Of a stretch of DNA of 64,000 nt, positions 1 through 64,000 are shown piece by piece. The position numbers were made by a program, and so were the translations under genes. How positions within the stretch are numbered: the stretch's first letter is position 1; the number at the start of each line of letters is the position of its first letter. The stretch spans positions 1,550,001 to 1,614,000 of the forward strand of contig NZ_ADVG01000004.1 of assembly GCF_000178855.1 (NCBI RefSeq). The letters run 5' to 3'. The stretch comes from Ktedonobacter racemifer DSM 44963. Its GTDB lineage: Bacteria; Chloroflexota; Ktedonobacteria; Ktedonobacterales; Ktedonobacteraceae. The notes beneath the pieces are model-generated. The model made no database searches. It was given only the letters and a program-made list of their open reading frames with translations, and was not told where the DNA came from.

Positions 1-1
1 C

Positions 2-745
2 GACAAATGGCAGCATCGATGCACATATTGCCAGGCGAGCGAGGTGCCATTGGAAATCGACCATGTGTCTCCCCGTTCGAAAGGTGGATCGCATCGCATC
101 GCAAATCTCGTCATCGCGTGTCGGCCCTGCAACCAAGCCAAAGGCGATCAACCCCTTGAGTCCTTTCTGGCAAACCGACCAGACGTGCTCGCTCGCGTGC
201 AGGTGCAGCGTCGCGCCCCACTGCATGATGCAGCGGCGGTCAACAGCACGCGGTGGCAGCTGTATGAGCGCCTCAAAGCCCTTGATTTGCCGGTCGAGAC
301 GGGGTCTGGCGGTCTGACTAAGTGGAACCGACAAAGCCGAAACCTTCCGAAGACCCACTGGATCGATGCCGCATGCACAGGGCGATCAACGCCAGAACGC
401 CTCCAGATCCGGCATGTTCGTCCCTGGCTGATTCAGGCACAGGGGCGGCAGGCTCGTCGCATGGTCAATGTGGATAAACGGGGGTTCCCGCGAGGAAAAG
501 CCAAAGGACCCAGCGGCATCTGCGGATTGAGGACAGGCGATCTGGTCCGTGCGGTGGTCACGAAAGGCAAGAAGATCGGCACCTATGTCGGGCGTGTGGC
601 GATCAAGTCGGATGGGTACTTGAAACTGACAGGGCGTCCGTTCGGCATGGTCGAGGGAATTCACGCACGATATTGTCGGCCGGTCCATCGCAACGATGGC
701 TACGCTTACGCGCAAGGAGAGGCGGCACTTCCTCCCCAGGCGTGA
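2..745 (+). CDS. iscB: IscB-like RNA-guided nuclease, C-terminal part (cut by left window edge)
   Basis: The frame is open to the left edge, so only the C-terminal part is visible. It starts in the HNH module: a CTYC knuckle, the catalytic IDHVSPRSKGG segment and a second CRPC knuckle. Next comes THWIDAA, the RuvC-III strand of IscB, and a basic C-terminal region ending GYAYAQG. RuvC-I, bridge helix and RuvC-II must lie upstream. IscB is the nuclease of IS200/IS605-group elements related to the Cas9 ancestor; its guide (omega) RNA is normally encoded just upstream, so outside this window. A decayed relative lies at 18873-19849. Family assignment is firm; whether the full copy is intact cannot be judged. 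Confidence 0.88.
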   Translation, partial: DKWQHRCTYCQASEVPLEIDHVSPRSKGGSHRIANLVIACRPCNQAKGDQPLESFLANRPDVLARVQVQRRAPLHDAAAVNSTRWQLYERLKALDLPVETGSGGLTKWNRQSRNLPKTHWIDAACTGRSTPERLQIRHVRPWLIQAQGRQARRMVNVDKRGFPRGKAKGPSGICGLRTGDLVRAVVTKGKKIGTYVGRVAIKSDGYLKLTGRPFGMVEGIHARYCRPVHRNDGYAYAQGEAALPPQA

Positions 746-767
746 ACGCCGGGGCTTCCGTGCCGCC
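721..767 (+). repeat. Double stem-loop at iscB 3' end (element right end)
   Basis: Outer arms GGCGGCAC (721-728) and GTGCCGCC (760-767) enclose an inner CCCC...GGGG stem (734-754). The structure straddles the iscB stop codon. Subterminal hairpins of this kind mark the right end of IS200/IS605-group elements. A hairpin pair with the same outer/inner design sits alone at 26285-26329. Confidence 0.6.
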
Positions 768-851
768 GTTTGGTGAATAAATCTGGCCATGCCATTGTTG
801 TGTATCTTTAGAGAAATTCTATCTGAAAAAGCGAAAAAGGATATAACATAG

Positions 852-1901
852 ATGGCACTACCACTCTCTGTGCTTGACCTCTCGCCGGTTGAGGCAGGTT
901 CAAATAGCCGCGAGGCACTCCAGAACACCCTCAAGCTGGCCCAGCTTACGGACCGGCTGGGATATACGCGTTACTGGCTGGCCGAGCATCATAATAGCAG
1001 CATGCTCGCCAGCTCATCCCCTGAGATCATGATTGGACATGTGGCCCAGGTTACCAGGCATATTCGTGTTGGCTCTGGTGGCGTCATGCTACCGAATCAC
1101 TCACCCCTCAAGGTGGCGGAGAATTTCCGTATTCTGGAGGCACTCCATCCTGGACGTATCGATCTGGGGATTGGGCGCGCGCCCGGCACGGATGGTAAAA
1201 CGGCGCTGGCGCTACGCCGCTCACGGGCCGCGCTGGGAGCCGATGATTTTCCTGAACAGTTGGCTGAGCTACTGGCCTATGCCGACGAGGGCGAAGAGCT
1301 TCCAGCGGGCTATCCCTTTAAGTCAGTCAAGGCGGTTCCCACCGATGTCCCCCTTCCACCCATCTGGCTGCTTGGTTCCAGTGACTATAGCGCGCAGGCC
1401 GCGGCCTCGCTTGGCGTAGGCTTCGCCTTTGCGCACCATATCAATCCCGCTTTTGCTGTGCCCGCAATCCAGATGTACCGCGAGCTATTTACGCCCTCTG
1501 AACGCTTGCAGGAAGCCAGGGTTATTCTGACAACAACCGTCGTATGCGCGGAGACTGATGAGCAGGCGCAGGAACTGTCTGACTCTATGGCGCTGGCCTG
1601 GGTGCGTTTGCGTACGGGGCGGCCTGCCCCCCTGCCCAGCCCGGAGGAGGTTCGAGCGTATCGCTATACGGCGATGGAGGAGGAAGTGGTGCATGAGTAT
1701 CGCTCGCGGCAGATGATTGGTCGTCCCGAGGTGATACGCGAGAAACTGCTGAGCCTGGTGAGTGAGACGGGTGCGGATGAACTGATGCTCTCTGCTATGG
1801 TGTATGGATATGCGAACCGGGCCAGAACCTACGAACTGCTGGCCGAGGCCTTTGAGCTTTCCGCACCAGCTACAGTAGAAGGCGGCTTGACCTGGGGGTA
1901 A
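852..1901 (+). CDS. LLM-class flavin-dependent monooxygenase (luciferase-like)
   Basis: This 349-residue protein has the usual length of single-domain bacterial luciferase-like oxidoreductases, which use reduced flavin and oxygen in the cytoplasm. Visible family marks are the N-terminal SVLDLSPVEAG strand, the YWLAEHHN motif near residues 42-48, and GSGGVMLPNHSPLKVAENF near 75-95. The latter form the flavin-side wall of the TIM barrel. The ATG at 852 follows an AAAAGG stretch. It resembles the YhbW/MsnO8 subgroup, whose substrates are mostly unknown. It stands alone and converges on the receiver gene, with about 5 bp between the stop codons. Confidence 0.9.
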   Translation: MALPLSVLDLSPVEAGSNSREALQNTLKLAQLTDRLGYTRYWLAEHHNSSMLASSSPEIMIGHVAQVTRHIRVGSGGVMLPNHSPLKVAENFRILEALHPGRIDLGIGRAPGTDGKTALALRRSRAALGADDFPEQLAELLAYADEGEELPAGYPFKSVKAVPTDVPLPPIWLLGSSDYSAQAAASLGVGFAFAHHINPAFAVPAIQMYRELFTPSERLQEARVILTTTVVCAETDEQAQELSDSMALAWVRLRTGRPAPLPSPEEVRAYRYTAMEEEVVHEYRSRQMIGRPEVIREKLLSLVSETGADELMLSAMVYGYANRARTYELLAEAFELSAPATVEGGLTWG

Positions 1902-1906
1902 GCACC

Positions 1907-2305
1907 CTATTTGAGGAGGCGTTGAATAAGGTCTTCTAACTCATCCAAATCAAAGGGCTTGGCTAGGATGGCTTCAACGTGAATTCCTTTGATAGCGCGA
2001 GCTGCGCTCACGGCGCTGAGCATAATGATAGGAGGCAGAGCCTGCCCCCTATCAGCGGCCTCTTCCTGGAGGGCTTTGACAAAGTCAACCCCATTGAGGA
2101 CTGGCATCATATAGTCTGTAATGACAAGTAGTGGCCAGCGTTCAATAGCCAGCGCGAGCGCTTCTTGCCCATTGTAGGCAAGCACTGGTGTATACCCTAG
2201 CTCTGTAATAAACTCGGCTAGTGTTTCGGCAATAGCCACCTCATCATCGACAATGAGAATGGGGGATGATGAGGTGGGGACATGAGCACGGCCCTGTAAC
2301 GTCAT
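1907..2305 (-). CDS. Stand-alone response regulator receiver domain (CheY-like)
   Basis: A 132-residue single receiver domain with no output domain. ILIVDDE (about residues 16-22) supplies the acidic pocket, D64 in VITDYMMP is the predicted phosphoacceptor, and ILAKPFD near the C-terminus carries the conserved Lys. The ATG overlaps the stop of the upstream KaiC-like gene as ATGA, so the two are translationally coupled. It therefore probably acts with that ATPase. No cognate histidine kinase is adjacent; the only kinase in the window is at 61095-62762. Confidence 0.9.
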   Translation of the reverse strand: MTLQGRAHVPTSSSPILIVDDEVAIAETLAEFITELGYTPVLAYNGQEALALAIERWPLLVITDYMMPVLNGVDFVKALQEEAADRGQALPPIIMLSAVSAARAIKGIHVEAILAKPFDLDELEDLIQRLLK

Positions 2306-3882
2306 ACACTCCCCCTATCTGAGGGAGGTTCCTGGTAGGTTGGCGAAAGGTAGCCAGAATTTCGACTTACCTCCCTGGTGAGGCCCGCTAGCGTGTCCAG
2401 GTCGCTCTCCTGAGGAGTCAGGACACTAATGCCTTCAGGCGAGGTAATGATAAATTCACGTACATTATGGTCATGGGCTGAAAAACGCATCTTGAGCACA
2501 GAGATGACGCGATGCAGACTATTGTTGACCGCGAGGTGCTGTACCAGGATGACGTTTTCCGCCAGGATAGAAAGCGTGTCGGCGGAGAAATCAACGTCGG
2601 TTGAGATAGCCTTGGGGGCCTCTTTGAGTGCGAGTAAGGTAATGTCCCTGGACCTTAACATGGCCAACAGCGCTGCCAGGTAGTTGGAGACGCGATCCCT
2701 GCCACTACTCTCTACCACGGCCCGTTCGAGTTCGGCGATGCTGTCAATGACGACGCGTCGTATGCCGTTCTCATTGAGCGTGTTGAGCATGGTTGTCGCA
2801 ACTTCGTCAGGATCAATTTCAACAGGCTCCCAGCGTTGCAATATCAGGCCACCACCAGGGGCCAGGGCTGTGCGAAGCTGTTCACCGAGATGGAAAGACT
2901 CGGCTTTGAGCAGAAGCTGGTCGCGTGTTTCGCGGAAACTGAGGAATAAGGTTTTCTCGCCTTTTGGAATGGCTGAAAGCGCGAATTGGAGTGCGAGGAG
3001 TGTCTTGCCTGTTCCCAGGCTGCCAGCCAGGAGCGTACTGGTCCGGCGCGTAAGACCGCCTCCCAGGAGTGTGTCGAGTTCGAGAAGCCCAAAGGTGGCG
3101 CGATCTTCTTTGCTCGCTGCGACCCTTGTGCTGGAATGATCAATCATATGACTACGGTCTTCAAGGCGAGGATAAACCTGCACCCCATCCTTACCTAGTA
3201 CCATACTATGTCGACCCAACATTGGTGCGCGTCCACGTACTTTGAGTATCTCCAGGCTGCGGAAGGCACGTGTCCCGTTAAGGGTGAAATAGAGGCCAAT
3301 AAGCAAATCACCGGTGGTCATCTCGGGGAAGAGGGTTGGATCACGCGGATCAGCTTCTGTCGTGATGATCGTTGTCGTTCCGAGCAGGCTCAGGCGTGCG
3401 CCCAGGTCATACAGCAACTGGCGGCTTGTAACAAAGTCTGGTTCCAGAGCGCGAATTGCCTGAAAGCCGTCCAGAACGACCAGATTCGCACGCGTCTGAC
3501 GGACAGCAGCCACAATATCCTGCGCCGCAGGTAGCTTTCCCTGTGTCAGAAACTGCTGTATGCTAAAGATCTGTACCTCATTCCCTACCAGCTCGGGGGC
3601 AAAGAAGCTATATGATTGGAGATGACTAAGCAACTTCGTTGTTGGCTCTGAAAGTGCCGTTAAAAGCAGGGCCTTCTGCCCATGCCTGGCGACAGAAAAC
3701 GCGATCTGGCTTGCCAGGGTGGTCTTGCCGCTGCCGGGTGAGCCAAGAATAATCGCGAGCGAGCCTTTGGGTAATCCCCCCCCTAACACTATATCAAGTT
3801 GAGGTACGCCTGTTGCTTCAGTCATGTTTGACGATGAAGACCAGGTTGGCGTTTGATCCGCATCGGATGATGGTGTACTCAC
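2302..3882 (-). CDS. KaiC-like protein with two RecA/KaiC ATPase domains
   Basis: The 526-residue protein is a tandem KaiC duplication. Domain 1 starts with GVPQLDIVLGGGLPKG and a Walker A GSPGSGKTT at about residues 48-55. Domain 2 repeats the layout with LDTLLGGGLTRR and GSLGTGKTLL near 285. Each has a hydrophobic Walker B strand (NLVVLDGF; RRVVIDSI). The catalytic pair following strand 2 appears as SEP in domain 1 and RET in domain 2. The start is GTG after AGAGGAAAAT. Family members hydrolyse ATP as ring assemblies; KaiC proper drives the cyanobacterial clock, but no KaiA or KaiB is seen here. Coupling to a receiver domain points to signalling rather than DNA repair. Confidence 0.88.
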   Translation of the reverse strand: MSTPSSDADQTPTWSSSSNMTEATGVPQLDIVLGGGLPKGSLAIILGSPGSGKTTLASQIAFSVARHGQKALLLTALSEPTTKLLSHLQSYSFFAPELVGNEVQIFSIQQFLTQGKLPAAQDIVAAVRQTRANLVVLDGFQAIRALEPDFVTSRQLLYDLGARLSLLGTTTIITTEADPRDPTLFPEMTTGDLLIGLYFTLNGTRAFRSLEILKVRGRAPMLGRHSMVLGKDGVQVYPRLEDRSHMIDHSSTRVAASKEDRATFGLLELDTLLGGGLTRRTSTLLAGSLGTGKTLLALQFALSAIPKGEKTLFLSFRETRDQLLLKAESFHLGEQLRTALAPGGGLILQRWEPVEIDPDEVATTMLNTLNENGIRRVVIDSIAELERAVVESSGRDRVSNYLAALLAMLRSRDITLLALKEAPKAISTDVDFSADTLSILAENVILVQHLAVNNSLHRVISVLKMRFSAHDHNVREFIITSPEGISVLTPQESDLDTLAGLTREVSRNSGYLSPTYQEPPSDRGSV

Positions 3883-3968
3883 ATTTTCCTCTTCTAATCA
3901 TTGCTTGCTACTTATTAGTATGACACAAAATGCTTGCATCTGACCAGTGTTAACGGCCTGCCTTCCAG

Positions 3969-5213
3969 CTAACTCTCTTCGCTGGTAATGGCGACGATTA
4001 GACCAGCCAGCAGCGCCACGCGTTTAGGAATGGGAGGAAGTTTAACATACTCTGTAGTTGTGTGAGCACCTGAGCCGATTGCGCCCAACCCATCAATGCT
4101 TGGGCACCCTTCGTCCGCCGTCTTACAGCAGTCTGAGGCGCCGCCACGCGTCTCCGGGGCAAAGCGTGTATGCAGAATGTTTTCCGTGATAAACCGTATT
4201 TTCTCAGCCATGCCCAGGCTTGCATCCGTTGCAGCCATGGGAACCATAGAATCAGGTTCACTGGTCAATGTTAATTGGACGTCTGGCACAAGCTGATTGC
4301 GTAATAATTCGCGCCAGCGTGCCTCGGCGTCGAAGCGGTCTTCAAGGCGCAGAAAGCGGATATCAAACATGATCTGGGCAAAGTCGGACACAATATTGGC
4401 GCGTGATCCTCCTTGAATCGGACCCGCGTTAATGGTAAAGCCTGGACGCCAGCCCATAAAGCTCTGGGCCTGGACAATCTGGTGAGCCAGTTCTAGAACT
4501 GCATTCCGCCCTTTTTCGGGGCTACTACCCGCGTGCGCCGCCCTGCCCTCGGCGGTAAGGCGATAATGCGCGCATCCCTTGCGCCTGGTTACCACAGTCC
4601 CAATAGCACTTGCGCCTTCCAGTCCAAGTACATACGGTTTCTCATCACGAGCTATCTGCCGTACGAGGCTGGCCTGGTAACGATTCGAAATCTCCTCGTC
4701 GGGCACAGATAAGAAGATCAGCTTCTTAAAATTCCTGTAGTCATGTTGCTTGAGGATCTCCAGAGCATAGATCCCCTGGAGCAGCCCGGCCTTCATATCA
4801 ACGGTCCCCGGACCATAGAATTTATCTTTATCAAGCTGTATGCGTGTCTGGGCGGAACCTACCGGGTGAACGGTATCGTGGTGGCCAAGGAGGAGGCAGG
4901 TGGGGGCGTGAGGATTATCGCCCACAAGGGTGCCAATGAGTGCATTGCCGCGTGCATGTTCTACGATGGTTGTTTGCATCTCAAAGTGCTGGAGGAGAAC
5001 CGCGAGCTGGTCCGCCATCGTATCCAGACCCTCTTTATGCTCGGAAGGGGAATCAATGAGCGTGAGTCTGTGCAGGTCTTCTGTGAAACGTGGTATCGCC
5101 TCTTGCATGTATGCCAGCCCATTTGTGACTACGGCCTGGACGGGATTTGAGGCATCAATGGCATAGCGGGTATCCAGGAAAAGCGACTCCGATCTCTCCT
5201 CTGGCTGAAGCAT
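3969..5213 (-). CDS. M20 family metallopeptidase (ArgE/DapE/CPG2 type)
   Basis: A 414-residue cytoplasmic M20 zinc hydrolase. Metal-binding marks in order are LLLGHHDTVHPVG (first His/Asp), GPGTVDMKAG (bridging Asp), VPDEEIS (catalytic Glu pair), and GGASDCCKTADEG with a late His in GSGAHTTTEYV. A lid/dimerisation domain with RAAHAGSSPEKGRNAV lies between. The family removes amino acids or acyl groups from peptides or N-acyl amino acids; the glutamate carboxypeptidase-like layout fits best, but the substrate cannot be fixed. The ATG follows AAGGGG at good spacing. It is transcribed as a single gene. Confidence 0.88.
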   Translation of the reverse strand: MLQPEERSESLFLDTRYAIDASNPVQAVVTNGLAYMQEAIPRFTEDLHRLTLIDSPSEHKEGLDTMADQLAVLLQHFEMQTTIVEHARGNALIGTLVGDNPHAPTCLLLGHHDTVHPVGSAQTRIQLDKDKFYGPGTVDMKAGLLQGIYALEILKQHDYRNFKKLIFLSVPDEEISNRYQASLVRQIARDEKPYVLGLEGASAIGTVVTRRKGCAHYRLTAEGRAAHAGSSPEKGRNAVLELAHQIVQAQSFMGWRPGFTINAGPIQGGSRANIVSDFAQIMFDIRFLRLEDRFDAEARWRELLRNQLVPDVQLTLTSEPDSMVPMAATDASLGMAEKIRFITENILHTRFAPETRGGASDCCKTADEGCPSIDGLGAIGSGAHTTTEYVKLPPIPKRVALLAGLIVAITSEES

Positions 5214-5337
5214 GGCAACCCCTTTTCACTTAAAAGCACAACAATTCATTAGCGGCTCAGGCATGATTAAGTGTAACAGAGGATATACTACGATGCAAGA
5301 GAGTAGGATTGGGCGTCGCAAGATGTGAGTAAAGATA

Positions 5338-5381
5338 TATGGACGTGGATTAGGGGCATTCGCCCGCAATCCACGTCCATA
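5338..5381 (-). terminator. Stem-loop downstream of the CoxG-like gene
   Basis: Arms 5338-5351 and 5368-5381 pair perfectly over 14 bp (TATGGACGTGGATT), with an inner GGG/CCC stem. It lies just past the stop of the minus-strand CoxG-like gene. There is no strong U-tract, so termination is inferred from position only. It resembles the long palindromes elsewhere in the window. Confidence 0.5.
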
Positions 5382-5385
5382 CTTC

Positions 5386-5832
5386 TTACGCGTTCACCTG
5401 TTTGTCGAAGTTCTTGAAGAACTGGTCGAGCATACCTTTAACGGCGGGCTTGACGATAAGTTCAGGAACAGCGGCGACCTTGCCCGAGAGGCTGGCGGTC
5501 GCTTTGTAGCTGAGCAGGGTGATTGTACCCTCTTCGGCCAGGTCGACGGAGCAGCGAGCGCTAACGCTGCCCAGGGAGCTCCGAGGCTCGGCGACAAGCA
5601 CGAGGTGCGAAGGCTCTACGATATCCGTGGTTTGCAGGAAGACATCATATGAACCATTAAGAATCGCAAAATTGAGTGTGATATTCAGTTTAAGATAGCG
5701 TCCATTGGGGAGATCGACATACTCTGCACTCTGGCAGTTAGGGATACTCTTCTTGAGTACTTCAGGGTTAAGGAGTGCGTTAAAGACGGTGGCACGCGGA
5801 GCTGGAATCCGCTGTTCTCCTGTGAAATCCAT
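5386..5832 (-). CDS. CoxG/SRPBCC family protein
   Basis: A 148-residue SRPBCC-fold protein of the carbon monoxide dehydrogenase subunit G (CoxG) type. MDFTGEQRIPAPRATVFNAL is the typical opening strand and helix, followed by LNPEVLKKSIPNC and a C-terminal long helix (PAVKGMLDQFFKNF). CoxG-like proteins bind hydrophobic ligands and in carboxydotrophs help attach CO dehydrogenase to the membrane. No coxMSL genes are nearby, so that role is unsupported here. ATG 5832 is preferred over an upstream TTG because GAGGA lies at correct spacing. Confidence 0.82.
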   Translation of the reverse strand: MDFTGEQRIPAPRATVFNALLNPEVLKKSIPNCQSAEYVDLPNGRYLKLNITLNFAILNGSYDVFLQTTDIVEPSHLVLVAEPRSSLGSVSARCSVDLAEEGTITLLSYKATASLSGKVAAVPELIVKPAVKGMLDQFFKNFDKQVNA

Positions 5833-5969
5833 TCTGATCAATTCCTCACAATAGATGATACTATATATTTTGCAGAAAGCGGTTGGCTCCGATCGCCTCG
5901 CGCTTTACTTACATTTGCACTCTATTATATGTCTGAATATTTATTTTTATCAATGAAGATGCTAAATAG

Positions 5970-6042
5970 TACTGTCATAGAGGCAAGGGGTGTGGTGGTT
6001 TGGCTCCGTCAAACCACCACACCCCTTGCCTCTATGACAGTA
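5970..6042. repeat. Long perfect intergenic palindrome (33-bp arms)
   Basis: Arms 5970-6002 and 6010-6042 are exact reverse complements with a 7-nt loop. It sits between the TetR gene (ending 6072) and the CoxG-like gene start. The arm contains AAGGGGTGTGGTGG, also present in the palindrome at 9378-9435. One of a family of such palindromes in this window. Confidence 0.85.
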
Positions 6043-6071
6043 GCTTAATGATATCTCACACCTAGATATGC

Positions 6072-6689
6072 TCAAGATGTGCTCATCTCCTCAAGATCAC
6101 CACTAAGATAGTGCTGGCAGACGGAGCCAACAATCTTGATGAGTTGCTCGTCAGGAATTGTGCTCAGGGCCTCGGTATGCAGCAAGCTGCGCATAATATT
6201 GACGCCAATAAGCTGAGATAGAGCCAGTTCGGCGCGCAGGCACCCATCGGGTCCGCCAACCTTCTCCGCGATAGGTTGCAGGAATTGCTCGTTTAGAGCC
6301 TTGCGGAGCATGTCAGAGCTATCGTTGCTCGACGCGGAGCGGATCATAATGAGGAGCGGATCACTGGCGTCCTGCTTGCTCCAATGTGATATGTAGTGGT
6401 GAATCAGACTATGACCCAGGCTCATTCTGTCTCCACCGGGAAGCCCAATACAGCCATTGCCTTTATCCAATGTCGCCAGGAAGAGATCTTCTTTTGAACC
6501 GAAGTAGCGAATGACCAGCGCGGGATCGATACCAGCTTTAGTGGCGATGTCGCGAATAGTGACGCGCTCATAGCTATCGTGCGCAAAGAGCGTGCGTGCC
6601 GCCTCTAAGATGGCCTGGCGTGTCACGCCCGCGTCACGCTCGCGACGACAACGACGAAAAGTGTTTTTAGCGGTATCTCGTAAACTCAT
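6072..6689 (-). CDS. TetR/AcrR family repressor, likely regulator of divergent doxX
   Basis: A 205-residue TetR-type regulator. The N-terminal helix-turn-helix spans about residues 25-65 (AILEAARTLF...VTIRDIATKAGID...VIRYFGSKEDLF). The C-terminal ligand domain is typical in length but not assignable to a ligand. It is divergent from the DoxX gene at 6986, and two GTCAACA-N2-TGTTGAC palindromes lie on the doxX promoter between them. By standard TetR logic this protein most likely binds there, but that pairing is inferred. Confidence 0.85.
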   Translation of the reverse strand: MSLRDTAKNTFRRCRRERDAGVTRQAILEAARTLFAHDSYERVTIRDIATKAGIDPALVIRYFGSKEDLFLATLDKGNGCIGLPGGDRMSLGHSLIHHYISHWSKQDASDPLLIMIRSASSNDSSDMLRKALNEQFLQPIAEKVGGPDGCLRAELALSQLIGVNIMRSLLHTEALSTIPDEQLIKIVGSVCQHYLSGDLEEMSTS

Positions 6690-6781
6690 CTCGACTCCTC
6701 ATCTTCCTGGACCCGCATGTACCTCTAGCAACTACTCAGTCCCTCTGTCATAAAGTGTTTTCAGCGCCTGCGACGCTTCTC

Positions 6782-6846
6782 CGGTGGTATAGGATGTGGT
6801 GGAGCAAATGCCTGCGGCATTTGCTCCACCACATCCTATACCACCG
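6782..6846. repeat. Long perfect palindrome between divergent genes (31-bp arms)
   Basis: Arms 6782-6812 and 6816-6846 pair perfectly around a TGC loop. It lies between the divergent tetR and doxX genes, where a terminator would serve neither. A small imperfect hairpin (AGCGCCTGCGACGCT) abuts the left side, reminiscent of the mini-hairpin next to other members. Confidence 0.85.
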
Positions 6847-6869
6847 CTTTCATTATCAATCATAACATA

Positions 6870-6937
6870 GTCAACAGATGTTGACAAAATAGAATGAGAT
6901 AGTTTATAGTTTTCCTAGTAAGTCAACAAGTGTTGAC
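6870..6937 (+). promoter_or_regulatory. doxX promoter with two TetR-type operators
   Basis: Two near-identical palindromes, GTCAACAGATGTTGAC (6870-6885) and GTCAACAAGTGTTGAC (6922-6937), flank a sigma70-like promoter. The -35 TTGACA (6881-6886) is part of the first operator, and TATAGT (6905-6910) follows after 18 bp. Occupancy would block the promoter and the start region. Confidence 0.75.
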
Positions 6938-6985
6938 AAATGGATATAGTCGGGCCTGAGGGTCCGTAAAGAAGGGCGAATATTT

Positions 6986-7342
6986 ATGTACTGGGTTGCG
7001 CTTGTCTTGCAGGTATTATTGGGGCTGGCATTTCTCGCGGCCGGTTTCTCGAAGATAACACGTAGTAAGCAGATGGTGGAGAACTTTCAGAACCACTATC
7101 ACTATCCCCTCTGGTTCATGGTCCTGACCGGTGCGCTTGAAATTGTGGCTGCCTTGGGTTTGATTGTGGGTATCTGGGTACCGATTCTGGCTACATTGGG
7201 CGCGGTGCTCCTGGTCTGTATCATGTTGGGTGCGGTCCTGACGCATGTTCGCCTGAAGGACGCGATCTCTGGTATCGCTCCAGCGGCGGTCCTGCTCATA
7301 CTGGCGGTTGCCCTGCTGGCCATCCATCATCCTTTGGCATAG
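6986..7342 (+). CDS. DoxX family membrane protein
   Basis: A 118-residue protein with four predicted membrane helices. VLLGLAFLAAGFSKI is the DoxX N-terminal signature, and GALEIVAALGLIVG follows in helix 2. DoxX-like proteins are small inner-membrane quinone- or thiol-redox-associated proteins with poorly defined function. The ATG is preceded by GAAGGG. Its promoter carries two palindromic operators, probably for the divergent TetR gene, suggesting ligand-inducible expression. Confidence 0.85.
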   Translation: MYWVALVLQVLLGLAFLAAGFSKITRSKQMVENFQNHYHYPLWFMVLTGALEIVAALGLIVGIWVPILATLGAVLLVCIMLGAVLTHVRLKDAISGIAPAAVLLILAVALLAIHHPLA

Positions 7343-7356
7343 GTTTAGCGTGGTGG

Positions 7357-7390
7357 ACGTTGTGGCCGTGGGAGAACCAGGCCACAACGT
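7357..7390. terminator. Stem-loop between convergent doxX and chrB-like genes
   Basis: ACGTTGTGGCC (7357-7367) pairs with GGCCACAACGT (7380-7390), followed by TTTAG. It fills the gap between convergent stop codons and can act in both directions. Confidence 0.6.
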
Positions 7391-8014
7391 TTAGCGATGT
7401 GTATCCGAGCGGCGCTCGAGACGACGAGGGTGCAGGCGCTTCTTCTCCTCTACAGGTGGCACGCCATGTGATTCGTCGGCCTCCTGCTTGAGAAAGACCT
7501 TTTCCTCAAACTCCTCCAGCAATTTCTCACATTGTTCAATGCTCTGTAAGGACTCATCGCGCCTGGCGGCCCCAAACCAATCGCGCTCAACCGTGCGCTC
7601 ATACCAGCGCCGGATTTTGTCTAGCTCCTGGCGAATCTCTTCGGCCTCAGCATAGGTAAAGTTCTGGCGAAAGGTCTCGAACTCGATCTCTTTCGTAAAA
7701 TTTACCTGGCAGTTCTCGATGATCTCGTCGTATTGCAGGTTGCTTTGAGCCAGGAAGCCATCAATGATTTTCTGCTCCTCCTCTTCTGGCAGATCATGGA
7801 GTGGGAACAAGTGATAGCTCCCTCCCAGCTCTGCTATACGCTCACAGACCTTCTCCAGCGTCGTGAGCAGCGGCTCAGTATGTGGAAGGATACAAACGCT
7901 CTGTTGTAGGTAGAGCGCGCCAGTGCGTTTTAGCTCGCGCCAGATGCCGACGCGCGCTGCCGAAGGCTGGCTTGGTACCTGGTAGATGAGCAGGATATAT
8001 TGATGAGAATCCAC
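7391..8014 (-). CDS. ChrB N-terminal domain protein
   Basis: A 207-residue protein similar to the N-terminal domain of ChrB, the chromate-responsive regulator. LLIYQVPSQPSAARVGIWRE gives the characteristic opening, then GALYLQQSVCILP, and a long charged helical tail. The C-terminal ChrB half and the transporter ChrA are both absent, so chromate resistance is not supported by context. The start is taken as GTG 8014, with GGTGA upstream; a more upstream start would run into the palindrome at 8054-8142. Confidence 0.78.
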   Translation of the reverse strand: MDSHQYILLIYQVPSQPSAARVGIWRELKRTGALYLQQSVCILPHTEPLLTTLEKVCERIAELGGSYHLFPLHDLPEEEEQKIIDGFLAQSNLQYDEIIENCQVNFTKEIEFETFRQNFTYAEAEEIRQELDKIRRWYERTVERDWFGAARRDESLQSIEQCEKLLEEFEEKVFLKQEADESHGVPPVEEKKRLHPRRLERRSDTHR

Positions 8015-8053
8015 TTTTTCACCTTTGCTTGTAGCAGTATGTAGAAAGCCACT

Positions 8054-8142
8054 GCCCAACGCTGCTCAAGCACGCGTCTACATATAAATGGGCACCATGC
8101 CCGTATCATTATATGTAGACGCGTGCTTGAGCAGCGTTGGGC
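8054..8142. repeat. Long palindrome (34-bp arms) upstream of chrB-like gene
   Basis: Arms 8054-8087 and 8109-8142 are exact reverse complements. The spacer itself folds (GGC..GCC). It lies between the stop of the 76-residue membrane protein and the start of the ChrB-N gene, both on the minus strand. Confidence 0.85.
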
Positions 8143-8187
8143 TATACATGGCCCACCGCCACCGTTTTTATGCTAAAACTTTAACCT

Positions 8188-8418
8188 TTAACGATGGCGG
8201 CTATACGCCTCGCGACTCAGGGTAGCAATGAGCACGACCAGCGCGGCTATGATGAGTATGAAGCCACTAAATGGTCGCAGCGCGGCTAACGCACTTACTG
8301 TGTAGATGAGCGCGAGTAGGATGAAGGCGATCAAGATTCCCACAAGGATAATCATATCGCCAACGATAAAATTATATACTGCTTTGATAGCATTGAGAAT
8401 AGGTCTGAGTACAACCAT
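8188..8418 (-). CDS. Small membrane protein, unknown
   Basis: A 76-residue protein with two or three strongly hydrophobic segments (about residues 19-45 and 50-68) and a basic C-terminus, EAYSRHR. A clear GGAGG lies 8-9 nt before the ATG, which supports real translation. It follows the FTR1-like gene by 30 bp on the same strand, so the two are probably cotranscribed. I do not recognise the family. Confidence 0.65.
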   Translation of the reverse strand: MVVLRPILNAIKAVYNFIVGDMIILVGILIAFILLALIYTVSALAALRPFSGFILIIAALVVLIATLSREAYSRHR

Positions 8419-8448
8419 GTTGCTTTGCCTCCACGTAATGAGAGAAGA

Positions 8449-9228
8449 CTATGAGCGAGCGACGTTGGCGGGCGCGGCCAATTGACGCTGGCGTACACTC
8501 TTGAGCCAGAAGATGATTGCCAGTGAGGCCAGCAGGTAGAGCGCGGCCAGTATGATCAAGAAGGCGTCCGCGAACGGCCAGGCAAAGCCAAAGCCCTCGG
8601 CGGTCCAGAAGGTGCCGAAGGTCGTTAACATGATGCCAACCACAAATTTCAGCGTGTTCTCAGGTACCTTGGTCAACGGAGCCTTGATCAACACACCAGC
8701 AAGGATGACCAGTAGACCCGCCGCGAGAGCCCCAATCGTGGCTGAGGCGATGCCCCCGATCCCTTTCTGGGTAACGACGGTACTACCGAAGGTGATGACG
8801 ATAAAGGCCACCTCAAGTCCCTCCAGGAAGACCGACTTGAAGGCCAGGGCGACAGCAGTAGGCTGTAAGCGCTGCGTAATGGTCTGCCCACTCGCCTTTA
8901 GCTCAGCCATGGTTTCCTCAAAGATAGCCTCCTCGTCATGAAGAGCCTTCAGCCCGCTATAGCGCAGCAAGGCTTTTTTGAGCCACTTCAAACCAAAGAG
9001 TATAAGAATACAGCCGACCGCCAGGCGTAGTGCGTCGAGTGGAACATACTGAACCAGGGTGACGCCAAAGATGGCCACGATAACGGCCAGGGCTGCCACC
9101 GCTGCCAGCGTGCCTACAATGGCACTGCGCCAGTTGATGGTGACACCGACGACAAGAACGATAGTAAAGGCCTCAACAAATTCAACCACTGACGCCAGAA
9201 AGGCTGGGATAGTGATGGCCCATTGCAT
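8449..9228 (-). CDS. FTR1/COG4280-like integral membrane transporter
   Basis: A 259-residue protein with about seven membrane helices. Two internally related acidic motifs, VVEFVEAFTIVL (about residues 14-25) and FLEGLEVAFIVI (about 133-144), resemble the REGLE/ExxE motifs that carry iron in FTR1 permeases and cation motifs in GDT1/TMEM165 transporters. The two-fold repeat suggests a pseudo-symmetric channel for a divalent or trivalent metal. The start has GAGGAGG upstream. Substrate is unproven; grouping with a ChrB-N gene hints at metal or oxyanion stress. Confidence 0.75.
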   Translation of the reverse strand: MQWAITIPAFLASVVEFVEAFTIVLVVGVTINWRSAIVGTLAAVAALAVIVAIFGVTLVQYVPLDALRLAVGCILILFGLKWLKKALLRYSGLKALHDEEAIFEETMAELKASGQTITQRLQPTAVALAFKSVFLEGLEVAFIVITFGSTVVTQKGIGGIASATIGALAAGLLVILAGVLIKAPLTKVPENTLKFVVGIMLTTFGTFWTAEGFGFAWPFADAFLIILAALYLLASLAIIFWLKSVRQRQLAAPANVARS

Positions 9229-9377
9229 GAGTCAAATCCTCCTCGATAAGCTCCAGGTGTTTGCTTGCTCTGTTGTAAAAATCAACCAATATTTCCGGGG
9301 ACAACGAGAAGCCAGGGGGCTTCTCCCTATCTATTATGTAACATGTTTTGATTTGTAGCAAGTGTTACATATAAAAC

Positions 9378-9435
9378 AGGAAGGGGTGTGGTGGAAAGAC
9401 AGGCTTGGCCCTGTCTTTCCACCACACCCCTTCCT
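9378..9435. repeat. Long perfect palindrome (26-bp arms) downstream of DUF4097 gene
   Basis: Arms 9378-9403 and 9410-9435 pair perfectly. It lies between the DUF4097 gene end (9461) and the FTR1-like gene start (9228), both minus strand. The core AAGGGGTGTGGTGG is shared with the palindrome at 5970-6042. A GTCCATGC/GCATGGAC mini-palindrome follows on the right. Confidence 0.85.
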
Positions 9436-9460
9436 ATAGGGTCCATGCCAGCATGGACTG

Positions 9461-10591
9461 CTACCGGCGTTGGACCTTAATTGTGCCGACATTGGTACTC
9501 AGGTTGAGGCGCGCCAGGGGCGCATTTCCAACGATTTCGCTGCCGAAATCGTTATCTACCGTTCCCATACTGGTCTTTGCCTTCAGGGCAAAGGCGCTTG
9601 TGGAGGGAAGGGCGACATGAACCGTGCCCGCGTTGGTGTGCAGGCGGTAGTCGTACGCTCCCCCTAACTCGCCATCGAAGTGGATCGTACCCGCGTTGGT
9701 ATCGACATTTGTGTTTCCCGCAAGCTTGACCCCCTCAAGATGAATCGTGCCTGCGTTACTGTGCAGGTCACTGTTTGCCTCAAGTGTAGATTGAGAAACG
9801 TGAATGGTGCCGGCATTGGTTTTGACCCTGGCGTAGCCTTGAATGCCCTGTATATGGATGGCTCCAGCCTGGCTATCAAGATGTACCTGGCAGTGCTCAG
9901 GGACAAAGATGTTCAGGTCCATGTGTCCCGACTTAATGCCCTGTGTGGCAATATTGCGGCTGACGATACTGATGTTGTTTCCTTCTTGCTGGCAATCGAG
10001 CACCAGGTCTTCGTTTTTGCCAAGCACACTACTGATATGCTTGACGGCCTGGACCACGACTTTATCTCCTTCGCCGCGCTGAATACGAATTGGTCCCGCT
10101 GGATTATTAATATGGAGCGTGGCTTGTCCGGAGACGGCAAACTGTTGTGGATGCAATGGGGTAGCCCGGTCGAAGCCAAATTTGGCGATAGCAAAAGCAA
10201 TAGCGATAATACCTATGAGGCCGAAGATTGAGCCAAAGGCACCTGAAAACAGGCCCTGTACGATGCTGGACAATATGACCAGGCCAATGATAAGCAAGAC
10301 GATTTGCCCGGCTGAAAGGTTGCGCGCCCGGATGAAGGGAAATGCCTGCTGTCCTGCCTCCTGTGCGTATTCATTATAAGTGGAGGCTCCGTTATAGCCC
10401 TCCTGGTAGGCGCGCTCCTGATCCGATCCCTCAGGATGGGGCTGCCCCGAGGCAGGCCCATTATATTTAGAGGATGCGTGATTGTAGGCCTCATACGAGG
10501 CTTGAGGCTGTTCATAAGGATCATTATTGTAGATCTGTTGACCGCCAGAGGATTGCTCCGGCGGCTGATACATAGATTCCTGGTTGCTCAT
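9461..10591 (-). CDS. DUF4097 family beta-helix protein with membrane anchor
   Basis: A 376-residue protein in three parts. Residues 1-90 are low complexity, rich in Q, Y, N, G and P. Residues about 95-140 hold two hydrophobic helices, which would anchor it. The rest is a right-handed beta-helix of DUF4097 type with recurring TNAGTIH, SNAGTIHLEG and TNVGTIKV turns. Its ATG overlaps the stop of the upstream beta-CA-like gene (ATGA), so they are coupled. DUF4097 proteins are cell-surface or envelope-associated and of unknown function. Confidence 0.82.
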   Translation of the reverse strand: MSNQESMYQPPEQSSGGQQIYNNDPYEQPQASYEAYNHASSKYNGPASGQPHPEGSDQERAYQEGYNGASTYNEYAQEAGQQAFPFIRARNLSAGQIVLLIIGLVILSSIVQGLFSGAFGSIFGLIGIIAIAFAIAKFGFDRATPLHPQQFAVSGQATLHINNPAGPIRIQRGEGDKVVVQAVKHISSVLGKNEDLVLDCQQEGNNISIVSRNIATQGIKSGHMDLNIFVPEHCQVHLDSQAGAIHIQGIQGYARVKTNAGTIHVSQSTLEANSDLHSNAGTIHLEGVKLAGNTNVDTNAGTIHFDGELGGAYDYRLHTNAGTVHVALPSTSAFALKAKTSMGTVDNDFGSEIVGNAPLARLNLSTNVGTIKVQRR

Positions 10592-10962
10592 TGAGATACC
10601 TCGCGAATGTCAATACCAGCCTCAGAGGCGACGATACGAAAATGCCTGGCCTGTGGGTATTTCTGCACTTTCTCCTGAATGACGCTGTCCAGGCGCTGCT
10701 CAATTTCTTGATCGCTCACACCTGGCTGTCCGCCGCAGTTGTTAATATGGGCCTGCCAGCCAAAGATGGCTGCACCATGCTCCGCGGCATACTCCTCGCC
10801 CACGTTATTAGCCGCTGGCACGGCCGAGCCACCAGCATAGGACTCATGCCAGTAGTCGTTGGAGCTAAGTCCGCTTGCGCGCTCAAAGGCAGCCCGCGTG
10901 GCGGCCACGAAGCGCTTATCCATACAGGTACGTAAGAAACCAAAGGTTTTGCTATCGCTCAT
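10588..10962 (-). CDS. Divergent beta-carbonic-anhydrase-like protein
   Basis: A protein of about 124 residues with the zinc ligands of beta-class carbonic anhydrases: CMDKR matches CxDxR, and HINNCGG matches HxxCGG with one extra residue. A YAGG turn corresponds to the RNAGG loop. Spacing between the Cys and His (about 59 residues) fits the family, but the chain is about 60-70 residues shorter than true enzymes, so activity is uncertain. ATG 10962 is preferred; a GTG at 10968 is possible, with AAAAGGA upstream of both. It is translationally coupled to DUF4097. Confidence 0.65.
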   Translation of the reverse strand: MSDSKTFGFLRTCMDKRFVAATRAAFERASGLSSNDYWHESYAGGSAVPAANNVGEEYAAEHGAAIFGWQAHINNCGGQPGVSDQEIEQRLDSVIQEKVQKYPQARHFRIVASEAGIDIREVSQ

Positions 10963-11077
10963 ACTCACTTTTCCTTTTCCATCTATATCGTATGCCTGGG
11001 GAATGTACCAGGTAGTAACTGTTCAGTCTGGGTACACTAAGATATACGTACGTTTGGGGGATTAGTCACATCAACAT

Positions 11078-11117
11078 AGCAAGAGAGCGCCGACAGGGTC
11101 GTCGGCGCTCTCTTGCT
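11078..11117 (-). terminator. Stem-loop downstream of the MFS gene
   Basis: A 17-bp perfect stem, AGCAAGAGAGCGCCGAC (11078-11094) with its complement at 11101-11117 and a 6-nt loop, lies about 70 bp past the stop of the minus-strand efflux gene. No U-tract is obvious. Confidence 0.55.
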
Positions 11118-11186
11118 GGTTATCACCACCCCCGATGGATGTCTACTGGAGGATGGATTTTAGTGCACTTAGTGCATCTATCAAAT

Positions 11187-12923
11187 CTAATGCGTCAATA
11201 CTGGATTTGCGATCTCTTCGCTGCCCGCGACGGCCTCTTGTGTGGCCTGGCTCTGGCTGCTACCGCGTAGCGGCACCTCTTTGAGGAAGAACAGCAGAAC
11301 GAAGCCAACGATGGTAAGCCCGAGCGAGATCAGGAAGAGGTTATGGATACCCAGCGCTAAGCCATCTTTGACCGCGCCCAGGATCTCGCCGTATACGGTC
11401 TTGCCCGCAGGGCCAAATTTGGCGAAGAACGCCGCGGTCTTCGTCTGAGCATCGGTCGAGAGCAAAATGTTAGGATTATCAAAACTAGAGAGAAGCTGGT
11501 CACCCAGGCCGCCAGGAGCGTGGCCACCAATCATGTCGAAGAAGCTCTTCACATCGGTTGTTAGCGCGTTATGGAAGGCTGGCTTGTAGGTGTTGAGCAA
11601 GACCGAACCCAGGGCCGCGCTGGCAACCGAGCCACCAATCTGGCGGAAGAAGGTCAGCGACGAGGTGGCCTGACCAATCTTTTTGGCTGAGACCGAGTTT
11701 TGCACGATCAGTGTATATAGCGACATACCGAAGCCAAGGCCGAGGCCAAGCACGATCATGGCGATGATCAAATCTGCCTGTGTAGAACTGACGCCCAGGC
11801 GCAGCAATAGGAGCATACCGCCAACAGTAATGATCATGCCAACAAAGGCGATCCATTTGTAGCGACCAAAGCGCGATACGAGCTGACCCGAAATGACGCT
11901 GGCAAGGATCAGTGAGAGCATCAGTGGCGCGAGCAGGAGGCCGCTATTAGTGGCGCTGATGCCCAGCACACCCTGCGCATAGAGCGGCAGGAAGAGAATG
12001 CTGCCAAACATCGCGATATTGGTGATCATAGTGATCGCTACCGAGACGGAGAAGACGCTGCTCTTGAACATGCTTGGCTCGATGATAGGCTGCGCGTCGC
12101 GCTTCTCAAGCATGTGTTCGTAGAAGAAGAAGAGCGTCATAAAGACGATTGCCATAGCGAAGAGCCCCAGGATCTGCCAGGAGAGCCAATCATATTCCTG
12201 CCCGGCCCAGGTCAGACCCAGCATCAGGGGAATGGTGCCTGCCATCAGGAGCGCCGCACCAATATAATCGATGCGTGTATCCTTACTCTTGGATCTTAAA
12301 GTAGGCATCAGGAAGATGAGTACCAGCAGGGCAATGATGCCAATGGGCAGGTTGACGTAGAAGACCCAGCGCCAGGTCGAGTTATCCGTAATCCAGCCGC
12401 CGACCGTTGGCCCGAGGATGGAGGAGAGACCAAAAACGGCACCAGTCACGCCCTGCCACTTGCCGCGCTCGCGTGGTGAGAACAGATCACCCACGACGGC
12501 GATAGCGATAGGCAGGAGGGCCGCCGCCCCCAGACCCTGGAAGGCGCGGAAGGCAATCAACTGGTTCATTGACTGGGCGGCGCCACACATGGCCGAGCCA
12601 GTCAGGAAGAGCACGATACCAATCAGAAAGATAGGTTTACGACCGAATTGATCAGAGAGCTTGCCATAAATTGGCACCATGACCGTGGAGGCCAGCAGAT
12701 AGGCGGTCGTGACCCAGGTATAGCGATCAAAGCCCTGCAACTCTGAGATGATACGCGGCATCGCCGTCGCGACAATCGTCTGGTCCAGGGAGGCCAGCAG
12801 CATTACAAGCAGCACGCCAGCCATGGTGAGGAGCGTTTCGCGGCGAGTGAAGCGAGGCGCCTCTACATCTTGTACAGGGGACGAGGTTGTGGACTGTACC
12901 TCGTCATGAGTTATTGTTTCCAT
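11187..12923 (-). CDS. MFS drug efflux transporter, DHA2 (14-helix) family
   Basis: A 578-residue proton-driven exporter of the EmrB/QacA type. Family motifs are LDQTIVATAMPRI in helix 1, GKLSDQFGRKP in the loop after helix 2 (motif A) and WRWVFYVNLPIG in motif C. There are 14 hydrophobic helices and an extended loop before the last one, as usual in DHA2. The start is ATG 12923, with GAGGG at ideal spacing. It is the second gene after a TetR repressor 26 bp upstream, so it is probably an inducible multidrug or toxic-compound pump. Confidence 0.92.
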   Translation of the reverse strand: METITHDEVQSTTSSPVQDVEAPRFTRRETLLTMAGVLLVMLLASLDQTIVATAMPRIISELQGFDRYTWVTTAYLLASTVMVPIYGKLSDQFGRKPIFLIGIVLFLTGSAMCGAAQSMNQLIAFRAFQGLGAAALLPIAIAVVGDLFSPRERGKWQGVTGAVFGLSSILGPTVGGWITDNSTWRWVFYVNLPIGIIALLVLIFLMPTLRSKSKDTRIDYIGAALLMAGTIPLMLGLTWAGQEYDWLSWQILGLFAMAIVFMTLFFFYEHMLEKRDAQPIIEPSMFKSSVFSVSVAITMITNIAMFGSILFLPLYAQGVLGISATNSGLLLAPLMLSLILASVISGQLVSRFGRYKWIAFVGMIITVGGMLLLLRLGVSSTQADLIIAMIVLGLGLGFGMSLYTLIVQNSVSAKKIGQATSSLTFFRQIGGSVASAALGSVLLNTYKPAFHNALTTDVKSFFDMIGGHAPGGLGDQLLSSFDNPNILLSTDAQTKTAAFFAKFGPAGKTVYGEILGAVKDGLALGIHNLFLISLGLTIVGFVLLFFLKEVPLRGSSQSQATQEAVAGSEEIANPVLTH

Positions 12924-12949
12924 ACATACCCTCATATCTATTCTATTAG

Positions 12950-13585
12950 TTATTCTGGCTGATTTTGTGTCATACCATAAAAGCAGAGTGTATTTAATTG
13001 TTGTAGTAGCTCGTCTGGCGTTAGATCATGTTCCAGCAAGACGTGATCATGGGCGCGCGGTGAGAAGAGTCTGAGCATTGCGAAGAGCATGACGCGTGTC
13101 GAGATATCCGTGCGAAAATCGCCCACGGCCTTCCCTTCATCCAGCAGCTTACTCACTTTCGAGATCAGGCACTCCCACATTTCGCGAATTGAGCCGTTCT
13201 TCTCGTTTACCAGGCGTTTAAGATCGACGCCGGTATAGGTCGAGGAGAGCAGTTTGGCGCGCCGACTATAGAAGCCCTCATGTAGATAGGACATGAGATT
13301 CTCTAGCCTGGTGCGCGGTGTCAGCTCTGCCTCCAGGATGGCATCAAAGCCTTGTAGAAACTTCTGCATATCACGCGCGAAAATGGTAGCGACCAGCTCT
13401 TCCTTACTCGGGAAGTGCGTATAGATCGTACCCTTGGCGATACCGACGCGTGTAGCGATCTCGTCCATAGAGGTCTCGTAGTAGCCCTTCTCCTCCAGGA
13501 CCTCCTCCGCGGTCTGTAATATCAGGTTCTCACGCTCCTGACGTTGTTTTTCTTTTAATGTGAGATGTGGTGTAGGTGTTTGCAT
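12950..13585 (-). CDS. TetR family repressor of the efflux operon
   Basis: A 211-residue TetR regulator with an N-terminal helix-turn-helix (NLILQTAEEVLEEKGYYE, then MDEIATRVGIAKGTIYTHFP). The C-terminal domain resembles YerO/SlmA-like regulators of unknown ligand. It is the first gene of a two-gene operon with the DHA2 transporter and most likely represses itself and the pump. The promoter and a 16-bp palindrome lie about 95-140 bp upstream, leaving a leader of about 100 nt. Confidence 0.88.
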   Translation of the reverse strand: MQTPTPHLTLKEKQRQERENLILQTAEEVLEEKGYYETSMDEIATRVGIAKGTIYTHFPSKEELVATIFARDMQKFLQGFDAILEAELTPRTRLENLMSYLHEGFYSRRAKLLSSTYTGVDLKRLVNEKNGSIREMWECLISKVSKLLDEGKAVGDFRTDISTRVMLFAMLRLFSPRAHDHVLLEHDLTPDELLQQLNTLCFYGMTQNQPE

Positions 13586-13678
13586 AGGTCTATCCAGGTT
13601 TTACTGTGTCTTCTCGGCTATTCAGACGCGTGAGTAATAGTCTGACCACAAAGATGGTTTTTGACCATCTCATATTTT

Positions 13679-13724
13679 ATGACTTCATAGTCATTATTTT
13701 ACGACAAGGTCACCAATCTGTCAA
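13679..13724 (-). promoter_or_regulatory. tetR-MFS promoter and operator palindrome
   Basis: On the minus strand, TTGACA (13724-13719) and TAAAAT (13701-13696) are separated by exactly 17 bp. The palindrome ATGACTTCATAGTCAT (13679-13694) covers the expected transcription start, a typical TetR operator position. Confidence 0.72.
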
Positions 13725-13803
13725 GAGGAGATGGGTGTGTTTCATTCAAGGCCGTCGACGCCCAAGTGTGATTGATAAAGCGGACCACGCACACAAATAT
13801 ACT

Positions 13804-13890
13804 TAAAGAAGTGCCAGCGACGTGCGGGCGATCAGCCCGCACGTCGCTGGCACTTCTTTATTCTTGCGAGCCACGCAGTGGCGAGAAGTC
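13804..13890. repeat. Long perfect palindrome (26-bp arms) with 25-nt mini-hairpin
   Basis: Arms 13804-13829 and 13835-13860 pair perfectly around GATCA. Five bases later a 25-nt unit (13866-13890) begins GCGAG, folds as CCAC-GCA-GTGG and ends CGAGAAGTC. The same unit, with altered stem bases, accompanies the palindromes at 53144, 26036 (inverted) and 45416 (inverted). Confidence 0.85.
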
Positions 13891-13925
13891 ACGACACAAA
13901 GTGTGATGGATAGCTATCACATACA

Positions 13926-15002
13926 CTATGAATGGGTATGCTCCACAATACGCTGGAGCATGGCCTCAACCTCTTCGAGAGGAAGCTCACGCATAATCCT
14001 GACGCGAGACTTCAAGGCATCATGCAGCACGGGATACATATTATTGGGCCGCCAGGTGAAGGTCGTCGTCTTCTCACCAATCAGGAGAACTGGCATACCA
14101 TCGAAGCGGGGAATCTCATAGAAGCTGGCGGAGCCAGGGAAGAAGGCAAAGGCGTTGAGTTCATAGCCCTCTTCATCCTGCTGTAGCGCGCCGGGATAGT
14201 AAAAGGCAAAGCGCTGCTCATCGCTTAGCTCCTCTGCTCGCTGGTGATCCTCGGGCGTCAGATCGCGATTCTGCGCATAGCGCACGGCCTCTGAATCAAC
14301 AGGCTTCGCGTTAAGGTAGCCAGGCCCCACATGTTCCAGAAGTGTATACTGCAACAGGGCATAGCAGTGATACATGCGATCCTGCACACCCTCCAGGCGT
14401 ACCAGGAAACCACGCTTATCCAGCGGATCGAGAACGAGCAACTCTTTATCATCCAACAGATTCAGCAGCTCTTTGATGTAGACCAGCGGATCATAGCGCT
14501 CATTCTGCTCCTCACATAGCCTCCAGACATCACCCACAAATTCGCGTATATCCTGGCGTTGCTGCCATTCTTTGCGCTTCTGCTTATCGCGTGAGAGCAT
14601 CGTCATCGCCGCCAGGAGCGTAAAGTTCAGTGCATAGTGCGCCCGTGTGGCCTCCGGAAAGTGCAGGAAGAGCTCCTCACCGCTCAAATCACGACAGACT
14701 TTCCTATAGTTCAGGGCCTGCTGCAACTGGCGCTGCGTAAGCTCCAGGGCCGCCTCAATTGGGAGCGCAACGTTGCCGCCTCGCTCCACCAGCGAACCAC
14801 ACAGTAGAGCCAGCGCCCCCGCGTGAAAGCCATCCACATTGGTCAGTAACGGAGCTAGCTCGCGCAATGCCTCGTCAACATCCTGTATCGAACGAATAAA
14901 GTAGTGCACCTCTTGCCTCGCGAACACCTCCTGGCCCGCCTGCATCTCTTTCAGATCACTTGGCCGCTCCAGGAAAGCGATAAAGCGTTCCTTTTCCAGC
15001 AT
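13926..15002 (-). CDS. Hypothetical protein, 358 residues
   Basis: I do not recognise this family. The protein is soluble, acidic and mostly helical, with no signal peptide or membrane helix and no cysteine motif. The middle has a KQKRKEWQQRQDI charged helix. The C-terminal third is more beta-like (FAFFPGSASFYEI; VLLIGEKTTTFTW). ATG 15002 was chosen because GAGGG lies 6 nt upstream. It is transcribed on the same strand as the GH15 gene behind it but is separated from it by a terminator. Confidence 0.7.
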   Translation of the reverse strand: MLEKERFIAFLERPSDLKEMQAGQEVFARQEVHYFIRSIQDVDEALRELAPLLTNVDGFHAGALALLCGSLVERGGNVALPIEAALELTQRQLQQALNYRKVCRDLSGEELFLHFPEATRAHYALNFTLLAAMTMLSRDKQKRKEWQQRQDIREFVGDVWRLCEEQNERYDPLVYIKELLNLLDDKELLVLDPLDKRGFLVRLEGVQDRMYHCYALLQYTLLEHVGPGYLNAKPVDSEAVRYAQNRDLTPEDHQRAEELSDEQRFAFYYPGALQQDEEGYELNAFAFFPGSASFYEIPRFDGMPVLLIGEKTTTFTWRPNNMYPVLHDALKSRVRIMRELPLEEVEAMLQRIVEHTHS

Positions 15003-15085
15003 GAACATCCCTCTATCTAACTTTTTCCCTCTATCGTACAACATATATACGACCCACGCGGCGACAAGTAGGAAGTGTGAGGGAT

Positions 15086-15121
15086 AGAAAAAAGACCCTG
15101 AAGCATCTTCGCTTCAGGGTC
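15086..15121 (-). terminator. Rho-independent terminator of the GH15 gene
   Basis: Read on the minus strand, an 11-bp stem GACCCTGAAGC with a 6-nt loop is followed directly by a run of seven T (with one C). It sits 30 bp past the GH15 stop codon. Confidence 0.85.
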
Positions 15122-15150
15122 CACATGAGGGTGGAGGAATCAGGAATAGT

Positions 15151-18100
15151 CTAGGGTATGACCACGTCCTGGAGGACGACTGGGCCTTTCGTGTAGTCAA
15201 GCTCGCTGGACTGCTGCACGTTGCTGGGGGTGAGCACATCCATGACCTTGGGCACGGTGGCGGGATCGACTGTGCAGTGGGGATCACTGCTCGCCGTCGC
15301 GCAGACGCCAAAGTTGTAGGGCTGGGGCGTCGAGGCGAAGCTGCGCGCCTGGTCGGGACTGTAGCCGTCCTGCCCGGTCAGGGTGACCGTGAAGCCCCAG
15401 CCGGAGCCGGGCTGGCCCAGCGTTGCCTTGGGTACGCTGAAGGTGATGTAGCGCGAGATGGCATTGGCACTGATGTTGATCGTGCCCAGCGTTGTCCCCC
15501 TAGCGTCGACGTAGCGCTGACCAAAGCCCTGGACTTCTAAGAGCTGGCTCCAGGACGCACCTGGATCGATGCTATAGTTACGCTGCGGATAGGCCGCTGC
15601 GATCGAGGTCTGGCTGGCTCCAGGCTCGTGTACGTAGACGTCGATGAGCTGCGCGCCCAGCGGGCTGCCAAAGGTCGGTGTCAGATCTGTCACCTGCACC
15701 TTGAAGATGATGTTGGTGCCATCATCGTAGACGCGGAAGTCCTGCATATCGTAGGCGCCAGGATGGAAGTCGCTGGCGGTCGGATAGGCGTAGTTGCCTG
15801 GGCCGTTATCGTCGTTACTCGGGTCAGTCCTCTCAAAGAGGAGCTTGCCCGGTGTGAAGTCGTACACGATGCTACGCGTATCGTGCGCGGTCGCACCATT
15901 CTGACTGACGGCAACGGTGTTGAGCACTGTGGTTCCGCCTGTGACGGCGACTTGCAGTGAGAAGGAGCCATCCGCGCTCGCGGTTGTACTGTAGGTCGTG
16001 GTTACACTCTTCTGATCGGTGTTGGTCGCGGCGACATAGACCGTGTTGCCGGGCGCGGTCGTACCCGTGACCGTGACGGGCGAGCCATTGACCGACGAGA
16101 AATTCTGCGGCATGTTTACCGTGAGCGAGGTCTGGCTAGTGTGATTGATAACGTAACGCTCGTAGGTGTTGCTGGGTCGTTCAAGCTCCTTTTGCGCCGC
16201 TAGGTTGTTGAAGAGGCGCACATAGGAGGCCGAGGCCCAGGTCAGGGGAGCCGCCGAACCAGCGGGCTTCCCGTTCTGGAAGCCGATGGAGGCAACCGTG
16301 GGGTCGGTCCCGTAGGGCGAGGCCGCCAGGTCGGGTTGCTCCCAGTCCTGCTCGGGGATCAGGCCCACGCCAGAGCCAAACTTGCGCAGCGTGTCCAGCA
16401 GGGTCGCGGCGGTGTCGTAGTTGCTGCTTGATACGTCGTACTCGCCGCGCTCCTCGGTTAGCAGCGGCCAGAGGTGTCCATTGCCCTGTCCGCTGGGTGC
16501 CCAGGGATGGCCATCCTTGGAGCTGTCGCCATAGCCATCACCATTGTAGCGATACCAACCGCTGCCGCTACTGGTATCAACCTTGATGGTCTTGTCGACG
16601 ACGTTCAAAGAGTTCTGGATATCGCTATCGCTGGCGGGAAGCAGGCCCAGGCGTACCAGTTCCAGGAAGCCCGCGTCGATAACGGTCCGCTGATCCTGCG
16701 TGGGGCCACCATTGCCCAGATTATAGCTGATGCTGGCATTGGGATCACCGGTCTTGGAGAGGCGGATAAAGTAGGGCTGACTCGAGAGCGAGCCATTGGT
16801 CGTCACAGTCCATTTCTTAATTGAGCGCTGCCAGTCGTCGGCCACGCCCAACCAGATTTTAGCGCTCTGTATATCGCCATTTTTCAGCGCGATATCTGAG
16901 GCCGCGACCAGGCCTGTAATCTCGGCGGCAATCGTCGAGGGTGAGTAGCCACCTTGTTCCTCCCAGCGCTCCACGCCAAAGCTTGGACCGTGACTGATCA
17001 CAAAATTGGCGGCAGGCTTGATATGTTGAGTATAGAGCGTGGCGTCAGTCATATTGAGCTGATAGGCCATCAGAATGGGGTAACTGGCTTCATCGAGCTG
17101 GGTCCCGAAGGAGTCGGGCGCGGTCTTGCCGTTGAGCAGGCTATTGCGTGGCATCGAGCCATCGGCCTGCTGCTGGCGGTCAAAGAGATAGTTGACCATC
17201 GCGCGCGCCGTCGCCAGGTCGCCATCCACATAGAAGCCGGTCCAGGCCTCATAGAGGTCGCGCGCGAAGACCTCGCGATAAGAGCCAAAGTAGCTGTTAT
17301 TAGGATCACCTGCCGAGACAGCCTGTCCCCAGGGAGAAGCCAGGCTGGCCACTACCGCGCCAGGATAGGTCTTATCCTCCGAGGCTTTGATCACATTCGC
17401 ATTCAGATAATACTCTTCAAGCAACTGTTTATATTGGTCAGCGGAGAGGTGTGGTTGTTTGATTGCCCGAAGCTTTAGTTGGGCGTCGTACTGCACCCAT
17501 TGCAGGGTATATTGAGCCAGTATTTTATCAAAGTCGCGCTTCAGTGAACTCTCAGCAGCCTTGACTGCGTCGGCCTGGGTCTGCCCGAAGCCCAGGGTAA
17601 AGGTCAGGTTACTGCTATGTGAGAGATCGGCTTGTACAGTCTGAACGAGGTTGCCATTGTTGGCATCCGTATAGAGCGCCGTCAGACTGTGGGACTTGTC
17701 CAACTGCGTCAATCCATCGCTCTGTCCGTCCACAAAACCGCTGGTCGCCTGGAGGAAGGGTTGTGAGGCATCCAGTGCGCTATAGACCGGAACGGCATAG
17801 TCGCGGTTGGCGGCATTGGACTTTGTATTGGTATCGAAGGCAATGGGAACCTGGTGTCCCGTCGAGGTATCGACAGTAGCGGAATCGTTCCCGCCGTTGG
17901 CGGAGCCGCCCCCACCATTGCCATTGATAGTGGCGTCGTAGCGCAGATAGAGTTTGTAGCCAGAGAGCTTCCCGGCCAGAGGCTGGAAGCGTAGGCGCAT
18001 CACCACTGTATTGGCGTTGGGATCGGTCAGATAATCGGTCACGAGGCGATACTTGCCGCTTTTGGCAGTCGCCGTCACGCGGCAGGCTAGCTCAGGCCCA

Positions 18101-18477
18101 TTGAGCGCCTGCACGCTGTAGGTCATATCGCGTGTCTGCAAGTCTGTGAAGCTGCTGCCATCGGTCACGACGTATTGCAGTGTCTTGACATTGGTATTGT
18201 CGATGGTCGGGTAATAGACATCGCTCAATACGCCATTGGCGAGCGTAAACCAGACCTTAGAGGTCGTATTGCGAGCCGTTCCCAGGCAGTCTTTGCGCGC
18301 CTGGTCGAAGTAGGAGAGCGTGCCTGGACCATCGGGCGCGGAAGAACTGGCGGCTTGAGCGGCCAGAGTTACCCGTGTTCCCAGGCCAAGCAAGAGGAGC
18401 GCGAAGGCCAGACCCAGGAGGGTACGCCAGCGCGAGAAGCGCCGCGTGGGCGTGGCATCCATACCGGTTTTCTGCAT
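15151..18477 (-). CDS. Secreted GH15 glucodextranase/glucoamylase, multidomain
   Basis: A 1108-residue exported enzyme that releases glucose from the ends of alpha-glucans. Residues 20-42 form a signal peptide hydrophobic core ending near AAQAA. An N-terminal beta-sandwich (about 45-320) precedes the alpha/alpha barrel (about 340-770). The likely catalytic pair is E507 in the WEEQGG motif and E709 in LIPEQDW, about 200 residues apart as in characterised glucodextranases. A Big-type beta domain (about 790-870) and a C-terminal DOMON-like glucodextranase domain (about 880-1070) follow. The start at 18477 has AAAGGA upstream. It suggests feeding on external dextran or starch. Confidence 0.88.
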   Translation of the reverse strand: MQKTGMDATPTRRFSRWRTLLGLAFALLLLGLGTRVTLAAQAASSSAPDGPGTLSYFDQARKDCLGTARNTTSKVWFTLANGVLSDVYYPTIDNTNVKTLQYVVTDGSSFTDLQTRDMTYSVQALNGPELACRVTATAKSGKYRLVTDYLTDPNANTVVMRLRFQPLAGKLSGYKLYLRYDATINGNGGGGSANGGNDSATVDTSTGHQVPIAFDTNTKSNAANRDYAVPVYSALDASQPFLQATSGFVDGQSDGLTQLDKSHSLTALYTDANNGNLVQTVQADLSHSSNLTFTLGFGQTQADAVKAAESSLKRDFDKILAQYTLQWVQYDAQLKLRAIKQPHLSADQYKQLLEEYYLNANVIKASEDKTYPGAVVASLASPWGQAVSAGDPNNSYFGSYREVFARDLYEAWTGFYVDGDLATARAMVNYLFDRQQQADGSMPRNSLLNGKTAPDSFGTQLDEASYPILMAYQLNMTDATLYTQHIKPAANFVISHGPSFGVERWEEQGGYSPSTIAAEITGLVAASDIALKNGDIQSAKIWLGVADDWQRSIKKWTVTTNGSLSSQPYFIRLSKTGDPNASISYNLGNGGPTQDQRTVIDAGFLELVRLGLLPASDSDIQNSLNVVDKTIKVDTSSGSGWYRYNGDGYGDSSKDGHPWAPSGQGNGHLWPLLTEERGEYDVSSSNYDTAATLLDTLRKFGSGVGLIPEQDWEQPDLAASPYGTDPTVASIGFQNGKPAGSAAPLTWASASYVRLFNNLAAQKELERPSNTYERYVINHTSQTSLTVNMPQNFSSVNGSPVTVTGTTAPGNTVYVAATNTDQKSVTTTYSTTASADGSFSLQVAVTGGTTVLNTVAVSQNGATAHDTRSIVYDFTPGKLLFERTDPSNDDNGPGNYAYPTASDFHPGAYDMQDFRVYDDGTNIIFKVQVTDLTPTFGSPLGAQLIDVYVHEPGASQTSIAAAYPQRNYSIDPGASWSQLLEVQGFGQRYVDARGTTLGTINISANAISRYITFSVPKATLGQPGSGWGFTVTLTGQDGYSPDQARSFASTPQPYNFGVCATASSDPHCTVDPATVPKVMDVLTPSNVQQSSELDYTKGPVVLQDVVIP

Positions 18478-18872
18478 TGAAAGCCAATCCTTTTTTAAAA
18501 CTAACCATTGTTTATCTACAGATCTAATGAGAACAGCATCTATGTTTCGCCATCGAAACAGGGGTTTAATGAGCGTTGCGAGTATAGTCAGCCATCGATG
18601 CGCGCCTTATATAGCGCTTCAGCTAAGCTATGTATTTTCGTATAGCAATGGCATGTGACACCCGCATAGTTGTAAATATTAGAGAAAGCAATTTTTATGC
18701 CAGAAAGTGTGCTACACACAAGCTAGTAAAGAAGAAATTATGCAGAGAGGGCGGGAATGGCTCTTTGATGGTGGTTAGCAAGTCTACTATTGACCACCAA
18801 ACCAAATGTTCTTAAGGCACTTGGGTTTTGTGCTGAAGACAAGTGTGCTATCTGTGTAGCACACTTGTATGT
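18478..18872. other. Gene-free region between GH15 gene and iscB remnant
   Basis: It should hold the GH15 promoter on the minus strand, but no convincing -35/-10 pair stands out. At 18838-18868 a strong hairpin (AAGTGTGCTA / TAGCACACTT, 6-nt loop) abuts the iscB remnant. AGTGTGCTACAC also occurs alone near 18705. The iscB N-terminal half is not recognisable here in any frame. Confidence 0.5.
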
Positions 18873-19849
18873 GTATTTGCGCATTTCGACATGAGCACTG
18901 GGCAGAAGATGGAGCACCCGGACATCTCCGGCATCGAGTATCAGCAGGGCGCCCTGTTCGGGTACGAAGTGCGTGAGTATTGCCTGGAGAAATGGGGAAG
19001 GGCATGTGCGTACTGCGGGGCAACGGGCGTCCCACTCCAACTGGAACACATCGTTGCGCGCGCCAAGGGGGGCAGCCAGCGGGTCTCCAACCTCACCCTG
19101 GCGTGTGAAGCCTGCAACCGCAAGAAGGGCACCCAGGATATTCGCGTGTTCCTCGCCCGCGATCCTGCGCGCCTGGAGCGCATTCTCAGGCAAGCGAAGA
19201 CCCCGCTCAAAGAGGCGGCGGCCGTCAATGTCACGCGCTGGAAACTCTTCGAGCGGCTCAATGCGACCGGCCTGCCCGTGGAAACGGGGTCTGGAGGCCT
19301 GACCAAGTACAACCGAACCAGGCAGGCCCTCCCGAAGACGCATTGGCTCGACGCGGCAGTTGTGGGAGTCTCCACGCCTGAGCGCCTGCGCACGGGGGAC
19401 GTCGTGCCCCTGCTCGTGCGGGCGACGGGGCGTGGGCATCGGCGGCTGTGCAACGTCAATGCGCTGGGATTCCCGGTCAGCTACCGCAAGCGCCGCAAAC
19501 GCTACTTTGGGTATCAAACGGGGGACCTGGTGCGAGCCGTGGTCCCCGAGCGCTTTGCCTGCCGGGGCACCCACGTGGGGCGTGTGGCGGTGAAAGCCAG
19601 CGGCTACTTCACCATCACGCGGCGCACGGCAAGGTCACCGATGTGCCTCACCGCTTTTGCCGGCTGATCGGACGCAGCACTGGCTACGCCTACCAGGTTG
19701 GGACACAGCACGCTGCCCCAACCCCAACCAGCCCCGTAAGGAACGGCCACCGTGCCCCCTATGGGGGTTCCACCCCGGCTTGCAAAGACCGGAGCTCCCT
19801 GGCCCGTATTTCTGTGGATTGTTCTTTAATGCAAGTTGTTAGCCAGTGA
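18873..19849 (+). pseudogene. iscB: Truncated, frameshifted iscB
   Basis: Homology to IscB starts abruptly in the RuvC-II-to-HNH linker (PDISGIEYQQGALFGYEVRE) and runs through the HNH domain (CAYCG, LEHIVARAKGG, CEACN) and RuvC-III (THWLDAA). The RuvC-I domain, bridge helix and first strand of RuvC-II are missing, so it cannot be a functional nuclease. At about 19620 the frame shifts: the expected C-terminus (HGKVTDVPHRFC...GYAYQ) continues in the next frame. It shares long conserved stretches with the copy at 2-745 (LPVETGSGGLTK). It directly abuts a decayed tnpB element. Confidence 0.85.
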
Positions 19850-19854
19850 CACTC

Positions 19855-21640
19855 CGCATGGGCTAAAGCCCAGCAGCTTCTGACACGGCGCCGTAAGCGC
19901 CTCCGTGAGACATGTCCCGTAGGGACTACTCAAAATGGAGGCGTAGTGTGGTAGCCATATCTGAGAGGCGCGCACCCATCCGGCGCAATCCCCCCTGGGC
20001 GGTGCCAGGCCCGTTGGCGTGATCCCCTTGCCTTGCTTGAGCAAGAGATGGTTGCCCTTCGCGTTCGGCATCCTGAGAGATCCCAACACCTGGGTCTTTC
20101 GACCCCCTCATCGCACGTCGCGAACGAGCATGAGGCTTTTCCTTCAACGGTTCTTGGGAGCGCTCGATCAAGCGCTGCCCGATTCTCAGACTGGCATTGC
20201 GGTCGGCATGGTCGCGCATCTGGCATTGTAGGCACAGGCAAAGCACCGCGCCGGGCGTGTATCCCTCAACCGGCTCGCCCTCATTGTAGCGAATGACGGG
20301 CGCGTGACAGCGATGGCATTGCCGGCTCGTATTGCGCGGATTGACGCGGCACGTGATGAGACCACCTGCATTCCACGCCTTGTACTTCGAGTACTTGAAG
20401 ATGCGCCCTGCGCATCCAGTAGGCGCGTTTCATGTTGCTGCGGCGCGAATACGTGCCTTTTTGCGGGCGCAGGTTGCCTAGATGCTCGAAGACCAGTATG
20501 CTTGCTTGCTGCTCGATGGCGAACTGGACAATGCGGGCGCTCACCTGGTGCGCGATGTGCTCATCGACGTGCTTGATCTTGCGCCACAGATCAGCATTGT
20601 CCTGTTCCCCTTGGGCAATGATGCCAGTCTGAGATCGCTTGTGTGCAATGCGTCCGAGCAGTCGCGCGCCTTGTGCCCGATACCGCTGTGCCATTTCCAA
20701 TGAAGGAAGTAGCCAGGATGGTGCCTTCGACTGCCTGGACGGTACACACGGCTACATGCTGGTCGAGGTTCAAATCGACCGCGCAGAGATGTGTCTCTTT
20801 GGATGCTATCTGTTCAACAACGTTGGCGGGGGACTCCAACGTTTTCTCGATGGGAGTATGCAACCACCAGCGGTTACCCTTGCGAACCAGTTGCGGGCTC
20901 CCTATTGTGTAACCCTTGGGAATATCGCGAGAAAGCGCACCAATTTTGAGCCAGGACCAGCACGAGCCGGTCCACACTCTGAGCATGATGGAGTGCTGAG
21001 AGCGTTCTTTCCACAAGCCCGCGTAGAAGGAGACCGACTTGTTCCAGGTGCGCGGCGGGACCGGTGGCCGCTCCCTGAACGGCTGCTTCTGCTTGCCCTT
21101 TTTGCATGGTTTGGCCTCGTGCTTCTCTTTGCGTGCTCGCCACGTTTTGAGCGAGGAGAAAAATGCACGAGCAGAGCCAAGGGCCGCATTGATGGCGGCG
21201 CGCCGGAACATCGCGGGGATATCCGGGGCGATGTCGGAGAGTGGCAGAATGGGATGGGGACCCTTCTCCGTCGCATGGGTGAGTTTCTCCAGGGCGGTGA
21301 GGGCCTCCTTGTTCTTGAGAGAGAGGATGCCCTCATGGGCCTGGATGACCTCAAAGTAGAAGGCCACGACACGATTGTAGAGCGCCTGATGCTCCGCGAA
21401 GGAGTGGGTTAACTGTGGCGGATACTGCAACGCTTGTCTGATTGTTTTCGTGGCTTTTGCCATTTTTAGTACTTTCATCTCAAAAAAAAAATATATGTGT
21501 CTCTTTTAGAGTATACTGCAATACGTTGGAGTTGTCAAACATATGTTCTATATTGTGCTATGCAAGGGCTAAAGCCGGGACACGCCTCACTGCCGTCGTT
21601 GAAACGGCGCAGCTTGCGGCGGGCTAAAGCCCGTTGTGTC
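19855..21640 (-). mobile_element. Decayed IS200/IS605-group element with tnpB
   Basis: The broken tnpB is bracketed by GGGCTAAAGCCC palindromes at 19860-19871 and 21621-21632, with a further half copy at 21566. Additional small hairpins occur at both ends, as expected for subterminal structures of this group. No tnpA is present, so it would be non-autonomous even if intact. Confidence 0.65.
19926..21478 (-). pseudogene. tnpB: tnpB with two frameshifts
   Basis: Three frames read in order make one TnpB of about 510 residues. The first part contains RuvC-I (CAVDLNLDQHVAV). The second, entered near 20700, has RuvC-II (ILVFEHLGNLRP). The third, entered near 20405, has the zinc finger (CHRCHA...CLCLQC) and RuvC-III (DHADRNASL). 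TnpB is an RNA-guided nuclease that promotes retention of its transposon. The frameshifts inactivate this copy. It belongs to a different branch from the tnpB genes at 26452, 54961 and 62913. Confidence 0.85.
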
Positions 21641-21656
21641 ATTTAAGAGGCTTGAC

Positions 21657-22205
21657 ATGATTTACTTCATAGTCGGAGCCCCCAGGGCAGGGAAGAGTCT
21701 CCTGAGTCAACGGCTCTGCACCACCTTAAAAGTTGGGTGGGTCTCAACGGACCTTCTGATGGAACTCTTGAGAGTTGCGAACGCTGCCGGTCGCAAAATG
21801 AAGTGGGACGCGGCCCCCGAGGCCATCACAACGAATGCGCAATGGTTTTTCCCGTATTTAGAGCGCTTTGTTTGGGGCGTTAGCTCGCTTGTAGATAATT
21901 ACGTGATCGAAGGCGTCGACTTTCTTCCAGCGCAGGTAGCACAGCTCTCGACTCAGTATCCGATCCGCGCAGTGTTTCTAGGATGCTCTCGTCTGACGCT
22001 GGAGGATCTCAATCAATATGCAGGGCGCTCGGGGTATGGTCGTCTGCCTGAGGAACTCCGCCGCCAGATCGTGGAGGATGTCCCGTGCTGGAGCGCATTC
22101 ATTCGCCAGGAAGCTGAACGTTTCGGGTATGCTTATGTCGATATGGCCAGCGATTTTTCTCAACGCCTGGTTGAAGCTGAGGGTGTGCTGACGCTCCATG
22201 TCTAA
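21657..22205 (+). CDS. Small P-loop NTPase / kinase-like protein
   Basis: A 182-residue protein beginning MIYFIVGAPRAGKSLLSQRL, a Walker A motif at residues 6-14. A hydrophobic strand with DNYVIEGVDFLP resembles the Walker B/substrate region of small kinases such as adenylate or shikimate kinases and 2-phosphoglycerate-kinase-like proteins. GRSGYGRLPEELRR may be the lid. AAGAGG lies 6 nt before ATG 21657. The substrate is unknown. The gene begins just outside the tnpB element boundary. Confidence 0.75.
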   Translation: MIYFIVGAPRAGKSLLSQRLCTTLKVGWVSTDLLMELLRVANAAGRKMKWDAAPEAITTNAQWFFPYLERFVWGVSSLVDNYVIEGVDFLPAQVAQLSTQYPIRAVFLGCSRLTLEDLNQYAGRSGYGRLPEELRRQIVEDVPCWSAFIRQEAERFGYAYVDMASDFSQRLVEAEGVLTLHV

Positions 22206-22318
22206 ACGATGTTTGTGGTAACAATGTTGCATATGTAAACGGTTCCTATTTACTTTGGAGGTGTGGATAGCTTATTTTTAGAGAAAACGTTGGCGCTGTG
22301 GTGGGGAGGAAGATTGTT

Positions 22319-25072
22319 GTGGATATGTTACAGTGTAGGGTGTGTTTACAAGAGTTTGTAGCGGGGAATTGTGCTTGTGGGGCGAGTGATCGAGTGTCTG
22401 AAGGCGAGCAGACGCAGCGAAAGCTACGTCTAGATTTCGCTGGGGGTGATCTGTCGAGATGGCATGCTGAGGGCGAGGCTTTTCGTGAGCAGCCGGTGCG
22501 CGGTGACCGCTTTCGCGCGAGCCAGGTCAAGCCGGGGCTTGTGCCATTGGGCGGAGATTACTGGGATGGTCCATATCCCGTGGGTCAGCGGGGCGAGTAT
22601 TGGATTAGCACAGAGGATCATTTAACGGGCACCCTGACGTCAGAGACATTTATCCTCGAAGCCTCTTCTCCCTGGTTTACCTGTCTGCTTGGTGGTAGTG
22701 ACGTCAACGATGCCTGTAGCATCTCTCTCCTGATCAAGGCCAGCGAGAGTAATAGTTCTTGCCTGAGCGATAGCTATTCCAGAATTTATATAGCTAGGGA
22801 GAACAGCGACTTCTTCCAGGTATTTCAAGCTACGAGCCGTGGCCATGAGATGATGCGGAGAGTGGTCTTCTATGCCCAGAAGTTCGTGGGCGAGTGGGCT
22901 TGTGTGCGTATAAGCGATAGTTCGATCAGCGAGCATATTAATGTCGCTGATGTGTGTTTCTCGGCTGAGGCTCCGTTGACCCTGGAGACGGAGGCGGGCG
23001 AAATAGATCCCGATGCGCCCGTGTGGGGCTACGCCGATCTGCATACGCATCCGATGGCGCACCTGGCCTTTGGGGGTGTCATCTTCTGGGGGCAGCCGGA
23101 TGGCCCTGTAGATGAGGCTATGGCGAAGTGTGTGAAGGCTCATGGCATCGCCGGTACAGGCATCGCTGGTCGCCACAGCAGCATCTTAATGTCCTTCTTT
23201 GAGCAGATTGGTTATGGCATAAATGTAGGACACCTGGTTGGTGGCTATCCCCAGTTTGATGGTTGGCCACGCTTTACCACGCTTGTACACCAGCAAATGT
23301 ATATCGACTGGATACGGCGTGCTTTTGATGGTGGTCTACGCCTGCTGGTCGCGCACGCGGTCAATAATGAGATGCTGGCGAACAGCTACAATGGGCAGGA
23401 GCCATACGATGATAAAAGCGTGGTTGAGCGCCAGATCGAGGCCATGAAAGAACTGGCGGCCCGGTATCATGACTGGATGGAGATAGCCTATACGCCCACC
23501 GAGGCCCGACGGATTATTCACCAGAACAAACTGGCTATCGTACTTGGCGTGGAGGTAGACTCGCTAGGGAACTGGAAGCAGCCGCAACTGCCCACGGAAG
23601 AGGAGATCAGCACCTACCTTGCGCACCTCTATCATAATCTCGGCGTACGCCACCTCTTCCCTGTGCATATGGCGGATAATATCTTCTCTGGTTCGGCGAT
23701 CTATTACGATCTCTTTAGCCTGGTCAATCATCATCTGCATAAGGACTATTTCGAGGTTGAGGATGGCAGCGTCTATGGCATAGAGTATCGCTTGCAGGAA
23801 GATCCGGGCCTGGCCATCGATATCGCGCGTGTGATGCAGGGCTACAACCCGCCTTATCGCCAGGTAAGTGGAGGCCATATGAATGGTAAGGGCTTGACCG
23901 AACTGGGACACTTCTTATTGTGCCAGATGATGAGTCTGGGGATGCTCATAGAGGTTGACCATATGTCTCATAAAGCTGTTGAAGCGACGCTGGACCTGGT
24001 GGAGCAGTATGACTATCCCGTGGTCGCTGGACATACAGGTTTTCGCGAACTGGCTTTGAAGCGCAATGAAGAGACAGCCTGTAATCAGAAGTGTGCCAGC
24101 GAAGGCCTGAAGACGGCCTCGCAGATAGAACGTATCGCCAAACTGGGAGGGATCGTGGGGCCACTTGCCTGCCAGGCCGATGTGCGGGAAGTAGGCGAGG
24201 TCATTCCCAGTTTACAGGGGAAGGTGCGCGGAGACTGTGCTGGCTCGTCTAAGTCCTGGGCGCAGGCGTATCTCTACGCTGTCGAGAAAATGGGTGGACG
24301 TGGCGTTGGCTTTGGCACCGATACTAATGGGTTCGCCAAGTTTAACGCTCCGCGCTTTGGCCTGAACGCAAGCTACTTCCTGGACTATGATGTGCCGGGC
24401 ATGGGGCGCGATCCCAGGCGCAGATCCTTGAGGAGAGAGCAGGTCGAGGCGCAGGGGAACGGCGTGCGCTATGATGAGCCTCTAGCTAATACTCATCACT
24501 ACCGCTTTGAAGGCGTGCTTGAGGGCGATGTCTATGATGGCTTACAGCGTGATGTCTGGCAGGCTATTGGCCTGTACAAAGCGGGCTGTGATCCCTGGAA
24601 AAGTCCGAATATTCTAAACTATTTTAATCGAGCGGTACACTTTGCGAAGGGTTTCTTCGCCCTGGATGATGCGCAATTGGAGCGGCCAGGCCTCCTCACT
24701 GGGAATGAGCCGTGGGAGCAACGCGTCGCCTTCCTGGTGAAAACGGGCCAGGAACCGGGGACGACGGAGCGTGATCCACAGCCAGTCCACGAGATGTATC
24801 CCAGGGTAATGACTATCTGGCGGCGCTGGGAGCAGATGGAGGGAGATAATCCTCCTCTCAAGCGCTGTTATACGGGTGAGCGCGACTTTGACATCAACCT
24901 AGATGGCGTCGCGCACTATGGTCTGCTGCCCGATCTGCTCCAGGACCTGAAGAACGTTGGCCTGACGCATGAAGACCTGATTCCCCTCTTCCGCTCGGCT
25001 GAGGATTACATACGAACATGGGAGAAGTGTGACCGCCGAAGCCGGGCCATAGTTGAGAGCAAAGACAAATGA
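22319..25072 (+). CDS. Large M19/membrane-dipeptidase-like amidohydrolase
   Basis: A protein of about 917 residues, far longer than the 350-450 of usual M19 dipeptidases. The catalytic region starts near residue 240 with ADLHTHP. Further metal ligands are in GVEVDSLGN, VDHMSHKA, VAGHTGFREL and FGTDTNGF. Residues 1-230 are mostly beta-rich, possibly a carbohydrate- or lipid-binding domain, after a short Cys cluster (CRVC...CACG). Start is uncertain: GTG 22319 fits GGAGGA best, ATG 22325 is possible. No signal peptide is clear. Substrate is not deducible; the fold normally cleaves dipeptides or related amides. Confidence 0.78.
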   Translation: MDMLQCRVCLQEFVAGNCACGASDRVSEGEQTQRKLRLDFAGGDLSRWHAEGEAFREQPVRGDRFRASQVKPGLVPLGGDYWDGPYPVGQRGEYWISTEDHLTGTLTSETFILEASSPWFTCLLGGSDVNDACSISLLIKASESNSSCLSDSYSRIYIARENSDFFQVFQATSRGHEMMRRVVFYAQKFVGEWACVRISDSSISEHINVADVCFSAEAPLTLETEAGEIDPDAPVWGYADLHTHPMAHLAFGGVIFWGQPDGPVDEAMAKCVKAHGIAGTGIAGRHSSILMSFFEQIGYGINVGHLVGGYPQFDGWPRFTTLVHQQMYIDWIRRAFDGGLRLLVAHAVNNEMLANSYNGQEPYDDKSVVERQIEAMKELAARYHDWMEIAYTPTEARRIIHQNKLAIVLGVEVDSLGNWKQPQLPTEEEISTYLAHLYHNLGVRHLFPVHMADNIFSGSAIYYDLFSLVNHHLHKDYFEVEDGSVYGIEYRLQEDPGLAIDIARVMQGYNPPYRQVSGGHMNGKGLTELGHFLLCQMMSLGMLIEVDHMSHKAVEATLDLVEQYDYPVVAGHTGFRELALKRNEETACNQKCASEGLKTASQIERIAKLGGIVGPLACQADVREVGEVIPSLQGKVRGDCAGSSKSWAQAYLYAVEKMGGRGVGFGTDTNGFAKFNAPRFGLNASYFLDYDVPGMGRDPRRRSLRREQVEAQGNGVRYDEPLANTHHYRFEGVLEGDVYDGLQRDVWQAIGLYKAGCDPWKSPNILNYFNRAVHFAKGFFALDDAQLERPGLLTGNEPWEQRVAFLVKTGQEPGTTERDPQPVHEMYPRVMTIWRRWEQMEGDNPPLKRCYTGERDFDINLDGVAHYGLLPDLLQDLKNVGLTHEDLIPLFRSAEDYIRTWEKCDRRSRAIVESKDK

Positions 25073-25175
25073 TGGTGGGAAGGAAAAATTTTTGCCATGT
25101 GCTATTAATTAAAGTTCCAGGGTATATTAGTAGCCTGGCAAGTGTTTTCTGAGGCAGAAACAGTAATTAGTAGGC

Positions 25176-25217
25176 GCCCGCTACTGGCGTACGCGGCTAC
25201 CCCAGTAGCGGGCTTTT
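25176..25217 (+). terminator. Rho-independent terminator between convergent genes
   Basis: GCCCGCTACTGG (25176-25187) pairs with CCAGTAGCGGGC (25202-25213), followed by TTTT. It ends the M19-like gene and faces the dienelactone hydrolase. Confidence 0.8.
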
Positions 25218-25225
25218 GCTCTCTT

Positions 25226-25966
25226 CTACAGATGTTTCTTTAAGAAGGCCAGGGCCTTGCTCCAGCTCTCCTGGCTGGCGGCGACGGTTGGTCCCTCTTG
25301 CTCAAAGGTCAGGAAGGCGTGGCCAACGCTGGGATAGATGGTGAAGTCAATATCTTTATGGGCGGCCAGAGCCTTCTGTTTGTATGCGAGGACATTATGA
25401 ACGCCCACGCCCGTATCGTCCGCGCCAAAGAAACCAATGAGGGGAGCCTGGAGCTGCTCTACTTCGTCGATAGGGCTCTCGCGTCGCTGGGGAATGGGAT
25501 TATTGTTGACTGGGAAGCCATAGTAGATAACGCCCGCGTCAATGACCGAGGTGCGTGATGTTGCGTGCATCACCAGCGTGCCACCCAGACAAAAGCCGAT
25601 GACACCCACCTTGCGTCCCTCGCTTTTGAGCTGAGTAACGATGGACTGAACATCTTCTAGTTGGGTTGCAAGGCTACTCTTGCTTAAGCGGGTGATAGCG
25701 GCCTCGTGGTCGCGATTAGGGATGCTGCCCTCGCGCGAGAAGAGATCTGGCAATAGAGCTGCGTAACTCTGCTCAGCAAGACGCCGGGCCATATCGCGAT
25801 AAAAAGGGTTCACGCCATAGATATCATGTAAGATAATGACGGCTGGCCGCTGTTCACCAGGCTGGTAGCCATAGGCGACGGTTGGGATCGTACGACCACT
25901 CCCTGGTAGCTCTACGTTCTGTTCGGTCTCGTGATTGTAACCGCTATTATCACCTGGATGACACAT
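25226..25966 (-). CDS. Dienelactone hydrolase family protein
   Basis: A 246-residue alpha/beta hydrolase. The nucleophile elbow is GFCLGG with Cys, as in dienelactone hydrolase. The acid lies in FFGADDTG and the His in YPSVGHAFL. Strand IILHDIYGVNPF and the segment GYYAL-like SYAALLPDLFSR are typical. Family members open lactones in chloroaromatic degradation or act as general carboxylesterases; nothing nearby favours one. No signal peptide, so cytoplasmic. A long palindrome lies just upstream of its start. Confidence 0.88.
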   Translation of the reverse strand: MCHPGDNSGYNHETEQNVELPGSGRTIPTVAYGYQPGEQRPAVIILHDIYGVNPFYRDMARRLAEQSYAALLPDLFSREGSIPNRDHEAAITRLSKSSLATQLEDVQSIVTQLKSEGRKVGVIGFCLGGTLVMHATSRTSVIDAGVIYYGFPVNNNPIPQRRESPIDEVEQLQAPLIGFFGADDTGVGVHNVLAYKQKALAAHKDIDFTIYPSVGHAFLTFEQEGPTVAASQESWSKALAFLKKHL

Positions 25967-26011
25967 ACTCTAAGCACACTTTCTAGTATTAGGGATGATA
26001 CACTTCCTCGA

Positions 26012-26100
26012 AATTTCTGGCCACTATGTGGCTCGCAGGGGTATGGGTTGTCCGTGCAGAAAGACCGCAGGCCTTTCTGCACGGACAACCCATACCTCTG
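26012..26100. repeat. Long palindrome (29-bp arms) with mini-hairpin, inverted orientation
   Basis: Arms 26036-26064 region and 26073-26100 pair over 24 perfect bases plus a 5-bp extension with one G-T pair. Directly on the left, 26012-26036 is the 25-nt mini-hairpin unit on the opposite strand (GCGAG, then CCAC-ATA-GTGG). It lies upstream of both flanking genes, so it cannot end transcription of either. Confidence 0.82.
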
Positions 26101-26284
26101 TAACGGGATAGCCGTTTGATTGCTATCTGCCTATAGTATAGTCATATCTCCAGACGATGTTGTGAAAAGGATGTAGGTACTCGCAGAGGCGAGGTGCTTC
26201 AAACATTTTCAAAGGTAATCATTCTCTGCTAGTGATACGTGTCTCTTCTGAAGACAGAGCATAAGTGTGTATGTTACAGAGAAC

Positions 26285-26329
26285 GCGGCAAGAAAGCCCC
26301 GGTCATTGATGCCGGGGATGAATCGCCGC
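26285..26329 (+). repeat. Double stem-loop upstream of tnpB
   Basis: Outer GCGGC/GCCGC arms and inner CCCCGG (26297-26302) / CCGGGG (26312-26317). The design matches the structure at the iscB end (721-767). It may be the left end of the tnpB element or the leftover right end of a lost element. Confidence 0.5.
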
Positions 26330-26451
26330 CTCTGCTGGATGAGAGGAAAGAGAGCAGGGTCAGATACCTAGAACTAGCGTTCTTCTCGTTCCTCTGGTAC
26401 AATAGACGTCAGTGGATCGAGATCACGTGTATGTTCGAAGAAGGGGCAAGA

Positions 26452-28089
26452 ATGCCGAAGAAGTGTCAGGGACAACGCAAACAGAAGGAACAGCAGGAGA
26501 AGCGACCGGCGACGCCCACCTTTCTGCTGGAACTGCCCCTGGCCGTCGATGCAGGGCAAGCCGCCCGCCTGCGCGCTCATCTGGAAGCCGCTCGTCAGCT
26601 CTACAACGCCATCCTCTCCCAAGGACAACAGCGCCTGCGCCGCATGCGGTCTGACCCAGCCTGGCAAGAGGCCCGCACCCTTCCTCGCACCCACAAAGCG
26701 GAACGAGTGGCAGCCTTCTCCGCCTTGCGCAAGGCGCATGGCTTCTCCGAAGCCGCGCTACATGAAGCCGTCAAGAGGCTGCGCGTGGGCTGGATTGCCG
26801 CGCACATCGAGGCCGTGCTCGCCCAAACCCTGCCCACTCGCGCCTACCGCGCTCTCAACCGCGTCTGTCTGGGCAAGGGGAAACGGGTGCGTTTCAAGAG
26901 CCGAGGACGTGGCCTCTCCAGCATCGAGAATAAGCGCAACGATACCAGTCTCCGCTTTGTCCTGCAGCCCGCCTCTGAAGGCAACGCCGGCTATTTGCTC
27001 TGGAACGGAGACCAGTTGCCCGCCCTCATCAATTGGAAGGATGAGGTGGTGACCCATGGCTTGAGGCACCGCATCAAGTACGCCCGCCTCATCCAACGTC
27101 CCGCCAGCAGCCCCAGAGCGGCCGGAGCCGATGCACAGGGCTCTCGCTACGTCGTGCAGTTGGCCCTGGAGGGCAAGCCCCACCACAAACCCAAGCACAC
27201 GATTGGCCAGGGCATCGTTGGGGCTGACCTGGGACCCTCGACCCTGGCGCTCGTTCCCCAGCAAGGGGAGGCGAGCTTGCAGGTGTTCTGCGCGGAACTG
27301 GCTCCTGAGGCCTGTGCCATTCGCCGTTTGCAGCGGCAGATGGATCGGCAGCGGCGAGCGGGCAATCCAGAGCACTACGACGAGAAGGGGCGCGTCAAGA
27401 AACAGGGGAAGAAGCGTCTGCCCTGGAAGAACAGCAAGCGCTACCAGGCGACCCGGCGGCGCAAGGCGACCAAGGAGCGCAAGCTGGCGGCGCACCGCAA
27501 GAGCCTGCACGGCCGCAAGGTGCACGAGGTGGTCGCGCTGGGCAGGACCATCATCCTCGAAAAGGTCTCCTACAAGGCATGGCAGAAACGTTTCGGCAAG
27601 AGCGTGGGACTGCGAGCACCAGGGATGTTTGTGGAACTCCTGAGACGCACCGTTGCAAGCACGGGCGGCATCCTGGTCGAGGTTCCCACATGCACGACGG
27701 CGCTGAGCCAATGGTGCCACGGCTGTGGCAGACGGGTCAAGAAGCCGCTTTCTCAGCGCTGGCATCACTGCGAATGCGGCGTAGGACCGGTGCAACGCGA
27801 CCTGTATTCGGCCTTCCTTGCCGCCTATCTCGATCCAGCAGAACCCACTCCCTCGTGTGTCCGGTACCAGGGGTATTGGGAGGGTGCGGAAGCGCGCCTG
27901 CGGGCAGCACACGAGCGTCTAGCACAACGCGCGAGAGAGGGGCAGTCCTTGCCCCGAAGCTTTGGCATCCCCAGAGCCGGAGCGCGTCTGTCCAAAAGTC
28001 CAGGGGAACCACCACAAGAGCCAGCTTTCCTGCATCAGTGGGAAGGACTGGAAGCGTGGAACGAATCCCTGGAACCCCCAGCGCTTTAG
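26452..28089 (+). CDS. tnpB: TnpB-type RNA-guided nuclease, large (545 residues)
   Basis: An apparently intact TnpB. RuvC-I Asp is D259 (GADLGPSTLAL), RuvC-II Glu is E370 (IILEKVSYKAW) and RuvC-III Asp is D450 (VQRDLYSAFLA). A zinc finger (CHGC...CEC) lies between the last two. At 545 residues it is longer than the usual 370-450 and has about 95 residues after RuvC-III. The N-terminus is a Lys/Gln-rich tail. ATG 26452 follows AAGGGGC. It acts on DNA with a guide RNA made from the 3' end of the element, so the hairpin at 28075-28096 is probably part of that RNA. No tnpA is present. Confidence 0.88.
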   Translation: MPKKCQGQRKQKEQQEKRPATPTFLLELPLAVDAGQAARLRAHLEAARQLYNAILSQGQQRLRRMRSDPAWQEARTLPRTHKAERVAAFSALRKAHGFSEAALHEAVKRLRVGWIAAHIEAVLAQTLPTRAYRALNRVCLGKGKRVRFKSRGRGLSSIENKRNDTSLRFVLQPASEGNAGYLLWNGDQLPALINWKDEVVTHGLRHRIKYARLIQRPASSPRAAGADAQGSRYVVQLALEGKPHHKPKHTIGQGIVGADLGPSTLALVPQQGEASLQVFCAELAPEACAIRRLQRQMDRQRRAGNPEHYDEKGRVKKQGKKRLPWKNSKRYQATRRRKATKERKLAAHRKSLHGRKVHEVVALGRTIILEKVSYKAWQKRFGKSVGLRAPGMFVELLRRTVASTGGILVEVPTCTTALSQWCHGCGRRVKKPLSQRWHHCECGVGPVQRDLYSAFLAAYLDPAEPTPSCVRYQGYWEGAEARLRAAHERLAQRAREGQSLPRSFGIPRAGARLSKSPGEPPQEPAFLHQWEGLEAWNESLEPPAL

Positions 28090-28096
28090 CGCGGGG
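28075..28096 (+). repeat. Right-end hairpin of the tnpB element
   Basis: CCCC, GCGCT (28081-28085), then AGCGC (28088-28092) and GGGG form a compact stem across the tnpB stop codon, as at IS200/IS605 right ends. The tnpB guide RNA scaffold is expected to end just after it. Confidence 0.6.
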
Positions 28097-28099
28097 AGA

Positions 28100-28410
28100 T
28101 ACATACTAGCTTCAGAGAAGGAGACATTTATGCCTGCCTTGCGCTTTCTGCATAATAAACGCCAGCAACGCTAGGCACTTAAGCAACTCCGCGTTGATTA
28201 ATGGCTCCTCCCGGGAATAAATCTGAGCTACCGACGTGTTTTTTTATGGCAGAACAATGTGTACAGCAATGGAAAAACTGAGAAGGAGCTTAGATATATG
28301 CAGTATCTAAGGGTGGGAGATGCTGCGTCCGGTTCTGAGCTTCTTTGACCTTTCTAATGAAAGGTTTTGACACCTGAACTTGACACCTTATTTGTTTTTT
28401 CTGGTCAGGC
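28100..28410. other. Gene-free region after tnpB
   Basis: Contains small hairpins: CTTAGATA/TATCTAAG around 28293-28315, and ACCTTTC/GAAAGGT followed by TTTT near 28348-28368. It ends with the double TTGACACC motif at 28367-28392. No ORF with a plausible start was found. Confidence 0.45.
28367..28392 (+). repeat. 26-bp direct repeat, copy 1 (TTGACACC doublet)
   Basis: TTGACACC, TGAAC, TTGACACC, TTATT: identical over 26 bases to 33714-33739. Copy 2 sits beside the transposase remnant at 33845-35610, so the repeat is probably an IS end and copy 1 a scar of another copy. Confidence 0.65.
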
Positions 28411-28684
28411 TTATTTTCCCTGTTCGTCTAAGTTGAATCTAGTTACTGTCAATTTATTTTTCGTGACAGCTATACGTCCTTTATCCTCTTCGAATTCTCC
28501 ATGCCAATCCAATGAGCCGTTTAGCTCGTAGCCCCAAGAAATAATAAAATGGTCGAGTAGATACTGGAGCCATTCAATATACCCATAGAATTTATCTACA
28601 CCGGCCTCTAACTCTGCTCCATCGTCGCTTGGTATCCAATCGCAACGGCGTGTTGGTTTTCCAGGTGCTAGAGGACCAAGGTAG
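28411..28684 (-). pseudogene. C-terminal fragment of a small conserved protein
   Basis: The minus strand reads, without a start codon, about 88 residues that include CDWIPSDDGAELE, KFYGYIEWLQYLLDHF and LDWHGEFEEDKGRIAV, then stop at 28411. This is the C-terminal half of a family of about 170-residue proteins opening with MGY-TxFTG. The N-terminal half of such a protein is at 32401-32667 on the same strand. The 5' end stops where the ISL3 element begins. Function unknown. Confidence 0.7.
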
Positions 28685-28699
28685 TGTCAGAAAGACCAT

Positions 28700-30556
28700 A
28701 AAATGAATCTTACGCAACCTTGCTGATCGCAGTTGTGATATGCTGAGAGTTTGCATCGTTTTTCATGCTCTGTGGTTTCTTCAGATGAACCACCTGCTGC
28801 CCTTGCATCTTTTTCTTCTTGTCCTTTCTGTCTCGACTCGTTTTGCTCTGATAGAGCACACGAAGCTTGAGCAAATCGACTTCGGCGCGACCATACATAC
28901 TTCTTTTGGTGAGCTTAAGCCGATTCACATTTCCTTCTAAAGGACCATTGCTCCAAGGTAACGTCAATCCCGCAAGAACGGCATCTTTGTCTTGCTGCAC
29001 ACCCGTCACAAAGGACTCAAACGCTTCAAGATGGCTGGCTTTCACCGCTGCCAACCAGGCGTCAAGCTGTTTTCCAGTGCGCTTACGCACCATGTGAAGA
29101 AACATCTCCACCAGTTGGTAGGCGGTCTCAAGGTGTGGGCTCGCTTGCCTCAACTGCCGAAGGTTCTCTTGTTCTTCTTCCGCGCAAATCCTCCTGCTTG
29201 CGGAAAAAGAGCCAGGTGGCCTGTGGTGCCGAGAGAGCCAACAAGGGATTGAGCGGTTTCGTCGCTGATGGGGAACTGCTTTTGCGGGCAGGAAAGCTCA
29301 ACGCATCTACCGTCTCCAGGTAGCGATAGATGGCTCGTGGTGACCCTTTATATCCCTTTGCTCTCAGTTCTCTTTCCAGTTGTGCTCCTTGGCGACACCC
29401 TTGTTGCCAGCGTTCCAGGAGATAGGTCTTGTAGGGATCGATGAGGCTTGCTCGAGGCTTGCGGGAACCGGAATAAGGAATATCTCCCCGATCAAGCCAC
29501 TGCCGAACGGTTCGTGGTGCCATGCCCATGTGAGCCGCAATCTCAATGCTTTTCATCCCTTGCTGTTGCAGTGCCATCATCTGCTCGTAACGAGCTGTTC
29601 GCTCCGCTTGACGAGCGTGTTGTGCTCGTTTCGGAGCCGCGTGTCCTGGGATGACTTTGACGCTCAGGTGAGGGTTGCTGCCCGTCGAGGGTCTTGGCTT
29701 CTGCCTGCTCAGCACGACGCAGTTGCATCAGGCTTTGGGTCAATTGCACTGAGACACATGCAGCTAGATTCTTCACCAAATGCCAGCGGTCACGTACCTG
29801 TACAGCTTGGGGAGCCCCTTTTTGAATAGCTGACGCATATTCCGAGGAGCCATCGCGGCTGACCACCTTGATGGAGGGATGCTTGAGCAGCCAGGCGGAG
29901 ACCGTTTTGACCGAGCGGTCGGGAAGCAGGTCAATGGGCAGGCCCAATTCCAGGTCACAGATCAGGGTTCCATAGCGCAGCCTGCGCTTGCGTGCCCAGT
30001 CATCGAGACCAATAGTGTGTGGTGCTGACTGAGCCGACGGGTGTGATTGGCGAACCAGACGCAAGATCGTATCGCGACTTCCGCTGATGCCGAGTTCACT
30101 TCCTACATCCGCTCCGGCTTGGCCCCCGATTTTGAGTCCCAACTCACAAAGGGCTTTTTGCAGCCGTTTGGTGCGGCTCCGCGTGAGGGCGACAAAGCTC
30201 TGGAAGCCGTTCAACGAAGATCTTTTGCGCACAAGTACTCTTTTTACAAAAGAAACGGCGGACATGCATGATGAGGCGGATGGAGTGCCCAACGGAGGGA
30301 AGATCGCGCAACGTCCGCGTATAGCGACTTTGGAGACGCGAAGATGCGGTTCCACAGGAGGGGCAAGAGGCTGTTGGGGATGTCGTACGTAGGGTCAGGA
30401 TGATCTCCTCGGCTCCCTCTACTCCTTCCACTTCAACATTGGGAAGGTCTGGAAAAATGATCATGGGATGTTTTGGGGTCCTCAAAAAAGCTCTGAAAAA
30501 AAAGCGAAAAAATGTTCAACTTTTTGGTATACCACATTACTCACCAGCAAGGTTGG
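28700..30556 (-). mobile_element. ISL3-family insertion sequence, inactive
   Basis: Ends are related inverted repeats: TTACGCAACCTTGCTGAT near 28711-28729 and, inverted, CAGCAAGGTTG near 30545-30555 with an adjoining TACCACATT. It is occupied by one broken transposase gene. The outer part of the right end appears cut or overlapped by the DUF4253 cassette that follows. Confidence 0.65.
28710..30485 (-). pseudogene. ISL3-family transposase with three frameshifts
   Basis: Four overlapping frames together make one ISL3 transposase of about 560 residues. The N-terminus has the zinc ribbon (CPSCG, then CAQKIF). The second part carries the DDE-region IGLDDWARKRRLRYGTL and VSRDGSSEYASAI. The third has a helix-turn-helix-like TVRQWLDRG. 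The fourth ends with LPWSNGPLEGNVNRLKLTKRSMYGRA, the family's conserved C-terminal Glu region. Frame changes are near 30150-30350, 29550-29710 and 29130-29150. It cannot make an intact enzyme. Confidence 0.85.
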
Positions 30557-30559
30557 TTG

Positions 30560-30668
30560 TTACGCAAGTTTGCTGATGACAAATGTGGTAGACTGGGAGC
30601 TTGAACAATTTTTCTCTCCAACGAGAAGGTGATAACCATTTTCCCCGAACTTTTGAGCAAGAAAGAAC
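30560..30668 (+). repeat. 109-bp inverted repeat, left copy, of DUF4253 cassette
   Basis: Matches the reverse complement of 31639-31748 almost perfectly from GCTGATGACAAATGTGG to GAGCAAGAA, with one indel in a T/A run and a few outer mismatches. The outermost bases (TTACGCAA...GCTGAT) resemble the ISL3 terminal repeats next door. Confidence 0.85.
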
Positions 30669-30702
30669 TAACTTACTGAAATAAAATGCATGAGAGACCT
30701 TG

Positions 30703-31458
30703 ATGGATCAAAAAACACTTGCGGCGCTTCACCAACAGTATGACACGAGGATGTCTTCATTTCTGCCATCCGTGGCTTTTGAGGACGGCCTATCTTACCA
30801 GGGAGAGGTCCAGAGTAGAAATGACATTACAACTTGGCAGACATTGCGCAGTCTGGTCGATGTGACCGGGTACTGGCCGCTCTTGACTCATAGGTCGTTG
30901 GAAGACATCATGGAGTATCAGTCTGGAAAGAGACGTCCTCCACACGAGATCATCGATGAGGGACTACGCCTCAATGCAGAGAACTGGGTCCACCAAAGCA
31001 TCGAAGAGTATCGCTCATTTTACTATCATGATGTCCCTCGCGGTGAGTGGCCGGATAAGACCCAGGGCAAGACCACACCAAAGAACAGCTCCACGACAAA
31101 AGGGAGCGAAGCACCACGATTTGAACCCTTCATATTGCTCCCTACGACAGAAGGGTGGCGAGTTCCGGCCTATCTGAACTTCGGTGGTTGGAATGGATGC
31201 CCATATTCTCCAGCACACGTCTGTATGATGAAGCACTGGCAGGAACATTATGGAGCCGAAATCATGTTCATGGGAAGTGATACTGTTGCAATGTATGTAT
31301 CACGTCCTCCACAGGATCGAGAGAGTGCCTTGCAACTCGCTTGGGAACAGTTTGCGTACTGCTCCGATACGATCGGAGTCGCCCCAGGTATAGAGACGCT
31401 TGAAGATTTAGCTGCCAAATTGCTTAGCTCTTCAGTGTGGGGCTTCTGGTGGGACTGA
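30703..31458 (+). CDS. DUF4253 domain protein
   Basis: A 251-residue protein. The C-terminal half is a clear DUF4253 domain: GWRVPAYLNFGGWNGCPYSP, HWQEHYGAEIMFMGSD, then YVSRPP and LAWEQFAYCSDTI, ending in the typical VWGFWWD. The N-terminal 110 residues are not recognised. DUF4253 occurs widely in actinobacteria and other groups and has no established function. ATG 30703 is preferred over the adjoining TTG. It is the only gene inside a pair of ~109-bp inverted repeats, so it looks like cargo of a small mobile cassette. Confidence 0.82.
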   Translation: MDQKTLAALHQQYDTRMSSFLPSVAFEDGLSYQGEVQSRNDITTWQTLRSLVDVTGYWPLLTHRSLEDIMEYQSGKRRPPHEIIDEGLRLNAENWVHQSIEEYRSFYYHDVPRGEWPDKTQGKTTPKNSSTTKGSEAPRFEPFILLPTTEGWRVPAYLNFGGWNGCPYSPAHVCMMKHWQEHYGAEIMFMGSDTVAMYVSRPPQDRESALQLAWEQFAYCSDTIGVAPGIETLEDLAAKLLSSSVWGFWWD

Positions 31459-31638
31459 TATCGTGGATTGACATAGGTAATGGTTCCCTGGCAGCAGAAT
31501 CAATTCATCATTATTTACCCAAATCATGTCTACACCATGCTTTTACCATATGCTGTCCTATGAGGACATGCCATCGGTTTTTACGCCACTTCGCTGATTC
31601 TACATGTGATATGGTAAGAGGTTAACTTATTCATCGAA

Positions 31639-31748
31639 GTTCCTTCTTGCTCAAAAAGTTCGGGGAAAATGGTTATCACCTTCTCGTTGGAGAGAAAAAT
31701 TGTTCAAGCTCCCAGTCTACCACATTTGTCATCAGCGAGGTTGCGTAA
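31639..31748 (-). repeat. 109-bp inverted repeat, right copy, of DUF4253 cassette
   Basis: Inverted counterpart of 30560-30668. Its outer end (GAGGTTGCGTAAGAATC on the plus strand) closely matches the ISL3 left end read inverted (AAGGTTGCGTAAGATTC). Confidence 0.85.
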
Positions 31749-31871
31749 GAATCAGAAAATGCGTCAACACCTTGTTTCTAGACCAAGAATTAAGTATTCT
31801 TAGCCCGAGGGCCTGTACAGGCGATTGACAAGGACAAACATATTGAAAAACAGATAATGGAGGAAAAGCTT

Positions 31872-32285
31872 ATGTCAGAACGCCCCTCTGTAGGCGTTGG
31901 TGTGATTATCAGAAAGGGTGACCATGTCCTTCTCATGAAGCGCCAAAACTCTCATGGAGGTGGAACCTGGTCTATGCCTGGAGGCCATTTAGAGTATGGG
32001 GAATCACCAGAGGAGTGCGCCATTCGTGAAGCTGAGGAAGAGGTTGGGGTGCTGATTACTGACCTCACCTTTTGCACGATCACCAATGATATTTTTGAGA
32101 AGGAAGGAAAGCATTATGTGACCCTTTGGATGGAGGGAACCTATGCTTCTGGAGAAGCACGGGCCAAATCCGCTCGTGAGATGTCAGAGGTCGGATGGTT
32201 CTCCTGGAGTGCCTTGCCAACTCCACGTTTTCTCCCGCTAGAGCATCTGCTCTCCCAAGGATATATTCTTGGCAAAGAAGACTGA
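31872..32285 (+). CDS. NUDIX hydrolase
   Basis: A 137-residue single-domain NUDIX protein. The Nudix box starts at GGHLEYGESPEECAIREA and continues EEEVGV, with all metal-binding Glu residues present. It resembles MutT/NUDT15-like nucleotide pyrophosphatases (GTWSMPGGHLEYGES), which remove oxidised or modified nucleoside triphosphates. GGAGG lies 8 nt before ATG 31872, so an upstream in-frame ATG that contains the ribosome site is rejected. It sits just outside the DUF4253 cassette. Confidence 0.88.
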   Translation: MSERPSVGVGVIIRKGDHVLLMKRQNSHGGGTWSMPGGHLEYGESPEECAIREAEEEVGVLITDLTFCTITNDIFEKEGKHYVTLWMEGTYASGEARAKSAREMSEVGWFSWSALPTPRFLPLEHLLSQGYILGKED

Positions 32286-32329
32286 GAGCGAATTGGTTTT
32301 CTCAAAGACTACAAGCACAAGATTAGATT

Positions 32330-32400
32330 TTTGACCTATAAAATCGCCAAATTGTCATATTGACACATATCTCCCCCTTTCGGCGAATTTATGGGCCAAA
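32330..32400. repeat. 22-bp inverted repeat, possible small insertion remnant
   Basis: Arms 32330-32351 and 32379-32400 match at 18 of 22 positions (TTTGACCTATAAAATCGCC against the complement of GGCGAATTTATGGGCCAAA). The right arm ends exactly where the truncated gene at 32401 stops. Confidence 0.55.
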
Positions 32401-32667
32401 TTACAGGTAGCCTGGATCGGGCGCTCCTCGATAGACACAGCCGGTAAAGCTATATCTGCTTCTGAAGCCCTCCCCTGTAAAATAGCATCCATTCTCACCG
32501 AGTGGCAGTCCTACGGCTTCACGAATAGGATCTGGAACATCTTTTATCAGTTCAACATCCCAGTAAACATGAGGCATTTCATTGAATGCTCGAAGATAGG
32601 TCAGATGGGGAGGCGCTAGTGGTTTGTCAAATTTCAGGTGTCCAGTAAACCAGGTCGTATATCCCAT
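32401..32667 (-). pseudogene. N-terminal fragment of a small conserved protein
   Basis: About 88 residues starting MGYTTWFTGHLKFDKPL, with REAVGLPLGENGCYFTGEG, typical of the N-terminal half of a 170-residue family. The frame ends in a stop at the border of a short inverted repeat, and the second half is missing here. The matching C-terminal half lies 3.7 kb away at 28411-28684 on the same strand. Start ATG 32667 follows AAGGAG. Either one gene split by mobile elements or two broken paralogues. Confidence 0.72.
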
Positions 32668-32679
32668 GTGTTGGACCAC

Positions 32680-33237
32680 TCCTTATCTTATAGTTTTATG
32701 AGTCTGTGGAGAAAAATAGAGTGTAGTCCTGCGTAAATTTAAAGACAGAGCTTCTTCCTTGTTTTGCTCTGCCTTTTATTCTTTTTATACCCTTTTATTG
32801 TGGAAGATCGGTAGAAGTAAAGTAGTTTTATTGGTTGCTGTAGACCAGAAAATTTGTCTTTTGAAACCAGTTCATTACCTATAAATTAGGGACTCTAACC
32901 AGCTCCGTATAGCAAAGTAGAACGTCCTTGGTCGGCTCTCCATTTTGTAGTATTATAAGAAAATGTTTTTTTAGTCTACAAGCGGTTCCAGCATGTTTTC
33001 CTGTTGATTGATGTCTATTTTCTTGTCTTTTTCTCTCACATAATTCTTTATGGGTCAACATAGGGTTTGTTGCATTTACATTTATGTATCTTGAGTTTGT
33101 TCTTGGTGCTATGAATAGAAACATACGAAGTAAAAGGTTTTTGTAGTGCTTGCGCATATGAATCTCAACAGTAGTTTTTTCTTAGTGTAAAAGCATTAAA
33201 TTCAAACTTAATGCTTTTATGCAGAAAGGAGGGTTCA
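32680..33237. other. AT-rich gene-free region
   Basis: Noticeably richer in A+T than its surroundings. It contains one copy of a stem-loop repeat (32889-32941). A 12-bp perfect hairpin, TAAAAGCATTAA / TTAATGCTTTTA (33188-33219), ends 9 nt before the ribosome site of the YPYY gene. A possible frame at 32879-33157 reads through the repeat and is not credible. Confidence 0.55.
32889..32941 (+). repeat. ~54-bp stem-loop repeat, copy A
   Basis: Shares AACCAGCTCCGTATAGC and TTGGTCGGCTC with copy B at 33564-33617 (AGCCAGCTCCGTGTAGC; CTGGTCGGCTC). Each copy folds on itself imperfectly. The two flank the YPYY-repeat gene in the same orientation. Confidence 0.65.
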
Positions 33238-33549
33238 GTGAAATTCTCTACAAAGGTAGTTATGCTGACCGTGTTCAGTGGGCTGTTTGCACTGCTGCTA
33301 CTCATAGGTTCAACACAATCAGCATCAGCCGCCAGTACCACAACGACGATGCCAAGCAAGACAGCAACAGCTACCCAATACCCGTACTACTACCCATACT
33401 ACTACCCATACTACTACCCGTACTACTACCCGTACTACCGCCCGTACTACTACCCATACTATCGCCCGTATTATTACGGCTGGCGAGGCGGCTACGGTCG
33501 TGGTTTCTACGGAGGCGGCTACGGTCGCTTTGGTGGCCGCTTCCGTTAA
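33238..33549 (+). CDS. Secreted tyrosine/proline-repeat protein (YPYY repeats)
   Basis: A 103-residue exported protein. GTG 33238 is preceded by a perfect AAAGGAGG at 5-nt spacing. Residues 3-32 are a signal peptide (KFSTKVVML...LLLLIGSTQSASA). After a TTTTMPSKTATAT linker come about nine YPYY/RPYY units, then a Gly/Arg/Tyr tail (GGYGRGFYGGGYGRFGG). Such low-complexity Tyr- and Gly-rich chains are usually envelope, adhesive or condensate-forming proteins. No homologue is recognised by name. Nearby mobile DNA suggests recent arrival or local rearrangement. Confidence 0.8.
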   Translation: MKFSTKVVMLTVFSGLFALLLLIGSTQSASAASTTTTMPSKTATATQYPYYYPYYYPYYYPYYYPYYRPYYYPYYRPYYYGWRGGYGRGFYGGGYGRFGGRFR

Positions 33550-33563
33550 AAAGTAGAAAATTA

Positions 33564-33617
33564 GGCGACCCGAGCCAGCTCCGTGTAGCGAAGTGGAACG
33601 GATCTGGTCGGCTCGCC
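33564..33617 (+). terminator. Stem-loop repeat copy B, probable terminator of YPYY gene
   Basis: GGCGACCCGAGCCAG pairs imperfectly with CTGGTCGGCTCGCC; TTT follows. It begins 15 bp past the stop of the YPYY gene. Copy A is upstream at 32889. Confidence 0.6.
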
Positions 33618-33713
33618 TTTATAGAACTGAGAAAGCCCCTGATGATACGTATATCAAAATGTGTGCGTCACTGCCTTCAGTTCTGGACCTGTCTTGTGTT
33701 CAAATAAAAATTA

Positions 33714-33739
33714 CTTGACACCTGAACTTGACACCTTAT
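33714..33739 (+). repeat. 26-bp direct repeat, copy 2 (TTGACACC doublet)
   Basis: Identical to 28367-28392. It is adjacent to the 3' side of the broken transposase at 33845-35610 and may be that element's end; no inverted partner was found near 35610-35710. Confidence 0.65.
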
Positions 33740-33844
33740 TGTGTTCTTGATTTATCTCCATCGCTGCGCCTCTCACATCCCCGAGATCTCTCTTCTCAAA
33801 CAAGAGGAAAATCAACTCTGTCTCTGGATCAAGCGCGAAAAAAA

Positions 33845-35610
33845 CTAGGACCGCATTGTTCGCTGGGAAAGTTTCTCCTCCAAAGCTACGAGATATTCCG
33901 CAGGAGCCTTTCTGAAACGATATTGCTCTCGACGAGCTTCATGGCGATTTTCCACCTGGTGACGCAACGCTCGCCATTGCGTGAGATTACACGGTTGGAG
34001 TTCTGGGCCTTTGAAGTGGTAGCGCTGGCTGGCAACCGAGGCGACAATGCGCACGGCCCCTCGTACAACCAGACCAGGTGATGCCTGTTTGCGGCCTGTG
34101 GCTCGCCGTTCGTGATAGCGTGTTGAGCCGAAGAGGTGTTCCAGGTCGTTGTTCGTCCGTGGAAGATCAGGTTCATCATAGCAGAAGAAAAGTCCTGGCC
34201 GATAACTGTCTGTGACCTTGAGAAAGGTGGCAATCATTTTTCGAAGCGGTTCAGATGTATCTACTTCCTGTCGCATCTCATCGAGCAGGGACAGGTAGTT
34301 CTCTTGCACCTCCTTGGCGGCTTGCTGTTCAGCGTTGGCGAGCAGGTGTGCAGCTCGATGCACCCATGCGTACCCAGCTTGCACATCGGGCCAGAGGGCA
34401 GCAGTTGTAGTTAATCCCTTCGTCAGAAGTTGATGGAGGCACTCAAGTTCCGTCGGGAAGCCCCTTTTTTCGCCCCCCTCTCAAGGGAGGCAACGATGAG
34501 CGTGAGTCGTTCATGCAACGTGAGTCCGGGGGCAGCAAGTGGGGGATGCCCATCATCGGTGAGCGAGCTGCGTACTGCCGAGCAATAACTGCGAATGATC
34601 GCAGCTTCGTCATCGTTCCGTTTCTCGACGACCCGCTCAATCGGGCGCACTCCACGCACCTGCTTTTTCAATTCCTTCTTGGCATGGCGATCCGCCTCAT
34701 AGACGGGTTTCGCAGCTTCTCGCAGGTAGTGAAAGTGGCAGAGTTGATGGGGTATTTCTGGCAAAGCAGAGGCGACTGCATTCCGAATGGAATGTTGCCC
34801 ATCGGAAATCACGCCTCGGATTGGTACGGGTAACATCTTTTGTACTTCCGTAATTAACACAACCAGATCAGCCTCACACTCACTCAAGAGAGGGCGGGCA
34901 AGCAGAATTTCTCCAGACACGCTATCACGCAAGACCCATAGCACTTCATGACCGATATCTGGGCGTAACCCATCGAGGGCCAGAATGACATATTCTTGTT
35001 GGGAAAGGATGCTATGCAGACGGTCTTGATTCGCCAGATGGACGGATACTAATTCTTCATAGCGCGCCAGCAGATGAAGGACGGTTCGTTCTCCAATGGA
35101 GATTCCCCGGTCGCGGAGTGCCTGATGCAATTCCGTTAAGCTGTGATGCTGACGATAGCGCAACATGCCAACCAGCGCAATCACATCCAGGCCATATTCT
35201 CCGTGTGGCAGTGCCCATCCTCCCTCTTCTTCTGGCCGATACGGACGATGATACTGCAAGCATTCAGGGTTCTGACAGCGGCGGACAGCGAGACGCAAGC
35301 GATATCCTCCACTGAGCGTCATTACCGTACGATGGGTGTAATACGCGATGTGTGCCGAATGGTGGCAGAGACGGCAGGTGCGCTGCGTGGGGAGTAACGT
35401 CTCTGCGAGAAGCCCGTGAGAAGCTACGGAAGGTCTAGCCATAGAAGAACACTCCTTGGTCGTGTCAAAGACACGGTGGTCTTGCCTTTCCATCATCGTA
35501 ATGCGCAGCAGTTCTCCACATGGTGCTGAACCTTCACGAGGGAAGCGCTGAACAAGAAAGGCGCTGAATGGTATCTGTCCGAGCATCGGCATACCAGAAA
35601 TGGCTTCCAT
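33845..35610 (-). pseudogene. DDE-type transposase, frameshifted, family unassigned
   Basis: Two frames form one transposase. The N-terminal part has a zinc ribbon (CRLCHHSAH, then CQNPECL). After it come a helix-turn-helix region and DDE-like segments: YVILALDGLRPDIGHEVLW and IRGVISDGQHSIRNAV, with HQLCHFHYLREAAKP. The C-terminal part (33845-34384) has YDEPDLPRTNNDLEHLFGSTRYHERR, a typical catalytic-Glu region. The frame breaks between about 34380 and 34450. True start probably is one of the Met codons near 35495. The layout recalls ISL3-like transposases but I cannot place it. Confidence 0.78.
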
Positions 35611-35709
35611 CCCACGTAAGTCAGCCCAGTCCTGCTCTTCCGCGATTCTGGCGCTGCTCGCTTGCTGATATATCTAGCAAGCCGATGCTCCAGAATGAAT
35701 CGGTATTTC

Positions 35710-36188
35710 TTACCTTGATGCTCCAAGCAATTGTTGTAAGCGTGAAAGGAAATGCTTCCATCCAGCCAGGTGGTGCTCAATACGGAGTTCTTGATCCTCT
35801 GGAGTGTCAATATAGGGTCCATGAGTGAGGCGAAGCCGTGTCCCATCAGGTGCGACTGGCTCAAAGATAATCGTGACTTCTCGCTCGCCAGCCTCCTGCG
35901 AGTCATGATCCCACTTCCACGTAAAACCGAGCCGCTTTCCAGGGTCGAAAGAAGTGTAGTGCCCACGTAGATGCCAGTTCATCTGAGGCCAACTCAAGTG
36001 GTAGGCTCCTCCGGCTTGCGACACAAGCTCGGCTTCTTGTGGCCACCACTGCTGAAGCAACGTCGGCTGAGTCCAATAGTCAGGGTATGGGGAGTTCCCG
36101 AAAGGAAATCTGCTTCAACCAGAAGGATGTCGAACCCGGAGGGCAATTGAGTTACAGCCATATGTGCTCTCTTTCGTTTCATCTTCAT
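35710..36188 (-). pseudogene. SRPBCC (AHSA1-like) protein with a frameshift
   Basis: Reading from 36188 (or Met 36161), the frame gives SGFDILLVEADF. A one-base shift near 36100 then restores the domain: PYPDYWTQPTLLQQWWPQEAEL, GHYTSFDPGKRLGFTWKW, and a final helix ending LAGWKHFLSRLQQLL. This is an activator-of-Hsp90-ATPase-type SRPBCC domain, a ligand-binding fold. The start overlaps the stop of an upstream short frame as ATGA. Apart from the shift the coding pattern is intact, so a recent mutation or a sequencing error is possible. Confidence 0.75.
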
Positions 36189-36349
36189 GAAGCCCGCGAA
36201 CTCTCTTCAGTATAGAGAGTATGGGCATCGAGCTTGAACAAGCGCTGGAGTTGTTCATTAACACGCCAGAGACGTTCCCATCCCAGGCTAAGCCACGGAG
36301 AGCAGGTCCTGGAGTCGGATAGCTGGCTATGACGGTTATCTGCTCCTCA
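36185..36349 (-). other. Possible coding remnant between SRPBCC genes
   Basis: In the same frame as the upstream ArsR-SRPBCC gene, but after its stop codon, a run reads GWERLWRVNEQLQRLFKLDA then SSRAS and ends in TGA overlapping the next ATG. It has no start codon of its own. It may be the end of a lost or shortened gene. Low confidence. Confidence 0.3.
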
Positions 36350-37147
36350 TCACACCTCCCGATAGCCCTGGTGCTGTTCAACAAAGCGCTTGAGGTGCTG
36401 TCCGAGCAATTCCTGCCAGCCAGTGGTGTAGATCTCACGATCTGAATCATCAATGGTTCCCAGAATGTGGTGAGAGAGCTTGAGCCTGGTTCCGTGGGCC
36501 TCTGACTCCAGGTCAAAACGGACGGTTCCCAGCACTGGACCACGCATCGCCATTGCCCCTGTCAAAAGCAGCTTCTTGCCAGGTTCAAGATAAGTCACGG
36601 TGGCGTACAGGGCACTGCCCTTCCCCGGACCAAAATCCTCGTAAAAGCGTCCCCCGGCCAGAGGTTCCAGGTGAAAGGTGGAGTGGGGACTGGCATAGCC
36701 TTGCATCCACCAGGCATCAATGTGCGTCGTCAGGGCCTCAAAGACCTGCTGAGGTTCTGCCACAATGAGCACTTCTTGTTCGATTTGCAACGTTTTCATG
36801 GCTCGTTCCTCCTGATATGTTGAGGGATCATGTTCTGCGGCTCGTTTGAGCTGCACTAAGGATGCAGCCCAATCCGAGGCGTACACACTGACCCAGCGTT
36901 CATAGACGTGACGAAGTGGGACCGCATTGAGGGAGTGCCACCGTTCACGTCCTTGCTGGCGAACAACGACAAGGTCGGCCTGTTGGAGGACCTGAAGATG
37001 CTTCATTATCGCAAAGCGTGAGAGTCTAGGAGCAAAATGGGCACTTAATTCACTGGTGGTTTGATGACGATCCCGCAGCAAATCTAAGAGTTGCCGTCGC
37101 GTGGGATCAGCTAAGGCTTTCCAGATCAAGTCATCGTTTGCCGTCAT
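36350..37147 (-). CDS. ArsR-type HTH fused to an AHSA1-like SRPBCC domain
   Basis: A 265-residue fusion. Residues 1-95 are an ArsR winged helix (IWKALADPTRRQLLDLL, TTSELSAHF, FAIMKHLQVLQQADLV). After a short linker, residues about 115-262 form an SRPBCC domain (IEQEVLIVAEPQQVFEALT, AWWMQGYA, TTGWQELLGQHLKRFVE). This suggests a one-component sensor whose hydrophobic ligand is bound by the SRPBCC part; no ArsR metal-binding Cys motif is seen. A second SRPBCC gene, broken, follows. An 18-bp palindrome lies just upstream of the start, so autoregulation is likely. Confidence 0.88.
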   Translation of the reverse strand: MTANDDLIWKALADPTRRQLLDLLRDRHQTTSELSAHFAPRLSRFAIMKHLQVLQQADLVVVRQQGRERWHSLNAVPLRHVYERWVSVYASDWAASLVQLKRAAEHDPSTYQEERAMKTLQIEQEVLIVAEPQQVFEALTTHIDAWWMQGYASPHSTFHLEPLAGGRFYEDFGPGKGSALYATVTYLEPGKKLLLTGAMAMRGPVLGTVRFDLESEAHGTRLKLSHHILGTIDDSDREIYTTGWQELLGQHLKRFVEQHQGYREV

Positions 37148-37166
37148 ATAGGTTACTCCTTTGTCA

Positions 37167-37184
37167 CGTTACTATATAGTAACG
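37167..37184. promoter_or_regulatory. 18-bp palindrome, likely ArsR operator
   Basis: CGTTACTATATAGTAACG is a perfect palindrome 20 bp before the ArsR-SRPBCC start codon, the usual place for autoregulatory ArsR binding. Its centre TATATA could also be part of the -10. Confidence 0.65.
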
Positions 37185-37539
37185 TATATTATCGAGAAAT
37201 GCAAGAGTTGGTGCTTCAAAGTGAAGAGAGAATACGATGGAGATCAATGCCAAGAAGAGTTGCAGAAACCTAGCAGAAGAATATATTGACGGGAAAAAAC
37301 CTCTTTTGAACAAACACTATCCATGAGCTAAGAGGCTCTCGCGTAGGATTCCCCAGCAAACAATGCGGTCCTAGAAAAAAACAAGACAACCACCTACCTG
37401 AACAATCTCCAGAGCGGCGAACTCCTGGCTCAATCGCTGGCATCGGATCGTGATGTGACGGAAATATTTGCTCCACCCTTACGATGCCTTCCTGCATGGG
37501 GAGATCAGGAAGCGGAAACGTTGAGGGCACGATTTAAGT
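37185..37539. other. Gene-free region
   Basis: I see no supported gene. A plus-strand frame around 37408-37583 (LLAQSLASDRDVTEIF) has no start and overlaps the next gene antisense. The minus-strand frame at 37270-37530 has no ribosome site or recognisable family. Confidence 0.4.
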
Positions 37540-37974
37540 TTAAGCTGCCTTGGGCTGAAAAGGCCGGAATAATCGCCATCCTGTAATAAAAAGGAGGATT
37601 ACTATCAATATGATAGTAATAACGAATTGACTTTGGCATCTTTGGATAGCAGCACGATAGGTATCGTTAATAGATAGCTCGTAAACAATAACGCCATGAG
37701 TTGGGGCATGACGAACAATATCATTCCACTGCTGATAAAAGTTGAGAGCAACCACAAGAGACCAGATGCTTATGATAAGCTCAAGAAAAAACAGGCTATC
37801 TTGCCACCATATGTTTTTACGTCTGATGAGATCGGCTAGCAGAAAGAAGGTTGTTCCTATGATGGGCAAACTAGCACTTATTGTTGTGAGAATTGACCAA
37901 GTATGCAACTCCGCAAAGATCACATCATTAAAGAACATGTTCATCTCTTGTATGCTCTTTCCAAACCAATACAT
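37540..37974 (-). CDS. Small integral membrane protein, unknown
   Basis: A 144-residue protein with four predicted membrane helices (about residues 25-47, 60-80, and 115-137, plus a weaker one). A polar loop follows helix 3 (YQQWNDIVRHAPTHG). The C-terminus is basic (RLFRPFQPKAA). Start could be 37974 or Met 37944 (MNMFF), where AAGAG is better placed. No family recognised. It lies immediately beside the IS3 insertion (38021), which begins about 45 bp upstream and may have removed its native promoter. Confidence 0.6.
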   Translation of the reverse strand: MYWFGKSIQEMNMFFNDVIFAELHTWSILTTISASLPIIGTTFFLLADLIRRKNIWWQDSLFFLELIISIWSLVVALNFYQQWNDIVRHAPTHGVIVYELSINDTYRAAIQRCQSQFVITIILIVILLFITGWRLFRPFQPKAA

Positions 37975-38159
37975 GTTCGAATGGATACCTGAGAGCTAGG
38001 CCACATCATCAAACATCAGATGAAGTGAGCTTGCCCCGTTTTCGTAGAGTCTCTAGAGGTTTGAGGTGAGGAGAGTGAAAAATGTTTTGACGCAACGTGA
38101 CGTTAACGTTTTTATTATAGTATAAAAATTGTACTACGTCAAACGTTACGTTATGTTTT

Positions 38160-39018
38160 TTAATTCCCCGTCCGCTCATAATTCAGTGGACTTACGTATC
38201 CGAGTGTAGAATGCCGACGAACACGATTATAATAGACTTCCATGTAGGTAAAGAGTGCTAATCGCGCTTCATCATGTGATGAATAAATGCGTTCCCCTAC
38301 ACATTCATCTTTTAAGGTTCCAAAGAAACTCTCCATCGCGGCATTGTCCCAACAATTTCCTTTACGTGACATACTTGACTGTATTCCAGCTTGTTCTAAA
38401 CACGCCTGATACGCTCTTGAAGTGTACTGACTTCCTCTATCACTGTGATGCAGCAACCCCGCTTTAGGGCGACGGCGGGCAAGGGCAAGGTTAGCGTGCC
38501 TGTTCTATTAATCTCTCATCGCAATTGCTCGACATCGACCATCCCACAACCATTCGTGAATACAGATCTAAAATGACCGCGAGATAGAGCCATCCTTGTC
38601 GAGTTGGGATATACGTGATATCCGTCACCCATTTTTTGTTTGGCGCTTCAGCACGAAATTCCCGATTTAAAAGGTTGGGAGCGACTGGATGAGCCATATC
38701 TCTTTTTGTGGTCACTACTCGACGCCGTTTACGTCTGGCAGAAAGGTTCTTCTGCCGCATGAGCCTGGCGATCCGTTTGCGTGAGCAGGTGATCCCTTCG
38801 TCACGCAGCTCTCTCAAAATGCGTGGGCTTCCATATCGTCCTTGATGAGTTACAAACACCTGCCGTATCTTCTGCGTTAAATGAGCATCTTCTCGTTCGC
38901 GCAGGCAGGCTGAACGTTTGCGCCAGGCATAAAAGCCGCTTTCCGAGATTCCGAGCACATCGCACATGATAACAATGGAGAATTCATGCTTGTGCTGTTC
39001 AATAAATTGATGTTTCAT
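38160..39018 (-). pseudogene. IS3-family transposase OrfB, frameshifted
   Basis: The rve-type integrase. The first part (38491-39018) has the HTH_21 region (ISESGFYAWRKR, YGSPRILRELRDEG) and catalytic Asp in WVTDITYIPT. It stops at DERLIEQAR. The second part resumes in another frame at about 38495 (NLALARRRPKAG) with the second Asp in HHSDRGSQYTS and the Glu in NAAMESFFGTLKDE. One base is lost between them, so no intact enzyme is made. It starts inside orfA's stop (ATGA overlap). Confidence 0.88.
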
Positions 39019-39311
39019 TTGGATTCCCGTGAGAAGATGCTCACTGCTTTTTTTAGTATGTCACGCTCCTGCTGGAGTCTTTCGACTTCGCGTTTCAAGC
39101 GACGATTTTCTTCCTCAAGCGTGGTTTGATGCCCTTTGCCTGGAAATGCTTCTTTCCCATGTTCTGCTAATTCCTTGCGCCACCCATGAATCGCGCTGTC
39201 GGAGATACCCAGCTCGCGCGCTATTTGTGCAATCGGCTTGCCTGATGTTTGCGCCAGCCGCACGGCTTCCTCTTTGAATTCTTTTGTGTAGACCTTTTGG
39301 CTCTTTCCCAT
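39015..39311 (-). CDS. IS3-family OrfA (HTH_Tnp_1)
   Basis: A 98-residue DNA-binding subunit. YTKEFKEEAVRLAQTSG and IAQIARELGISDSAIHGWRKE form the helix-turn-helix, followed by a leucine-zipper-like coil (LEEENRRLKREVERLQQERD). ATG 39311 has AAGGGG at proper spacing. It normally combines with OrfB by frameshifting to make the transposase; OrfB here is broken. Confidence 0.88.
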   Translation of the reverse strand: MGKSQKVYTKEFKEEAVRLAQTSGKPIAQIARELGISDSAIHGWRKELAEHGKEAFPGKGHQTTLEEENRRLKREVERLQQERDILKKAVSIFSRESK

Positions 39312-39380
39312 TGATAAGCCCCTTTCTGATCTGCTTCGAGTATATCTCAGCTTTAGGGACTCTTTCAAATCGGGGCAATC

Positions 39381-40460
39381 TCACGTCAGTCCCAATCCCT
39401 GTTTATCACCCTTGAAGGAGGTTTCGATGCCTCCACCACGCTGATCATAAAAGGTCACATAGGCCAAGAGCACCGCCGTGGGATCAGGTGCTTGCGATGC
39501 CTCCCATCCCAGAAGGGGAAGAACCTGCTCAATCGAGAGCGAACACATCAGAATGCCATAAGCAAATGTGCCATCTCTTCTGCGACAGCGTACCGCAATA
39601 CGTCGCATGGGACGGACGTAGCCAGCGGCTTCCTCGCTCACCCAGCCAAAGGAACGTTCCGACCAGGTGGGGTCCTGGACCCATTCCTTGACCGTTTGAG
39701 ACAGTCGCGTGATACGTCGTCCCGAGTATTCTTTCGCCATGACCTCGTAGCCTCGGGAGAGCAGCCAATTGAGGTCGTCCTCGGTTCCCGCACCTGCATC
39801 GACACGGATAATGGTCCGTCTGCGTTTGGCATCGTCCAATTGCAAGGTCGTCTCAGCAGTCTCTACCAGCGGTTGCAGAGCCTTGATCAGTTGGACATTG
39901 CCTGCAAAAAGCTGATCGACCACGACTTCTTCATACTGGGTCGCCAGCACACGACCCAATTGCCGCCCTCGGCGATGATAGAGTCCTGCAAAATAGCCGC
40001 GCGTGGCAAACGCCGCTTTTGGTCCACAAGGCATGCCCGTCAGGTCCACGTCCAAGAGTTGAAAAGCGGCCTGATAGTCATGATGAAAGCCTTGGCTCTG
40101 AGCGCGGTAGATCTCATCGAGCGCCTGATGCACCTGAAGGACATTTTCCTCAGCACAGGCAGAAAGCGTCTCTTGCACCACCGACTGCTCAGCACAAGAG
40201 GTTCGACCGAAGGCTCGTTGCAAGCCCGGATCGGCTCGCAGCCGACTGTTGATTTCTACCAGTCCATGGGCTCCAGCCAACAGACTGATAAACGCATCCA
40301 TCAGCTTGTCGAGAGGCGTATGCTTGATGGTTTTCTGCCTGATCTGCACTCTCTTGCGGATCGGGCTCAAGACATCCAATTGCTGCAATTTGGCTCCTAT
40401 GGCGGCCAGGATGGCGCATCCAGTGAAATGGTTCGTTGTTGTTGTGATAGACTCGTTCAT
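39381..40460 (-). pseudogene. IS4/IS1380-like DDE transposase, 3' truncated by IS3
   Basis: A 359-residue N-terminal portion. DDE marks are LLDVDLTGMPCG, IIRVDAGAGTEDDL and, at the very end, QRGGGIETSFKGDKQGLG, which carries the catalytic Glu. The frame crosses into the IS3 end and stops two codons later, so the last codons are IS3-derived and the usual 60-100 C-terminal residues are lost. The missing tail is not seen on the other side of the IS3. An antisense frame of 386 residues over this gene is spurious. Confidence 0.8.
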
Positions 40461-40690
40461 GGTGATACTCCTTTTTCTAATGAAAGCTCCTTTGTTCCTT
40501 CATTAGCTATGGAGTATCGCTCTGCTTTTTGCAAGCTCTGCACTGGCTCGCTGGACTGTCGTCAATTTGGGCGAAACTTAGGTAGCTTAGACTTTTATGG
40601 ATGTGGATTGATTGGACATTGTAGCTCGAAGGTGCTTATAATGCCTATGTAGAGGCGTTGTTTAAATTGTTTTTATGGAGGTTATGATAT

Positions 40691-41638
40691 ATGCAGTATC
40701 GTCGTCTTGGTAACACGGGTACAAAAGTGAGCAGCGTGGCATTGGGAGGTTGGATCAACTACGGTGAGGGGAAAACAGCCCAGGAGGCGGCGCAGCAGGT
40801 TATCCGCACGGCGTATGAGAAGGGCATCAACTATTTTGATATCGCGGATGTTTATGGTCGTGGTGAGGCGGAGAAGGAGATGGGAGCGGTCCTGCGTGAT
40901 TTCCCACGTCATACCTTGGTAATTGCCTCGAAAGTTTTCTGGCCCATGAGCGATGATGTGAATGACCGGGGGCTCTCGCGCAAACATATCATGGAAAGTG
41001 TGGAAAAGAGCCTGAAGCGCGTTGGCACGGACTACATCGATATCTACTTCTGCCATCGCCCAGATCCAGAGACTCCGTTGCTGGAGACGGCGCGTGCCAT
41101 GGACGACCTGATTCACCAGGGCAAGGTACTCTACTGGGGAACCTCTATGTGGGAGGGTTCACAGATCGCCGAGGTCTATCAACTTTGCGAGCGCTACAAC
41201 CTCTATGCACCAGTTGCCGAGCAGCCACAGTATTCCATGCTCGAGCGCGAGCGCGTTGAGCGCGAGATTCTGCCAATTATTGAGCCGCGTGGTATTGGCC
41301 TGGTTGCCTTCTCACCCCTGGGTCAGGGCATGCTGACAGGTAAGTATGATAAAGGTATTGATGAAGGTACACGCTTCCACCGCGAGACATGGGCGCGCGA
41401 TCGCTTCTTCAACGACGCCAATGTGACTCGTGTACGCAAGCTCAAAGAGATTGCTGACGAGCTTGGCGCCAACCGCGCGCAACTGGCACTGGCCTGGGTG
41501 TTGCGCAATTCCGGCGTAAGCAGTGCCATTATCGGCGCTACCCGCCCCGAGCAGGTCGAGGACAATGTGCAGGCTATCAACTTCGTCGAGAAGCTCGGCA
41601 ATGAGGTGCTCCAGCGCATCGACGCCATCCTCGCGTAG
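40691..41638 (+). CDS. Aldo/keto reductase, Kv-beta/YghZ-like
   Basis: A 315-residue NADPH-dependent oxidoreductase. The catalytic tetrad is visible as Asp and Tyr in FDIADVYGRGEAE, Lys in VIASKVFWP and His in YFCHRPDPE. The nucleotide-binding end is SSAIIGATRPEQVEDN. The sequence MQYRRLGNTGTKVSSVALGGW is the standard opening. GGAGG lies 9 nt before the ATG. These enzymes reduce aldehydes such as methylglyoxal. It is a single gene ended by the stem-loop at 41652-41711. Confidence 0.92.
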   Translation: MQYRRLGNTGTKVSSVALGGWINYGEGKTAQEAAQQVIRTAYEKGINYFDIADVYGRGEAEKEMGAVLRDFPRHTLVIASKVFWPMSDDVNDRGLSRKHIMESVEKSLKRVGTDYIDIYFCHRPDPETPLLETARAMDDLIHQGKVLYWGTSMWEGSQIAEVYQLCERYNLYAPVAEQPQYSMLERERVEREILPIIEPRGIGLVAFSPLGQGMLTGKYDKGIDEGTRFHRETWARDRFFNDANVTRVRKLKEIADELGANRAQLALAWVLRNSGVSSAIIGATRPEQVEDNVQAINFVEKLGNEVLQRIDAILA

Positions 41639-41651
41639 GCGGAGGGACGCA

Positions 41652-41711
41652 TGACATATGCGCCTACGCCCAGGGGCAGTGTGCTAGCTCCCAGCGTAGG
41701 CGCATACGTCA
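41652..41711. terminator. Stem-loop between convergent AKR and NUDIX genes
   Basis: Arms 41652-41669 and 41694-41711 pair over 18 bp with one mismatch (TATGCGCCTACGC core). It fills the gap between two convergent stop codons. Related in design to the long palindromes. Confidence 0.6.
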
Positions 41712-41722
41712 GTAGCGCATCT

Positions 41723-42229
41723 CTATAATTTAATTGCTTTCCAATCGCGTAGGATCTGGTAGTGGACGGGAAAGGCGAGGGTTGGGAGTTCTTCCCAGGC
41801 AAAGAAAGCCAGCTCGCTCGCCTCTTCAGGCTGGACGGCTAAGTGACTGACCTGATCACTAAGCAGTTGCGCGTGAAATGCAGCCACGACATTCGAGCCT
41901 TCTTCTCCACCATAAATACCGATCAGCCTGTCTAATTGAATATCAATATTGGCTTCTTCCTTCGCTTCACGTATGACCGCCTCCTGAACGGTTTCTCCAA
42001 GCTCAATATAGCCGCCACAAAAATTCCATAAACCTCTCGCTGGCTCTATATTTCGCTTGAGTAGCAATAGCTTTTCCTCGTGTTCAATTACCACTAACGC
42101 GACTAACTTTGGCTGTGGATAGTGAATATACTGGCATCCTGGACAGAAGAGGCGGCGAATAGTATGTATTTCTTTCTCGATAAGAGCCGTTGCGCAGAGT
42201 GGGCAATAGGTAAATGTAAGATGAGGCAT
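41723..42229 (-). CDS. NUDIX hydrolase with N-terminal zinc ribbon
   Basis: A 168-residue protein. Residues 9-32 form a zinc ribbon (CPLC, then CPGC), as in NudC-type NADH pyrophosphatases and COG1051 ADP-ribose hydrolases. The Nudix box runs from GGYIELGETVQEAVIREA to KEEANI with the metal-binding Glu residues. It is shorter than NudC and lacks its SQPWPFP motif, so ADP-ribose or a related nucleotide is a likelier substrate. Confidence 0.88.
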   Translation of the reverse strand: MPHLTFTYCPLCATALIEKEIHTIRRLFCPGCQYIHYPQPKLVALVVIEHEEKLLLLKRNIEPARGLWNFCGGYIELGETVQEAVIREAKEEANIDIQLDRLIGIYGGEEGSNVVAAFHAQLLSDQVSHLAVQPEEASELAFFAWEELPTLAFPVHYQILRDWKAIKL

Positions 42230-42517
42230 AACATATCACTCCTAAATCGAATGTGTTTTCTGTTCTAGATTTCTTGTTGATACAATGGGTCAGATAAGAA
42301 GGCCATGACTCGCTCATAGATGGAATCCATGTTTTTCTCAGATGAAAATTTTGCACGTGATGTAACAATATCATGTATGTGGATATACTGCCAGACCTGA
42401 GCCTCTTACGCTCAGGGATTTCTCACTCTGGGTTGCATGACCCAGCTGTTCTCTCTCCTCTGTTGAGTGGGAAATTGTGGTATGCTGTGCTTTAAAAAAG
42501 CGGGCGAGAGGAGTGCA

Positions 42518-43075
42518 ATGAAGAGAAAGCGCGCAGATAGAGGCGATGGCTGGAAGCGTATCAGCAAGTACCGATTTGTATTACAGTCAAGCGAGATAGA
42601 GACTTTCCAGGGGCATGCGAGCCTGATCTATTTTGATGAGGTGCGGGAACCGCTCTGGGTACCCTACGCCGGGCAGAGTATCTGTATTGTGGATGATAGC
42701 TACTCCTGGCTGCAACTCTTTCCGCAGGGAGCCAGGCACGCCGCCACGGTTATGTTTAATGCGCAAGGCGAGATTGTGCAGTGGTATATCGACATATGTA
42801 AACGTACATTTGTGGATGAGCAAGGGGTGTTGTGGTATGAAGACCTGTACCTGGATATTATCTTTCTGCCTGGCGACAAGATTGAATTAATAGATGTCGA
42901 TGAACTGGATGAGGCCCTGGAGCAAGGCATTATTTCGGATGATGAGTATAACCTGGCCTGGAATGAGGCCAGCGCCCTCTTGACGCGGCTTGAAGAGCAG
43001 CGTTTCCCCCTGGTATTGCTGGCTGAGCAGTATAGAGCTAGCTTGCTGGCACAGATGCCCCTTGCAGAGGCTTGA
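42518..43075 (+). CDS. DUF402 domain protein
   Basis: A 185-residue DUF402 protein. Conserved marks are DDSYSWLQLFPQG, the VQWYIDICKRTFVDEQG strand pair and YEDLYLDIIFLPG, with LDEALEQGIISDDEYNLAW at the end. In characterised members DUF402 is a metal-dependent phosphatase-like fold acting on nucleotides or phosphorylated metabolites. GAGGAG is well placed before ATG 42518. The HAD gene follows in the same direction after 109 bp. Confidence 0.85.
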   Translation: MKRKRADRGDGWKRISKYRFVLQSSEIETFQGHASLIYFDEVREPLWVPYAGQSICIVDDSYSWLQLFPQGARHAATVMFNAQGEIVQWYIDICKRTFVDEQGVLWYEDLYLDIIFLPGDKIELIDVDELDEALEQGIISDDEYNLAWNEASALLTRLEEQRFPLVLLAEQYRASLLAQMPLAEA

Positions 43076-43184
43076 GGTTGCCACATAACTTCTTGCCTGC
43101 TGCGCTCAATTTATTTATCACTTAGCAATAAATTTTAGCAATAAATTATAGAACCATTTGAGAAGGAAAGAAAAGAGGCTGCTT

Positions 43185-43886
43185 ATGCATGGAAGGTATA
43201 AGGCCGTTATTTTTGACTTATTTGGGACTCTGATCGGCGTGTTTTCGGTGACGGCTTTTAAAACAGCGGTTACTACTATGGCAGAGATGATGCAAGCCCC
43301 TCATGAGCGTTTTACCTACCTATGGGAGGAGGGAACTTATCAACAGTTGAGTACCGGTGGCTTGGCGACTATTGATGAGGCGCTGTCCTTTATTTGTCGA
43401 GAGCTGGCCATTGAGCTAGAGGATGGAAAGTTCAAAGAGGTTATCAATGTGCGCTATGAATTTACGCGCCAGGCTCTTCAACCGCTAGCTGGCGTTGTTG
43501 AAACTTTGAGTACCCTCAAGCAGCAGGGATATAAGCTGGGTCTCGTCAGTAATTGCTCGCCTGATGTCGTCCATTTGTGGGAACAGACACCTTTTGCTCA
43601 ACTCATCGATGTGCCTATCTTCTCATGCCAAGCGGGTTGGCAGAAGCCTGATCCGCGTATTTATCGTTTAGCAGCTGAATGTCTGAATGTCACGCCTGAG
43701 GATTGTCTCTATGTTGGTGATGGTAGCGACCGCGAGTTATCGGGTGCCAAGGCGATTGGAATGCATCCCGTTCTAATTCAAACTCCGCTGCATGACGCCT
43801 ATGATCAACAGCGCGCAGATCTTACTACATGGAATGGTCATGTGATCAATAGCATGAAGGATCTGCTTCCTCTGCTTCAGCTTTGA
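43185..43886 (+). CDS. HAD-superfamily hydrolase
   Basis: A 233-residue HAD phosphatase. Motif I is FDLFGTLIG, with the nucleophile Asp and the unusual Phe in place of the second Asp. Motif II is LVSNCSPD, motif III the Lys in WQKPDPRIY and motif IV VGDGSDRELSGA. With DLFGT instead of DxDGT it resembles haloacid dehalogenase-like and YjjG/YfnB-type proteins. The cap is a C1 helical bundle (about residues 20-90). AAGAGG precedes ATG 43185. Substrate unknown. Confidence 0.85.
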   Translation: MHGRYKAVIFDLFGTLIGVFSVTAFKTAVTTMAEMMQAPHERFTYLWEEGTYQQLSTGGLATIDEALSFICRELAIELEDGKFKEVINVRYEFTRQALQPLAGVVETLSTLKQQGYKLGLVSNCSPDVVHLWEQTPFAQLIDVPIFSCQAGWQKPDPRIYRLAAECLNVTPEDCLYVGDGSDRELSGAKAIGMHPVLIQTPLHDAYDQQRADLTTWNGHVINSMKDLLPLLQL

Positions 43887-44196
43887 TGACCTGGCAGAAA
43901 GAGCCCGAGCAAGCTTGAATCCTACAGCTTATTGACGTATCATTTATCCATTTACGTGAATACTACGCTAGGGTATTGCAATTTTGGTAAGAAGAAGTAC
44001 ATACTATAGATAGAAGTTGTAACACTTCTTTTCATATAAAAGAGTACTCGTTGTGAGAAGAGAGTCACAACCTAGTTGAATCATTGCTTCTATGTATGGT
44101 GACTCTCTTCTTCTGGATGAAGGTGGTGGAAGAGTGGAAGATGCATTGAACAAATCATTTGACCAGGATGCAGCCATAGGCGAGGAAGATTTTATC
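43887..44196. other. Leader region of the collagen-like gene
   Basis: Holds a 13-bp inverted repeat, AGAAGAGAGTCAC (44056-44068) with its complement at 44099-44111. An in-frame ATG at 44092 lies within this structure and is unlikely to be the start. GAGGAAG precedes ATG 44197. The hairpin may affect mRNA stability or expression. Confidence 0.5.
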
Positions 44197-45360
44197 ATGT
44201 CCGTTATCCCCCAAGCGCCGGGTGCCTATTCTGCTTCAGGGCAGCCTCCTGGCGGTGGGTATAGTCCGCAAAATACGAACACTCACCCCAATTCTCCAGC
44301 CCCTAATGGCTATCCGGGCTATCCCGGCTATCCCGGTTATCCCGGCTATCCGGGCCATAATGGTTATCCAGGACAGCAGGGACCCGGCAGATATCCTGGC
44401 CCAAGGCCGGGATCAGGAGGGTATCCAGGATCGTATCCTGGCCCCTGGGGCTATCCAGGGCAGCAAGGGCCAGGCTGGTATCCAGGGCCTTACCCTGGCC
44501 CCTGGGGCTATCCAGGACAGCAAGGGCCAGATGGCTATCCCGGCTATCCACAACCAGGACCTGGAGGGTATCCAGGATATCCCGGGCAACAGCAGTATCC
44601 CGGCTATCCACAACCAGGACCTGGAGGGTATCCAGGATATCCCGGGCAACAGCAGTATCCCGGCTATCCGCAACCAGGAGGGTATCCAGGGCAGCAAGGT
44701 CCAGGAGGCTATCCAGGCCAGCAGCCGGGGCCAGGCCGGCAGGATCCAAATGGTCACCCAGGACAACAACAGCCAACTCCCAATAGTCATCCAGGTTCTC
44801 CACAACAGAATCCAGGTGGCTATCCGGGTTCACAGACCAAACCACAACAGGGGCAACGCCTGGCCGCGTCTCTGCCCCAGACTCCGTCATCGCCACCGCC
44901 CGCGCCCCAGACGACCCCGCCTCCACTACCACCTCCGACCGTGAGTGGTGCCGCGGGTTATGTCTTTAATACAGGACCGCAGATTGTGGCTGCATGGGGC
45001 GTGGTAGCCTTCAATAACACTGGTCTACTAACGACAGGCATTGCACATAGTACGACGACCAGCCCGGAGAAGGTCGCTATTGCGAGTGCTGGACTCTACC
45101 TGATTCAGTTCTCGGTGTCTGGTATTGGCCCTAACCAGTTTAGTGTCTTCCTCAATGGAACGAGCGAGATTGTAGGAGCGACCTACGTTTCAGGCGACCA
45201 GTATCAGCAGAATACCGGCCTGGTGCTTGTGGTTCTGCCAGCCAATAGCTTCCTTACGCTGCAAAACCGCGCGGGCAGCCAGGTGTACCTGCAAATTCCC
45301 CAGGATGGGCAGCAGCCTTCCTTTGTGAATGCTTCTTTCTTTGTGCAGAAGTTTCCATAA
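44197..45360 (+). CDS. Gly-Tyr-Pro collagen-like protein with BclA/C1q-like C-terminal domain
   Basis: A 387-residue protein. Residues about 20-240 consist of [15 protein letters not shown] and QPGPGG units, a Gly/Pro/Tyr/Gln low-complexity stalk. A Pro-rich hinge follows (about 235-250), then a 135-residue domain starting [14 protein letters not shown] and containing [24 protein letters not shown], like the trimeric C1q/TNF-type tip of Bacillus BclA and related exosporium proteins. No signal peptide is visible. Two exact 60-bp tandem copies lie within 44537-44669. The likely role is a surface or spore-coat filament; Ktedonobacteria sporulate, but this is inference. Confidence 0.8.
44537..44669 (+). 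repeat. 60-bp exact tandem repeat inside the collagen-like gene
   Basis: A stretch of 133 bases repeats with period 60, encoding a 20-residue unit rich in GYPQPGPGG and GYPGQQQ. Period divisible by three keeps the frame, so copy number can change without breaking the gene. Confidence 0.85.
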
Positions 45361-45390
45361 GGGGTCACATCATGGGTAACTGCTTAGCAT

Positions 45391-45482
45391 GACTTCTCGC
45401 GCCTGAGGCGCTCGCCTGGGTAGGAGGTGTGCTGCGGGTTGGCAGCCTTCGGCTGCCAACCCGCAGCACACCTCCTACCCAG
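45391..45482. repeat. Long perfect palindrome (32-bp arms) with mini-hairpin, inverted
   Basis: Arms 45416-45447 and 45451-45482 pair perfectly around a TTC loop closed by C-G. The 25-nt mini-hairpin (45391-45415, read on the minus strand: GCGAG, GCGCC-TCA-GGCGC, GAGAAGTC) abuts it. Lies between convergent collagen-like and ribD genes. Confidence 0.87.
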
Positions 45483-45500
45483 AAAAAGTTGCACATAGAG

Positions 45501-46619
45501 TTAGGTGAGGTCGCCTTCGATTAGAACGTCTTCACCGATGATCTGTATGCGTACTTGTTGGAGTTGTAGGGCCTCGCGCATGAAAGCGAGTCCTTTTCCT
45601 CCAAGGGGCGAGAGCGCGGCCTCGCCTCCAACAAGCTTGGGGGCAATAAAGGCCGCGACATGGTCAATACGCTGCTGGTCGAAGGCGCTCCCCAACGTGC
45701 TGTTGCCGCCCTCGATGAGCACATGCATCACGCCCTTCTGGGCCAGGGCGGAGAGGGCCGATGTGAGATCCAACTGGCTGGTATTGTTGCTGGCTACCTG
45801 AATGACCTCGACGCCGGTGTCGCGTAGCCGTTGTTGTTGCTCTACCGGGCAGTCTTCTCCCACGATAATGCATGTATCGCTCGCCAGGTCAGGTTGGAGC
45901 AGCTTGCTCTGCGCTGGTAGCGCGCCCTGGGAGGCCAGGACGACGCGCAAAGGCCCCTGGCGGGGAGCGCGTGCATAGAGGCGCTCCTCGTCCGTGAGGC
46001 GTACCGTTAACATAGGATCGTCGGCACGGACCGTGCCAGAGCCGACCAGGATAGCGTCCACACGGTCACGCAGGTTATGAACCCAACGCCGGGCCTCTGA
46101 TCCACTGATCCAGTAGGCATCGCTACTATGGGTCGCGATCTTGCCATCAAGGGTCATGGCCCATTTGGCGGTCACATAGGGGCGCTGCTGGCGTATAAAG
46201 GTGGCGAAGGGGCGGATGATCTCATCTGTCTCCTCGGCCCCGACGCCCACTGTGACCTCGACCCCAGCCTCGCGCAACTGTGTCAGTCCTTGTCCGCTGA
46301 CCAGGGGGTTGGGATCAAGCGAGCTGACGATGACGTGCCGGATGCCTGCCGCCAGGATGGCCCTGGTACAGGGTGGCGTGTGAATTGTGACGCAGCATGG
46401 CTCAAGTGTGACGTAGAGGTCGGCCCCTCGTGCCAGTTCGCCAGCATCGTTGAGGGCGTGTACCTCGGCGTGGGGTCCGTAAGGGGGTGAGGTTGCTCCC
46501 TGTCCTACGACGACGCCATCGCGCACCACAACGGCCCCTACGGGTGGGCGTGGAGCTGTACGCCCCTCAACCGAGTGCGCGTGAGCAATCGCCAGGCGCA
46601 TCGCTTCCTGATCGTCCAT
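45501..46619 (-). CDS. ribD: Bifunctional riboflavin biosynthesis protein RibD
   Basis: A 372-residue two-domain enzyme for the second and third steps of riboflavin synthesis. Residues 1-145 are the deaminase, with zinc ligands in PHAEVHAL and PCCVTIHTPPC. Residues 150-370 are the NADPH-dependent reductase (VTAKWAMTLDGKIATHS, ILVGSGTVRADDPMLTVR, HVLIEGGNSTLGS). No other rib genes are beside it, and there is no FMN riboswitch in the upstream gap. Confidence 0.95.
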   Translation of the reverse strand: MDDQEAMRLAIAHAHSVEGRTAPRPPVGAVVVRDGVVVGQGATSPPYGPHAEVHALNDAGELARGADLYVTLEPCCVTIHTPPCTRAILAAGIRHVIVSSLDPNPLVSGQGLTQLREAGVEVTVGVGAEETDEIIRPFATFIRQQRPYVTAKWAMTLDGKIATHSSDAYWISGSEARRWVHNLRDRVDAILVGSGTVRADDPMLTVRLTDEERLYARAPRQGPLRVVLASQGALPAQSKLLQPDLASDTCIIVGEDCPVEQQQRLRDTGVEVIQVASNNTSQLDLTSALSALAQKGVMHVLIEGGNSTLGSAFDQQRIDHVAAFIAPKLVGGEAALSPLGGKGLAFMREALQLQQVRIQIIGEDVLIEGDLT

Positions 46620-46710
46620 GTCTTCCTCCTGTGAATATTAAGCCTGCTGCGCTGCGAATGTTTACACACTCATCGATCACAGTATATTTTGCTCCTTTAA
46701 TTATAAGTTA

Positions 46711-46785
46711 TAATGAGGGAAGTAAGCGACAGGGGAGGTTGCGGGCGCTGCCCGCAACCTCCCCTGTCGCTTACTTCCCTCATTA
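46711..46785. repeat. Long perfect palindrome (36-bp arms) starting at the GH2 stop codon
   Basis: Arms 46711-46746 and 46750-46785 are exact complements around GCT. The right-hand last three bases are the stop codon of the minus-strand GH2 gene. It lies about 90 bp upstream of ribD (same strand). Confidence 0.88.
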
Positions 46786-48561
46786 GATTTTCTCGATGGC
46801 AGCGATGCGCGTCTGGACGTCGCGAATGCGCTCTATATCGAACTTCTCTTTACGGTCAAAGGTATAGATGCCGTTCTGCTCCTGGTAGACATCAGTGAGC
46901 TGGGTGTAGCAATAACCGAACATCGCGGCATCATCCAGGAGGACGTCGCAGAGGCCCTTGAAGCGGTCGTAGAACTCATCGAGGGACCTGGGCGCGGCAC
47001 CATAGCCCCAGCTATCTTTGCCTGGCTCGACCTCAGGATTCCACCAGATGCCACCGAACTCGCTAACAAAGTAGGGCTGGTTGCGATATGGGACAGAGAT
47101 CACTTGCTCGCGGTGACGATTAATGAAGGGCTTATTCTCTCCAGTTCCGGCGTGGTTGGCCGCGAATTTGACCGGGTCCTGCTCATAATCATGGCTATCG
47201 TAGATATCGGTCTCGGGAACGCGGTGACTATAGCCAGACGTGTCGAGGACCGGGCGTGTGCTATCCATGGCTTTAGTGGCCAGGAACATTGCGCGGGTAA
47301 CATCGTCGAGCACAGTGGTACGGTCGGTGAGGACCTGCCAGGTCTCATTCAAGGGACACCAACCCACGATCGAGGGGTGAGAGTAGTCGCGTTCAATCGC
47401 TTCTAGCCACTGAGTGACATAAGTCGCGCCAGGCTGCTGGTGATCATCCTCGCGCCCATATCCGCCGCAGCCCCAATCGGGGAATTCGCCCCAGACCAGG
47501 TAGCCCAGGCGGTCCGCATGGTAGAGGAAGCGCTCCTCAAAGACCTTCTGATGGAGGCGCGCTCCATTAAAGCCAGCCTGCAGGCCAAGCTTGATGTCAT
47601 GGACCAGGGCCTCATCGCTAGGCGCGGTCATGATGCCATCGGGATAGTAGCCCTGGTCGAGCACCAGGCGCTGGAAAACGGTTTGCCCATTAATTTTGAC
47701 GGCCTTGCCATCAATGGTCACACTGCGCAGGCCCGCGTAGCTGGTCGCGGAATCAACGGCCGTCTCTCCGTTGAGGAGTTCAATCTCCAGGTCATAGAGA
47801 TAGGGAGACTGCGTGGACCAGTAGTGACGGCGCTCCTCGGGAATAGGCAGCGTCACCTTGGGAGAGAAATCACGGTCGGCGGGCACGCTCACAGTGCAGA
47901 TCTCGCCCGCATCATCTTTCAGGCGTACGCGCAGGGTTAAACCCGTGCCCAGGGCACTCAGAGGTTGGGTCAAGTTGAAGCAGCCATGTGCCACATCGGG
48001 CGTAATGCGTGGGCGCTTGAGCGAGACGGTGGGGACTGGCTCCAGCCAGACTGTCTGCCAGATGCCAGTTGTGCGCGTGTAGAGGCAGGAGTGGTTTTCA
48101 TAGCGCTGGGACTGCTTGCCGCGTGGCTGAGGAGGTTGCGCGGTATCACGCGCACGCACGACGATGGTCACATCGCTGCCAGCCAGGCCAGAGGGGATCT
48201 CACAGCTAAAGGGTGTGAAGCCGCCGCGATGACGAGCTACCTCAGTGCCATTGACCCAGACGGTGGTATCATAATCAACTGCCTGGAAGTGGAGTAGCAC
48301 GCGTTGCTCACCCCAGGAACTAGGAATGGTCACGGTACGGCGATACCAGACCGCGGGCATGAAATCGGTGTTGCCGATGCCAGAGAGTTCGGACTCGGGG
48401 CAGAAGGGAACGAGGATACGATCTTGTAGTTCACGCTGCACCAATCCGCGCTCAAGGCCGCTATCACCCGCGTCGATCTCAAATTGCCATTCACCATTGA
48501 GGTTGAGCCACTCAGAACGGACAAACTGAGGGCGAGGGTATTCTGGACGAGGTATGCTCAT
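46783..48561 (-). CDS. GH2-family glycoside hydrolase (beta-galactosidase/glucuronidase-like)
   Basis: A 592-residue enzyme with the three core GH2 domains. A sugar-binding jelly roll spans about residues 10-170 (LNLNGEWQFEID, VWYRRTVTIP, DYDTTVWVNG). An Ig-like sandwich follows (about 175-275), then a TIM barrel. The acid/base Glu is in WCPLNETWQ and the nucleophile in YFVSEFGGIWW. No signal peptide, so it acts on imported oligosaccharides. ATG 48561 follows AAAGGAG. It is divergent from an AraC regulator 77 bp away, probably its activator. Confidence 0.9.
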   Translation of the reverse strand: MSIPRPEYPRPQFVRSEWLNLNGEWQFEIDAGDSGLERGLVQRELQDRILVPFCPESELSGIGNTDFMPAVWYRRTVTIPSSWGEQRVLLHFQAVDYDTTVWVNGTEVARHRGGFTPFSCEIPSGLAGSDVTIVVRARDTAQPPQPRGKQSQRYENHSCLYTRTTGIWQTVWLEPVPTVSLKRPRITPDVAHGCFNLTQPLSALGTGLTLRVRLKDDAGEICTVSVPADRDFSPKVTLPIPEERRHYWSTQSPYLYDLEIELLNGETAVDSATSYAGLRSVTIDGKAVKINGQTVFQRLVLDQGYYPDGIMTAPSDEALVHDIKLGLQAGFNGARLHQKVFEERFLYHADRLGYLVWGEFPDWGCGGYGREDDHQQPGATYVTQWLEAIERDYSHPSIVGWCPLNETWQVLTDRTTVLDDVTRAMFLATKAMDSTRPVLDTSGYSHRVPETDIYDSHDYEQDPVKFAANHAGTGENKPFINRHREQVISVPYRNQPYFVSEFGGIWWNPEVEPGKDSWGYGAAPRSLDEFYDRFKGLCDVLLDDAAMFGYCYTQLTDVYQEQNGIYTFDRKEKFDIERIRDVQTRIAAIEKI

Positions 48562-48637
48562 AGGATCTCTCCTTTGTGAAATCGAACCACAGTGTTTCTT
48601 CTTTATGGTAGAATACAGCGAAATGAGAGACGAGTCC

Positions 48638-49492
48638 ATGAGTGAATTCCAAATAGACCTTTGTGAAACCCACATCATTGGGTCGCATACACACGAGCAA
48701 ATGGTGGGCAAGCAGGCATGCCAGGCCTTTGCCTTGCATCGAATTGGCCTGGTAGGAATCTCGCAAGCTCAGTCACCATTCCGCTTTGTGCGCCAGCGAC
48801 CGGCAACCAGCCAGGTGCTGCTCTGCCTGGAAGGCTGGGGCATGATCCTGGTGGAGAACGAGTGGCGACGTTGCACACCTGGCACAGCCTATCTCACACC
48901 GCCAGGAGTCTTGCATGCCTATCGCGCTGTCGAAGAGGTGCCCTGGACCGTCTGCTGGGTTGCCTATGATGACAGCCTGGAGCAGCCAGTCATCATAGGT
49001 GAGGCTCCGCGTCAGGTCCAGGTCGACCCGCAGCCCCTGGCTACTGTCATCGCAGGCCTCTACCGTGAGTATATAGACCAGGCCGAGCAGGCTGCCATGC
49101 AGCAATGGACCGAGCTTATAGCCCTGTATGCCCAGCGCATCATTGGACCCGAGCGCCAGGAACGGCGCTTGCAGCAGCTCTGGGAGACCGTGAATAACGA
49201 CATCAGCAACGACTGGACTGGCGAAGAACTGGCAGCACGGCTGGGGATCAGCGGCGAGCAGCTACGCCGCCTCTGTCAGCAGCAACTGGGCCAGAGCCCG
49301 ATGAAGTACCTGGCCCTCTTACGCATGCGCCGCGCCATGGCCCTGCTCTCCAGCGACTCCTACAGCGTCGAGCAGGTCGCCTGGCGCATCGGCTATAACA
49401 ACGCTTTCGCCTTTAGCACCGCCTTTAAACGCCACGTCGGCGTCTCCCCCTCCACCTACCGCGAGCAGATACGGAGATCAGCGAGCCGCTGA
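48638..49492 (+). CDS. AraC-family transcriptional regulator
   Basis: A 284-residue regulator. An N-terminal cupin-like sugar-sensing domain (about residues 40-130: LCLEGWGMILVENEW, YLTPPGVLHAYRA) precedes a C-terminal double helix-turn-helix (EELAARLGISGEQLRRLCQQQ; SVEQVAWRIGYNNAFAFSTAFKRHVG). The layout matches AraC/RhaS. It is divergent from the GH2 gene and probably activates it in response to a sugar. Start may also be Met 48623; neither has a strong ribosome site. Confidence 0.88.
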   Translation: MSEFQIDLCETHIIGSHTHEQMVGKQACQAFALHRIGLVGISQAQSPFRFVRQRPATSQVLLCLEGWGMILVENEWRRCTPGTAYLTPPGVLHAYRAVEEVPWTVCWVAYDDSLEQPVIIGEAPRQVQVDPQPLATVIAGLYREYIDQAEQAAMQQWTELIALYAQRIIGPERQERRLQQLWETVNNDISNDWTGEELAARLGISGEQLRRLCQQQLGQSPMKYLALLRMRRAMALLSSDSYSVEQVAWRIGYNNAFAFSTAFKRHVGVSPSTYREQIRRSASR

Positions 49493-49533
49493 GGTGAGGA
49501 AGTGTGCATTTTCAATAGCTTCTTCCAGCTCTC

Positions 49534-50202
49534 TTATGGTTCTGGCTGATATGAGAAATCTGAGAGGAGGACCGTGTTAACCTCTTTGGTGTCCTCGTTG
49601 CCATATAAGCTAAATCCCAACTGATTGGTTGTTTCATACATGCTATCGTGTTCAGATGCCACCGGTTTATTATCGATACTCAAGACGATGATGTTAGCGG
49701 AGACATCCATGCTAATGAGATGTGACGTTTTTACAGAAGGAAGCTGACCCGAGTCCATCTGTGTCCATGTTTTGCATTGCGTATCACAGTGCCCATAATA
49801 CCAGTTGCCGTCTACGCATATATCGAAATTTTGACGACCTTCAAAGTCTTGCACATGAACCGCCAGCGCAACGCAGGTATCTGGACTACTTGCAATAATT
49901 GTAGTCTTTACCTGGACGCGATAGTGATGTGGAAAGTAGTTGTAGCCTGAAAAGGCGTCCTGTGTGGTCAATTTATCAGGAACAAAGGTGAACCACTCCC
50001 AATCACCATACTGCTTATCTTTCCGCGTCATAAGCAAGCCATCGTTTCTACAGATATAGGAGTCATCTGAGTCATCGTCGAGCCAGTAATCTTTGCCATT
50101 GCCGCAGTGCTCACCGGGAACGTGAACTGTATATGATTTGTGTGCGCGCTGGGTAAAATAATTTTGGAGTGAGTCGCCCTCTTCAGCATCACTTACATTG
50201 AT
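49534..50202 (-). pseudogene. 5'-truncated extracellular sensor-type domain
   Basis: The open frame continues upstream of the first ATG (50037) to a stop at 50203 with no start codon, reading EEGDSLQNYFTQR then WLDDDSDDSYICRNDG. Below it lies a jelly-roll-like region (FPHHYRVQVKTTIIAS, CVALAVHVQDFEG, WTQMDSG, VLSIDNKPVA). This resembles the outer ligand domain that follows the membrane helix in large Chloroflexota receptor kinases. The kinase and membrane parts are missing, so it is probably a fragment. Translation from Met 50037 cannot be excluded. Confidence 0.6.
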
Positions 50203-50213
50203 TTAATTTGTGC

Positions 50214-50264
50214 TTGACAGTGGTTTGCCGGTCATCTATACTACAAGAGAAATAACTGACCAGT
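50214..50264 (+). promoter_or_regulatory. Promoter of tetR at 50307 with palindrome at start site
   Basis: TTGACA (50214-50219), 17 bp, then TATACT (50237-50242): a near-consensus promoter. ACTGACCAGT (50255-50264) just downstream is a palindromic half-site pair and may be the autoregulatory operator. Confidence 0.68.
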
Positions 50265-50306
50265 AGCCCATTTTATGGCGAAGCCTTGTTGAGGGGAAGA
50301 AAGCCT

Positions 50307-50909
50307 ATGCCAAAAGTTGTTGATGAGCAGATGCGTGAGGCCACGCGTCGCCATATTATCCGCCAGGCGGCGAGCGAGTTTGCGCGCCTGGGTTTCGACC
50401 AGGCCAACATCAACATGATAGCCGAGCAGGCAGGCATTGGCAAGGGGACCATTTACCTCTACTTCGAGAACAAGCGTGAGCTCTTCCTCTCCATGCTGCG
50501 CTATATCGCGCAAGATCACCTGGTGGCGATTCGCGCGGCCCTCGCGACCGATGGAAGTATTCAGCAGCGCCTGGAGCGTCTTTTCTGCGCTTTTGTGCAA
50601 CTCGCTCAGGAGGAGCGGGATAGCTTTAACGTCCATATGAGCGCCCTCTACGGCGTGAATCGAGCTTTCCAGGCTGAGGCGACCAAACTGATGCGGGATT
50701 ATCTTGCGACCATCGCTTTTATGCTGGAGCAGAGCCATGCCCGAGGCGAGATCCGCTGCGCAAACATAGAGTCGACCTCGCTTATGATACTCTCGCTCAT
50801 GGAGTCCTTTGTGCTCTCAGCTAACGTGCTGGGACAATCCGAACAGGTTATTCTCCAGCAGGCCAACAAGGTCGCTGAAATGGTGCTGCACGGTATTGCC
50901 TCTACATAA
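50307..50909 (+). CDS. TetR/AcrR family regulator
   Basis: A 200-residue regulator. The helix-turn-helix is in the first 55 residues (HIIRQAASEFARLGF, INMIAEQAGIGKGTIYLYFENKRELF). The rest is an all-helical ligand domain of unknown specificity. ATG 50307 follows GAGGGGAAG. It lies about 117 bp upstream of the ClC gene in the same direction; a regulatory link is possible but not shown by shared operator sites. Confidence 0.88.
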   Translation: MPKVVDEQMREATRRHIIRQAASEFARLGFDQANINMIAEQAGIGKGTIYLYFENKRELFLSMLRYIAQDHLVAIRAALATDGSIQQRLERLFCAFVQLAQEERDSFNVHMSALYGVNRAFQAEATKLMRDYLATIAFMLEQSHARGEIRCANIESTSLMILSLMESFVLSANVLGQSEQVILQQANKVAEMVLHGIAST

Positions 50910-51026
50910 GGGGACAATACCGTGCTCTTTTTTTGCTTTTTTATTGAACGACCGCCCACTCATAATTGTTGGTAGAAGAATTGTAATGAGGGGACAAGAA
51001 TTTTTGCAGGAGGTTATCCCTGGTCT

Positions 51027-53126
51027 ATGAATGCATCTGCTATTGTGACGTTTTTGCGGCGCCTCTTTCATATCAGGCGAGGCCGGCGCAGTTTTGAAAG
51101 CCCACGGTATCTGCTGAAGTGGCTGCTTATCAGCACTTTGATTGGCCTAGTGGCGGGCGTGGGGGCCATCGCCTTTTACGCGGCCATTCACTTTGCGACT
51201 GATTTCTTCCTGGGGCGTCTTATCGGCTATCTTCCGCCCAGCCCTGCTGGTGAGGGCGGGCAGACGACCGTGATGTCCTTCTGGTCGGCGACGCGTCCCT
51301 GGCTCCTGCCCGTTGTGACGACCCTTGGTGCCTTGATCTCAGGTATTATCGTCTTTAACCTGGCGCCCGAGGCAGAGGGGCATGGAACGGATGCGGCCAT
51401 CGCCGCTTTCCACGAAGGTAAAGCGATTAGGGCGCGTATTCCCCTGGTCAAACTGGTGGCCTCGGCGATTACGATTGGTACAGGTGGTTCGGCGGGACGC
51501 GAGGGGCCAGCGGCGCAGATCAGTGCGGGTTTTGGCTCGATCCTTGCTAATGTATTGCGCCTGGATGTCCAGGATCGGCGTATCGCGCTTGCGACTGGTA
51601 TTGGGGCCGGTATCGGTGCTATCTTCCGCGCACCCCTGGGAGGTGCGATCCTGGCGGCTGAGATTCTCTATAAAGATGACCTGGAGGTGGAGACGATTAT
51701 TCCCGCCCTTATGGCCTCCATCATTGGCTATAGTGTCTTCGGTGCCTGGTCTGGCTGGCAACCTATCTTTGCTACTCCGCCTAACCTGGCCTTTACCTCG
51801 CCGCCCCAGTTGCTCTACTATGTTGTCCTGGGTGTGCTTTGTGGTCTGCTGGGCTTGCTCTATGCGCGTGGTTTCTATGGTATCACGCATATCTTCCATC
51901 GCCTGAAGCTTCCCAAGTGGTTTAAGCCAGGGATCGGCGGTTTGCTTGTGGGCTTGATCGGGCTGGTGATGCCGCAGGCGCTGGGCATGGGCTATGGATG
52001 GGTTCAGGTCAGTATGGGGGCGGGCCTGCTTTCACTCCCGTTGTGGGTGATCTTGCTTCTCCCTTTTGCCAAGATTCTCACCACTGGCCTCTCGATTGGC
52101 TCGGGTGGCTCAGGTGGCATCTTTGGTCCGGGCATGGTGATTGGTGGTATGGTGGGTGCCTGCTTCTGGCGGCTCTGTTACCATGTCTTTCCCGGCTTGC
52201 CCGCGACGCCCGCACCCTTTGTGATTGTAGGTATGATGGCTCTCTTTGGTGGAATCGCGCATGCCCCGTTGGCGGTCATGCTGATGGTTGCCGAGATGAC
52301 CGGAAACCTCTCCATGCTGGCGCCCGCGATGATCGCGGTTGGTATCGCCACTATTCTGGTGGGTGGCACCACGATGTATACCAGCCAGGTACCGACACGG
52401 GCCGACTCGCCTGCGCACCGTCTGCAACTCTCCTTCCCGCTGCTCTCGACCCTCTCTGTCCAGAAGGCGATGCAACCGCTCATGCTACGATTTGCGCCTG
52501 GACAGTTTCTCTCGCAGGCGGAGGTGCTGCTTGGGCAGCATAAGGCGAGTGGCGTGCCAGTTATAGACCAGGCTGGTAACCTGGTGGGTGTATTAACAAT
52601 GGCGGATATCGAGCGTATCCCGCGCGAGGAGCGCGCGCAACGTTTTGTCAATGAGGCAATGCATAACGACGTTCTAACCTTCTATCCAGATGACACACTT
52701 GATGAGGCGCTGGAGGGGCTCAGTACGCGTCGTGTAAGTTGGGCGCCTGTGATAGATGCCGAGGGGCTGACCGGCGACCGTAGCGTGCTGGGTTTGATCT
52801 CGGTCGCGGATATTGTGCATCTCTATCGCGAAACTGTCACCAAGGACGTGCGGCGCATGCGTGGCCTGGTAGAGGGTACAGTCATGATTGAGACGACGAT
52901 TGAGCCGGGCATGCACCTGGCAGGGGTAGCGCTCCGCGAGGCACAGTTGCCGCCTGAAACCCTGGTGGTCTCTATTCGCCGCTCGAGCGAGTTGCTGTTT
53001 CCCCGTGGAAGCAGTGTTATTGAGCCGGGAGATGTTGTGACCTTCATGGTAAGCATCAAGGCTGAAGAACAATTACATCGCTACCTTGCCTGGCGTGAAG
53101 CACCTGTCCTGCCTGCAGGGGATTAA
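51027..53126 (+). CDS. ClC chloride channel/transporter with CBS pair and TrkA-C domain
   Basis: A 699-residue membrane protein. The ClC core (about residues 35-440) has the anion-filter motifs GTGGSAGREGP and GSGGSGGIFGPGM, with the gating Glu in REGP. Next come two CBS domains (about 470-595), which often bind adenine nucleotides. A TrkA-C domain (about 610-690, GTVMIETTIEPGMHLAG, PPETLVVSIRR) closes the chain. This domain set occurs in many bacterial ClC exchangers. Function would be chloride or fluoride transport, possibly nucleotide-controlled. It follows a TetR gene. Confidence 0.93.
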   Translation: MNASAIVTFLRRLFHIRRGRRSFESPRYLLKWLLISTLIGLVAGVGAIAFYAAIHFATDFFLGRLIGYLPPSPAGEGGQTTVMSFWSATRPWLLPVVTTLGALISGIIVFNLAPEAEGHGTDAAIAAFHEGKAIRARIPLVKLVASAITIGTGGSAGREGPAAQISAGFGSILANVLRLDVQDRRIALATGIGAGIGAIFRAPLGGAILAAEILYKDDLEVETIIPALMASIIGYSVFGAWSGWQPIFATPPNLAFTSPPQLLYYVVLGVLCGLLGLLYARGFYGITHIFHRLKLPKWFKPGIGGLLVGLIGLVMPQALGMGYGWVQVSMGAGLLSLPLWVILLLPFAKILTTGLSIGSGGSGGIFGPGMVIGGMVGACFWRLCYHVFPGLPATPAPFVIVGMMALFGGIAHAPLAVMLMVAEMTGNLSMLAPAMIAVGIATILVGGTTMYTSQVPTRADSPAHRLQLSFPLLSTLSVQKAMQPLMLRFAPGQFLSQAEVLLGQHKASGVPVIDQAGNLVGVLTMADIERIPREERAQRFVNEAMHNDVLTFYPDDTLDEALEGLSTRRVSWAPVIDAEGLTGDRSVLGLISVADIVHLYRETVTKDVRRMRGLVEGTVMIETTIEPGMHLAGVALREAQLPPETLVVSIRRSSELLFPRGSSVIEPGDVVTFMVSIKAEEQLHRYLAWREAPVLPAGD

Positions 53127-53143
53127 GATTCTTATAGAGTATA

Positions 53144-53222
53144 GGATATGGTGAAGCAATGCCGCAGGCATTGCTTCACCATATCCCTAATACCCCAGCG
53201 AGCCACGTAGCGGCGAGTAGTC
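53144..53222. repeat. Long perfect palindrome (20-bp arms) with 25-nt mini-hairpin
   Basis: Arms 53144-53163 and 53167-53186 pair perfectly around GCA. Eleven bases later (53198-53222) the mini-hairpin unit begins GCGAG, folds CCAC-GTA-GCGG and ends CGAGTAGTC. Lies between the ClC gene and the DUF1275 gene, both plus strand. Confidence 0.85.
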
Positions 53223-53240
53223 TTGAGAATGAGGATGGTT

Positions 53241-53891
53241 ATGCAACAGGATCATGATCGGCAAGAGCATATCGCTGCTTCTTTGTCGCTCTCAACGATT
53301 CGGGGGCGCAACCTCATGGTGCTGTTTCTGACCTGTGTCTCCAGTAGCATGGATGCGCTTAGCTATCTCAAACTGGGGCATGTCTTTATTGCGAATATGA
53401 CGGGCAACACCATTTTATTGGGCCTGGCGTTAGGCCGGGGAAGAATGCAGGATGTGCTCTACACCGGCGTTGCCCTGGTAGGTTTCTGCCTTGGCGTCGC
53501 CAGTGGGGCGATTATCCCCCAGCAGGATACTCGCTCTACTACCTGGCCGTTTCACGTTACCAAGCTGCTCGCGCTTGAAACGCTGGTGTTTGCCGTCTTT
53601 TGTGTGCTCTGGTATGCCTTGCCAGCGCCCACCGCTCCTGTTTTGTGTATACTCCTCTTGCTCTCTGCGCTGGCTATGGGTCTGCAAAGCTGCGCTGTTG
53701 CCCAGCTAACAATTAGCGGAGTAGTGACAACCAATATCACTGGCACGATCCATAATTTTGTTGGCGGCCTGGTGCGACAGGTGATGGGGTACCCCCATAG
53801 GCAGCTTGCTCATGCCTCTTTGGAGAGAGGGTATATTATCCGTTTATCACACCTTCTTTCAGGCTCTGGGTGCTTAAAATTCAGCACTTAG
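53241..53891 (+). pseudogene. DUF1275 (YoaK-like) membrane protein, C-terminus lost
   Basis: Residues 1-185 match the DUF1275 family: SSMDALSYLKLGHVFIANMTGNTILLG-type opening in helix 1, then four more helices and GVVTTNITGTIHNFVGGLVRQV. After GLVRQVM the sequence abruptly becomes hydrophilic and unrelated, and the last one or two helices are missing. A matching C-terminal piece is on the opposite strand at 54514-54690. ATG 53241 follows GAGGA at good spacing. Probably inactive after a local inversion. Confidence 0.72.
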
Positions 53892-53903
53892 AGTAGCAGT
53901 AGA

Positions 53904-53945
53904 CAAAAAGAGCGCTGGAAAGCACTTGTATGCTTCTCCAGCGCG
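53904..53945 (-). terminator. Rho-independent terminator of the DUF4383 gene
   Basis: On the minus strand, GCGCTGGAGAAGC and its imperfect complement form a stem that is followed by CTTTTTG. It begins about 20 bp past the DUF4383 stop codon. Confidence 0.75.
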
Positions 53946-53963
53946 TCTATCAGACAGGGATGG

Positions 53964-54416
53964 TTAATAAGTTCTCCTCTGGCTCTCCCTGGCATAAGGC
54001 TCCTCGACCCGGCTATAGTCATGCACAAAGTAGCCTACATAGGCGGCAATTGCGCCGACGACCAGGTGAAACACATGATCCGCGGCATTAACATGCATGA
54101 CACCAAAGAGCATACCATGCGAATAAAATGCTGGATAGACCAGCCCCGCCAGGCCAATCACCAGGTACACCACGCCGAAGATTTGATTAAACAGGCGTGA
54201 CCAGCCGGTAAAGGCCGCGATAAGCCCCAGGAGTCCAGTTACCAGGTGCACAATATTATGCACACGATCCACGTCCAAACCAAGCAAGCTACGTGGCGCC
54301 ATACCGGGAGCAATAAAGAAACCAGCAAGTCCAACGAGCGTAAAAACGACGCCAATAAGTAATGCAATCCGGCGATTAGCGGTCCAGGTCGATCTCTGCT
54401 GTAATGGTGCTGCCAT
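53964..54416 (-). CDS. DUF4383 membrane protein
   Basis: A 150-residue protein with four membrane helices. RIALLIGVVFTLVGLAGFF, the conserved NIVHLVTGLLGLIAA and AADHVFHLVVGAIAAYVGY with paired His residues are typical of DUF4383. The family is common in actinobacteria and Chloroflexota; function unknown. It lies inside the segment that may have been inverted relative to the DUF1275 gene, and ends at a good terminator. Confidence 0.85.
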   Translation of the reverse strand: MAAPLQQRSTWTANRRIALLIGVVFTLVGLAGFFIAPGMAPRSLLGLDVDRVHNIVHLVTGLLGLIAAFTGWSRLFNQIFGVVYLVIGLAGLVYPAFYSHGMLFGVMHVNAADHVFHLVVGAIAAYVGYFVHDYSRVEEPYARESQRRTY

Positions 54417-54513
54417 GTGTGCTCCTCTCTTTCGCGATGAAAGCTCGCTAAAACATGTTTTACCGAGGGCACACGCCTGACCAGGGCAGAAGGTGACTGA
54501 ACTATGTATCTAC

Positions 54514-54690
54514 TTACCTATGCTGATGGCTGTGATGGTAAAACGCAGCCAGCAAGACAGTCACAATGGCGCTACCGGGAAAGAGCAAGGCCAGCGTGGG
54601 CCACCTGAGCACGATTAACCCACTAATGAACGCGCCCAGCAGGTATACCAGCAATAGCATCGCCTGTAACCCTCGCGTGGAGGAAGGACT
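54514..54690 (-). pseudogene. Possible DUF1275 C-terminal fragment
   Basis: On the minus strand, RGLQAMLLLVYLLGAFISGL and the following LRWPTLALLFPGSAIV segment look like the last two helices of DUF1275 proteins, the part missing from 53241-53891. A 115-residue frame extends upstream but that part looks non-coding. It ends HHSHQHR. Origin as the inverted tail of the same gene is an inference. Confidence 0.5.
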
Positions 54691-54960
54691 ATAATTTGTT
54701 TTCGAGCGTGTAGACAAAGAAAGACATCCATGGACTTCTCTTCCCTTGCAAAAGCAGCGGCTTTGTGGTATATTTGTTCTACATTCAAAACAAAGGAAGA
54801 AGAGCAGAAGATGGTACGTGGTTTCCAAGGAATCATGCCAGATATTGACAAATGGAGACATCTCTGGTAGAGTTTCGTTAGAAAGAATGTTCTTGCATGA
54901 AACGCCAAGAGAGGTTCACCAACACGAAGGACGTGTTGTTGGAAAGGGAGGAGGCACCAG

Positions 54961-55630
54961 GTGCAGTTGGTCGAACGACATCTCATTCGTCATCAGGATG
55001 CACGCTTTGCCGTCATTGATCGAGCAGCCTTTGCCTCCAAGAACCTCTATAACCAGGCCAATTACCAGATCCGACAAGCCTTCATTCACGAGGGAACCTA
55101 CCTGCCCTACGCTGCCATCTTCCATCGCTTGAAACACCATGAGGCCTATTGTGCCCTGCCTCGCAAAGTCAGTAATGCCATCCTCATTCAGCTCCACCAC
55201 AACTGGGTCAGCTTTTTTGCGCGTGATGGAGGCCTATCGCGAAGACCCCTCTACCTTCACGGGACGCCCCAAGATCCCTGGCTATCAAGACAAGGCCAAG
55301 GGCCGTTTCCTGCTCATCTACGAGAAAAAAGCCCTGGGCAAGAGGGTATTCAAGCGCACGGGCAAGCTGGTCCCATCAGGACTTCCGATCGAGATCGCGA
55401 CTCAGATCACCTGGGAAGCCATCCGGCAGGTTCGCATCGTTCCACGCGCTGATGGCTACATGCTGGAGGTCGTCTATGAGCAGGAGCTCCAACCGGCTGC
55501 GGTCAACCCGCAGCTTCGAGCAGCCGTGGATGTGGGTGTCAATGTGCTGGCAGCCATCACCAGCGACAAACCTGGCTTTGTGCCTCGCCTGGTGAGTGGC
55601 AAACCCCTCAAAAGCCTCAATCAGTGCTAC
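54961..55630 (+). pseudogene. tnpB: tnpB 5' part, frameshifted and interrupted by a group II intron
   Basis: N-terminal half of a TnpB closely related to the copy at 62913. The first frame gives MQLVERHLIRHQDARF and HHNWVSFFA. At a run of six T (about 55212-55217) the frame shifts by one, continuing MEAYREDPSTFTGRPKIPGY, KTGKLVPSG and RuvC-I (RAAVDVGVNVLAAITSDKPGF). It breaks off at KSLNQ, exactly where group II intron sequence begins. The rest of the gene resumes at 58037. Removing one T would restore a continuous 5' exon frame. Confidence 0.85.
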
Positions 55631-58036
55631 GTGCGATCCGTTCAGCCGAAACTTGCTGGATAAGTAAGGGGAAGGCTGGCAAGACATTGATCAATGTCTT
55701 GATAACTGATTATCTGACGTGAGGTGCAATTCCTCACCTGTGAAGTGAGCACGGAAAGACGATGCCCTACGGTAGCGACTGGTCCTCAATCCGTAAAGCG
55801 GGTATCCAGGAGAGGAAACTGCTAGTCTGAAGCAGACCCATCTCCGAGTCAGGCGGCTATGGTTAGCAGTTCATTCAACAGAATGAATAACGCGAATGTG
55901 CAACGGAACCATCGTTAGGTTGAACAAGTCAAACAGGCTGATAGACTTGACCAAAAGGTAAGGTACCAATCTGCGAAACAATGGAGAAAGTGAAAGGGTA
56001 GTGTAGTGATACCCTGCCTCACTCACTAGCGTACCCGGTGGATAGCACAAACCTACGGCAGCGCAAAACAGATAATCGGAACGGAGTAACTCGAAGGTAC
56101 GCTCTCATTGGAGGTCGATACGATGAGCAGGAAACCATCCGCAAGCTGCCTCCGAGAAGGATTGCCTAAAAAGCCAATGCCTGGGGTAATGCCCAGGATA
56201 TGCTGACGTAGGCACGGTAACATGGAATGAAGAGAAACGAGTAGTATGGTGAAAACGAAGGCACCCAAGATCAAGCTACCACCTGACCCTGAGAGTGAAA
56301 GTTGGAACAAACTGCCCTGGCGCAAGCTCGAGCAGCATGTTTACCGCCTACAAAAGCGCATCTTCAAAGCCGAGAGCCGTGGCAACACAAGAGCAGTCCA
56401 CAAACTACAGAAACTTCTGATGAAATCCAGAGCGACAAGGCTTTTAGCGGTTCGACGAGTGACCCAAGACAACCAGGGAAAACGCACAGCAGGCATTGAC
56501 GGAGTAAAATCAGTCAAACCGGCCCAGCGTTTCACTCTGGCTGAACAAATCCACCCCAAGCAATGGTCTCAATACAAACCCCAACCAGTGCGAAGGATCT
56601 ATATTCCCAAGCCTGGAAAGGATGAGAAAAGACCCTTGGGGATTCCCATCATGCGAGATCGCTCGCACCAGTGCCTCGTAAAGTTCGCTTTAGAGCCACA
56701 ATGGGAAGCCAAATTTGAACCCAATAGCTTTGGTTTCCGCCCTGGACGTTCCTGTCATGATGCAATTCAAACCATTCACACCAATATCTGCACACAGGCA
56801 AAGTATGTCCTGGATGCCGATATTAAAGGAGCATTTGATCATATTGATCATCAGGCACTTCTCGCCAAACTCGACACCTATCCCGCAGTAAGGCTGCTTG
56901 TGAAAGCTTGGCTCAAAGCGGGAATCATTGATAATGGCATATTTGACGAGACCCGGAAAGGAACCCCGCAGGGGGGAGTCATCTCACCATTACTTATGAA
57001 TATCGCGCTTCATGGTATGGAAACGGACTTGATAGCGGCCTACCGGTGGAAGGAGGGACGACCCAAATTTGTCCGCTACGCCGATGATCTGGTGGTTTTC
57101 CATCCCAAGCTCGAAGGCGTCGAAAAAGCAAAAGAAATCCTTTCGGAATGGTTACAGCGCATTGGACTAGAACTCAAGCCGAGCAAGACACGGATCACGC
57201 ACACCTTGATGGAATATCAGGGAAAAACGGGATTTGATTTCCTTGGTTTCACCATACGCCAGTATCCGATGGGGAAAACACACACCGGAAAGCGGCCTAA
57301 TGGTCAACCACTTGGCTTCAAGACACTCATCAGACCCAGTAAGGAAGCGATTGCGCACCATGTGAAAGAAACGCATCGTCTGGTAGCAGAGCACCGGAGC
57401 ATGAAACAGGAAAAGCTCATTAAAGAGTTGAACCCGGTCATTTACGGATGGGCAAACTACTACCGAAGCATCTGTGCAAGAAGGGCATTCAAGCACTGCG
57501 ACATGGTACTTTTTCGACAACTGGAAAGATGGGCGAATCGCAGGCACCCAAACAAAAATCGACACTGGATTATGCAAAAGTATTGGAAAGTGGATGAAGG
57601 AAAGGGATGGATCTTCCGAACCCCCGACCTACAACTACGAAACCACCAACAAACATACATCCGGCGTCATGTAAAAGTGAAAGGAACTGCCAGCCCATAT
57701 GACGGAAATCTTCTTTACTGGAGCCAGCGACTCAAGAAACACCCGCTTCTTAACGGAGTTAAAGCAAAACTTTTACAGAAGCAAGAGGGAAAATGCCGTT
57801 GGTGTGGACTGTACTTCAAAGATGAAGACCTCATAGAGATCGATCACATTACCCCGAAAAGTGAAGGAGGCGGAGAGGAATTGAGCAACAAGTTCGCTCT
57901 CCATCGTCATTGCCACGACGAGCGCCACTCGAAAAAGGCCAACGGTACCTACGACAAAGGCCATGTTACTGAGGAGCCGTGTGACGGGAAACTGTCAAGC
58001 ACGGTTTTGAAGACGAGTAGGAGTGGTGACACTCAT
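55631..58036 (+). mobile_element. Group II intron inserted in tnpB
   Basis: About 2.4 kb. The proposed 5' end is GTGCGATCCG after the tnpB codons for KSLNQ; the 3' end is ACTCAT after domains V and VI. Between the 5' end and the RT start (56246) are about 615 bases with many small helices and no other gene, fitting intron domains I-IV. Flanking tnpB coding is continuous in homology across it. The exact splice points are uncertain by several bases: the canonical choice does not restore the frame. Confidence 0.85.
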
Positions 58037-58042
58037 GCTTAG
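56246..58042 (+). CDS. ltrA: Group II intron reverse transcriptase/maturase with HNH endonuclease
   Basis: A 598-residue intron-encoded protein. The reverse transcriptase (about residues 70-340) includes RRIYIPKPGKDEKRPLGIP, GFRPGRSCHDAI, GTPQGGVISPLL and the catalytic RYADDLVVF near 275. Maturase domain X (about 380-460) contains NPVIYGWANYYRS. The C-terminal HNH domain (about 510-575) has CRWCG, IEIDHITPKSEGGGEE and HRHCHDERH. It assists splicing and retrohoming. The frame runs through domains V and VI and stops only in the downstream exon, which is unusual. Confidence 0.93.
   Translation: MVKTKAPKIKLPPDPESESWNKLPWRKLEQHVYRLQKRIFKAESRGNTRAVHKLQKLLMKSRATRLLAVRRVTQDNQGKRTAGIDGVKSVKPAQRFTLAEQIHPKQWSQYKPQPVRRIYIPKPGKDEKRPLGIPIMRDRSHQCLVKFALEPQWEAKFEPNSFGFRPGRSCHDAIQTIHTNICTQAKYVLDADIKGAFDHIDHQALLAKLDTYPAVRLLVKAWLKAGIIDNGIFDETRKGTPQGGVISPLLMNIALHGMETDLIAAYRWKEGRPKFVRYADDLVVFHPKLEGVEKAKEILSEWLQRIGLELKPSKTRITHTLMEYQGKTGFDFLGFTIRQYPMGKTHTGKRPNGQPLGFKTLIRPSKEAIAHHVKETHRLVAEHRSMKQEKLIKELNPVIYGWANYYRSICARRAFKHCDMVLFRQLERWANRRHPNKNRHWIMQKYWKVDEGKGWIFRTPDLQLRNHQQTYIRRHVKVKGTASPYDGNLLYWSQRLKKHPLLNGVKAKLLQKQEGKCRWCGLYFKDEDLIEIDHITPKSEGGGEELSNKFALHRHCHDERHSKKANGTYDKGHVTEEPCDGKLSSTVLKTSRSGDTHA
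57974..58007 (+). ncRNA. Group II intron domain V
   Basis: A 34-nt element starting GAGCCGTGTGACGG, with a GAAA-type tetraloop (GGGAAAC), a two-base bulge and an ending ACGGTTT. It has the length and layout of catalytic domain V. Domain VI follows up to 58036. Both overlap the coding frame of the RT. Confidence 0.88.
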
Positions 58043-58616
58043 TTTTAACAACAAAGAGCGCGCCAAGCAGCAGCAACGCCTCGCGCATGAGAACCGATAC
58101 ACTTCACGCCAGCTGGATCGCGTGACGACGAAGCGCAATCGCCGTGTGGATGCGTATCTGCACACGGCCAGCCGTCGGATCATTGATCTGCTGGTGGGCG
58201 AAGGCATCGGAACGCTGGTGATTGGCAAGAATCCCTTGTGGAAACAAGAGGTGACCATGGGACGCAGGAACAACCAGCAGTTTGTGCAGCTTCCCCATGC
58301 TCGTTTCATTGAGCAGTTGACCTACAAAGCGCACCTGGTGGGGATCAGGGTCATCCTTCAAGAAGAAAGCTACACCAGCAAGGCCAGTTTTCTGGACGAC
58401 GACCCCATCCCAACCTATGAAGCCAACACGGCTGAGAAGCCGGTGTTCTCAGGCAAGCGTGTGGCTCGCAGTTGGTATCGTGCCAGGGATGGACGCCTCA
58501 TTCATGCCGATATCAACGGATCCTACAACATCTTACGCAAAAGTAGCTCCGACCCTTTGCAAGTGGGGCGAGGAGTAGCGGGAGCCGCAGTTCTCCCCAG
58601 ACGGCTGGCCGTCTGA
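58037..58616 (+). pseudogene. tnpB: tnpB 3' part, downstream of the group II intron
   Basis: C-terminal half of the tnpB begun at 54961. It resumes as SFNNKERAKQQQRLAHE, in line with the YNKQRAVLQ of the 62913 copy. It continues with THE family blocks VTTKRNRRVDAYLHTASR, IGTLVIGKNPLWKQE, RRNNQQFVQLPHARFIE and EESYTSKAS, ending with RuvC-III (HADINGSYNILRK). At the usual RuvC-II Glu position it reads VIGKN, and the zinc-knuckle Cys after YTSK is Ala. A hairpin CAGACGGC/GCCGTCTG (58598-58615) at the stop marks the element end. Confidence 0.85.
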
Positions 58617-58706
58617 ACGGATGACTTATAGGCATATTCGTCATCATTTTAAGATACTGTAGCAGGACATTGCCTGGTCGAACTGCTTTCCTCTATTCTG
58701 TTAATA

Positions 58707-58767
58707 AGGTAGGAATGTGGCGTGTTTTTGCGGGCTCAGCCCGCAAAAACACGCCACATTCCTACCT
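58707..58767. repeat. Long perfect palindrome (30-bp arms)
   Basis: Arms 58707-58736 and 58738-58767 are exact complements around one C. Arm core AGGAATGTGGCGTG resembles the AGGATGTGGTGG core at 6782. Lies between the tnpB end and the hydrolase, both plus strand. Confidence 0.87.
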
Positions 58768-58825
58768 ACAACAAGGCCTACGAAACGGGCCAGAGCTGAA
58801 TGGTGTACCTCATGGAGGAGGCTGT

Positions 58826-60061
58826 ATGACCTTTTTAAGAAAGCTTTTGCAGAAGCGGGGAGGGCTGCTGTTAAAGGTGGCTGGGGGTCTTATTCTTGGA
58901 GGTATAGTGCTTGGAGGTGGTGGATTGATCTATTGTGGCATCATGAGTCACACGGCGCGCGAATTGCCAAAGCCAGGCGGCCCGTATGCGATTGGGCGAA
59001 CCGTATTTGACTGGGTCGACCAGGCGCGGCCCGAGACTTTTGCCCATAAGCCCGGGGTCAAGCGAGAACTGATGGTCTGGGTCTGGTATCCCGCGCAGTC
59101 AGGCGCGAGCAAGGAGGCGGCAAGTTATCTTCCCTCTAAGTGGGCGCAGGCCTGGAACCAGTATCATGGCGGTTCTCTCTTTGGAGACTGGCTTATTTCG
59201 CGAGCCGAAACTATTCACGCACATGCATTTGAGAATGTGCCACTCGCCACGAACCAGGCTCGCTACCCAGTGCTGATTTTCTCGCCTGGCATGGGCCTCT
59301 TGCCCACAGATTATACTACTCTGATTGAAGACCTGGTAAGTCATGGCTATATCGTCGTAGGCATCGCTCCGACCTATAGTGCCTCCGCCGTGGTCTTCTC
59401 TGATGGTCGTGTGGTCCAGGCGACTGAAGAGGGGAAAGGCGGCAACGACTCCGACCCGGCAGATGTTATCAATGCGCATCTCCAGCAGATTGAGAAGATC
59501 TGGGCCGCGGATACGATCTTCGTCATGAATCAACTAGAGCACTTGAATAGTGTTGGGCAGAGCCTGCTTGCTGGCAGATTAGACCTGGAGCGCCTGGGCC
59601 TCTTCGGGCATTCTTTTGGTGGAGCGACCGCCGCGGAGGTCTGTCACCTGGACGAGCGTTGCAAGGCTGGCATTGACCTGGATGGAAACCTTTTTGGCAA
59701 TGTTGTGCAGCAAGGGCTTACAAAGCCATTCCTCTTTATGCATCATGGTACTATAGACGATTGTAACGACTGCAAGGACCTGTTTACGCAAGCTCGCTCT
59801 GTGCTGAGAACGGTACCCACGGGCGAGAAATACATACTTGGCGTTGAAGGCATGAAACACATGAATTTCTCTGACTTCTCGGTCATGTTTTCGCCCTTTA
59901 AGCTTATGGGAATACTCGGTCCCATTGATGGAGCACGAGGATTAAGTATTACCAGTGCTTATGTACGGGCCTTCTTTGACACCTATCTCAACCAGAAGCC
60001 TTCGCCATTGTTGCGTGGTCCGGCCTCGGCGTATCCTGAAGTACGTTTTGATCAATTGTAG
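58826..60061 (+). CDS. PAF-acetylhydrolase-like alpha/beta hydrolase, membrane-anchored
   Basis: A 411-residue hydrolase. A hydrophobic N-terminal segment (about residues 12-38, Gly-rich) anchors or exports it. The domain resembles platelet-activating-factor acetylhydrolase isoform II: KRELMVWVWYPAQSG, YPVLIFSPGMG (oxyanion strand), LGLFGHSFGGATA (Ser nucleophile), DLDGN (Asp) and a late His in MKHMNFSDF. It likely cleaves esters or short acyl phospholipids. GGAGGAGG precedes ATG 58826. Confidence 0.85.
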   Translation: MTFLRKLLQKRGGLLLKVAGGLILGGIVLGGGGLIYCGIMSHTARELPKPGGPYAIGRTVFDWVDQARPETFAHKPGVKRELMVWVWYPAQSGASKEAASYLPSKWAQAWNQYHGGSLFGDWLISRAETIHAHAFENVPLATNQARYPVLIFSPGMGLLPTDYTTLIEDLVSHGYIVVGIAPTYSASAVVFSDGRVVQATEEGKGGNDSDPADVINAHLQQIEKIWAADTIFVMNQLEHLNSVGQSLLAGRLDLERLGLFGHSFGGATAAEVCHLDERCKAGIDLDGNLFGNVVQQGLTKPFLFMHHGTIDDCNDCKDLFTQARSVLRTVPTGEKYILGVEGMKHMNFSDFSVMFSPFKLMGILGPIDGARGLSITSAYVRAFFDTYLNQKPSPLLRGPASAYPEVRFDQL

Positions 60062-60203
60062 CAGAGGAGTGGCGCCGCTACAGCTAATAGTTGTTTTCGC
60101 CTACAGAGGCCATACATTCTTGACAAGCTCATCTTCTAATTTTATGATAGATGAGCCTGTATGTTTGCTATTCTAATAATTTCGAGAACGTCTTTGGAGA
60201 AAC

Positions 60204-61034
60204 ATGATGTTTAAGCCGCTCCGTTTTGATCCCATTCTCAAGGCTATTCCAGGGTTGGCTCACCTGCGCCTGACTCCTCACGCGGCGCATAATGCGAAGA
60301 AGCATGCGCGTGTGCATGTGGATGAGCAAGTGGAGATAGATCAGGTTCAGGCGACCCCCAAGGGTCTCAAAGAGACGCGTATACGTGAAAATATCCAGAA
60401 AGACGTGAAGGTCGAGCGGAGGAGGGGCGAGACGACGACCGAGGTTCATGAGCGCATCACTGAGGACATTAAGGTCAAGAGGGTTGAGAGTGATGGTGTG
60501 CCAAGTGAAACGTTGATGCATGTGCATACGACTATCGAAGATGTCACGCATATTGAGATGACGCCGCCTCATCCCCCACGTGAGGAGACGCCAATCTACC
60601 AGCGCACGCATCATCACCTGGTGCATGTTCTGGACACGCCCTGCGCGATCTGTGGCGTGCGTAATTCAACCCTGCAAGATCCCAAGGAGAATCCCTTTGG
60701 CGCGCAGGATATTGAGACGCACCACTATCCAATCGAGCGGAGCCTGCTAAACGCCTGTGATCCAAAGAAGGTGCATCACATCTTTCCCCAGGTCAAGGAT
60801 TACGAATCTCTCGAGGATTTCGTTGATTCCGAGGCGAATATGATGGTGTTGTGTGATGTCCATCACCGCCATCCCCATTATGGTATTCACCATATCCTGG
60901 CGCAGGACTTCTTTGTGCAGCCATTCCTGTATGGTGGGTACGAGGTCGTTGCGGAGGTTGACGAAGTGGAGAAGGTCATGGTGGCTAATGAGCGCGTCAT
61001 TAAGCGCCATGCTCCCAAAGATCTTGATAACTAA
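60204..61034 (+). CDS. HNH-fold domain protein with charged N-terminal region
   Basis: A 276-residue protein. Residues 1-130 are highly charged, with EKRx-type repeats (VEIDQVQATPKG, KDVKVERRRGETT, HERITEDIKVKRVE), probably extended beta or coil. Residues about 150-250 contain an HNH-like core: CAICGV, then ETHHYPIERS, and NMMVLCDVHHRHPHYGIH. The second zinc knuckle is reduced to one Cys plus His residues, so nuclease activity is doubtful. No mobile-element marks surround it. It converges on a histidine kinase, sharing one perfect palindrome. Confidence 0.72.
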   Translation: MMFKPLRFDPILKAIPGLAHLRLTPHAAHNAKKHARVHVDEQVEIDQVQATPKGLKETRIRENIQKDVKVERRRGETTTEVHERITEDIKVKRVESDGVPSETLMHVHTTIEDVTHIEMTPPHPPREETPIYQRTHHHLVHVLDTPCAICGVRNSTLQDPKENPFGAQDIETHHYPIERSLLNACDPKKVHHIFPQVKDYESLEDFVDSEANMMVLCDVHHRHPHYGIHHILAQDFFVQPFLYGGYEVVAEVDEVEKVMVANERVIKRHAPKDLDN

Positions 61035-61097
61035 CGTAAAAATAGTGAGAAGCCAGTTAGGCGGCCGCCTAACTGGCTTCTCACTATTTTTACGTTA
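61032..61097. repeat. 66-bp perfect palindrome spanning stop codon to stop codon
   Basis: Arms 61032-61064 and 61065-61097 are exact complements with GCGGCCGC at the centre. The first TAA is the stop of the HNH gene and the last TTA is the stop (TAA) of the convergent histidine kinase. The A5/T5 runs give each transcript a hairpin with an A-rich foot and T-rich end, so it can terminate both ways. Confidence 0.9.
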
Positions 61098-62762
61098 TGA
61101 TTTATTTAGAGGGAGGGTAAACCAGAAGGTTGAGCCCAGTCCTGGGGTGCTGGTGACACCGACGCGTCCACCCTGGCGCTCGATAATTGAGCGGCAGATG
61201 AAGAGGCCCAGGCCCAGGCTGACCCCGGAACCGTTGCGTACATGAATGCCGGGGGCGCGATAGAAGCGTTCCCAGATTCGTTTCTGCTGTTCCTCATTCA
61301 GTCCAGGCCCCTCGTCACGTACAGAAACAGAGACCGCGTTTGATTTTAGAGTAACCTCGACGGCGACGGGCTTATCGGTGTCAGAGTATTTCAGCGCGTT
61401 GGTCAGGTAGTTGTTGATGACCTGTTGCACGCGCTCGGGATCGGCCTTGATCCGTATTTCAGCCTCCTCAGGCATTATGAGCTGTATCATGCGATCAGGA
61501 TGCAGCGTGCGTTGGTCCTCGACGCAATCCTGAAGGCTCTCGACGAGATTATATAGACGCGGGCGCAGTTCCATGCGGTCGGCGCGCACACGCGAGGCAT
61601 CGAGGAGATCATGAACCAGGCGGTTTTGCAGCTCAAGCTGATGCTCGATGCGCAGGAGATTCTTCCGTAACAGAGAGAGCAGGTCACTCTTCTCCTCTAC
61701 CTGTGGTTGGCTGCCAAGCACGCGCTGTACCTTGCGTTCAGAGACCTGAACACACATCTTTGCTGCGGTAATTGGCGTACGTAACTCGTGTGCTACGACA
61801 CTGATGAAGTTATCTAGCTCAGCCAATAGGTGCTCTACCTTATGGCGTGCCTGCACCTGCTCGGTAACATTGGAGCCGATGATAATCACACCATTGACGT
61901 TCCCATCAGAAGCAAGCATAGGCTGATACGCTACGTTATAGTACTGTTCAACCAGGGAGCCGTCGTTGTGCTGATCGACAAGAACACGATGTTCGACAAT
62001 CGAATGCTCTTTGCCAGTTGTACGTACTTGTTGAATCACGGGCGCGACTTGAGAGGCATACTCAGGCAGGGTTTCTTGCAAGGTTTTGCCCAGAACCGGG
62101 CGCTGACCAAAGGCCTGCCAGGCATTGGGATTAACAAGTTCAAAGCGCTGCTCATCTTTGCTCAGGACGATAATGGAAACAGGGGCTTGCATCAGGATGC
62201 GCGAGAGATTCGCGCGTGCAGCCTCTGCATCGGCGCGAGCTTTGATTGTCTGGTGATGCGCACGTTGTACCTGAGTGCTCAGCAGGGTTATGCCCAGGCC
62301 AACCAGGGTAAACATAAACATGCTATAGAAAAATTCAATCTGCTCAAGTGCCAACGAGATATGCGGTGGTAGGACCAGGAAGCCTAGCAGGAACGTACCC
62401 CAGAGTGTCGCAAGCAGGCCAGGAAGTGCTCCCCAGCCCAGAGAGACGATGAGGATGCCCAGCACTACAGGTGCGCTAACAAAGCTTAATTCCGGAGCGA
62501 TACCTTTAAGGTAGAAGATTCCCAGAACTGTCAGGAAAGGCAGCAGTAGAGCCAACATATAGCCAGCTAAAGGTCGGCGTAGAGGGGCTGGCAGATATGA
62601 CGGTGTAAAGACTGAGGCTCCCCAGAACGCATACAGGCGTTTCCAGAAACCCTGATTGCCTGGATTTATGCGCCAAGTGTTCTGCTCAATAGAAGATGCA
62701 GGATGCTGTGAAACCTGTTCTTGGAGCGTTGAGGTTGATTTTTTGTGCTTGATTGTGTGCAT
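61095..62762 (-). CDS. Sensor histidine kinase (DUF4118-PAS-HisKA-HATPase)
   Basis: A 555-residue membrane kinase. Residues about 65-175 contain four membrane helices of the KdpD-like DUF4118 type. A PAS domain (about 190-300, VSIIVLSKDEQRFELVNPNA) with a PAC-like tail follows. The H-box is FISVVAHELRTPITAAKM, with phosphoacceptor His near 322. The ATPase domain has NYLTNALKYSD (N-box), VRDEGPGLNEEQ (G1) and GLGLFICRSIIERQGG (G2). No response regulator is adjacent. It may act on an unlinked partner or the stand-alone receiver at 1907. Confidence 0.92.
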   Translation of the reverse strand: MHTIKHKKSTSTLQEQVSQHPASSIEQNTWRINPGNQGFWKRLYAFWGASVFTPSYLPAPLRRPLAGYMLALLLPFLTVLGIFYLKGIAPELSFVSAPVVLGILIVSLGWGALPGLLATLWGTFLLGFLVLPPHISLALEQIEFFYSMFMFTLVGLGITLLSTQVQRAHHQTIKARADAEAARANLSRILMQAPVSIIVLSKDEQRFELVNPNAWQAFGQRPVLGKTLQETLPEYASQVAPVIQQVRTTGKEHSIVEHRVLVDQHNDGSLVEQYYNVAYQPMLASDGNVNGVIIIGSNVTEQVQARHKVEHLLAELDNFISVVAHELRTPITAAKMCVQVSERKVQRVLGSQPQVEEKSDLLSLLRKNLLRIEHQLELQNRLVHDLLDASRVRADRMELRPRLYNLVESLQDCVEDQRTLHPDRMIQLIMPEEAEIRIKADPERVQQVINNYLTNALKYSDTDKPVAVEVTLKSNAVSVSVRDEGPGLNEEQQKRIWERFYRAPGIHVRNGSGVSLGLGLFICRSIIERQGGRVGVTSTPGLGSTFWFTLPLNKS

Positions 62763-62912
62763 ATAGGCCTCCTTCGAGGTTTTAGCCGCTGGAGCACATC
62801 ACTTTATGTGAGGCTCGTAACTGCAAGCACCATGCAGTATATGTGTATAGCCTTTAAAAGGGAGAGACTCTAATAGGAGCTTGTGTTTGAGCTGATAATA
62901 GTTCCGTCGCGA

Positions 62913-64000
62913 CTAGCGAATCCTGACAGGAGCCAGGATTTTCTCGCGAGCGGGTTTGTGAGGGAATGACTTCCTCACCGGATGGACTACCGGCAGATGG
63001 ACCCTGCACTCCCCATCCTCTACTCCCTTGCGCTCGAAAGCTCCAGGAGCTACTTTGCGGATAATATTCCCTGCGCCATTGACATCAGCATGGATGACCC
63101 GCCCATCGGCTGCTCGATACAGTCCCCGCTCGATGCGCTTGCCGCTAAACTGGTAGGCCACCTGCTCGCCTTTGCGATACACGGGCAGGGGGTCGAGATC
63201 AAGCAAGCTGGCTTTGCTCGTGTACGACTCTTCGGTGAGGATCACGCGAATGCCGACCAGTTCCGCTTTATACTGGAGCATCTGAATGAAGCGCGCATGC
63301 GGGATCTGCACAAAGTGCTGATTGGTGCGCTTCCCTAAGCGGATCTCTTGTTTTTGCAACGGATTCTTGCCCATGATCAACGTCCCGATCCCCTCGGCGA
63401 CCAACAGATCAATCAGGAAGCGGCTGGCCGTATGCAGGTCGTGCTCGATCCGCCGGTTGCGTCGAGTCGTCAACTGTTCCACGCGCCGACTTCGGCCAGG
63501 ATGTCCGAGGGATTTCTGGAGCACTGCTCGTTGTTTGTTATAATACTGGTTACAGGACTTGATGCCGCGCCCGTTAACAATCACCGGGACAAAGCCTGGT
63601 TTGTTTGAAGTTAGCGTGGCCAGATTATCCATACCCGGATCGAGTCCGGCGAGCAGATCAGGATCAACCGCCGTGACGGTGGGTTCGTGTTCAGAGATGA
63701 CTTCGACCACGACATAGCCCACTTTGGGAACCACGCGCACCTGCGCGATGGCTTTGGGGTCTTGCCGGGTTTTCACCTGGATGCCCAGTTGCGAGGGCTG
63801 GATGATCCCCCGATCCAGGGTCCGTTTGCCCCGGCTCACCGCTTGCATGGTATAGACGAGCAGGTTACGCCCCTTCGCCTTGGGCAAGTACTTTGGGAGT
63901 TGAGGACGCCCCACGAACTTTGCCGGGGTCTCTCGATACACCAGAAGCGCCGCCCAGAAACTCGACCAGGCGGTGCAGACCTGCTTGAGCACCTGTTGCG
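62913..64000 (-). CDS. tnpB: TnpB-type nuclease, N-terminus beyond right window edge
   Basis: The frame is open to the right edge, giving at least 362 residues. RuvC-I is LLAGLDPGMDNLATLTSNKPGF and RuvC-III is VIHADVNGAGNIIRK. Family blocks THRRNRRIEHDLHTASR-like, IGTLIMGKNPLQKQE and RTNQHFVQIPHARFI lie between. As in the intron-split copy at 54961-58616, the RuvC-II Glu position reads MGKN, and the zinc-knuckle Cys is Ala (YTSKAS). After RuvC-III there is a 50-residue basic tail. A hairpin AATCCTG/CAGGATT overlaps the last codons and marks the element end. Confidence 0.87.
   Translation of the reverse strand, partial: QQVLKQVCTAWSSFWAALLVYRETPAKFVGRPQLPKYLPKAKGRNLLVYTMQAVSRGKRTLDRGIIQPSQLGIQVKTRQDPKAIAQVRVVPKVGYVVVEVISEHEPTVTAVDPDLLAGLDPGMDNLATLTSNKPGFVPVIVNGRGIKSCNQYYNKQRAVLQKSLGHPGRSRRVEQLTTRRNRRIEHDLHTASRFLIDLLVAEGIGTLIMGKNPLQKQEIRLGKRTNQHFVQIPHARFIQMLQYKAELVGIRVILTEESYTSKASLLDLDPLPVYRKGEQVAYQFSGKRIERGLYRAADGRVIHADVNGAGNIIRKVAPGAFERKGVEDGECRVHLPVVHPVRKSFPHKPAREKILAPVRIR
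62919..62940 (-). repeat. Right-end hairpin of the tnpB element
   Basis: AATCCTG (62919-62925) pairs with CAGGATT (62934-62940) over the last tnpB codons, similar in place to the hairpins at 28075 and 58598. Confidence 0.55.

Follow-up and report, generated by a model that had tools for sequence, protein, structure and literature searches.

The window analysed here, a 64,000-nucleotide stretch of the Ktedonobacter racemifer DSM 44963 genome, carries two overlapping genes on its reverse strand, the strand of all features of the pair given below. The upstream gene (positions 2302–3882) encodes a double-domain KaiC-type ATPase of 526 aa with a GTG start, as supported by the list of open reading frames (ORFs), Pfam and a predicted fold matching KaiC structures, and the downstream gene (1907–2305) encodes a stand-alone receiver of 132 aa without an output domain (ATG start; PF00072). 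The kaiC stop codon and the receiver start codon share the sequence ATGA, a 4-nt overlap (2302–2305). By eye, a ribosome-binding-like motif for the receiver, AGGGGGAG (2309–2316), lies inside the 3′ end of kaiC just ahead of the receiver ATG, and AGAGG stands ahead of the kaiC GTG start. Our analysis confirmed the observation made in the sequence-only reading of this DNA, which had described a tandem KaiC and a single receiver sharing an ATGA: both ORFs lie where it placed them, and Pfam finds two KaiC stretches and one receiver domain in them. The 5′ neighbour of kaiC encodes an M20 peptidase (Pfam). Two more KaiC–receiver pairs are present in the same genome, with KaiC 55–56% identical and each with its own receiver. 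Elsewhere in the window we observed an HNH endonuclease ORF near the edge (44–745; Pfam HNH), which we take to resemble the C-terminal portion of IscB-type nucleases; a large glucodextranase-like protein comprising GH15 with N and C modules (15151–18477); and a group II intron with a reverse transcriptase/maturase/HNH ORF (56246–58048; Rfam Intron_gpII match at 57972–58048).

Pfam KaiC (PF06745) matched the 2302–3882 ORF twice (E 5e-56), and its closest solved sequences are KaiC proteins, including the designed KaiC 8zn5 (E 1.9e-44). An AlphaFold model built from an alignment of 32 sequences reached a mean pLDDT of 85.2, and the listed 50 of its 1943 Foldseek matches in the PDB were all KaiC, with TM scores of 0.69–0.74 by query length. 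The CI-like domain (3163–3816, about residues 23–240) contains the Walker A motif GSPGSGKTT (3718–3744) and the triplet S78-E79-P80, 'SEP' (3643–3651), and the CII-like domain (2413–3105, about residues 260–490) contains the Walker A motif GSLGTGKTL (2998–3024) and R317-E318-T319, 'RET' (2926–2934). The Walker B aspartate is present in both (D138 and D380), and in both the first glutamate of the canonical pair is replaced (S78, R317) while the second is present (E79, E318). Conservation was counted over 44 KaiC–receiver pairs, the window's included, defined by a KaiC ORF longer than 450 aa and above 340 bits and a receiver within −120 to +130 nt, shorter than 400 aa and above 50 bits. In this set the CI Walker A lysine K53 and E79 are kept in 44/44 and the CII counterparts K293 and E318 in 43/44 and 40/44, respectively; the first position of the CI triplet is S, A or T, never E. 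The SEP/RET difference had prompted the suggestion that one of the domains may be regulatory. That idea was rejected, as both domains show the same glutamate pattern and keep the Walker A lysine and the Walker B aspartate; with E79 and E318 so widely kept, SEP/RET by itself is no sign of a dead domain. Across 20 relatives, CII was less conserved than CI in 178/190 comparisons, a pattern suggesting that CII varies more than CI does. Two of the pairs (L057 and L058) have a degenerate CII, in which the second glutamate and the lysine of the KMR motif are missing and the region of the phosphosite columns is shortened; the Walker A lysine and the receiver are kept, and a kinase gene lies 5′. These two loci form a natural test of which KaiC domain the receiver needs.

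The receiver consists of a single Response_reg domain (PF00072, residues 16–127, E 5e-19), and no DNA-binding domain accompanies it, which agrees with the earlier suggestion that the pair does not act through a DNA-binding output. The acidic pair D20/D21, D64, S97 and K116 are all present, and among the 44 paired receivers, counted above 50 bits, D21, D64, T/S97 and K116 are kept in every one. D64 (2114–2116) is the predicted phospho-accepting aspartate. Solved relatives of the window's receiver include Spo0F and CheY.

To place the pair among its relatives, 61 genomes were searched, and the regions around KaiC matches were examined with purpose-built profiles of receiver and KaiC; many of the genomes are fragmented, and one (G000) is 95.5% complete with an estimated contamination of 16.7%. 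Of the 47 genomes belonging to the window's order, 21 had a strong relative of KaiC (E of 1e-57 or lower), a patchy distribution; the matches left unopened include G019:C2, G021:C894 and G101:C51. Within the window's own KaiC clade (n = 29), a receiver lies directly 3′ of kaiC in 28 members and directly 5′ in one (L018), always on the same strand. A FastTree phylogeny of 98 KaiC proteins of the phylum (ORFs of at least 440 aa and at least 340 bits, from loci outside L067–L106, near-copies kept), for which the program warned of long branches meeting, separated the half that includes the window's clade (52 KaiCs: 43 with a receiver 3′, 3 with one 5′ and 6 with none) from the other half (46 KaiCs: 1 receiver 3′, 5 receivers 5′, 38 with none and 2 cut by contig ends). 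The 3′-receiver label changed 7 times on this tree as against 32.7 times when shuffled (0/500). Three loci stand outside the pair and tree counts: L059, with a broken kaiC and a receiver only on the opposite strand; L025, cut by a contig end; and L066, with a split kaiC and a receiver 3′. At L027, from a related clade, there was no receiver within 1.4 kb downstream of KaiC. At L152 and L176, receivers flank one KaiC gene on both sides. None of the fetched ORFs matched both profiles, that is, no KaiC–receiver fusion was found among them.

The association also held when approached from the receiver. A search with the window's receiver in 11 genomes (its own and 10 relatives) returned 18 matches at E 1e-13 or better, of which the top 12 (E of 1.4e-17 or lower, among them the window's receiver itself) all adjoin KaiC and none of the remaining 6 does; four genomes in which the KaiC search gave no strong relative of this type (G007, G009, G022 and G023) together gave one match, at 4.4e-15. 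Moreover, KaiC and receiver are inherited together. Their tree distances were correlated (Spearman 0.75; 39 pairs, after 5 near-duplicates of the 44 were dropped; 0/2000 permutations), as were those of 23 core pairs (0.63; 0/2000 permutations), and when receiver swaps were confined to pairs of one genome, the observed correlation was reached in 28/3000 trials. Because the pair is conserved across relatives, chance pairing is excluded. The sequence-only reading had named the lack of a conserved gene pairing among the grounds for its refutation; as the survey found a conserved unit, that ground falls away.

Of the 44 pairs, nine are directly adjoined by a gene for a histidine kinase, as determined with a profile built here and, for the main candidates, with Pfam. 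In eight of these (L021, L054, L057, L058, L112, L172, L173 and L189) it lies directly 5′ of kaiC, overlapping or 20 nt away, and in L152 directly 3′ of the receiver. The L172 kinase is called by the home-built profile only, and the L112 and L057 kinases, next to contig ends, comprise the HATPase part only; those of L021, L054, L058, L152 and L173 contain PAS or GAF domains, and that of L189 carries a receiver. The kinase-bearing pairs are scattered over several branches of the tree, five of them within the window's clade of 29. An abutting kinase is lacking in 35/44 pairs: the 5′ sequence extends for 1 kb or more in 30 of these, the window's included, and is shorter in 4, and the remaining one is L048, described below. 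We considered whether the pair stands without any third gene, and this was ruled out: the 44-member neighbour cluster contains 36 receiver ORFs and 8 histidine kinases, in which Pfam found HATPase_c throughout and HisKA in all but L112. Beyond KaiC, receiver and kinase, no neighbour cluster recurred in more than 3/31 independent groups in a survey in which 16/38 loci have less than 3 kb on one side.

Two of the kinase neighbourhoods have features of their own. At L054, kaiC is overlapped by the gene for a sensor kinase of 1340 aa (2834–6853) that combines MEDS with PAS, GAF, HisKA and HATPase domains. The pertinent passage of PMC5847659 lists MEDS as an inactivated KaiC, and the KaiC ring of this locus may therefore receive its input from a KaiC-like sensor. 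At L048, a short HisKA–HATPase ORF (6671–7339) lies 359 nt 5′ of one KaiC paralogue from the window's own genome, and no such ORF was seen at the near copies L047, L049 and L050. In the window itself, the nearest kinase found, with PAS and DUF4118 domains, is encoded at 61095–62762, about 57 kb from the pair, so that any input kinase of the window's pair would act in trans; across the whole genome, 150 of 232 kinase candidates were scored.

The KaiC–receiver arrangement is also present in Proteobacteria, and related KaiCs occur in several other signalling contexts. In a deltaproteobacterial contig, KaiC is divided over two ORFs and directly followed by a REC–HisKA–HATPase protein, and at two further proteobacterial loci (L081 and L095) a related KaiC is followed by a hybrid kinase with a REC domain. 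A search of proteobacterial plasmids found 78 records; of the six loci opened, four carry a stand-alone receiver on the 3′ side (two receivers in tandem at two of them), at L194 a kinase with its receiver at the C terminus stands beside KaiC, and at L196 an annotated ATP-binding protein matches a receiver weakly (35.7 bits) at its C terminus. Beside the plasmid KaiC of L191 lie 174 bases (959–1132) that PLSDB labels CTX-M-122, far below the length of the whole gene. GGDEF–EAL proteins stand beside a related KaiC at L089 and L182, and fusions of KaiC to a TrmB/MarR winged helix lie beside a second KaiC gene at L156 (3755–5971), L158 (3859–5829) and L060 (4016–5971). At five loci (L132, L133, L166, L167 and L169), the 5′ end of kaiC is overlapped by a gene for a MerR-type HTH and a receiver. 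We considered a KaiA-like pseudo-receiver at this upstream position and rejected it, since the sequence is that of a MerR-type HTH plus receiver (with Pfam run on L132 only); this layout is possibly a DNA-binding variant of the same coupling.

The arrangement of kaiC and receiver is already known from the 2011 Ramlibacter genome paper (PMC3164672) and related work. According to the passages of PMC3164672 on kaiC neighbourhoods, these contexts follow the KaiC tree, and in the third ('black') context the gene after kaiC often encodes a single-domain receiver, or else kaiC has a signalling protein, for example a kinase, in its vicinity; phosphorylation sites are incompletely kept. The window's pair belongs to this context, as kaiC is directly followed by a single-domain receiver and the phosphosites are incomplete; those passages offer neither a mechanism nor a matching of receiver and KaiC trees, whereas both trees were compared here. 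In the second context of the same passages, KaiC is followed by a specific histidine kinase, without KaiB. Its likeness to the window lies in the two-component part and the lack of KaiB, and it differs in that the kinase is 3′ of kaiC, no lone receiver is stated and the phosphosites are largely kept. In the KaiA3–KaiB3–KaiC3 system, as presented in the relevant part of PMC11372060, KaiC cooperates with a receiver-type domain in which a phosphorylatable Asp is mostly present, and KaiA3 orthologues are also reported from Roseiflexus and Chloroflexus; KaiA3, however, has a KaiA-like C-terminal domain and a KaiB3 partner, and the window's lone receiver has neither. Fusions of KaiC to REC are described in the corresponding section of PMC5847659 for six genera of the archaeal Methanosarcinaceae, in which receiver and KaiC-family ATPase form one chain, in contrast to the two overlapping genes of the window. 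The KaiC–receiver pair goes without mention in the available passages of PMC6627678 and PMC12488501, and the roles of KaiC relatives outside cyanobacteria are mainly unclear according to the pertinent passage of PMC5520375. Our additions are the measurement of co-inheritance, the conservation of the phosphoacceptor, the setting free of KaiA and KaiB and the kinase–KaiC–receiver operons, points on which no paper was found among the openly licensed papers searched.

Profile searches of the window's genome found no match at E 0.001 to KaiB (PF07689) or KaiA (PF07688), as the sequence-only reading had supposed, and a Kai oscillator is unlikely because neither was found. KaiB was likewise found in 0/24 other genomes with this KaiC type, 22 of which show the pair; the same search exceeded its cut-off in 1/14 control genomes, so a divergent KaiB could escape detection. 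A KaiA3-type C-terminal domain is also absent, as the protein stops after the receiver. In the Kai clock, output runs to RpaA via SasA and CikA, and KaiA and CikA carry pseudo-receivers. A self-contained KaiC timer, an hourglass to which the receiver would be the input, is in keeping with the double-domain architecture, the retained ATPase residues and the KaiC fold of the window's protein. We nevertheless regard such a timer as very improbable. In addition to the missing KaiA and KaiB, the window's KaiC scored 133.7 bits against the clock model TIGR02655, below the cut-off of 546.25, and has S438-I439 (2566–2571) where the clock phosphosite pair S431/T432 aligns, the second residue not being phosphorylatable. 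The T432 equivalent is S/T in 3/44 paired KaiCs only, and the S431 equivalent varies. KaiCs without the two sites probably cannot sustain a cycle, as stated in the pertinent passage of PMC3164672. The best explanation of the pair is a KaiC-based signalling switch rather than a Kai clock.

Since KaiC and receiver are inherited together, in some cases with a sensor kinase, they probably form such a switch. We favour a two-component module in which phosphorylation of the receiver changes the state of the KaiC ring, and we give this reading about an even chance of being right. It was chosen because the receiver lacks an output domain and keeps its phosphoacceptor, its closest relatives lie beside KaiC, and some pairs have kinases of their own. 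Precedents for it are KaiA3, the archaeal KaiC–REC fusions and the deltaproteobacterial KaiC with a REC–HisKA–HATPase protein directly after it. In the proposed mechanism, a sensor histidine kinase, encoded beside the pair in some relatives and elsewhere in the window's genome, would phosphorylate D64 of the receiver, which would then dock on the KaiC-type double ring and alter its ATPase or assembly state. Docking would most likely proceed via CI, the suggested side because this half is better conserved and pairs survive with a degenerate CII. The ring would in turn hand the signal to further partners, the downstream target. Of the two-component-like switch claimed earlier, the conserved unit, the phosphoacceptor residues in 44 receivers and the kinases abutting 9/44 pairs speak for the two-component part; action through the KaiC ATPase state, which would entail receiver binding, is the part that we carry forward conditionally.

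Against the favoured reading stand the 35/44 pairs without an abutting kinase, the distance of about 57 kb between the window's pair and the nearest kinase found, and the loci L027 and L059. Nor is an overlap of two genes in itself proof of contact between their products, and trees may match through co-inheritance even where the products do not touch. Furthermore, kinase operons are compatible with signalling from receiver to KaiC or from KaiC to kinase and receiver. Control could thus run in reverse, with the ATP/ADP state of KaiC governing the kinase or receiver phosphorylation and the receiver acting on another protein. The same co-inheritance data serve this alternative equally, and it draws on the kinase genes that abut kaiC in 8/44 pairs, on the proteobacterial KaiCs followed by REC-bearing kinases (L081, L095 and L194) and on the output-like layout of the loci in which KaiC follows a MerR-type HTH and receiver gene. 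As kinases beside kaiC fit both directions, they lowered our estimate for the favoured reading and raised that for reverse control, which we still hold to be rather unlikely, given a lone receiver without an output domain and the 35/44 pairs without an abutting kinase. Alternatively, the receiver might be a phosphate relay or sink, akin to Spo0F or DivK, that merely shares the KaiC transcript and touches KaiC indirectly through a common kinase. Its size, its solved relatives and the kinase genes adjoining some pairs would suit such a role; even so, this alternative leaves unexplained why the closest relatives of the window's receiver adjoin KaiC and why paralogous pairs have matched partners, and we consider it improbable.

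The favoured two-component reading can be extended to a broader proposal, which we regard as a long shot. A phosphorylated receiver would directly set the state of the KaiC double ring without KaiA or KaiB, and receiver-on-KaiC docking would be an ancient and general mode of input, of which the KaiA pseudo-receiver, the KaiA3 receiver and the archaeal KaiC–REC fusions would be later variants and the kinase–KaiC–receiver operons the complete form. With one conserved phospho-switch and kinase-bearing relatives, the pair offers a minimal system for signal input to KaiC, and it allows one to ask whether receiver control preceded clock control.

Follow-up and report, generated by a model that had tools for sequence, protein, structure and literature searches.

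A DUF4253 gene carried between ISL3-derived ends and fused to a decayed ISL3 element in Ktedonobacter racemifer

The Ktedonobacter racemifer SOSP1-21 genome contains 601 annotated transposase genes (PMC3236041). The window analysed here, a stretch of 64,000 nucleotides, corresponds to positions 1550001-1614000 of contig C7 in the ten-contig, 13,661,586-base K. racemifer assembly; coordinates given without a contig refer to the window, and comparisons cover 47 Ktedonobacteria genomes, this one counted. Within the window, a DUF4253 gene lies between two inverted repeats, with a broken ISL3-family insertion sequence on one side and a NUDIX gene on the other. Three further features are seen in this region. 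A startless, orphan C-terminal frame (LGPLAPGKPTRRCDW...RFNLDEQGK*) left of the ISL3, at 28413-28685 on the minus strand, is the remnant of a decayed gene; a TnpB-like protein is encoded on the plus strand at 26446-28086, and a related C-terminal remnant is found inside a KaiC-encoding element of C7 (L039:5771-6598); and the plus-strand frame at 33211-33549 encodes a small protein in which a YYPYYYP repeat array, periodic at 12 bp, follows a signal-like N-terminus.

The insertion sequence occupies 28705-30555 on the minus strand. Frameshifts have split its transposase into four frames, the pieces of which match Zn_ribbon_ISL3 (Pfam PF14690), DDE_Tnp_ISL3 (Pfam PF01610), and transpos_ISL3 (NCBIfam NF033550). 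The element is about 100% identical to a complete copy at C7:2342686-2344544, and its left terminus is intact; its right tip, the CGTAA at the transposase side where the DUF4253 cassette abuts, has been lost, as seen in the junction ..AAGGTTG/GTTG/TTACGCAAG.. (slashes mark the boundaries). Complete copies on C8 and C10 have inverted repeats that match at 22-23 of 23 positions and perfect 8-bp duplications. With its DDE_Tnp_ISL3 transposase, its GGCTCTT-like terminal inverted repeats, and the 8-bp duplication seen through these complete copies, the 28705-30555 element is a member of the ISL3 family. There are four copies of this cognate ISL3 in the genome, and the transposase frame is broken in all four. 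Several more distant ISL3 transposases in K. racemifer are intact, two of them in elements whose ends are similar but different (GGCTCATACGCATTTTTGCT), and an intact homologue of 592 aa is present in genome G034.

The passenger gene (30703-31458, plus strand) starts with an ATG at 30703, preceded by GAGAGACC, and encodes a 251-aa protein whose residues 144-251 match PF14062 (DUF4253) with an E value of 4.6e-33 and a score of 114 bits, well above the gathering cut-off (27). As the earlier note had proposed, it is the sole substantial gene between the repeats. The conserved part of DUF4253 is the C-terminal segment of about 110 residues that ends in W.FWWD. The gene is single copy in K. racemifer; its relatives have a patchy distribution, being present in 6 of the 47 genomes of the class (this one counted) at 31-43% identity, and a scan of genome contigs returned one relative, at 33%. 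No ISL3 end lies beside the DUF4253 gene at the relative loci examined; the stretch from G033 contains an ISL3 about 4.7 kb away. Most predicted structures of DUF4253 proteins have been reported to contain a trefoil knot, and none has been solved (PMC11184937). A sequence search of the PDB gave no credible match to the cargo (best E 0.62), and AlphaFold2, run on a two-sequence alignment, yielded a poor model (mean pLDDT 42.6).

The repeats that frame this gene form the two arms of the cassette. The left arm (30555-30668, plus strand) consists of a transposase-side ISL3 end, comprising the end motif, the leader, and the first codons; it is truncated and reads into the DUF4253 gene. The right arm (31640-31753, minus strand) is its inverted copy. 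The arms are about 110 bp long and 95% identical (the 101-nt segments 30554-30654 and 31654-31754 are 95% complementary, and positions 1-110 of 113 align at 95%); a stretch of about 79 bp is the same in both, and their differences fall mainly in the outermost 17 bp. The end motif TTACGCAANNTNGCTGATNA, with up to 3 mismatches allowed, occurs four times in the window, at 28710, 30560, 31581, and 31748; shuffled sequences contain it 0.4 times on average, and none of 100 shuffles reached four. The motif at 28710 is the left end of the neighbouring ISL3, which bears out the earlier claim that the outer ends of the repeats match that element. The true termini, however, lie 5 bp further out than had been stated, at 30555 and 31753, where the sequence starts GNNTCTTACGC...; other copies give the terminus consensus G(A/G)NTCTTACGCAA(C/G)(C/T)T(C/T)GCTGAT. 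These two ends match at 18 of 23 positions and enclose a non-transposase gene, the arrangement of two IS-type terminal inverted repeats that characterizes a mobile insertion cassette. Over their outer 60 bp or so, the arms share about 80% identity with the transposase-side ends of complete ISL3s in K. racemifer and G034, and both arms contain a reading frame starting VITIFPEL, which resembles the ISL3 transposase start MIIFPDLP. The arms are thus more than generic repeats: both derive from the transposase-proximal end of an ISL3 and extend into the first codons of its transposase. Such an arm should carry the transposase promoter, and the left arm was considered as a promoter for the cargo; a sigma-70 scan found none there.

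The right arm is part of a larger structure. A third ISL3 end, facing inward at 31576, had been overlooked in the earlier note, and together with the terminus at 31753 it delimits a complete miniature ISL3 of 178 bp (31576-31753, minus strand), with the transposase-side end running inward from 31753 and the transposase-distal end at 31576. These two IS termini match at 19 of 23 positions. Between them, in place of a transposase, there is a frame of 32 residues (VITIFPELFEQEG...RISEVA*) that joins the transposase start to the very end of the transposase, and its stop falls inside the inward-facing end at 31576, just as the C-termini of complete ISL3 transposases (ISKVA* or ISEVA*) lie within the terminal repeat. 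Because the frame connects the start of the transposase to its end inside a second ISL3 end, 31576-31753 is a mini-ISL3 that arose by internal deletion. The left arm is recognizable as a truncated, inverted copy of this 178-bp element.

A complete mini-element on one side of the gene raises the question of whether the DUF4253 gene is simply resident, with two mini-ISL3s (MITEs) having inserted by chance on either side of it and no cassette at all. ISL3 MITEs of 89-133 bp are common in the clade, and a search for the 109-bp arms elsewhere found them only at the DUF4253 locus. Yet no target duplication surrounds the mini-ISL3 itself (its flanks match at 2 of 7 positions), DUF4253 is missing from most relatives, and the neighbouring locus argues that the gene arrived there. 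The adjoining host gene, a NUDIX gene on the plus strand at 31857-32285, has orthologues in the congener G033 with a contiguous upstream site and neither DUF4253 nor ISL3 at that site. When the window flanks are joined, they align through the junction to this G033 site, strongly on the right and weakly on the left. (A pattern search did not find an exact empty site; the homologous one, which the earlier note had suggested looking for, came from a flank search.) Since the site upstream of the NUDIX orthologue is uninterrupted, the K. racemifer locus is an insertion, and a resident gene bracketed by chance is improbable. The earlier note had reckoned that repeats confined to this locus, together with relatives carrying the same gene there without them, would refute a cassette; the first half is what was found, while on the second, relatives lack the gene at the locus. 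(The NUDIX gene has a paralogue, 91% identical at the DNA level, at C9:1214707-1215125, and each of the two lies directly beside an ISL3-type passenger element.)

The 23-bp end motif is present in 21 of the 47 Ktedonobacteria genomes, where it bounds complete ISL3s, MITEs of 89-133 bp, and passenger cassettes. Most of these elements have 8-bp duplications, and several have none; the duplication consists of the seven bases outside each G...C terminus plus one shared base. Perfect 8-bp duplications flank the ISL3s in G033 and G034, as they do those on C8 and C10, an 89-bp mini-ISL3 in G033, MITEs in G023 and G026, and several cassettes. In particular, a 1150-bp cassette encoding a 322-aa GNAT acetyltransferase occupies two K. 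racemifer sites, C6:19472-20621 and C9:1213508-1214657, with perfect duplications of CAAATAAT and AATTTATG, respectively, and a 1109-bp cassette encoding a PPOX-like (PNPOx-domain) protein is found in another genus of the family (G045:C141:2560-3668) with a perfect AATTTATG duplication. In addition, genes for a KaiC-type ATPase and a receiver protein lie between ISL3-type ends in two copies, C8:2233138-2235553 and C7:2339750-2344544; the latter includes a complete-length ISL3 in tandem, 7 bp from the KaiC cassette. (Among the MITEs, those of 130-133 bp recur in G026:C1, at six sites, and in G023, G032, and G034.) Thus the other genes between ISL3-type ends, which the earlier note had proposed listing, do exist, and ISL3-type ends carry passenger genes in Ktedonobacteria.

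The nature of this sister cargo also bears on the earlier suggestion that the passenger is protective or toxin/immunity-like. A single gene on a mobile element, with a patchy distribution, might be expected of a defence or toxin/immunity module. However, PADLOC gives no defence match at E<=0.01, no solved relative is detected by sequence, no relatives were found in phages, in plasmids (at the DNA level), or in IMG/VR, and the sister cargo consists of acetyltransferase, PPOX-like, and KaiC/receiver genes. A defence or toxin/immunity role for the cargo is therefore very improbable, and the suggestion is not upheld.

The flanking sequences bear on which unit inserted. Taken alone, the ISL3, the cassette, and the mini-ISL3 each have flanks that match at only 2 of 7 positions, so the 8-bp duplication sought around the cassette is absent. 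When the ISL3 and the cassette are treated as one compound of 3,049 bp (28705-31753), the flanks ATAAAAT and AGAAAAT match at 6 of 7 positions, and the candidate 8-bp duplication, CATAAAAT on the left (28697-28704) and CAGAAAAT on the right (31753-31760), matches at 7 of 8, with one mismatch. The family is selective for ACCATAAATTCGCC-like targets, and pairing the left flank of one element with the right flank of an unrelated one gives 6 or more matches of 7 in 22 of 272 pairings (8%); given this rate of chance matches, the compound flanks support, without proving, insertion as one unit. A second compound, the KaiC cassette with its ISL3 at C7:2339750-2344544, has perfect outer CATAAATT copies, which its halves lack. 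The window compound would accordingly have inserted as one unit upstream of the NUDIX gene. The same results determine what can be said of the cassette by itself. Because no duplication brackets the cassette itself, its left tip is joined to the ISL3, and matching flanks occur only around the compound, movement of the cassette alone is unsupported, and 30555-31753, which lacks the target duplication that its sister elements have, is not classed as a proven free-standing mobile insertion cassette. The earlier reading of a non-autonomous, ISL3-ended cassette with a passenger is thus supported in part, by the sister cassettes and the G033 empty site, and not in the respect that this copy moved by itself.

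Two independent insertions could produce a similar arrangement: the cassette would have inserted first and the ISL3 beside it later, a deletion at the junction would have removed the intervening target and the tips, and a shared preference for A+T-rich targets would explain the outer flanks. Chance flank matches of at least 6/7 are indeed fairly common, the junction does show loss of the ISL3 tip, and the KaiC cassette and ISL3 at C7, 7 bp apart, illustrate such neighbours. Nevertheless, this sequence of events needs a deletion after which the target looks single again, and the left and right flanks align to one contiguous G033 site; we regard it as unlikely. Our preferred reading, which we consider probable, is that an ISL3-derived passenger cassette, with the DUF4253 gene as its cargo, is joined to a decayed ISL3, and that the resulting 3,049-bp compound occupies one target site. 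Against this reading count the mismatch in the duplication, the target selectivity of the family, the weak left-hand alignment in G033, and the broken state of every cognate transposase; moreover, the arms and the cassette occur only once, so that transposition of the DUF4253 element as such is not seen.

A dispersed intergenic motif around TGACNCATAAATTCGCCA hosts ISL3-type elements, as at 28690-28704, and an unoccupied copy lies at 32382-32396; the motif has 13 matches in the K. racemifer genome, and the reversed pattern has 0. The 21-mer TGTCAGAAAGACCATAAAATG from the left flank abuts ISL3-like ends in three genomes, including G033 and G034. The genes next to the TGACNCATAAATTCGCCA motif did not bear out the idea that it represents the end of another IS.

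Taken together, these features suggest how the compound may have formed. At each end of the cassette lies the transposase-side end of a mini-ISL3, the two copies being inverted relative to each other and the right one still a complete, internally deleted IS of 178 bp. An ISL3 transposase, supplied in trans or by the adjacent copy when it was intact, may have recognized the outermost 23-bp ends, and moved the DNA between them, with an 8-bp duplication at an A+T-rich, ACCATAAATTCGCC-like target. Decay would then have frozen the compound through transposase frameshifts, loss of the ISL3 right tip, and truncation of the left mini-element; insertion presumably preceded this decay. Trans-mobilization of the DUF4253 cassette is suggested by analogy with known cassettes of this kind, the sister GNAT cassette at its two sites giving indirect support, and the fact that no intact cognate transposase is left in the genome speaks against it here.

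The locus represents, in decayed form, an already known kind of hitch-hiking element: here an ISL3-derived passenger cassette is joined to a decayed ISL3. Like mobile insertion cassettes such as mic-qnrD and the Bacillus cereus MIC231, which has IS231 ends (PMC3913671), it is non-autonomous, has a passenger gene enclosed by inverted ends of IS type and a proposed mobilization in trans, and has sister elements with target duplications. Unlike MIC231, whose ends come from an IS4-family element, it has ISL3 ends, its 109-bp arms are copies of one IS end, and the DUF4253 copy, joined to a decayed ISL3, lacks its own duplication. ISL3 elements that carry passenger genes, such as ISPst2 (2985 bp, 2 passenger genes, 8-bp DR; PMC6305408), similarly have 24-bp ends starting GG, an 8-bp duplication, and cargo and transposase in one unit, whereas the DUF4253 gene is bounded, within the compound, by a separate pair of ISL3 ends, and the accompanying transposase is broken. 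A further parallel is offered by genes that lie between inverted MITEs: titles cited in PMC5444012 refer to blaPER-1 flanked by MITEs and to a Tn402-like integron mobilized by MITE-like structures. As far as those titles indicate, the DUF4253 gene resembles these in lying between two inverted mini-element copies, and differs in having a truncated left copy and in the family of the element, ISL3. The ISL3-derived MITEs of Ktedonobacteria (133 bp, 89 bp) share the 23-bp ends and 8-bp duplications and have no cargo.

The most familiar mobile insertion cassettes come from Bacillus (IS231) and from resistance genes. The mobile-insertion-cassette reading holds for the Ktedonobacteria family and probably for the DUF4253 locus. 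More speculatively, and with considerable doubt, single-gene cassettes of Ktedonobacteraceae (GNAT, PPOX-like, KaiC plus receiver, and DUF4253) might share a helper transposase, and a cassette and its helper ISL3 might also move as a tandem unit with a single 8-bp duplication (two cases), targeting a dispersed intergenic motif. In these very large soil genomes, the mobile-insertion-cassette solution is found with ISL3 ends, ordinary metabolic or regulatory cargo, and precise, 8-bp-duplicated sites. Consequently, ISL3-ended cassettes are a route by which single chromosomal genes, DUF4253 included, may become mobile and duplicate.

Follow-up and report, generated by a model that had tools for sequence, protein, structure and literature searches.

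A perfect stop-to-stop palindrome between convergent genes of Ktedonobacter racemifer: a probable bidirectional terminator within a large class of long hairpins

Results

The palindrome between two convergent genes

In the 64,000-nucleotide stretch of Ktedonobacter racemifer DSM 44963 DNA analyzed here (the window), the genes for an HNH-like protein and a sensor histidine kinase converge on a single palindrome (Table 1). An earlier note, made from the sequence alone, had described this palindrome as perfect and 66 bp long, and our inspection bears this out: it consists of 2 × 33 bp with a spacer of 0, and pairing stops at its edges, where 61031 (C) and 61098 (T) are unpaired. Its first TAA (61032–61034) is, as had also been noted, the stop codon of the HNH-like gene, and its last three bases are the TAA (61097–61095) that ends the kinase gene on the opposite strand. 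The matches at the two stops depend on each other, since a TAA at one end of a palindrome forces a TTA at the other. As RNA, the palindrome folds into a hairpin of −52.9 kcal/mol (z −14.9), which was equalled by none of 200 shuffles. Neither an Rfam search of positions 58001–64000 nor a search of plasmid records for the convergent gene pair yielded a match.

Genes were called with a simple coding-potential caller made for this analysis and not taken from curated annotation. Pfam confirms the histidine kinase (HisKA, HATPase_c) as well as a GH2 gene at 46783–48561 on the minus strand, whose stop codon is indeed reached by a second palindrome. The HNH label given to the first gene stands less firmly: the CxxC and His-rich motifs are present, but no Pfam family matches at E ≤ 1e-3. 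Orthologues of this protein are confined to part of the family.

A terminator scan was positive on both strands, with the inner stem followed by TTTTTACGTT in each case. A stable hairpin directly followed by a U-tract, the arrangement of an intrinsic terminator, is hence present in both directions, and one stem with a terminator score on each strand lies 3' of both convergent genes. The G+C-rich stem is bordered by an A-tract at one end and a T-tract at the opposite end, and either transcript would thus form the hairpin and then the U-tract.

Table 1. Coordinates of the genes and hairpin features in the window
Feature	Position	Strand	Evidence or remarks
HNH-like 276-aa ORF	60204..61034	+	CxxC and HH motifs by eye; orthologues in genus and family
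Sensor histidine kinase (DUF4118, PAS, HisKA, HATPase_c)	61095..62762	-	Pfam; convergent to HNH-like gene
Perfect palindrome, stop codon to stop codon	61032..61097		Inspection and RNA fold
Inner stem with terminator-like core	61043..61086		Two-strand terminator scan and orthologues; also stem in G015/G016
U-tract TTTTTACGTT for the 60204-61034 transcript	61087..61096	+	Absent in G015/G016, TATTAAGATTA instead
U-tract TTTTTACGTT (minus strand) for the kinase transcript	61033..61042	-	TTTTTAC part retained in G015/G016
Second palindrome, arms 36, loop 3	46711..46785		Covers TAA of GH2 gene
Further class member (arms 33, loop 7)	5970..6042		Compensated changes in relatives
Further class member (arms 26, loop 6)	9378..9435		Compensated change in relatives
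Further class member (arms 26, loop 5)	13804..13860
Further class member (arms 30, loop 1)	58707..58767		Conserved in G016, compensated change in G015

The same locus in congeners

The HNH-like and kinase genes are adjacent and convergent also in three congeners (G014, G015, and G016), two of which, G015 and G016, share about 93.5% DNA identity with K. racemifer. In these two, the hairpin between the genes runs from AATAGTG to CACTATT. Outside it, the left flank reads TAAGGTAAA or TAGCGTAAA (K. racemifer, TAACGTAAA) and the right flank AAGATTA (K. racemifer, TTTACGTTA). Both stop codons are present in these relatives, yet the outer 9 bp, stops included, are unpaired, and relative to the stops the hairpin edges lie at offsets of +6 and +4 as opposed to −3 and −3 in K. 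racemifer. The stem itself reads GTGAGAAGCC/GGCTTCTCAC in K. racemifer and GTGCGAGGCC/GGCCTCGCAC in the relatives, with two pairs differing on both sides, and the loop is TGT in G015 and ACA in G016, an exact inversion. In G014, the same convergent pair is separated by an unrelated hairpin with 19-bp arms, well past the stop. The kinase-direction U-tract is found in G015 and G016 as TATTTTTAC, whereas the HNH-like direction has TATTAAGATTA there and thus lacks a U-tract, which means that the K. racemifer extension supplies the U-tract of the second gene. With three close genomes compared, K. racemifer may have gained the outer extension, the reading adopted here, or the relatives may have lost it. 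The palindrome at the GH2 gene has C instead of T as its outermost left base in both G015 and G016, and it therefore stops one base short in these species.

A genome-wide class of long perfect hairpins

The K. racemifer genome comprises 13,661,586 bp in 10 contigs, and the stretches that we sampled cover about 9% of it. In these 1.17 Mb, we counted 232 perfect inverted repeats (minimum arm length 14 bp, longest arm 42 bp, spacer of at most 25), nearly all of them intergenic, while a Markov shuffle of the same 1.17 Mb contained no palindrome of the class; by extrapolation, we estimate that there are two to three thousand such hairpins genome-wide. The thresholds of 14 and 18 bp for the arms, the alignment filters, and the measures reported here were all chosen during the analysis, none having been set beforehand. 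Among hairpins whose arms reach 18 bp or more, convergent gene pairs account for 52 (173 such pairs), tandem pairs for 97 (610 pairs), and divergent pairs for 32 (172 pairs). Their density is 105–180 per Mb in the sampled stretches of three Ktedonobacter genomes, compared with about 9 per Mb at the recA loci of other bacteria (80 loci, mostly from other phyla), and a 100-kb sample of E. coli K-12 contained no arms of 18–42 bp. In other genera of the family, loci likewise carry arms of 23–39 bp.

The hairpins cluster just 3' of genes, while gene 5' starts are much more distant. The T content of the outer 3' arm is 35–42% in gene-end hairpins versus 18–31% in divergent ones, and U-tracts are weak in many gene-end hairpins of the class. 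We also observed that, where arms are 18 bp or longer, the 3' arms of the palindromes are G-poor and pyrimidine-rich on both strands, and likewise in divergent regions, where terminators are unexpected. Loss of SbcC was considered as a cause of the hairpins; the sbcC model matched one SbcC-like frame of 1050 aa in K. racemifer, weakly and under the cut-off, and most of the control genomes gave the same kind of match. A paper on Ktedonobacteria genomes (PMC13289182) mentions neither palindromes, hairpins, nor terminators.

Palindrome edges relative to stop codons

The earlier note had drawn meaning from the exactness with which the palindrome runs from stop to stop. That argument fails, because orthologous hairpins sit at other offsets in relatives, the very outcome that the note had said would refute it. 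Across the class, palindrome edges become steadily more frequent from −13 (13 nt inside the gene end) outward and are commonest at +2 to +6 relative to the stop, without a peak at the stop (9, 9, 9, and 10 cases at offsets −4, −3, −2, and −1 in three genomes). We accordingly rejected the stop codon as a fixed boundary, the offsets being smooth and showing no excess at −3. The exact stop-to-stop arrangement (−3, −3) occurs in 1 of 51 convergent cases, where partner shuffling predicts 0.04 in the sample and, by simple scaling, about half a case genome-wide. Both edges lie at or inside the stops in 5 cases of the K. racemifer sample, against 1.2 expected (P ~0.001), an excess that is not significant in the two relatives. 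When gene ends are compared between species, the offset is kept in 17 of 74 comparisons and shifts by at least 5 in 30. The exact fit is specific to this species and mostly incidental, most likely a by-product without separate meaning.

Paired changes and loop inversions

Stem pairs that differ between species on both sides are far more frequent than expected if the two sides changed independently, with observed versus expected counts of 28/4.7, 29/4.7, 34/2.4, and 31/1.6. As these four comparisons are small in number, overlap in part, and lack independence, we take the resulting excess of 6–19 times expectation to be strong but rough. All of these two-sided changes but one restore pairing. 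Pseudo-pairs in the flanks, subjected to the same test, show no such excess (8/8.6, 4/5.2, 7/5.0, and 11/6.9). Only 11 hairpins are comparable in all three species, and assigning their changes to branches gives 9 paired versus 12 single ones.

The loops tell a similar story. Between G015 and G016, which are 96% identical, 26 loops of 3–12 nt could be compared, of which 10 are exact reverse complements, 7 are identical, and 9 fall into neither group; about 40% of the short loops are thus inverted, some of them 10 nt long, where chance is negligible. None of the flank windows of the same length is inverted. Assembly errors at inverted repeats could in principle produce inverted loops, yet loops beside arms of 18 bp are inverted too. 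Two marks of template switching were found, namely a paired excess that is absent in flanks, seen across the class and accompanied by two such pairs at the focal stem, and exact loop inversion, in the class as well as at the focal locus.

Dispersed palindromes

The genome contains further palindromes of a different kind. Dispersed palindromes sharing 9-mers such as GGGTAAGGG and GGTGTGGTG are missing in relatives at several sites, mostly between divergent genes; the example at 6782–6846 is absent from both relatives. One family of repeated palindromes, recognized by the core ACGCGTCTACATAT, is represented at 8054–8142 of the window and at C7 1209187–1209272, 1260631–1260697, and 1701070–1701135; its member in the window is absent from the relatives, which have a different hairpin at the site. 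Four palindromes with the near-identical core TTTTTGCATATCCCCCCGAAACG lie within 35 kb (C7 1649516–1649606, 1651547–1651605, 1655740–1655792, and 1684530–1684612). Half palindromes also occur (C7a palindromes 35 and 94), where the relative holds one arm and the apex, or one arm, and K. racemifer the full palindrome. The whole genome has 20 matches to Y1_Tnp (IS200/IS605-type), several of them broken. The dispersed palindromes that share 9-mers are likely a separate set that is mobile or turns over rapidly.

Discussion

The suggestion in the earlier note that such palindromes act as shared bidirectional terminators is supported by the two-strand terminator score, by the presence of a hairpin at the same gene pair in three congeners, and by the clustering of the class at gene 3' ends. 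We consider it probable, from sequence comparison, that the palindrome at 61032–61097 would work in vivo as the bidirectional intrinsic terminator of both genes, its pairing being kept by template switching. Its closeness to the stop codons bears on this reading. In E. coli, the efficiency of one terminator fell from ~90% to under 10% when it lay 5 bp after a stop, an effect caused by the ribosome, beside which 10–15 nt of free mRNA are needed between stop and stem (PMC4824070). Here, the inner stem begins 8 nt after the stop of the HNH-like gene and the full stem at the stop itself, and the ribosome may therefore mask part of it, though ~20 bp would be left. Hairpins that overlap a stop have longer arms than others (mean 31 vs ~25), which fits compensation for ribosome masking without proving it.

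Replication template switching is the most likely process to keep the stems perfect and to lengthen them. A polymerase that copies one arm from the other (quasipalindrome correction) would generate paired changes in a single step, and the same copying would invert loops and lengthen stems. Published work on rRNA (PMC8794818) and yeast (PMC8604942) describes homogenized arms, extended stems, and inverted spacers as the traces that template switching leaves, and the Ktedonobacter hairpins resemble those cases in all three, the loop or spacer being inverted exactly. Loop inversions accompanied by compensatory mutations were extremely rare in rRNA (PMC8794818), whereas in this genome-wide set of bacterial hairpins at gene ends ~40% of short loops are inverted. 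At the focal locus, CGTAAA was most likely copied across as TTTACG. Such an extension would have aligned two pre-existing TAA stops, which form an inverted repeat (TAA...TTA), and so produced a stop-to-stop palindrome by coincidence; copying the A-tract across would at the same time have provided the second gene with a U-tract.

The bidirectional terminators of Bacillus cereus (PMC5381666) are the closest counterpart on the side of function, since there, too, a single stem lies 3' of both convergent genes, is followed by a U-tract in either direction, and shows paired changes between relatives. They also frame the most serious alternative, in which selection on the RNA hairpin is all that maintains the pairing of a terminator, with compensatory mutations arising in the ordinary two steps. 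Rapid switches of this two-step kind have been documented in B. cereus, an excess of paired changes could result from strong selection for RNA pairing (PMC5381666), and the relatives retain a hairpin between the two genes. Exact loop inversions, on the other hand, need a DNA-level step; paired changes are about as common as single ones in G015 and G016 (34 vs 35 and 31 vs 21), G-U is only weakly preferred to A-C among single changes on the transcript strand (37 vs 26 and 52 vs 41), and the stems are much longer than a terminator requires. The 33-bp perfect stem reaching both stops, the loop inversions, and the weak preference for G-U intermediates likewise set the present hairpins apart from the B. 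cereus set, and we regard two-step selection as the sole cause as unlikely. The length of the stem, far beyond that of intrinsic terminators, and its start at the stop codon would also suit a post-transcriptional 3'-end stabilizer or RNase III processing site, as would the lack of a strong U-tract in many class members; since the focal palindrome has a good U-tract on both strands, a function of this kind in place of termination seems improbable to us. Inverted repeats are enriched just downstream of stops in E. coli as well, where they are mostly terminators (PMC6060812), although the arms of 18–42 bp in Ktedonobacter distinguish the two.

Readings that dispense with the transcript altogether fare worse. 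A cruciform, a protein-binding site, or a separator of convergent replication or transcription would account for the perfect DNA symmetry and the scant preference for G-U over A-C, but pairing is conserved and sequence is not, the focal site has no common motif, the location of the hairpins tracks gene 3' ends, and the focal palindrome has U-tracts; we give such a DNA-level element very little credence. Equally far-fetched is a mobile palindromic element of the REP or MITE type inserting at gene ends. K. racemifer has a very large, transposase-rich genome (PMC3236041), with the Y1_Tnp matches mentioned above, and its dispersed palindromes share 9-mers and have empty sites in relatives. The focal palindrome is, like REP/BIME or MITE elements, palindromic and intergenic, but differs from them in both respects that would identify one: no further copy exists in the genome, its strong matches in congeners being orthologues only, and relatives carry an orthologous hairpin at the same gene pair in place of an empty site. 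It also has no 9-mer in common with the other palindromes of the sample. Being single-copy and without an empty site, it does not support the proposal that these elements insert at, or spread from, gene ends; that idea may suit the dispersed palindromes, for which the likeness to REP/BIME or MITE elements is better.

How long perfect stems originate and are kept up is debated between two-step compensation and template switching. With thousands of long perfect hairpins, by our estimate, and sister species whose loops are often exact reverse complements of each other, the question becomes directly measurable in a bacterium. Beyond the role of template switching as such, we tentatively raise the possibility, somewhat short of an even chance in our judgment, that Ktedonobacter has an unusually high level of template switching at inverted repeats, and that this mutational process, not selection for termination, sets the length of the hairpins. 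If so, gene-end hairpins would be continually re-copied and would become longer, perfect, and symmetrical, turning one-way terminators into two-way ones and growing until coding sequence is met on both sides.
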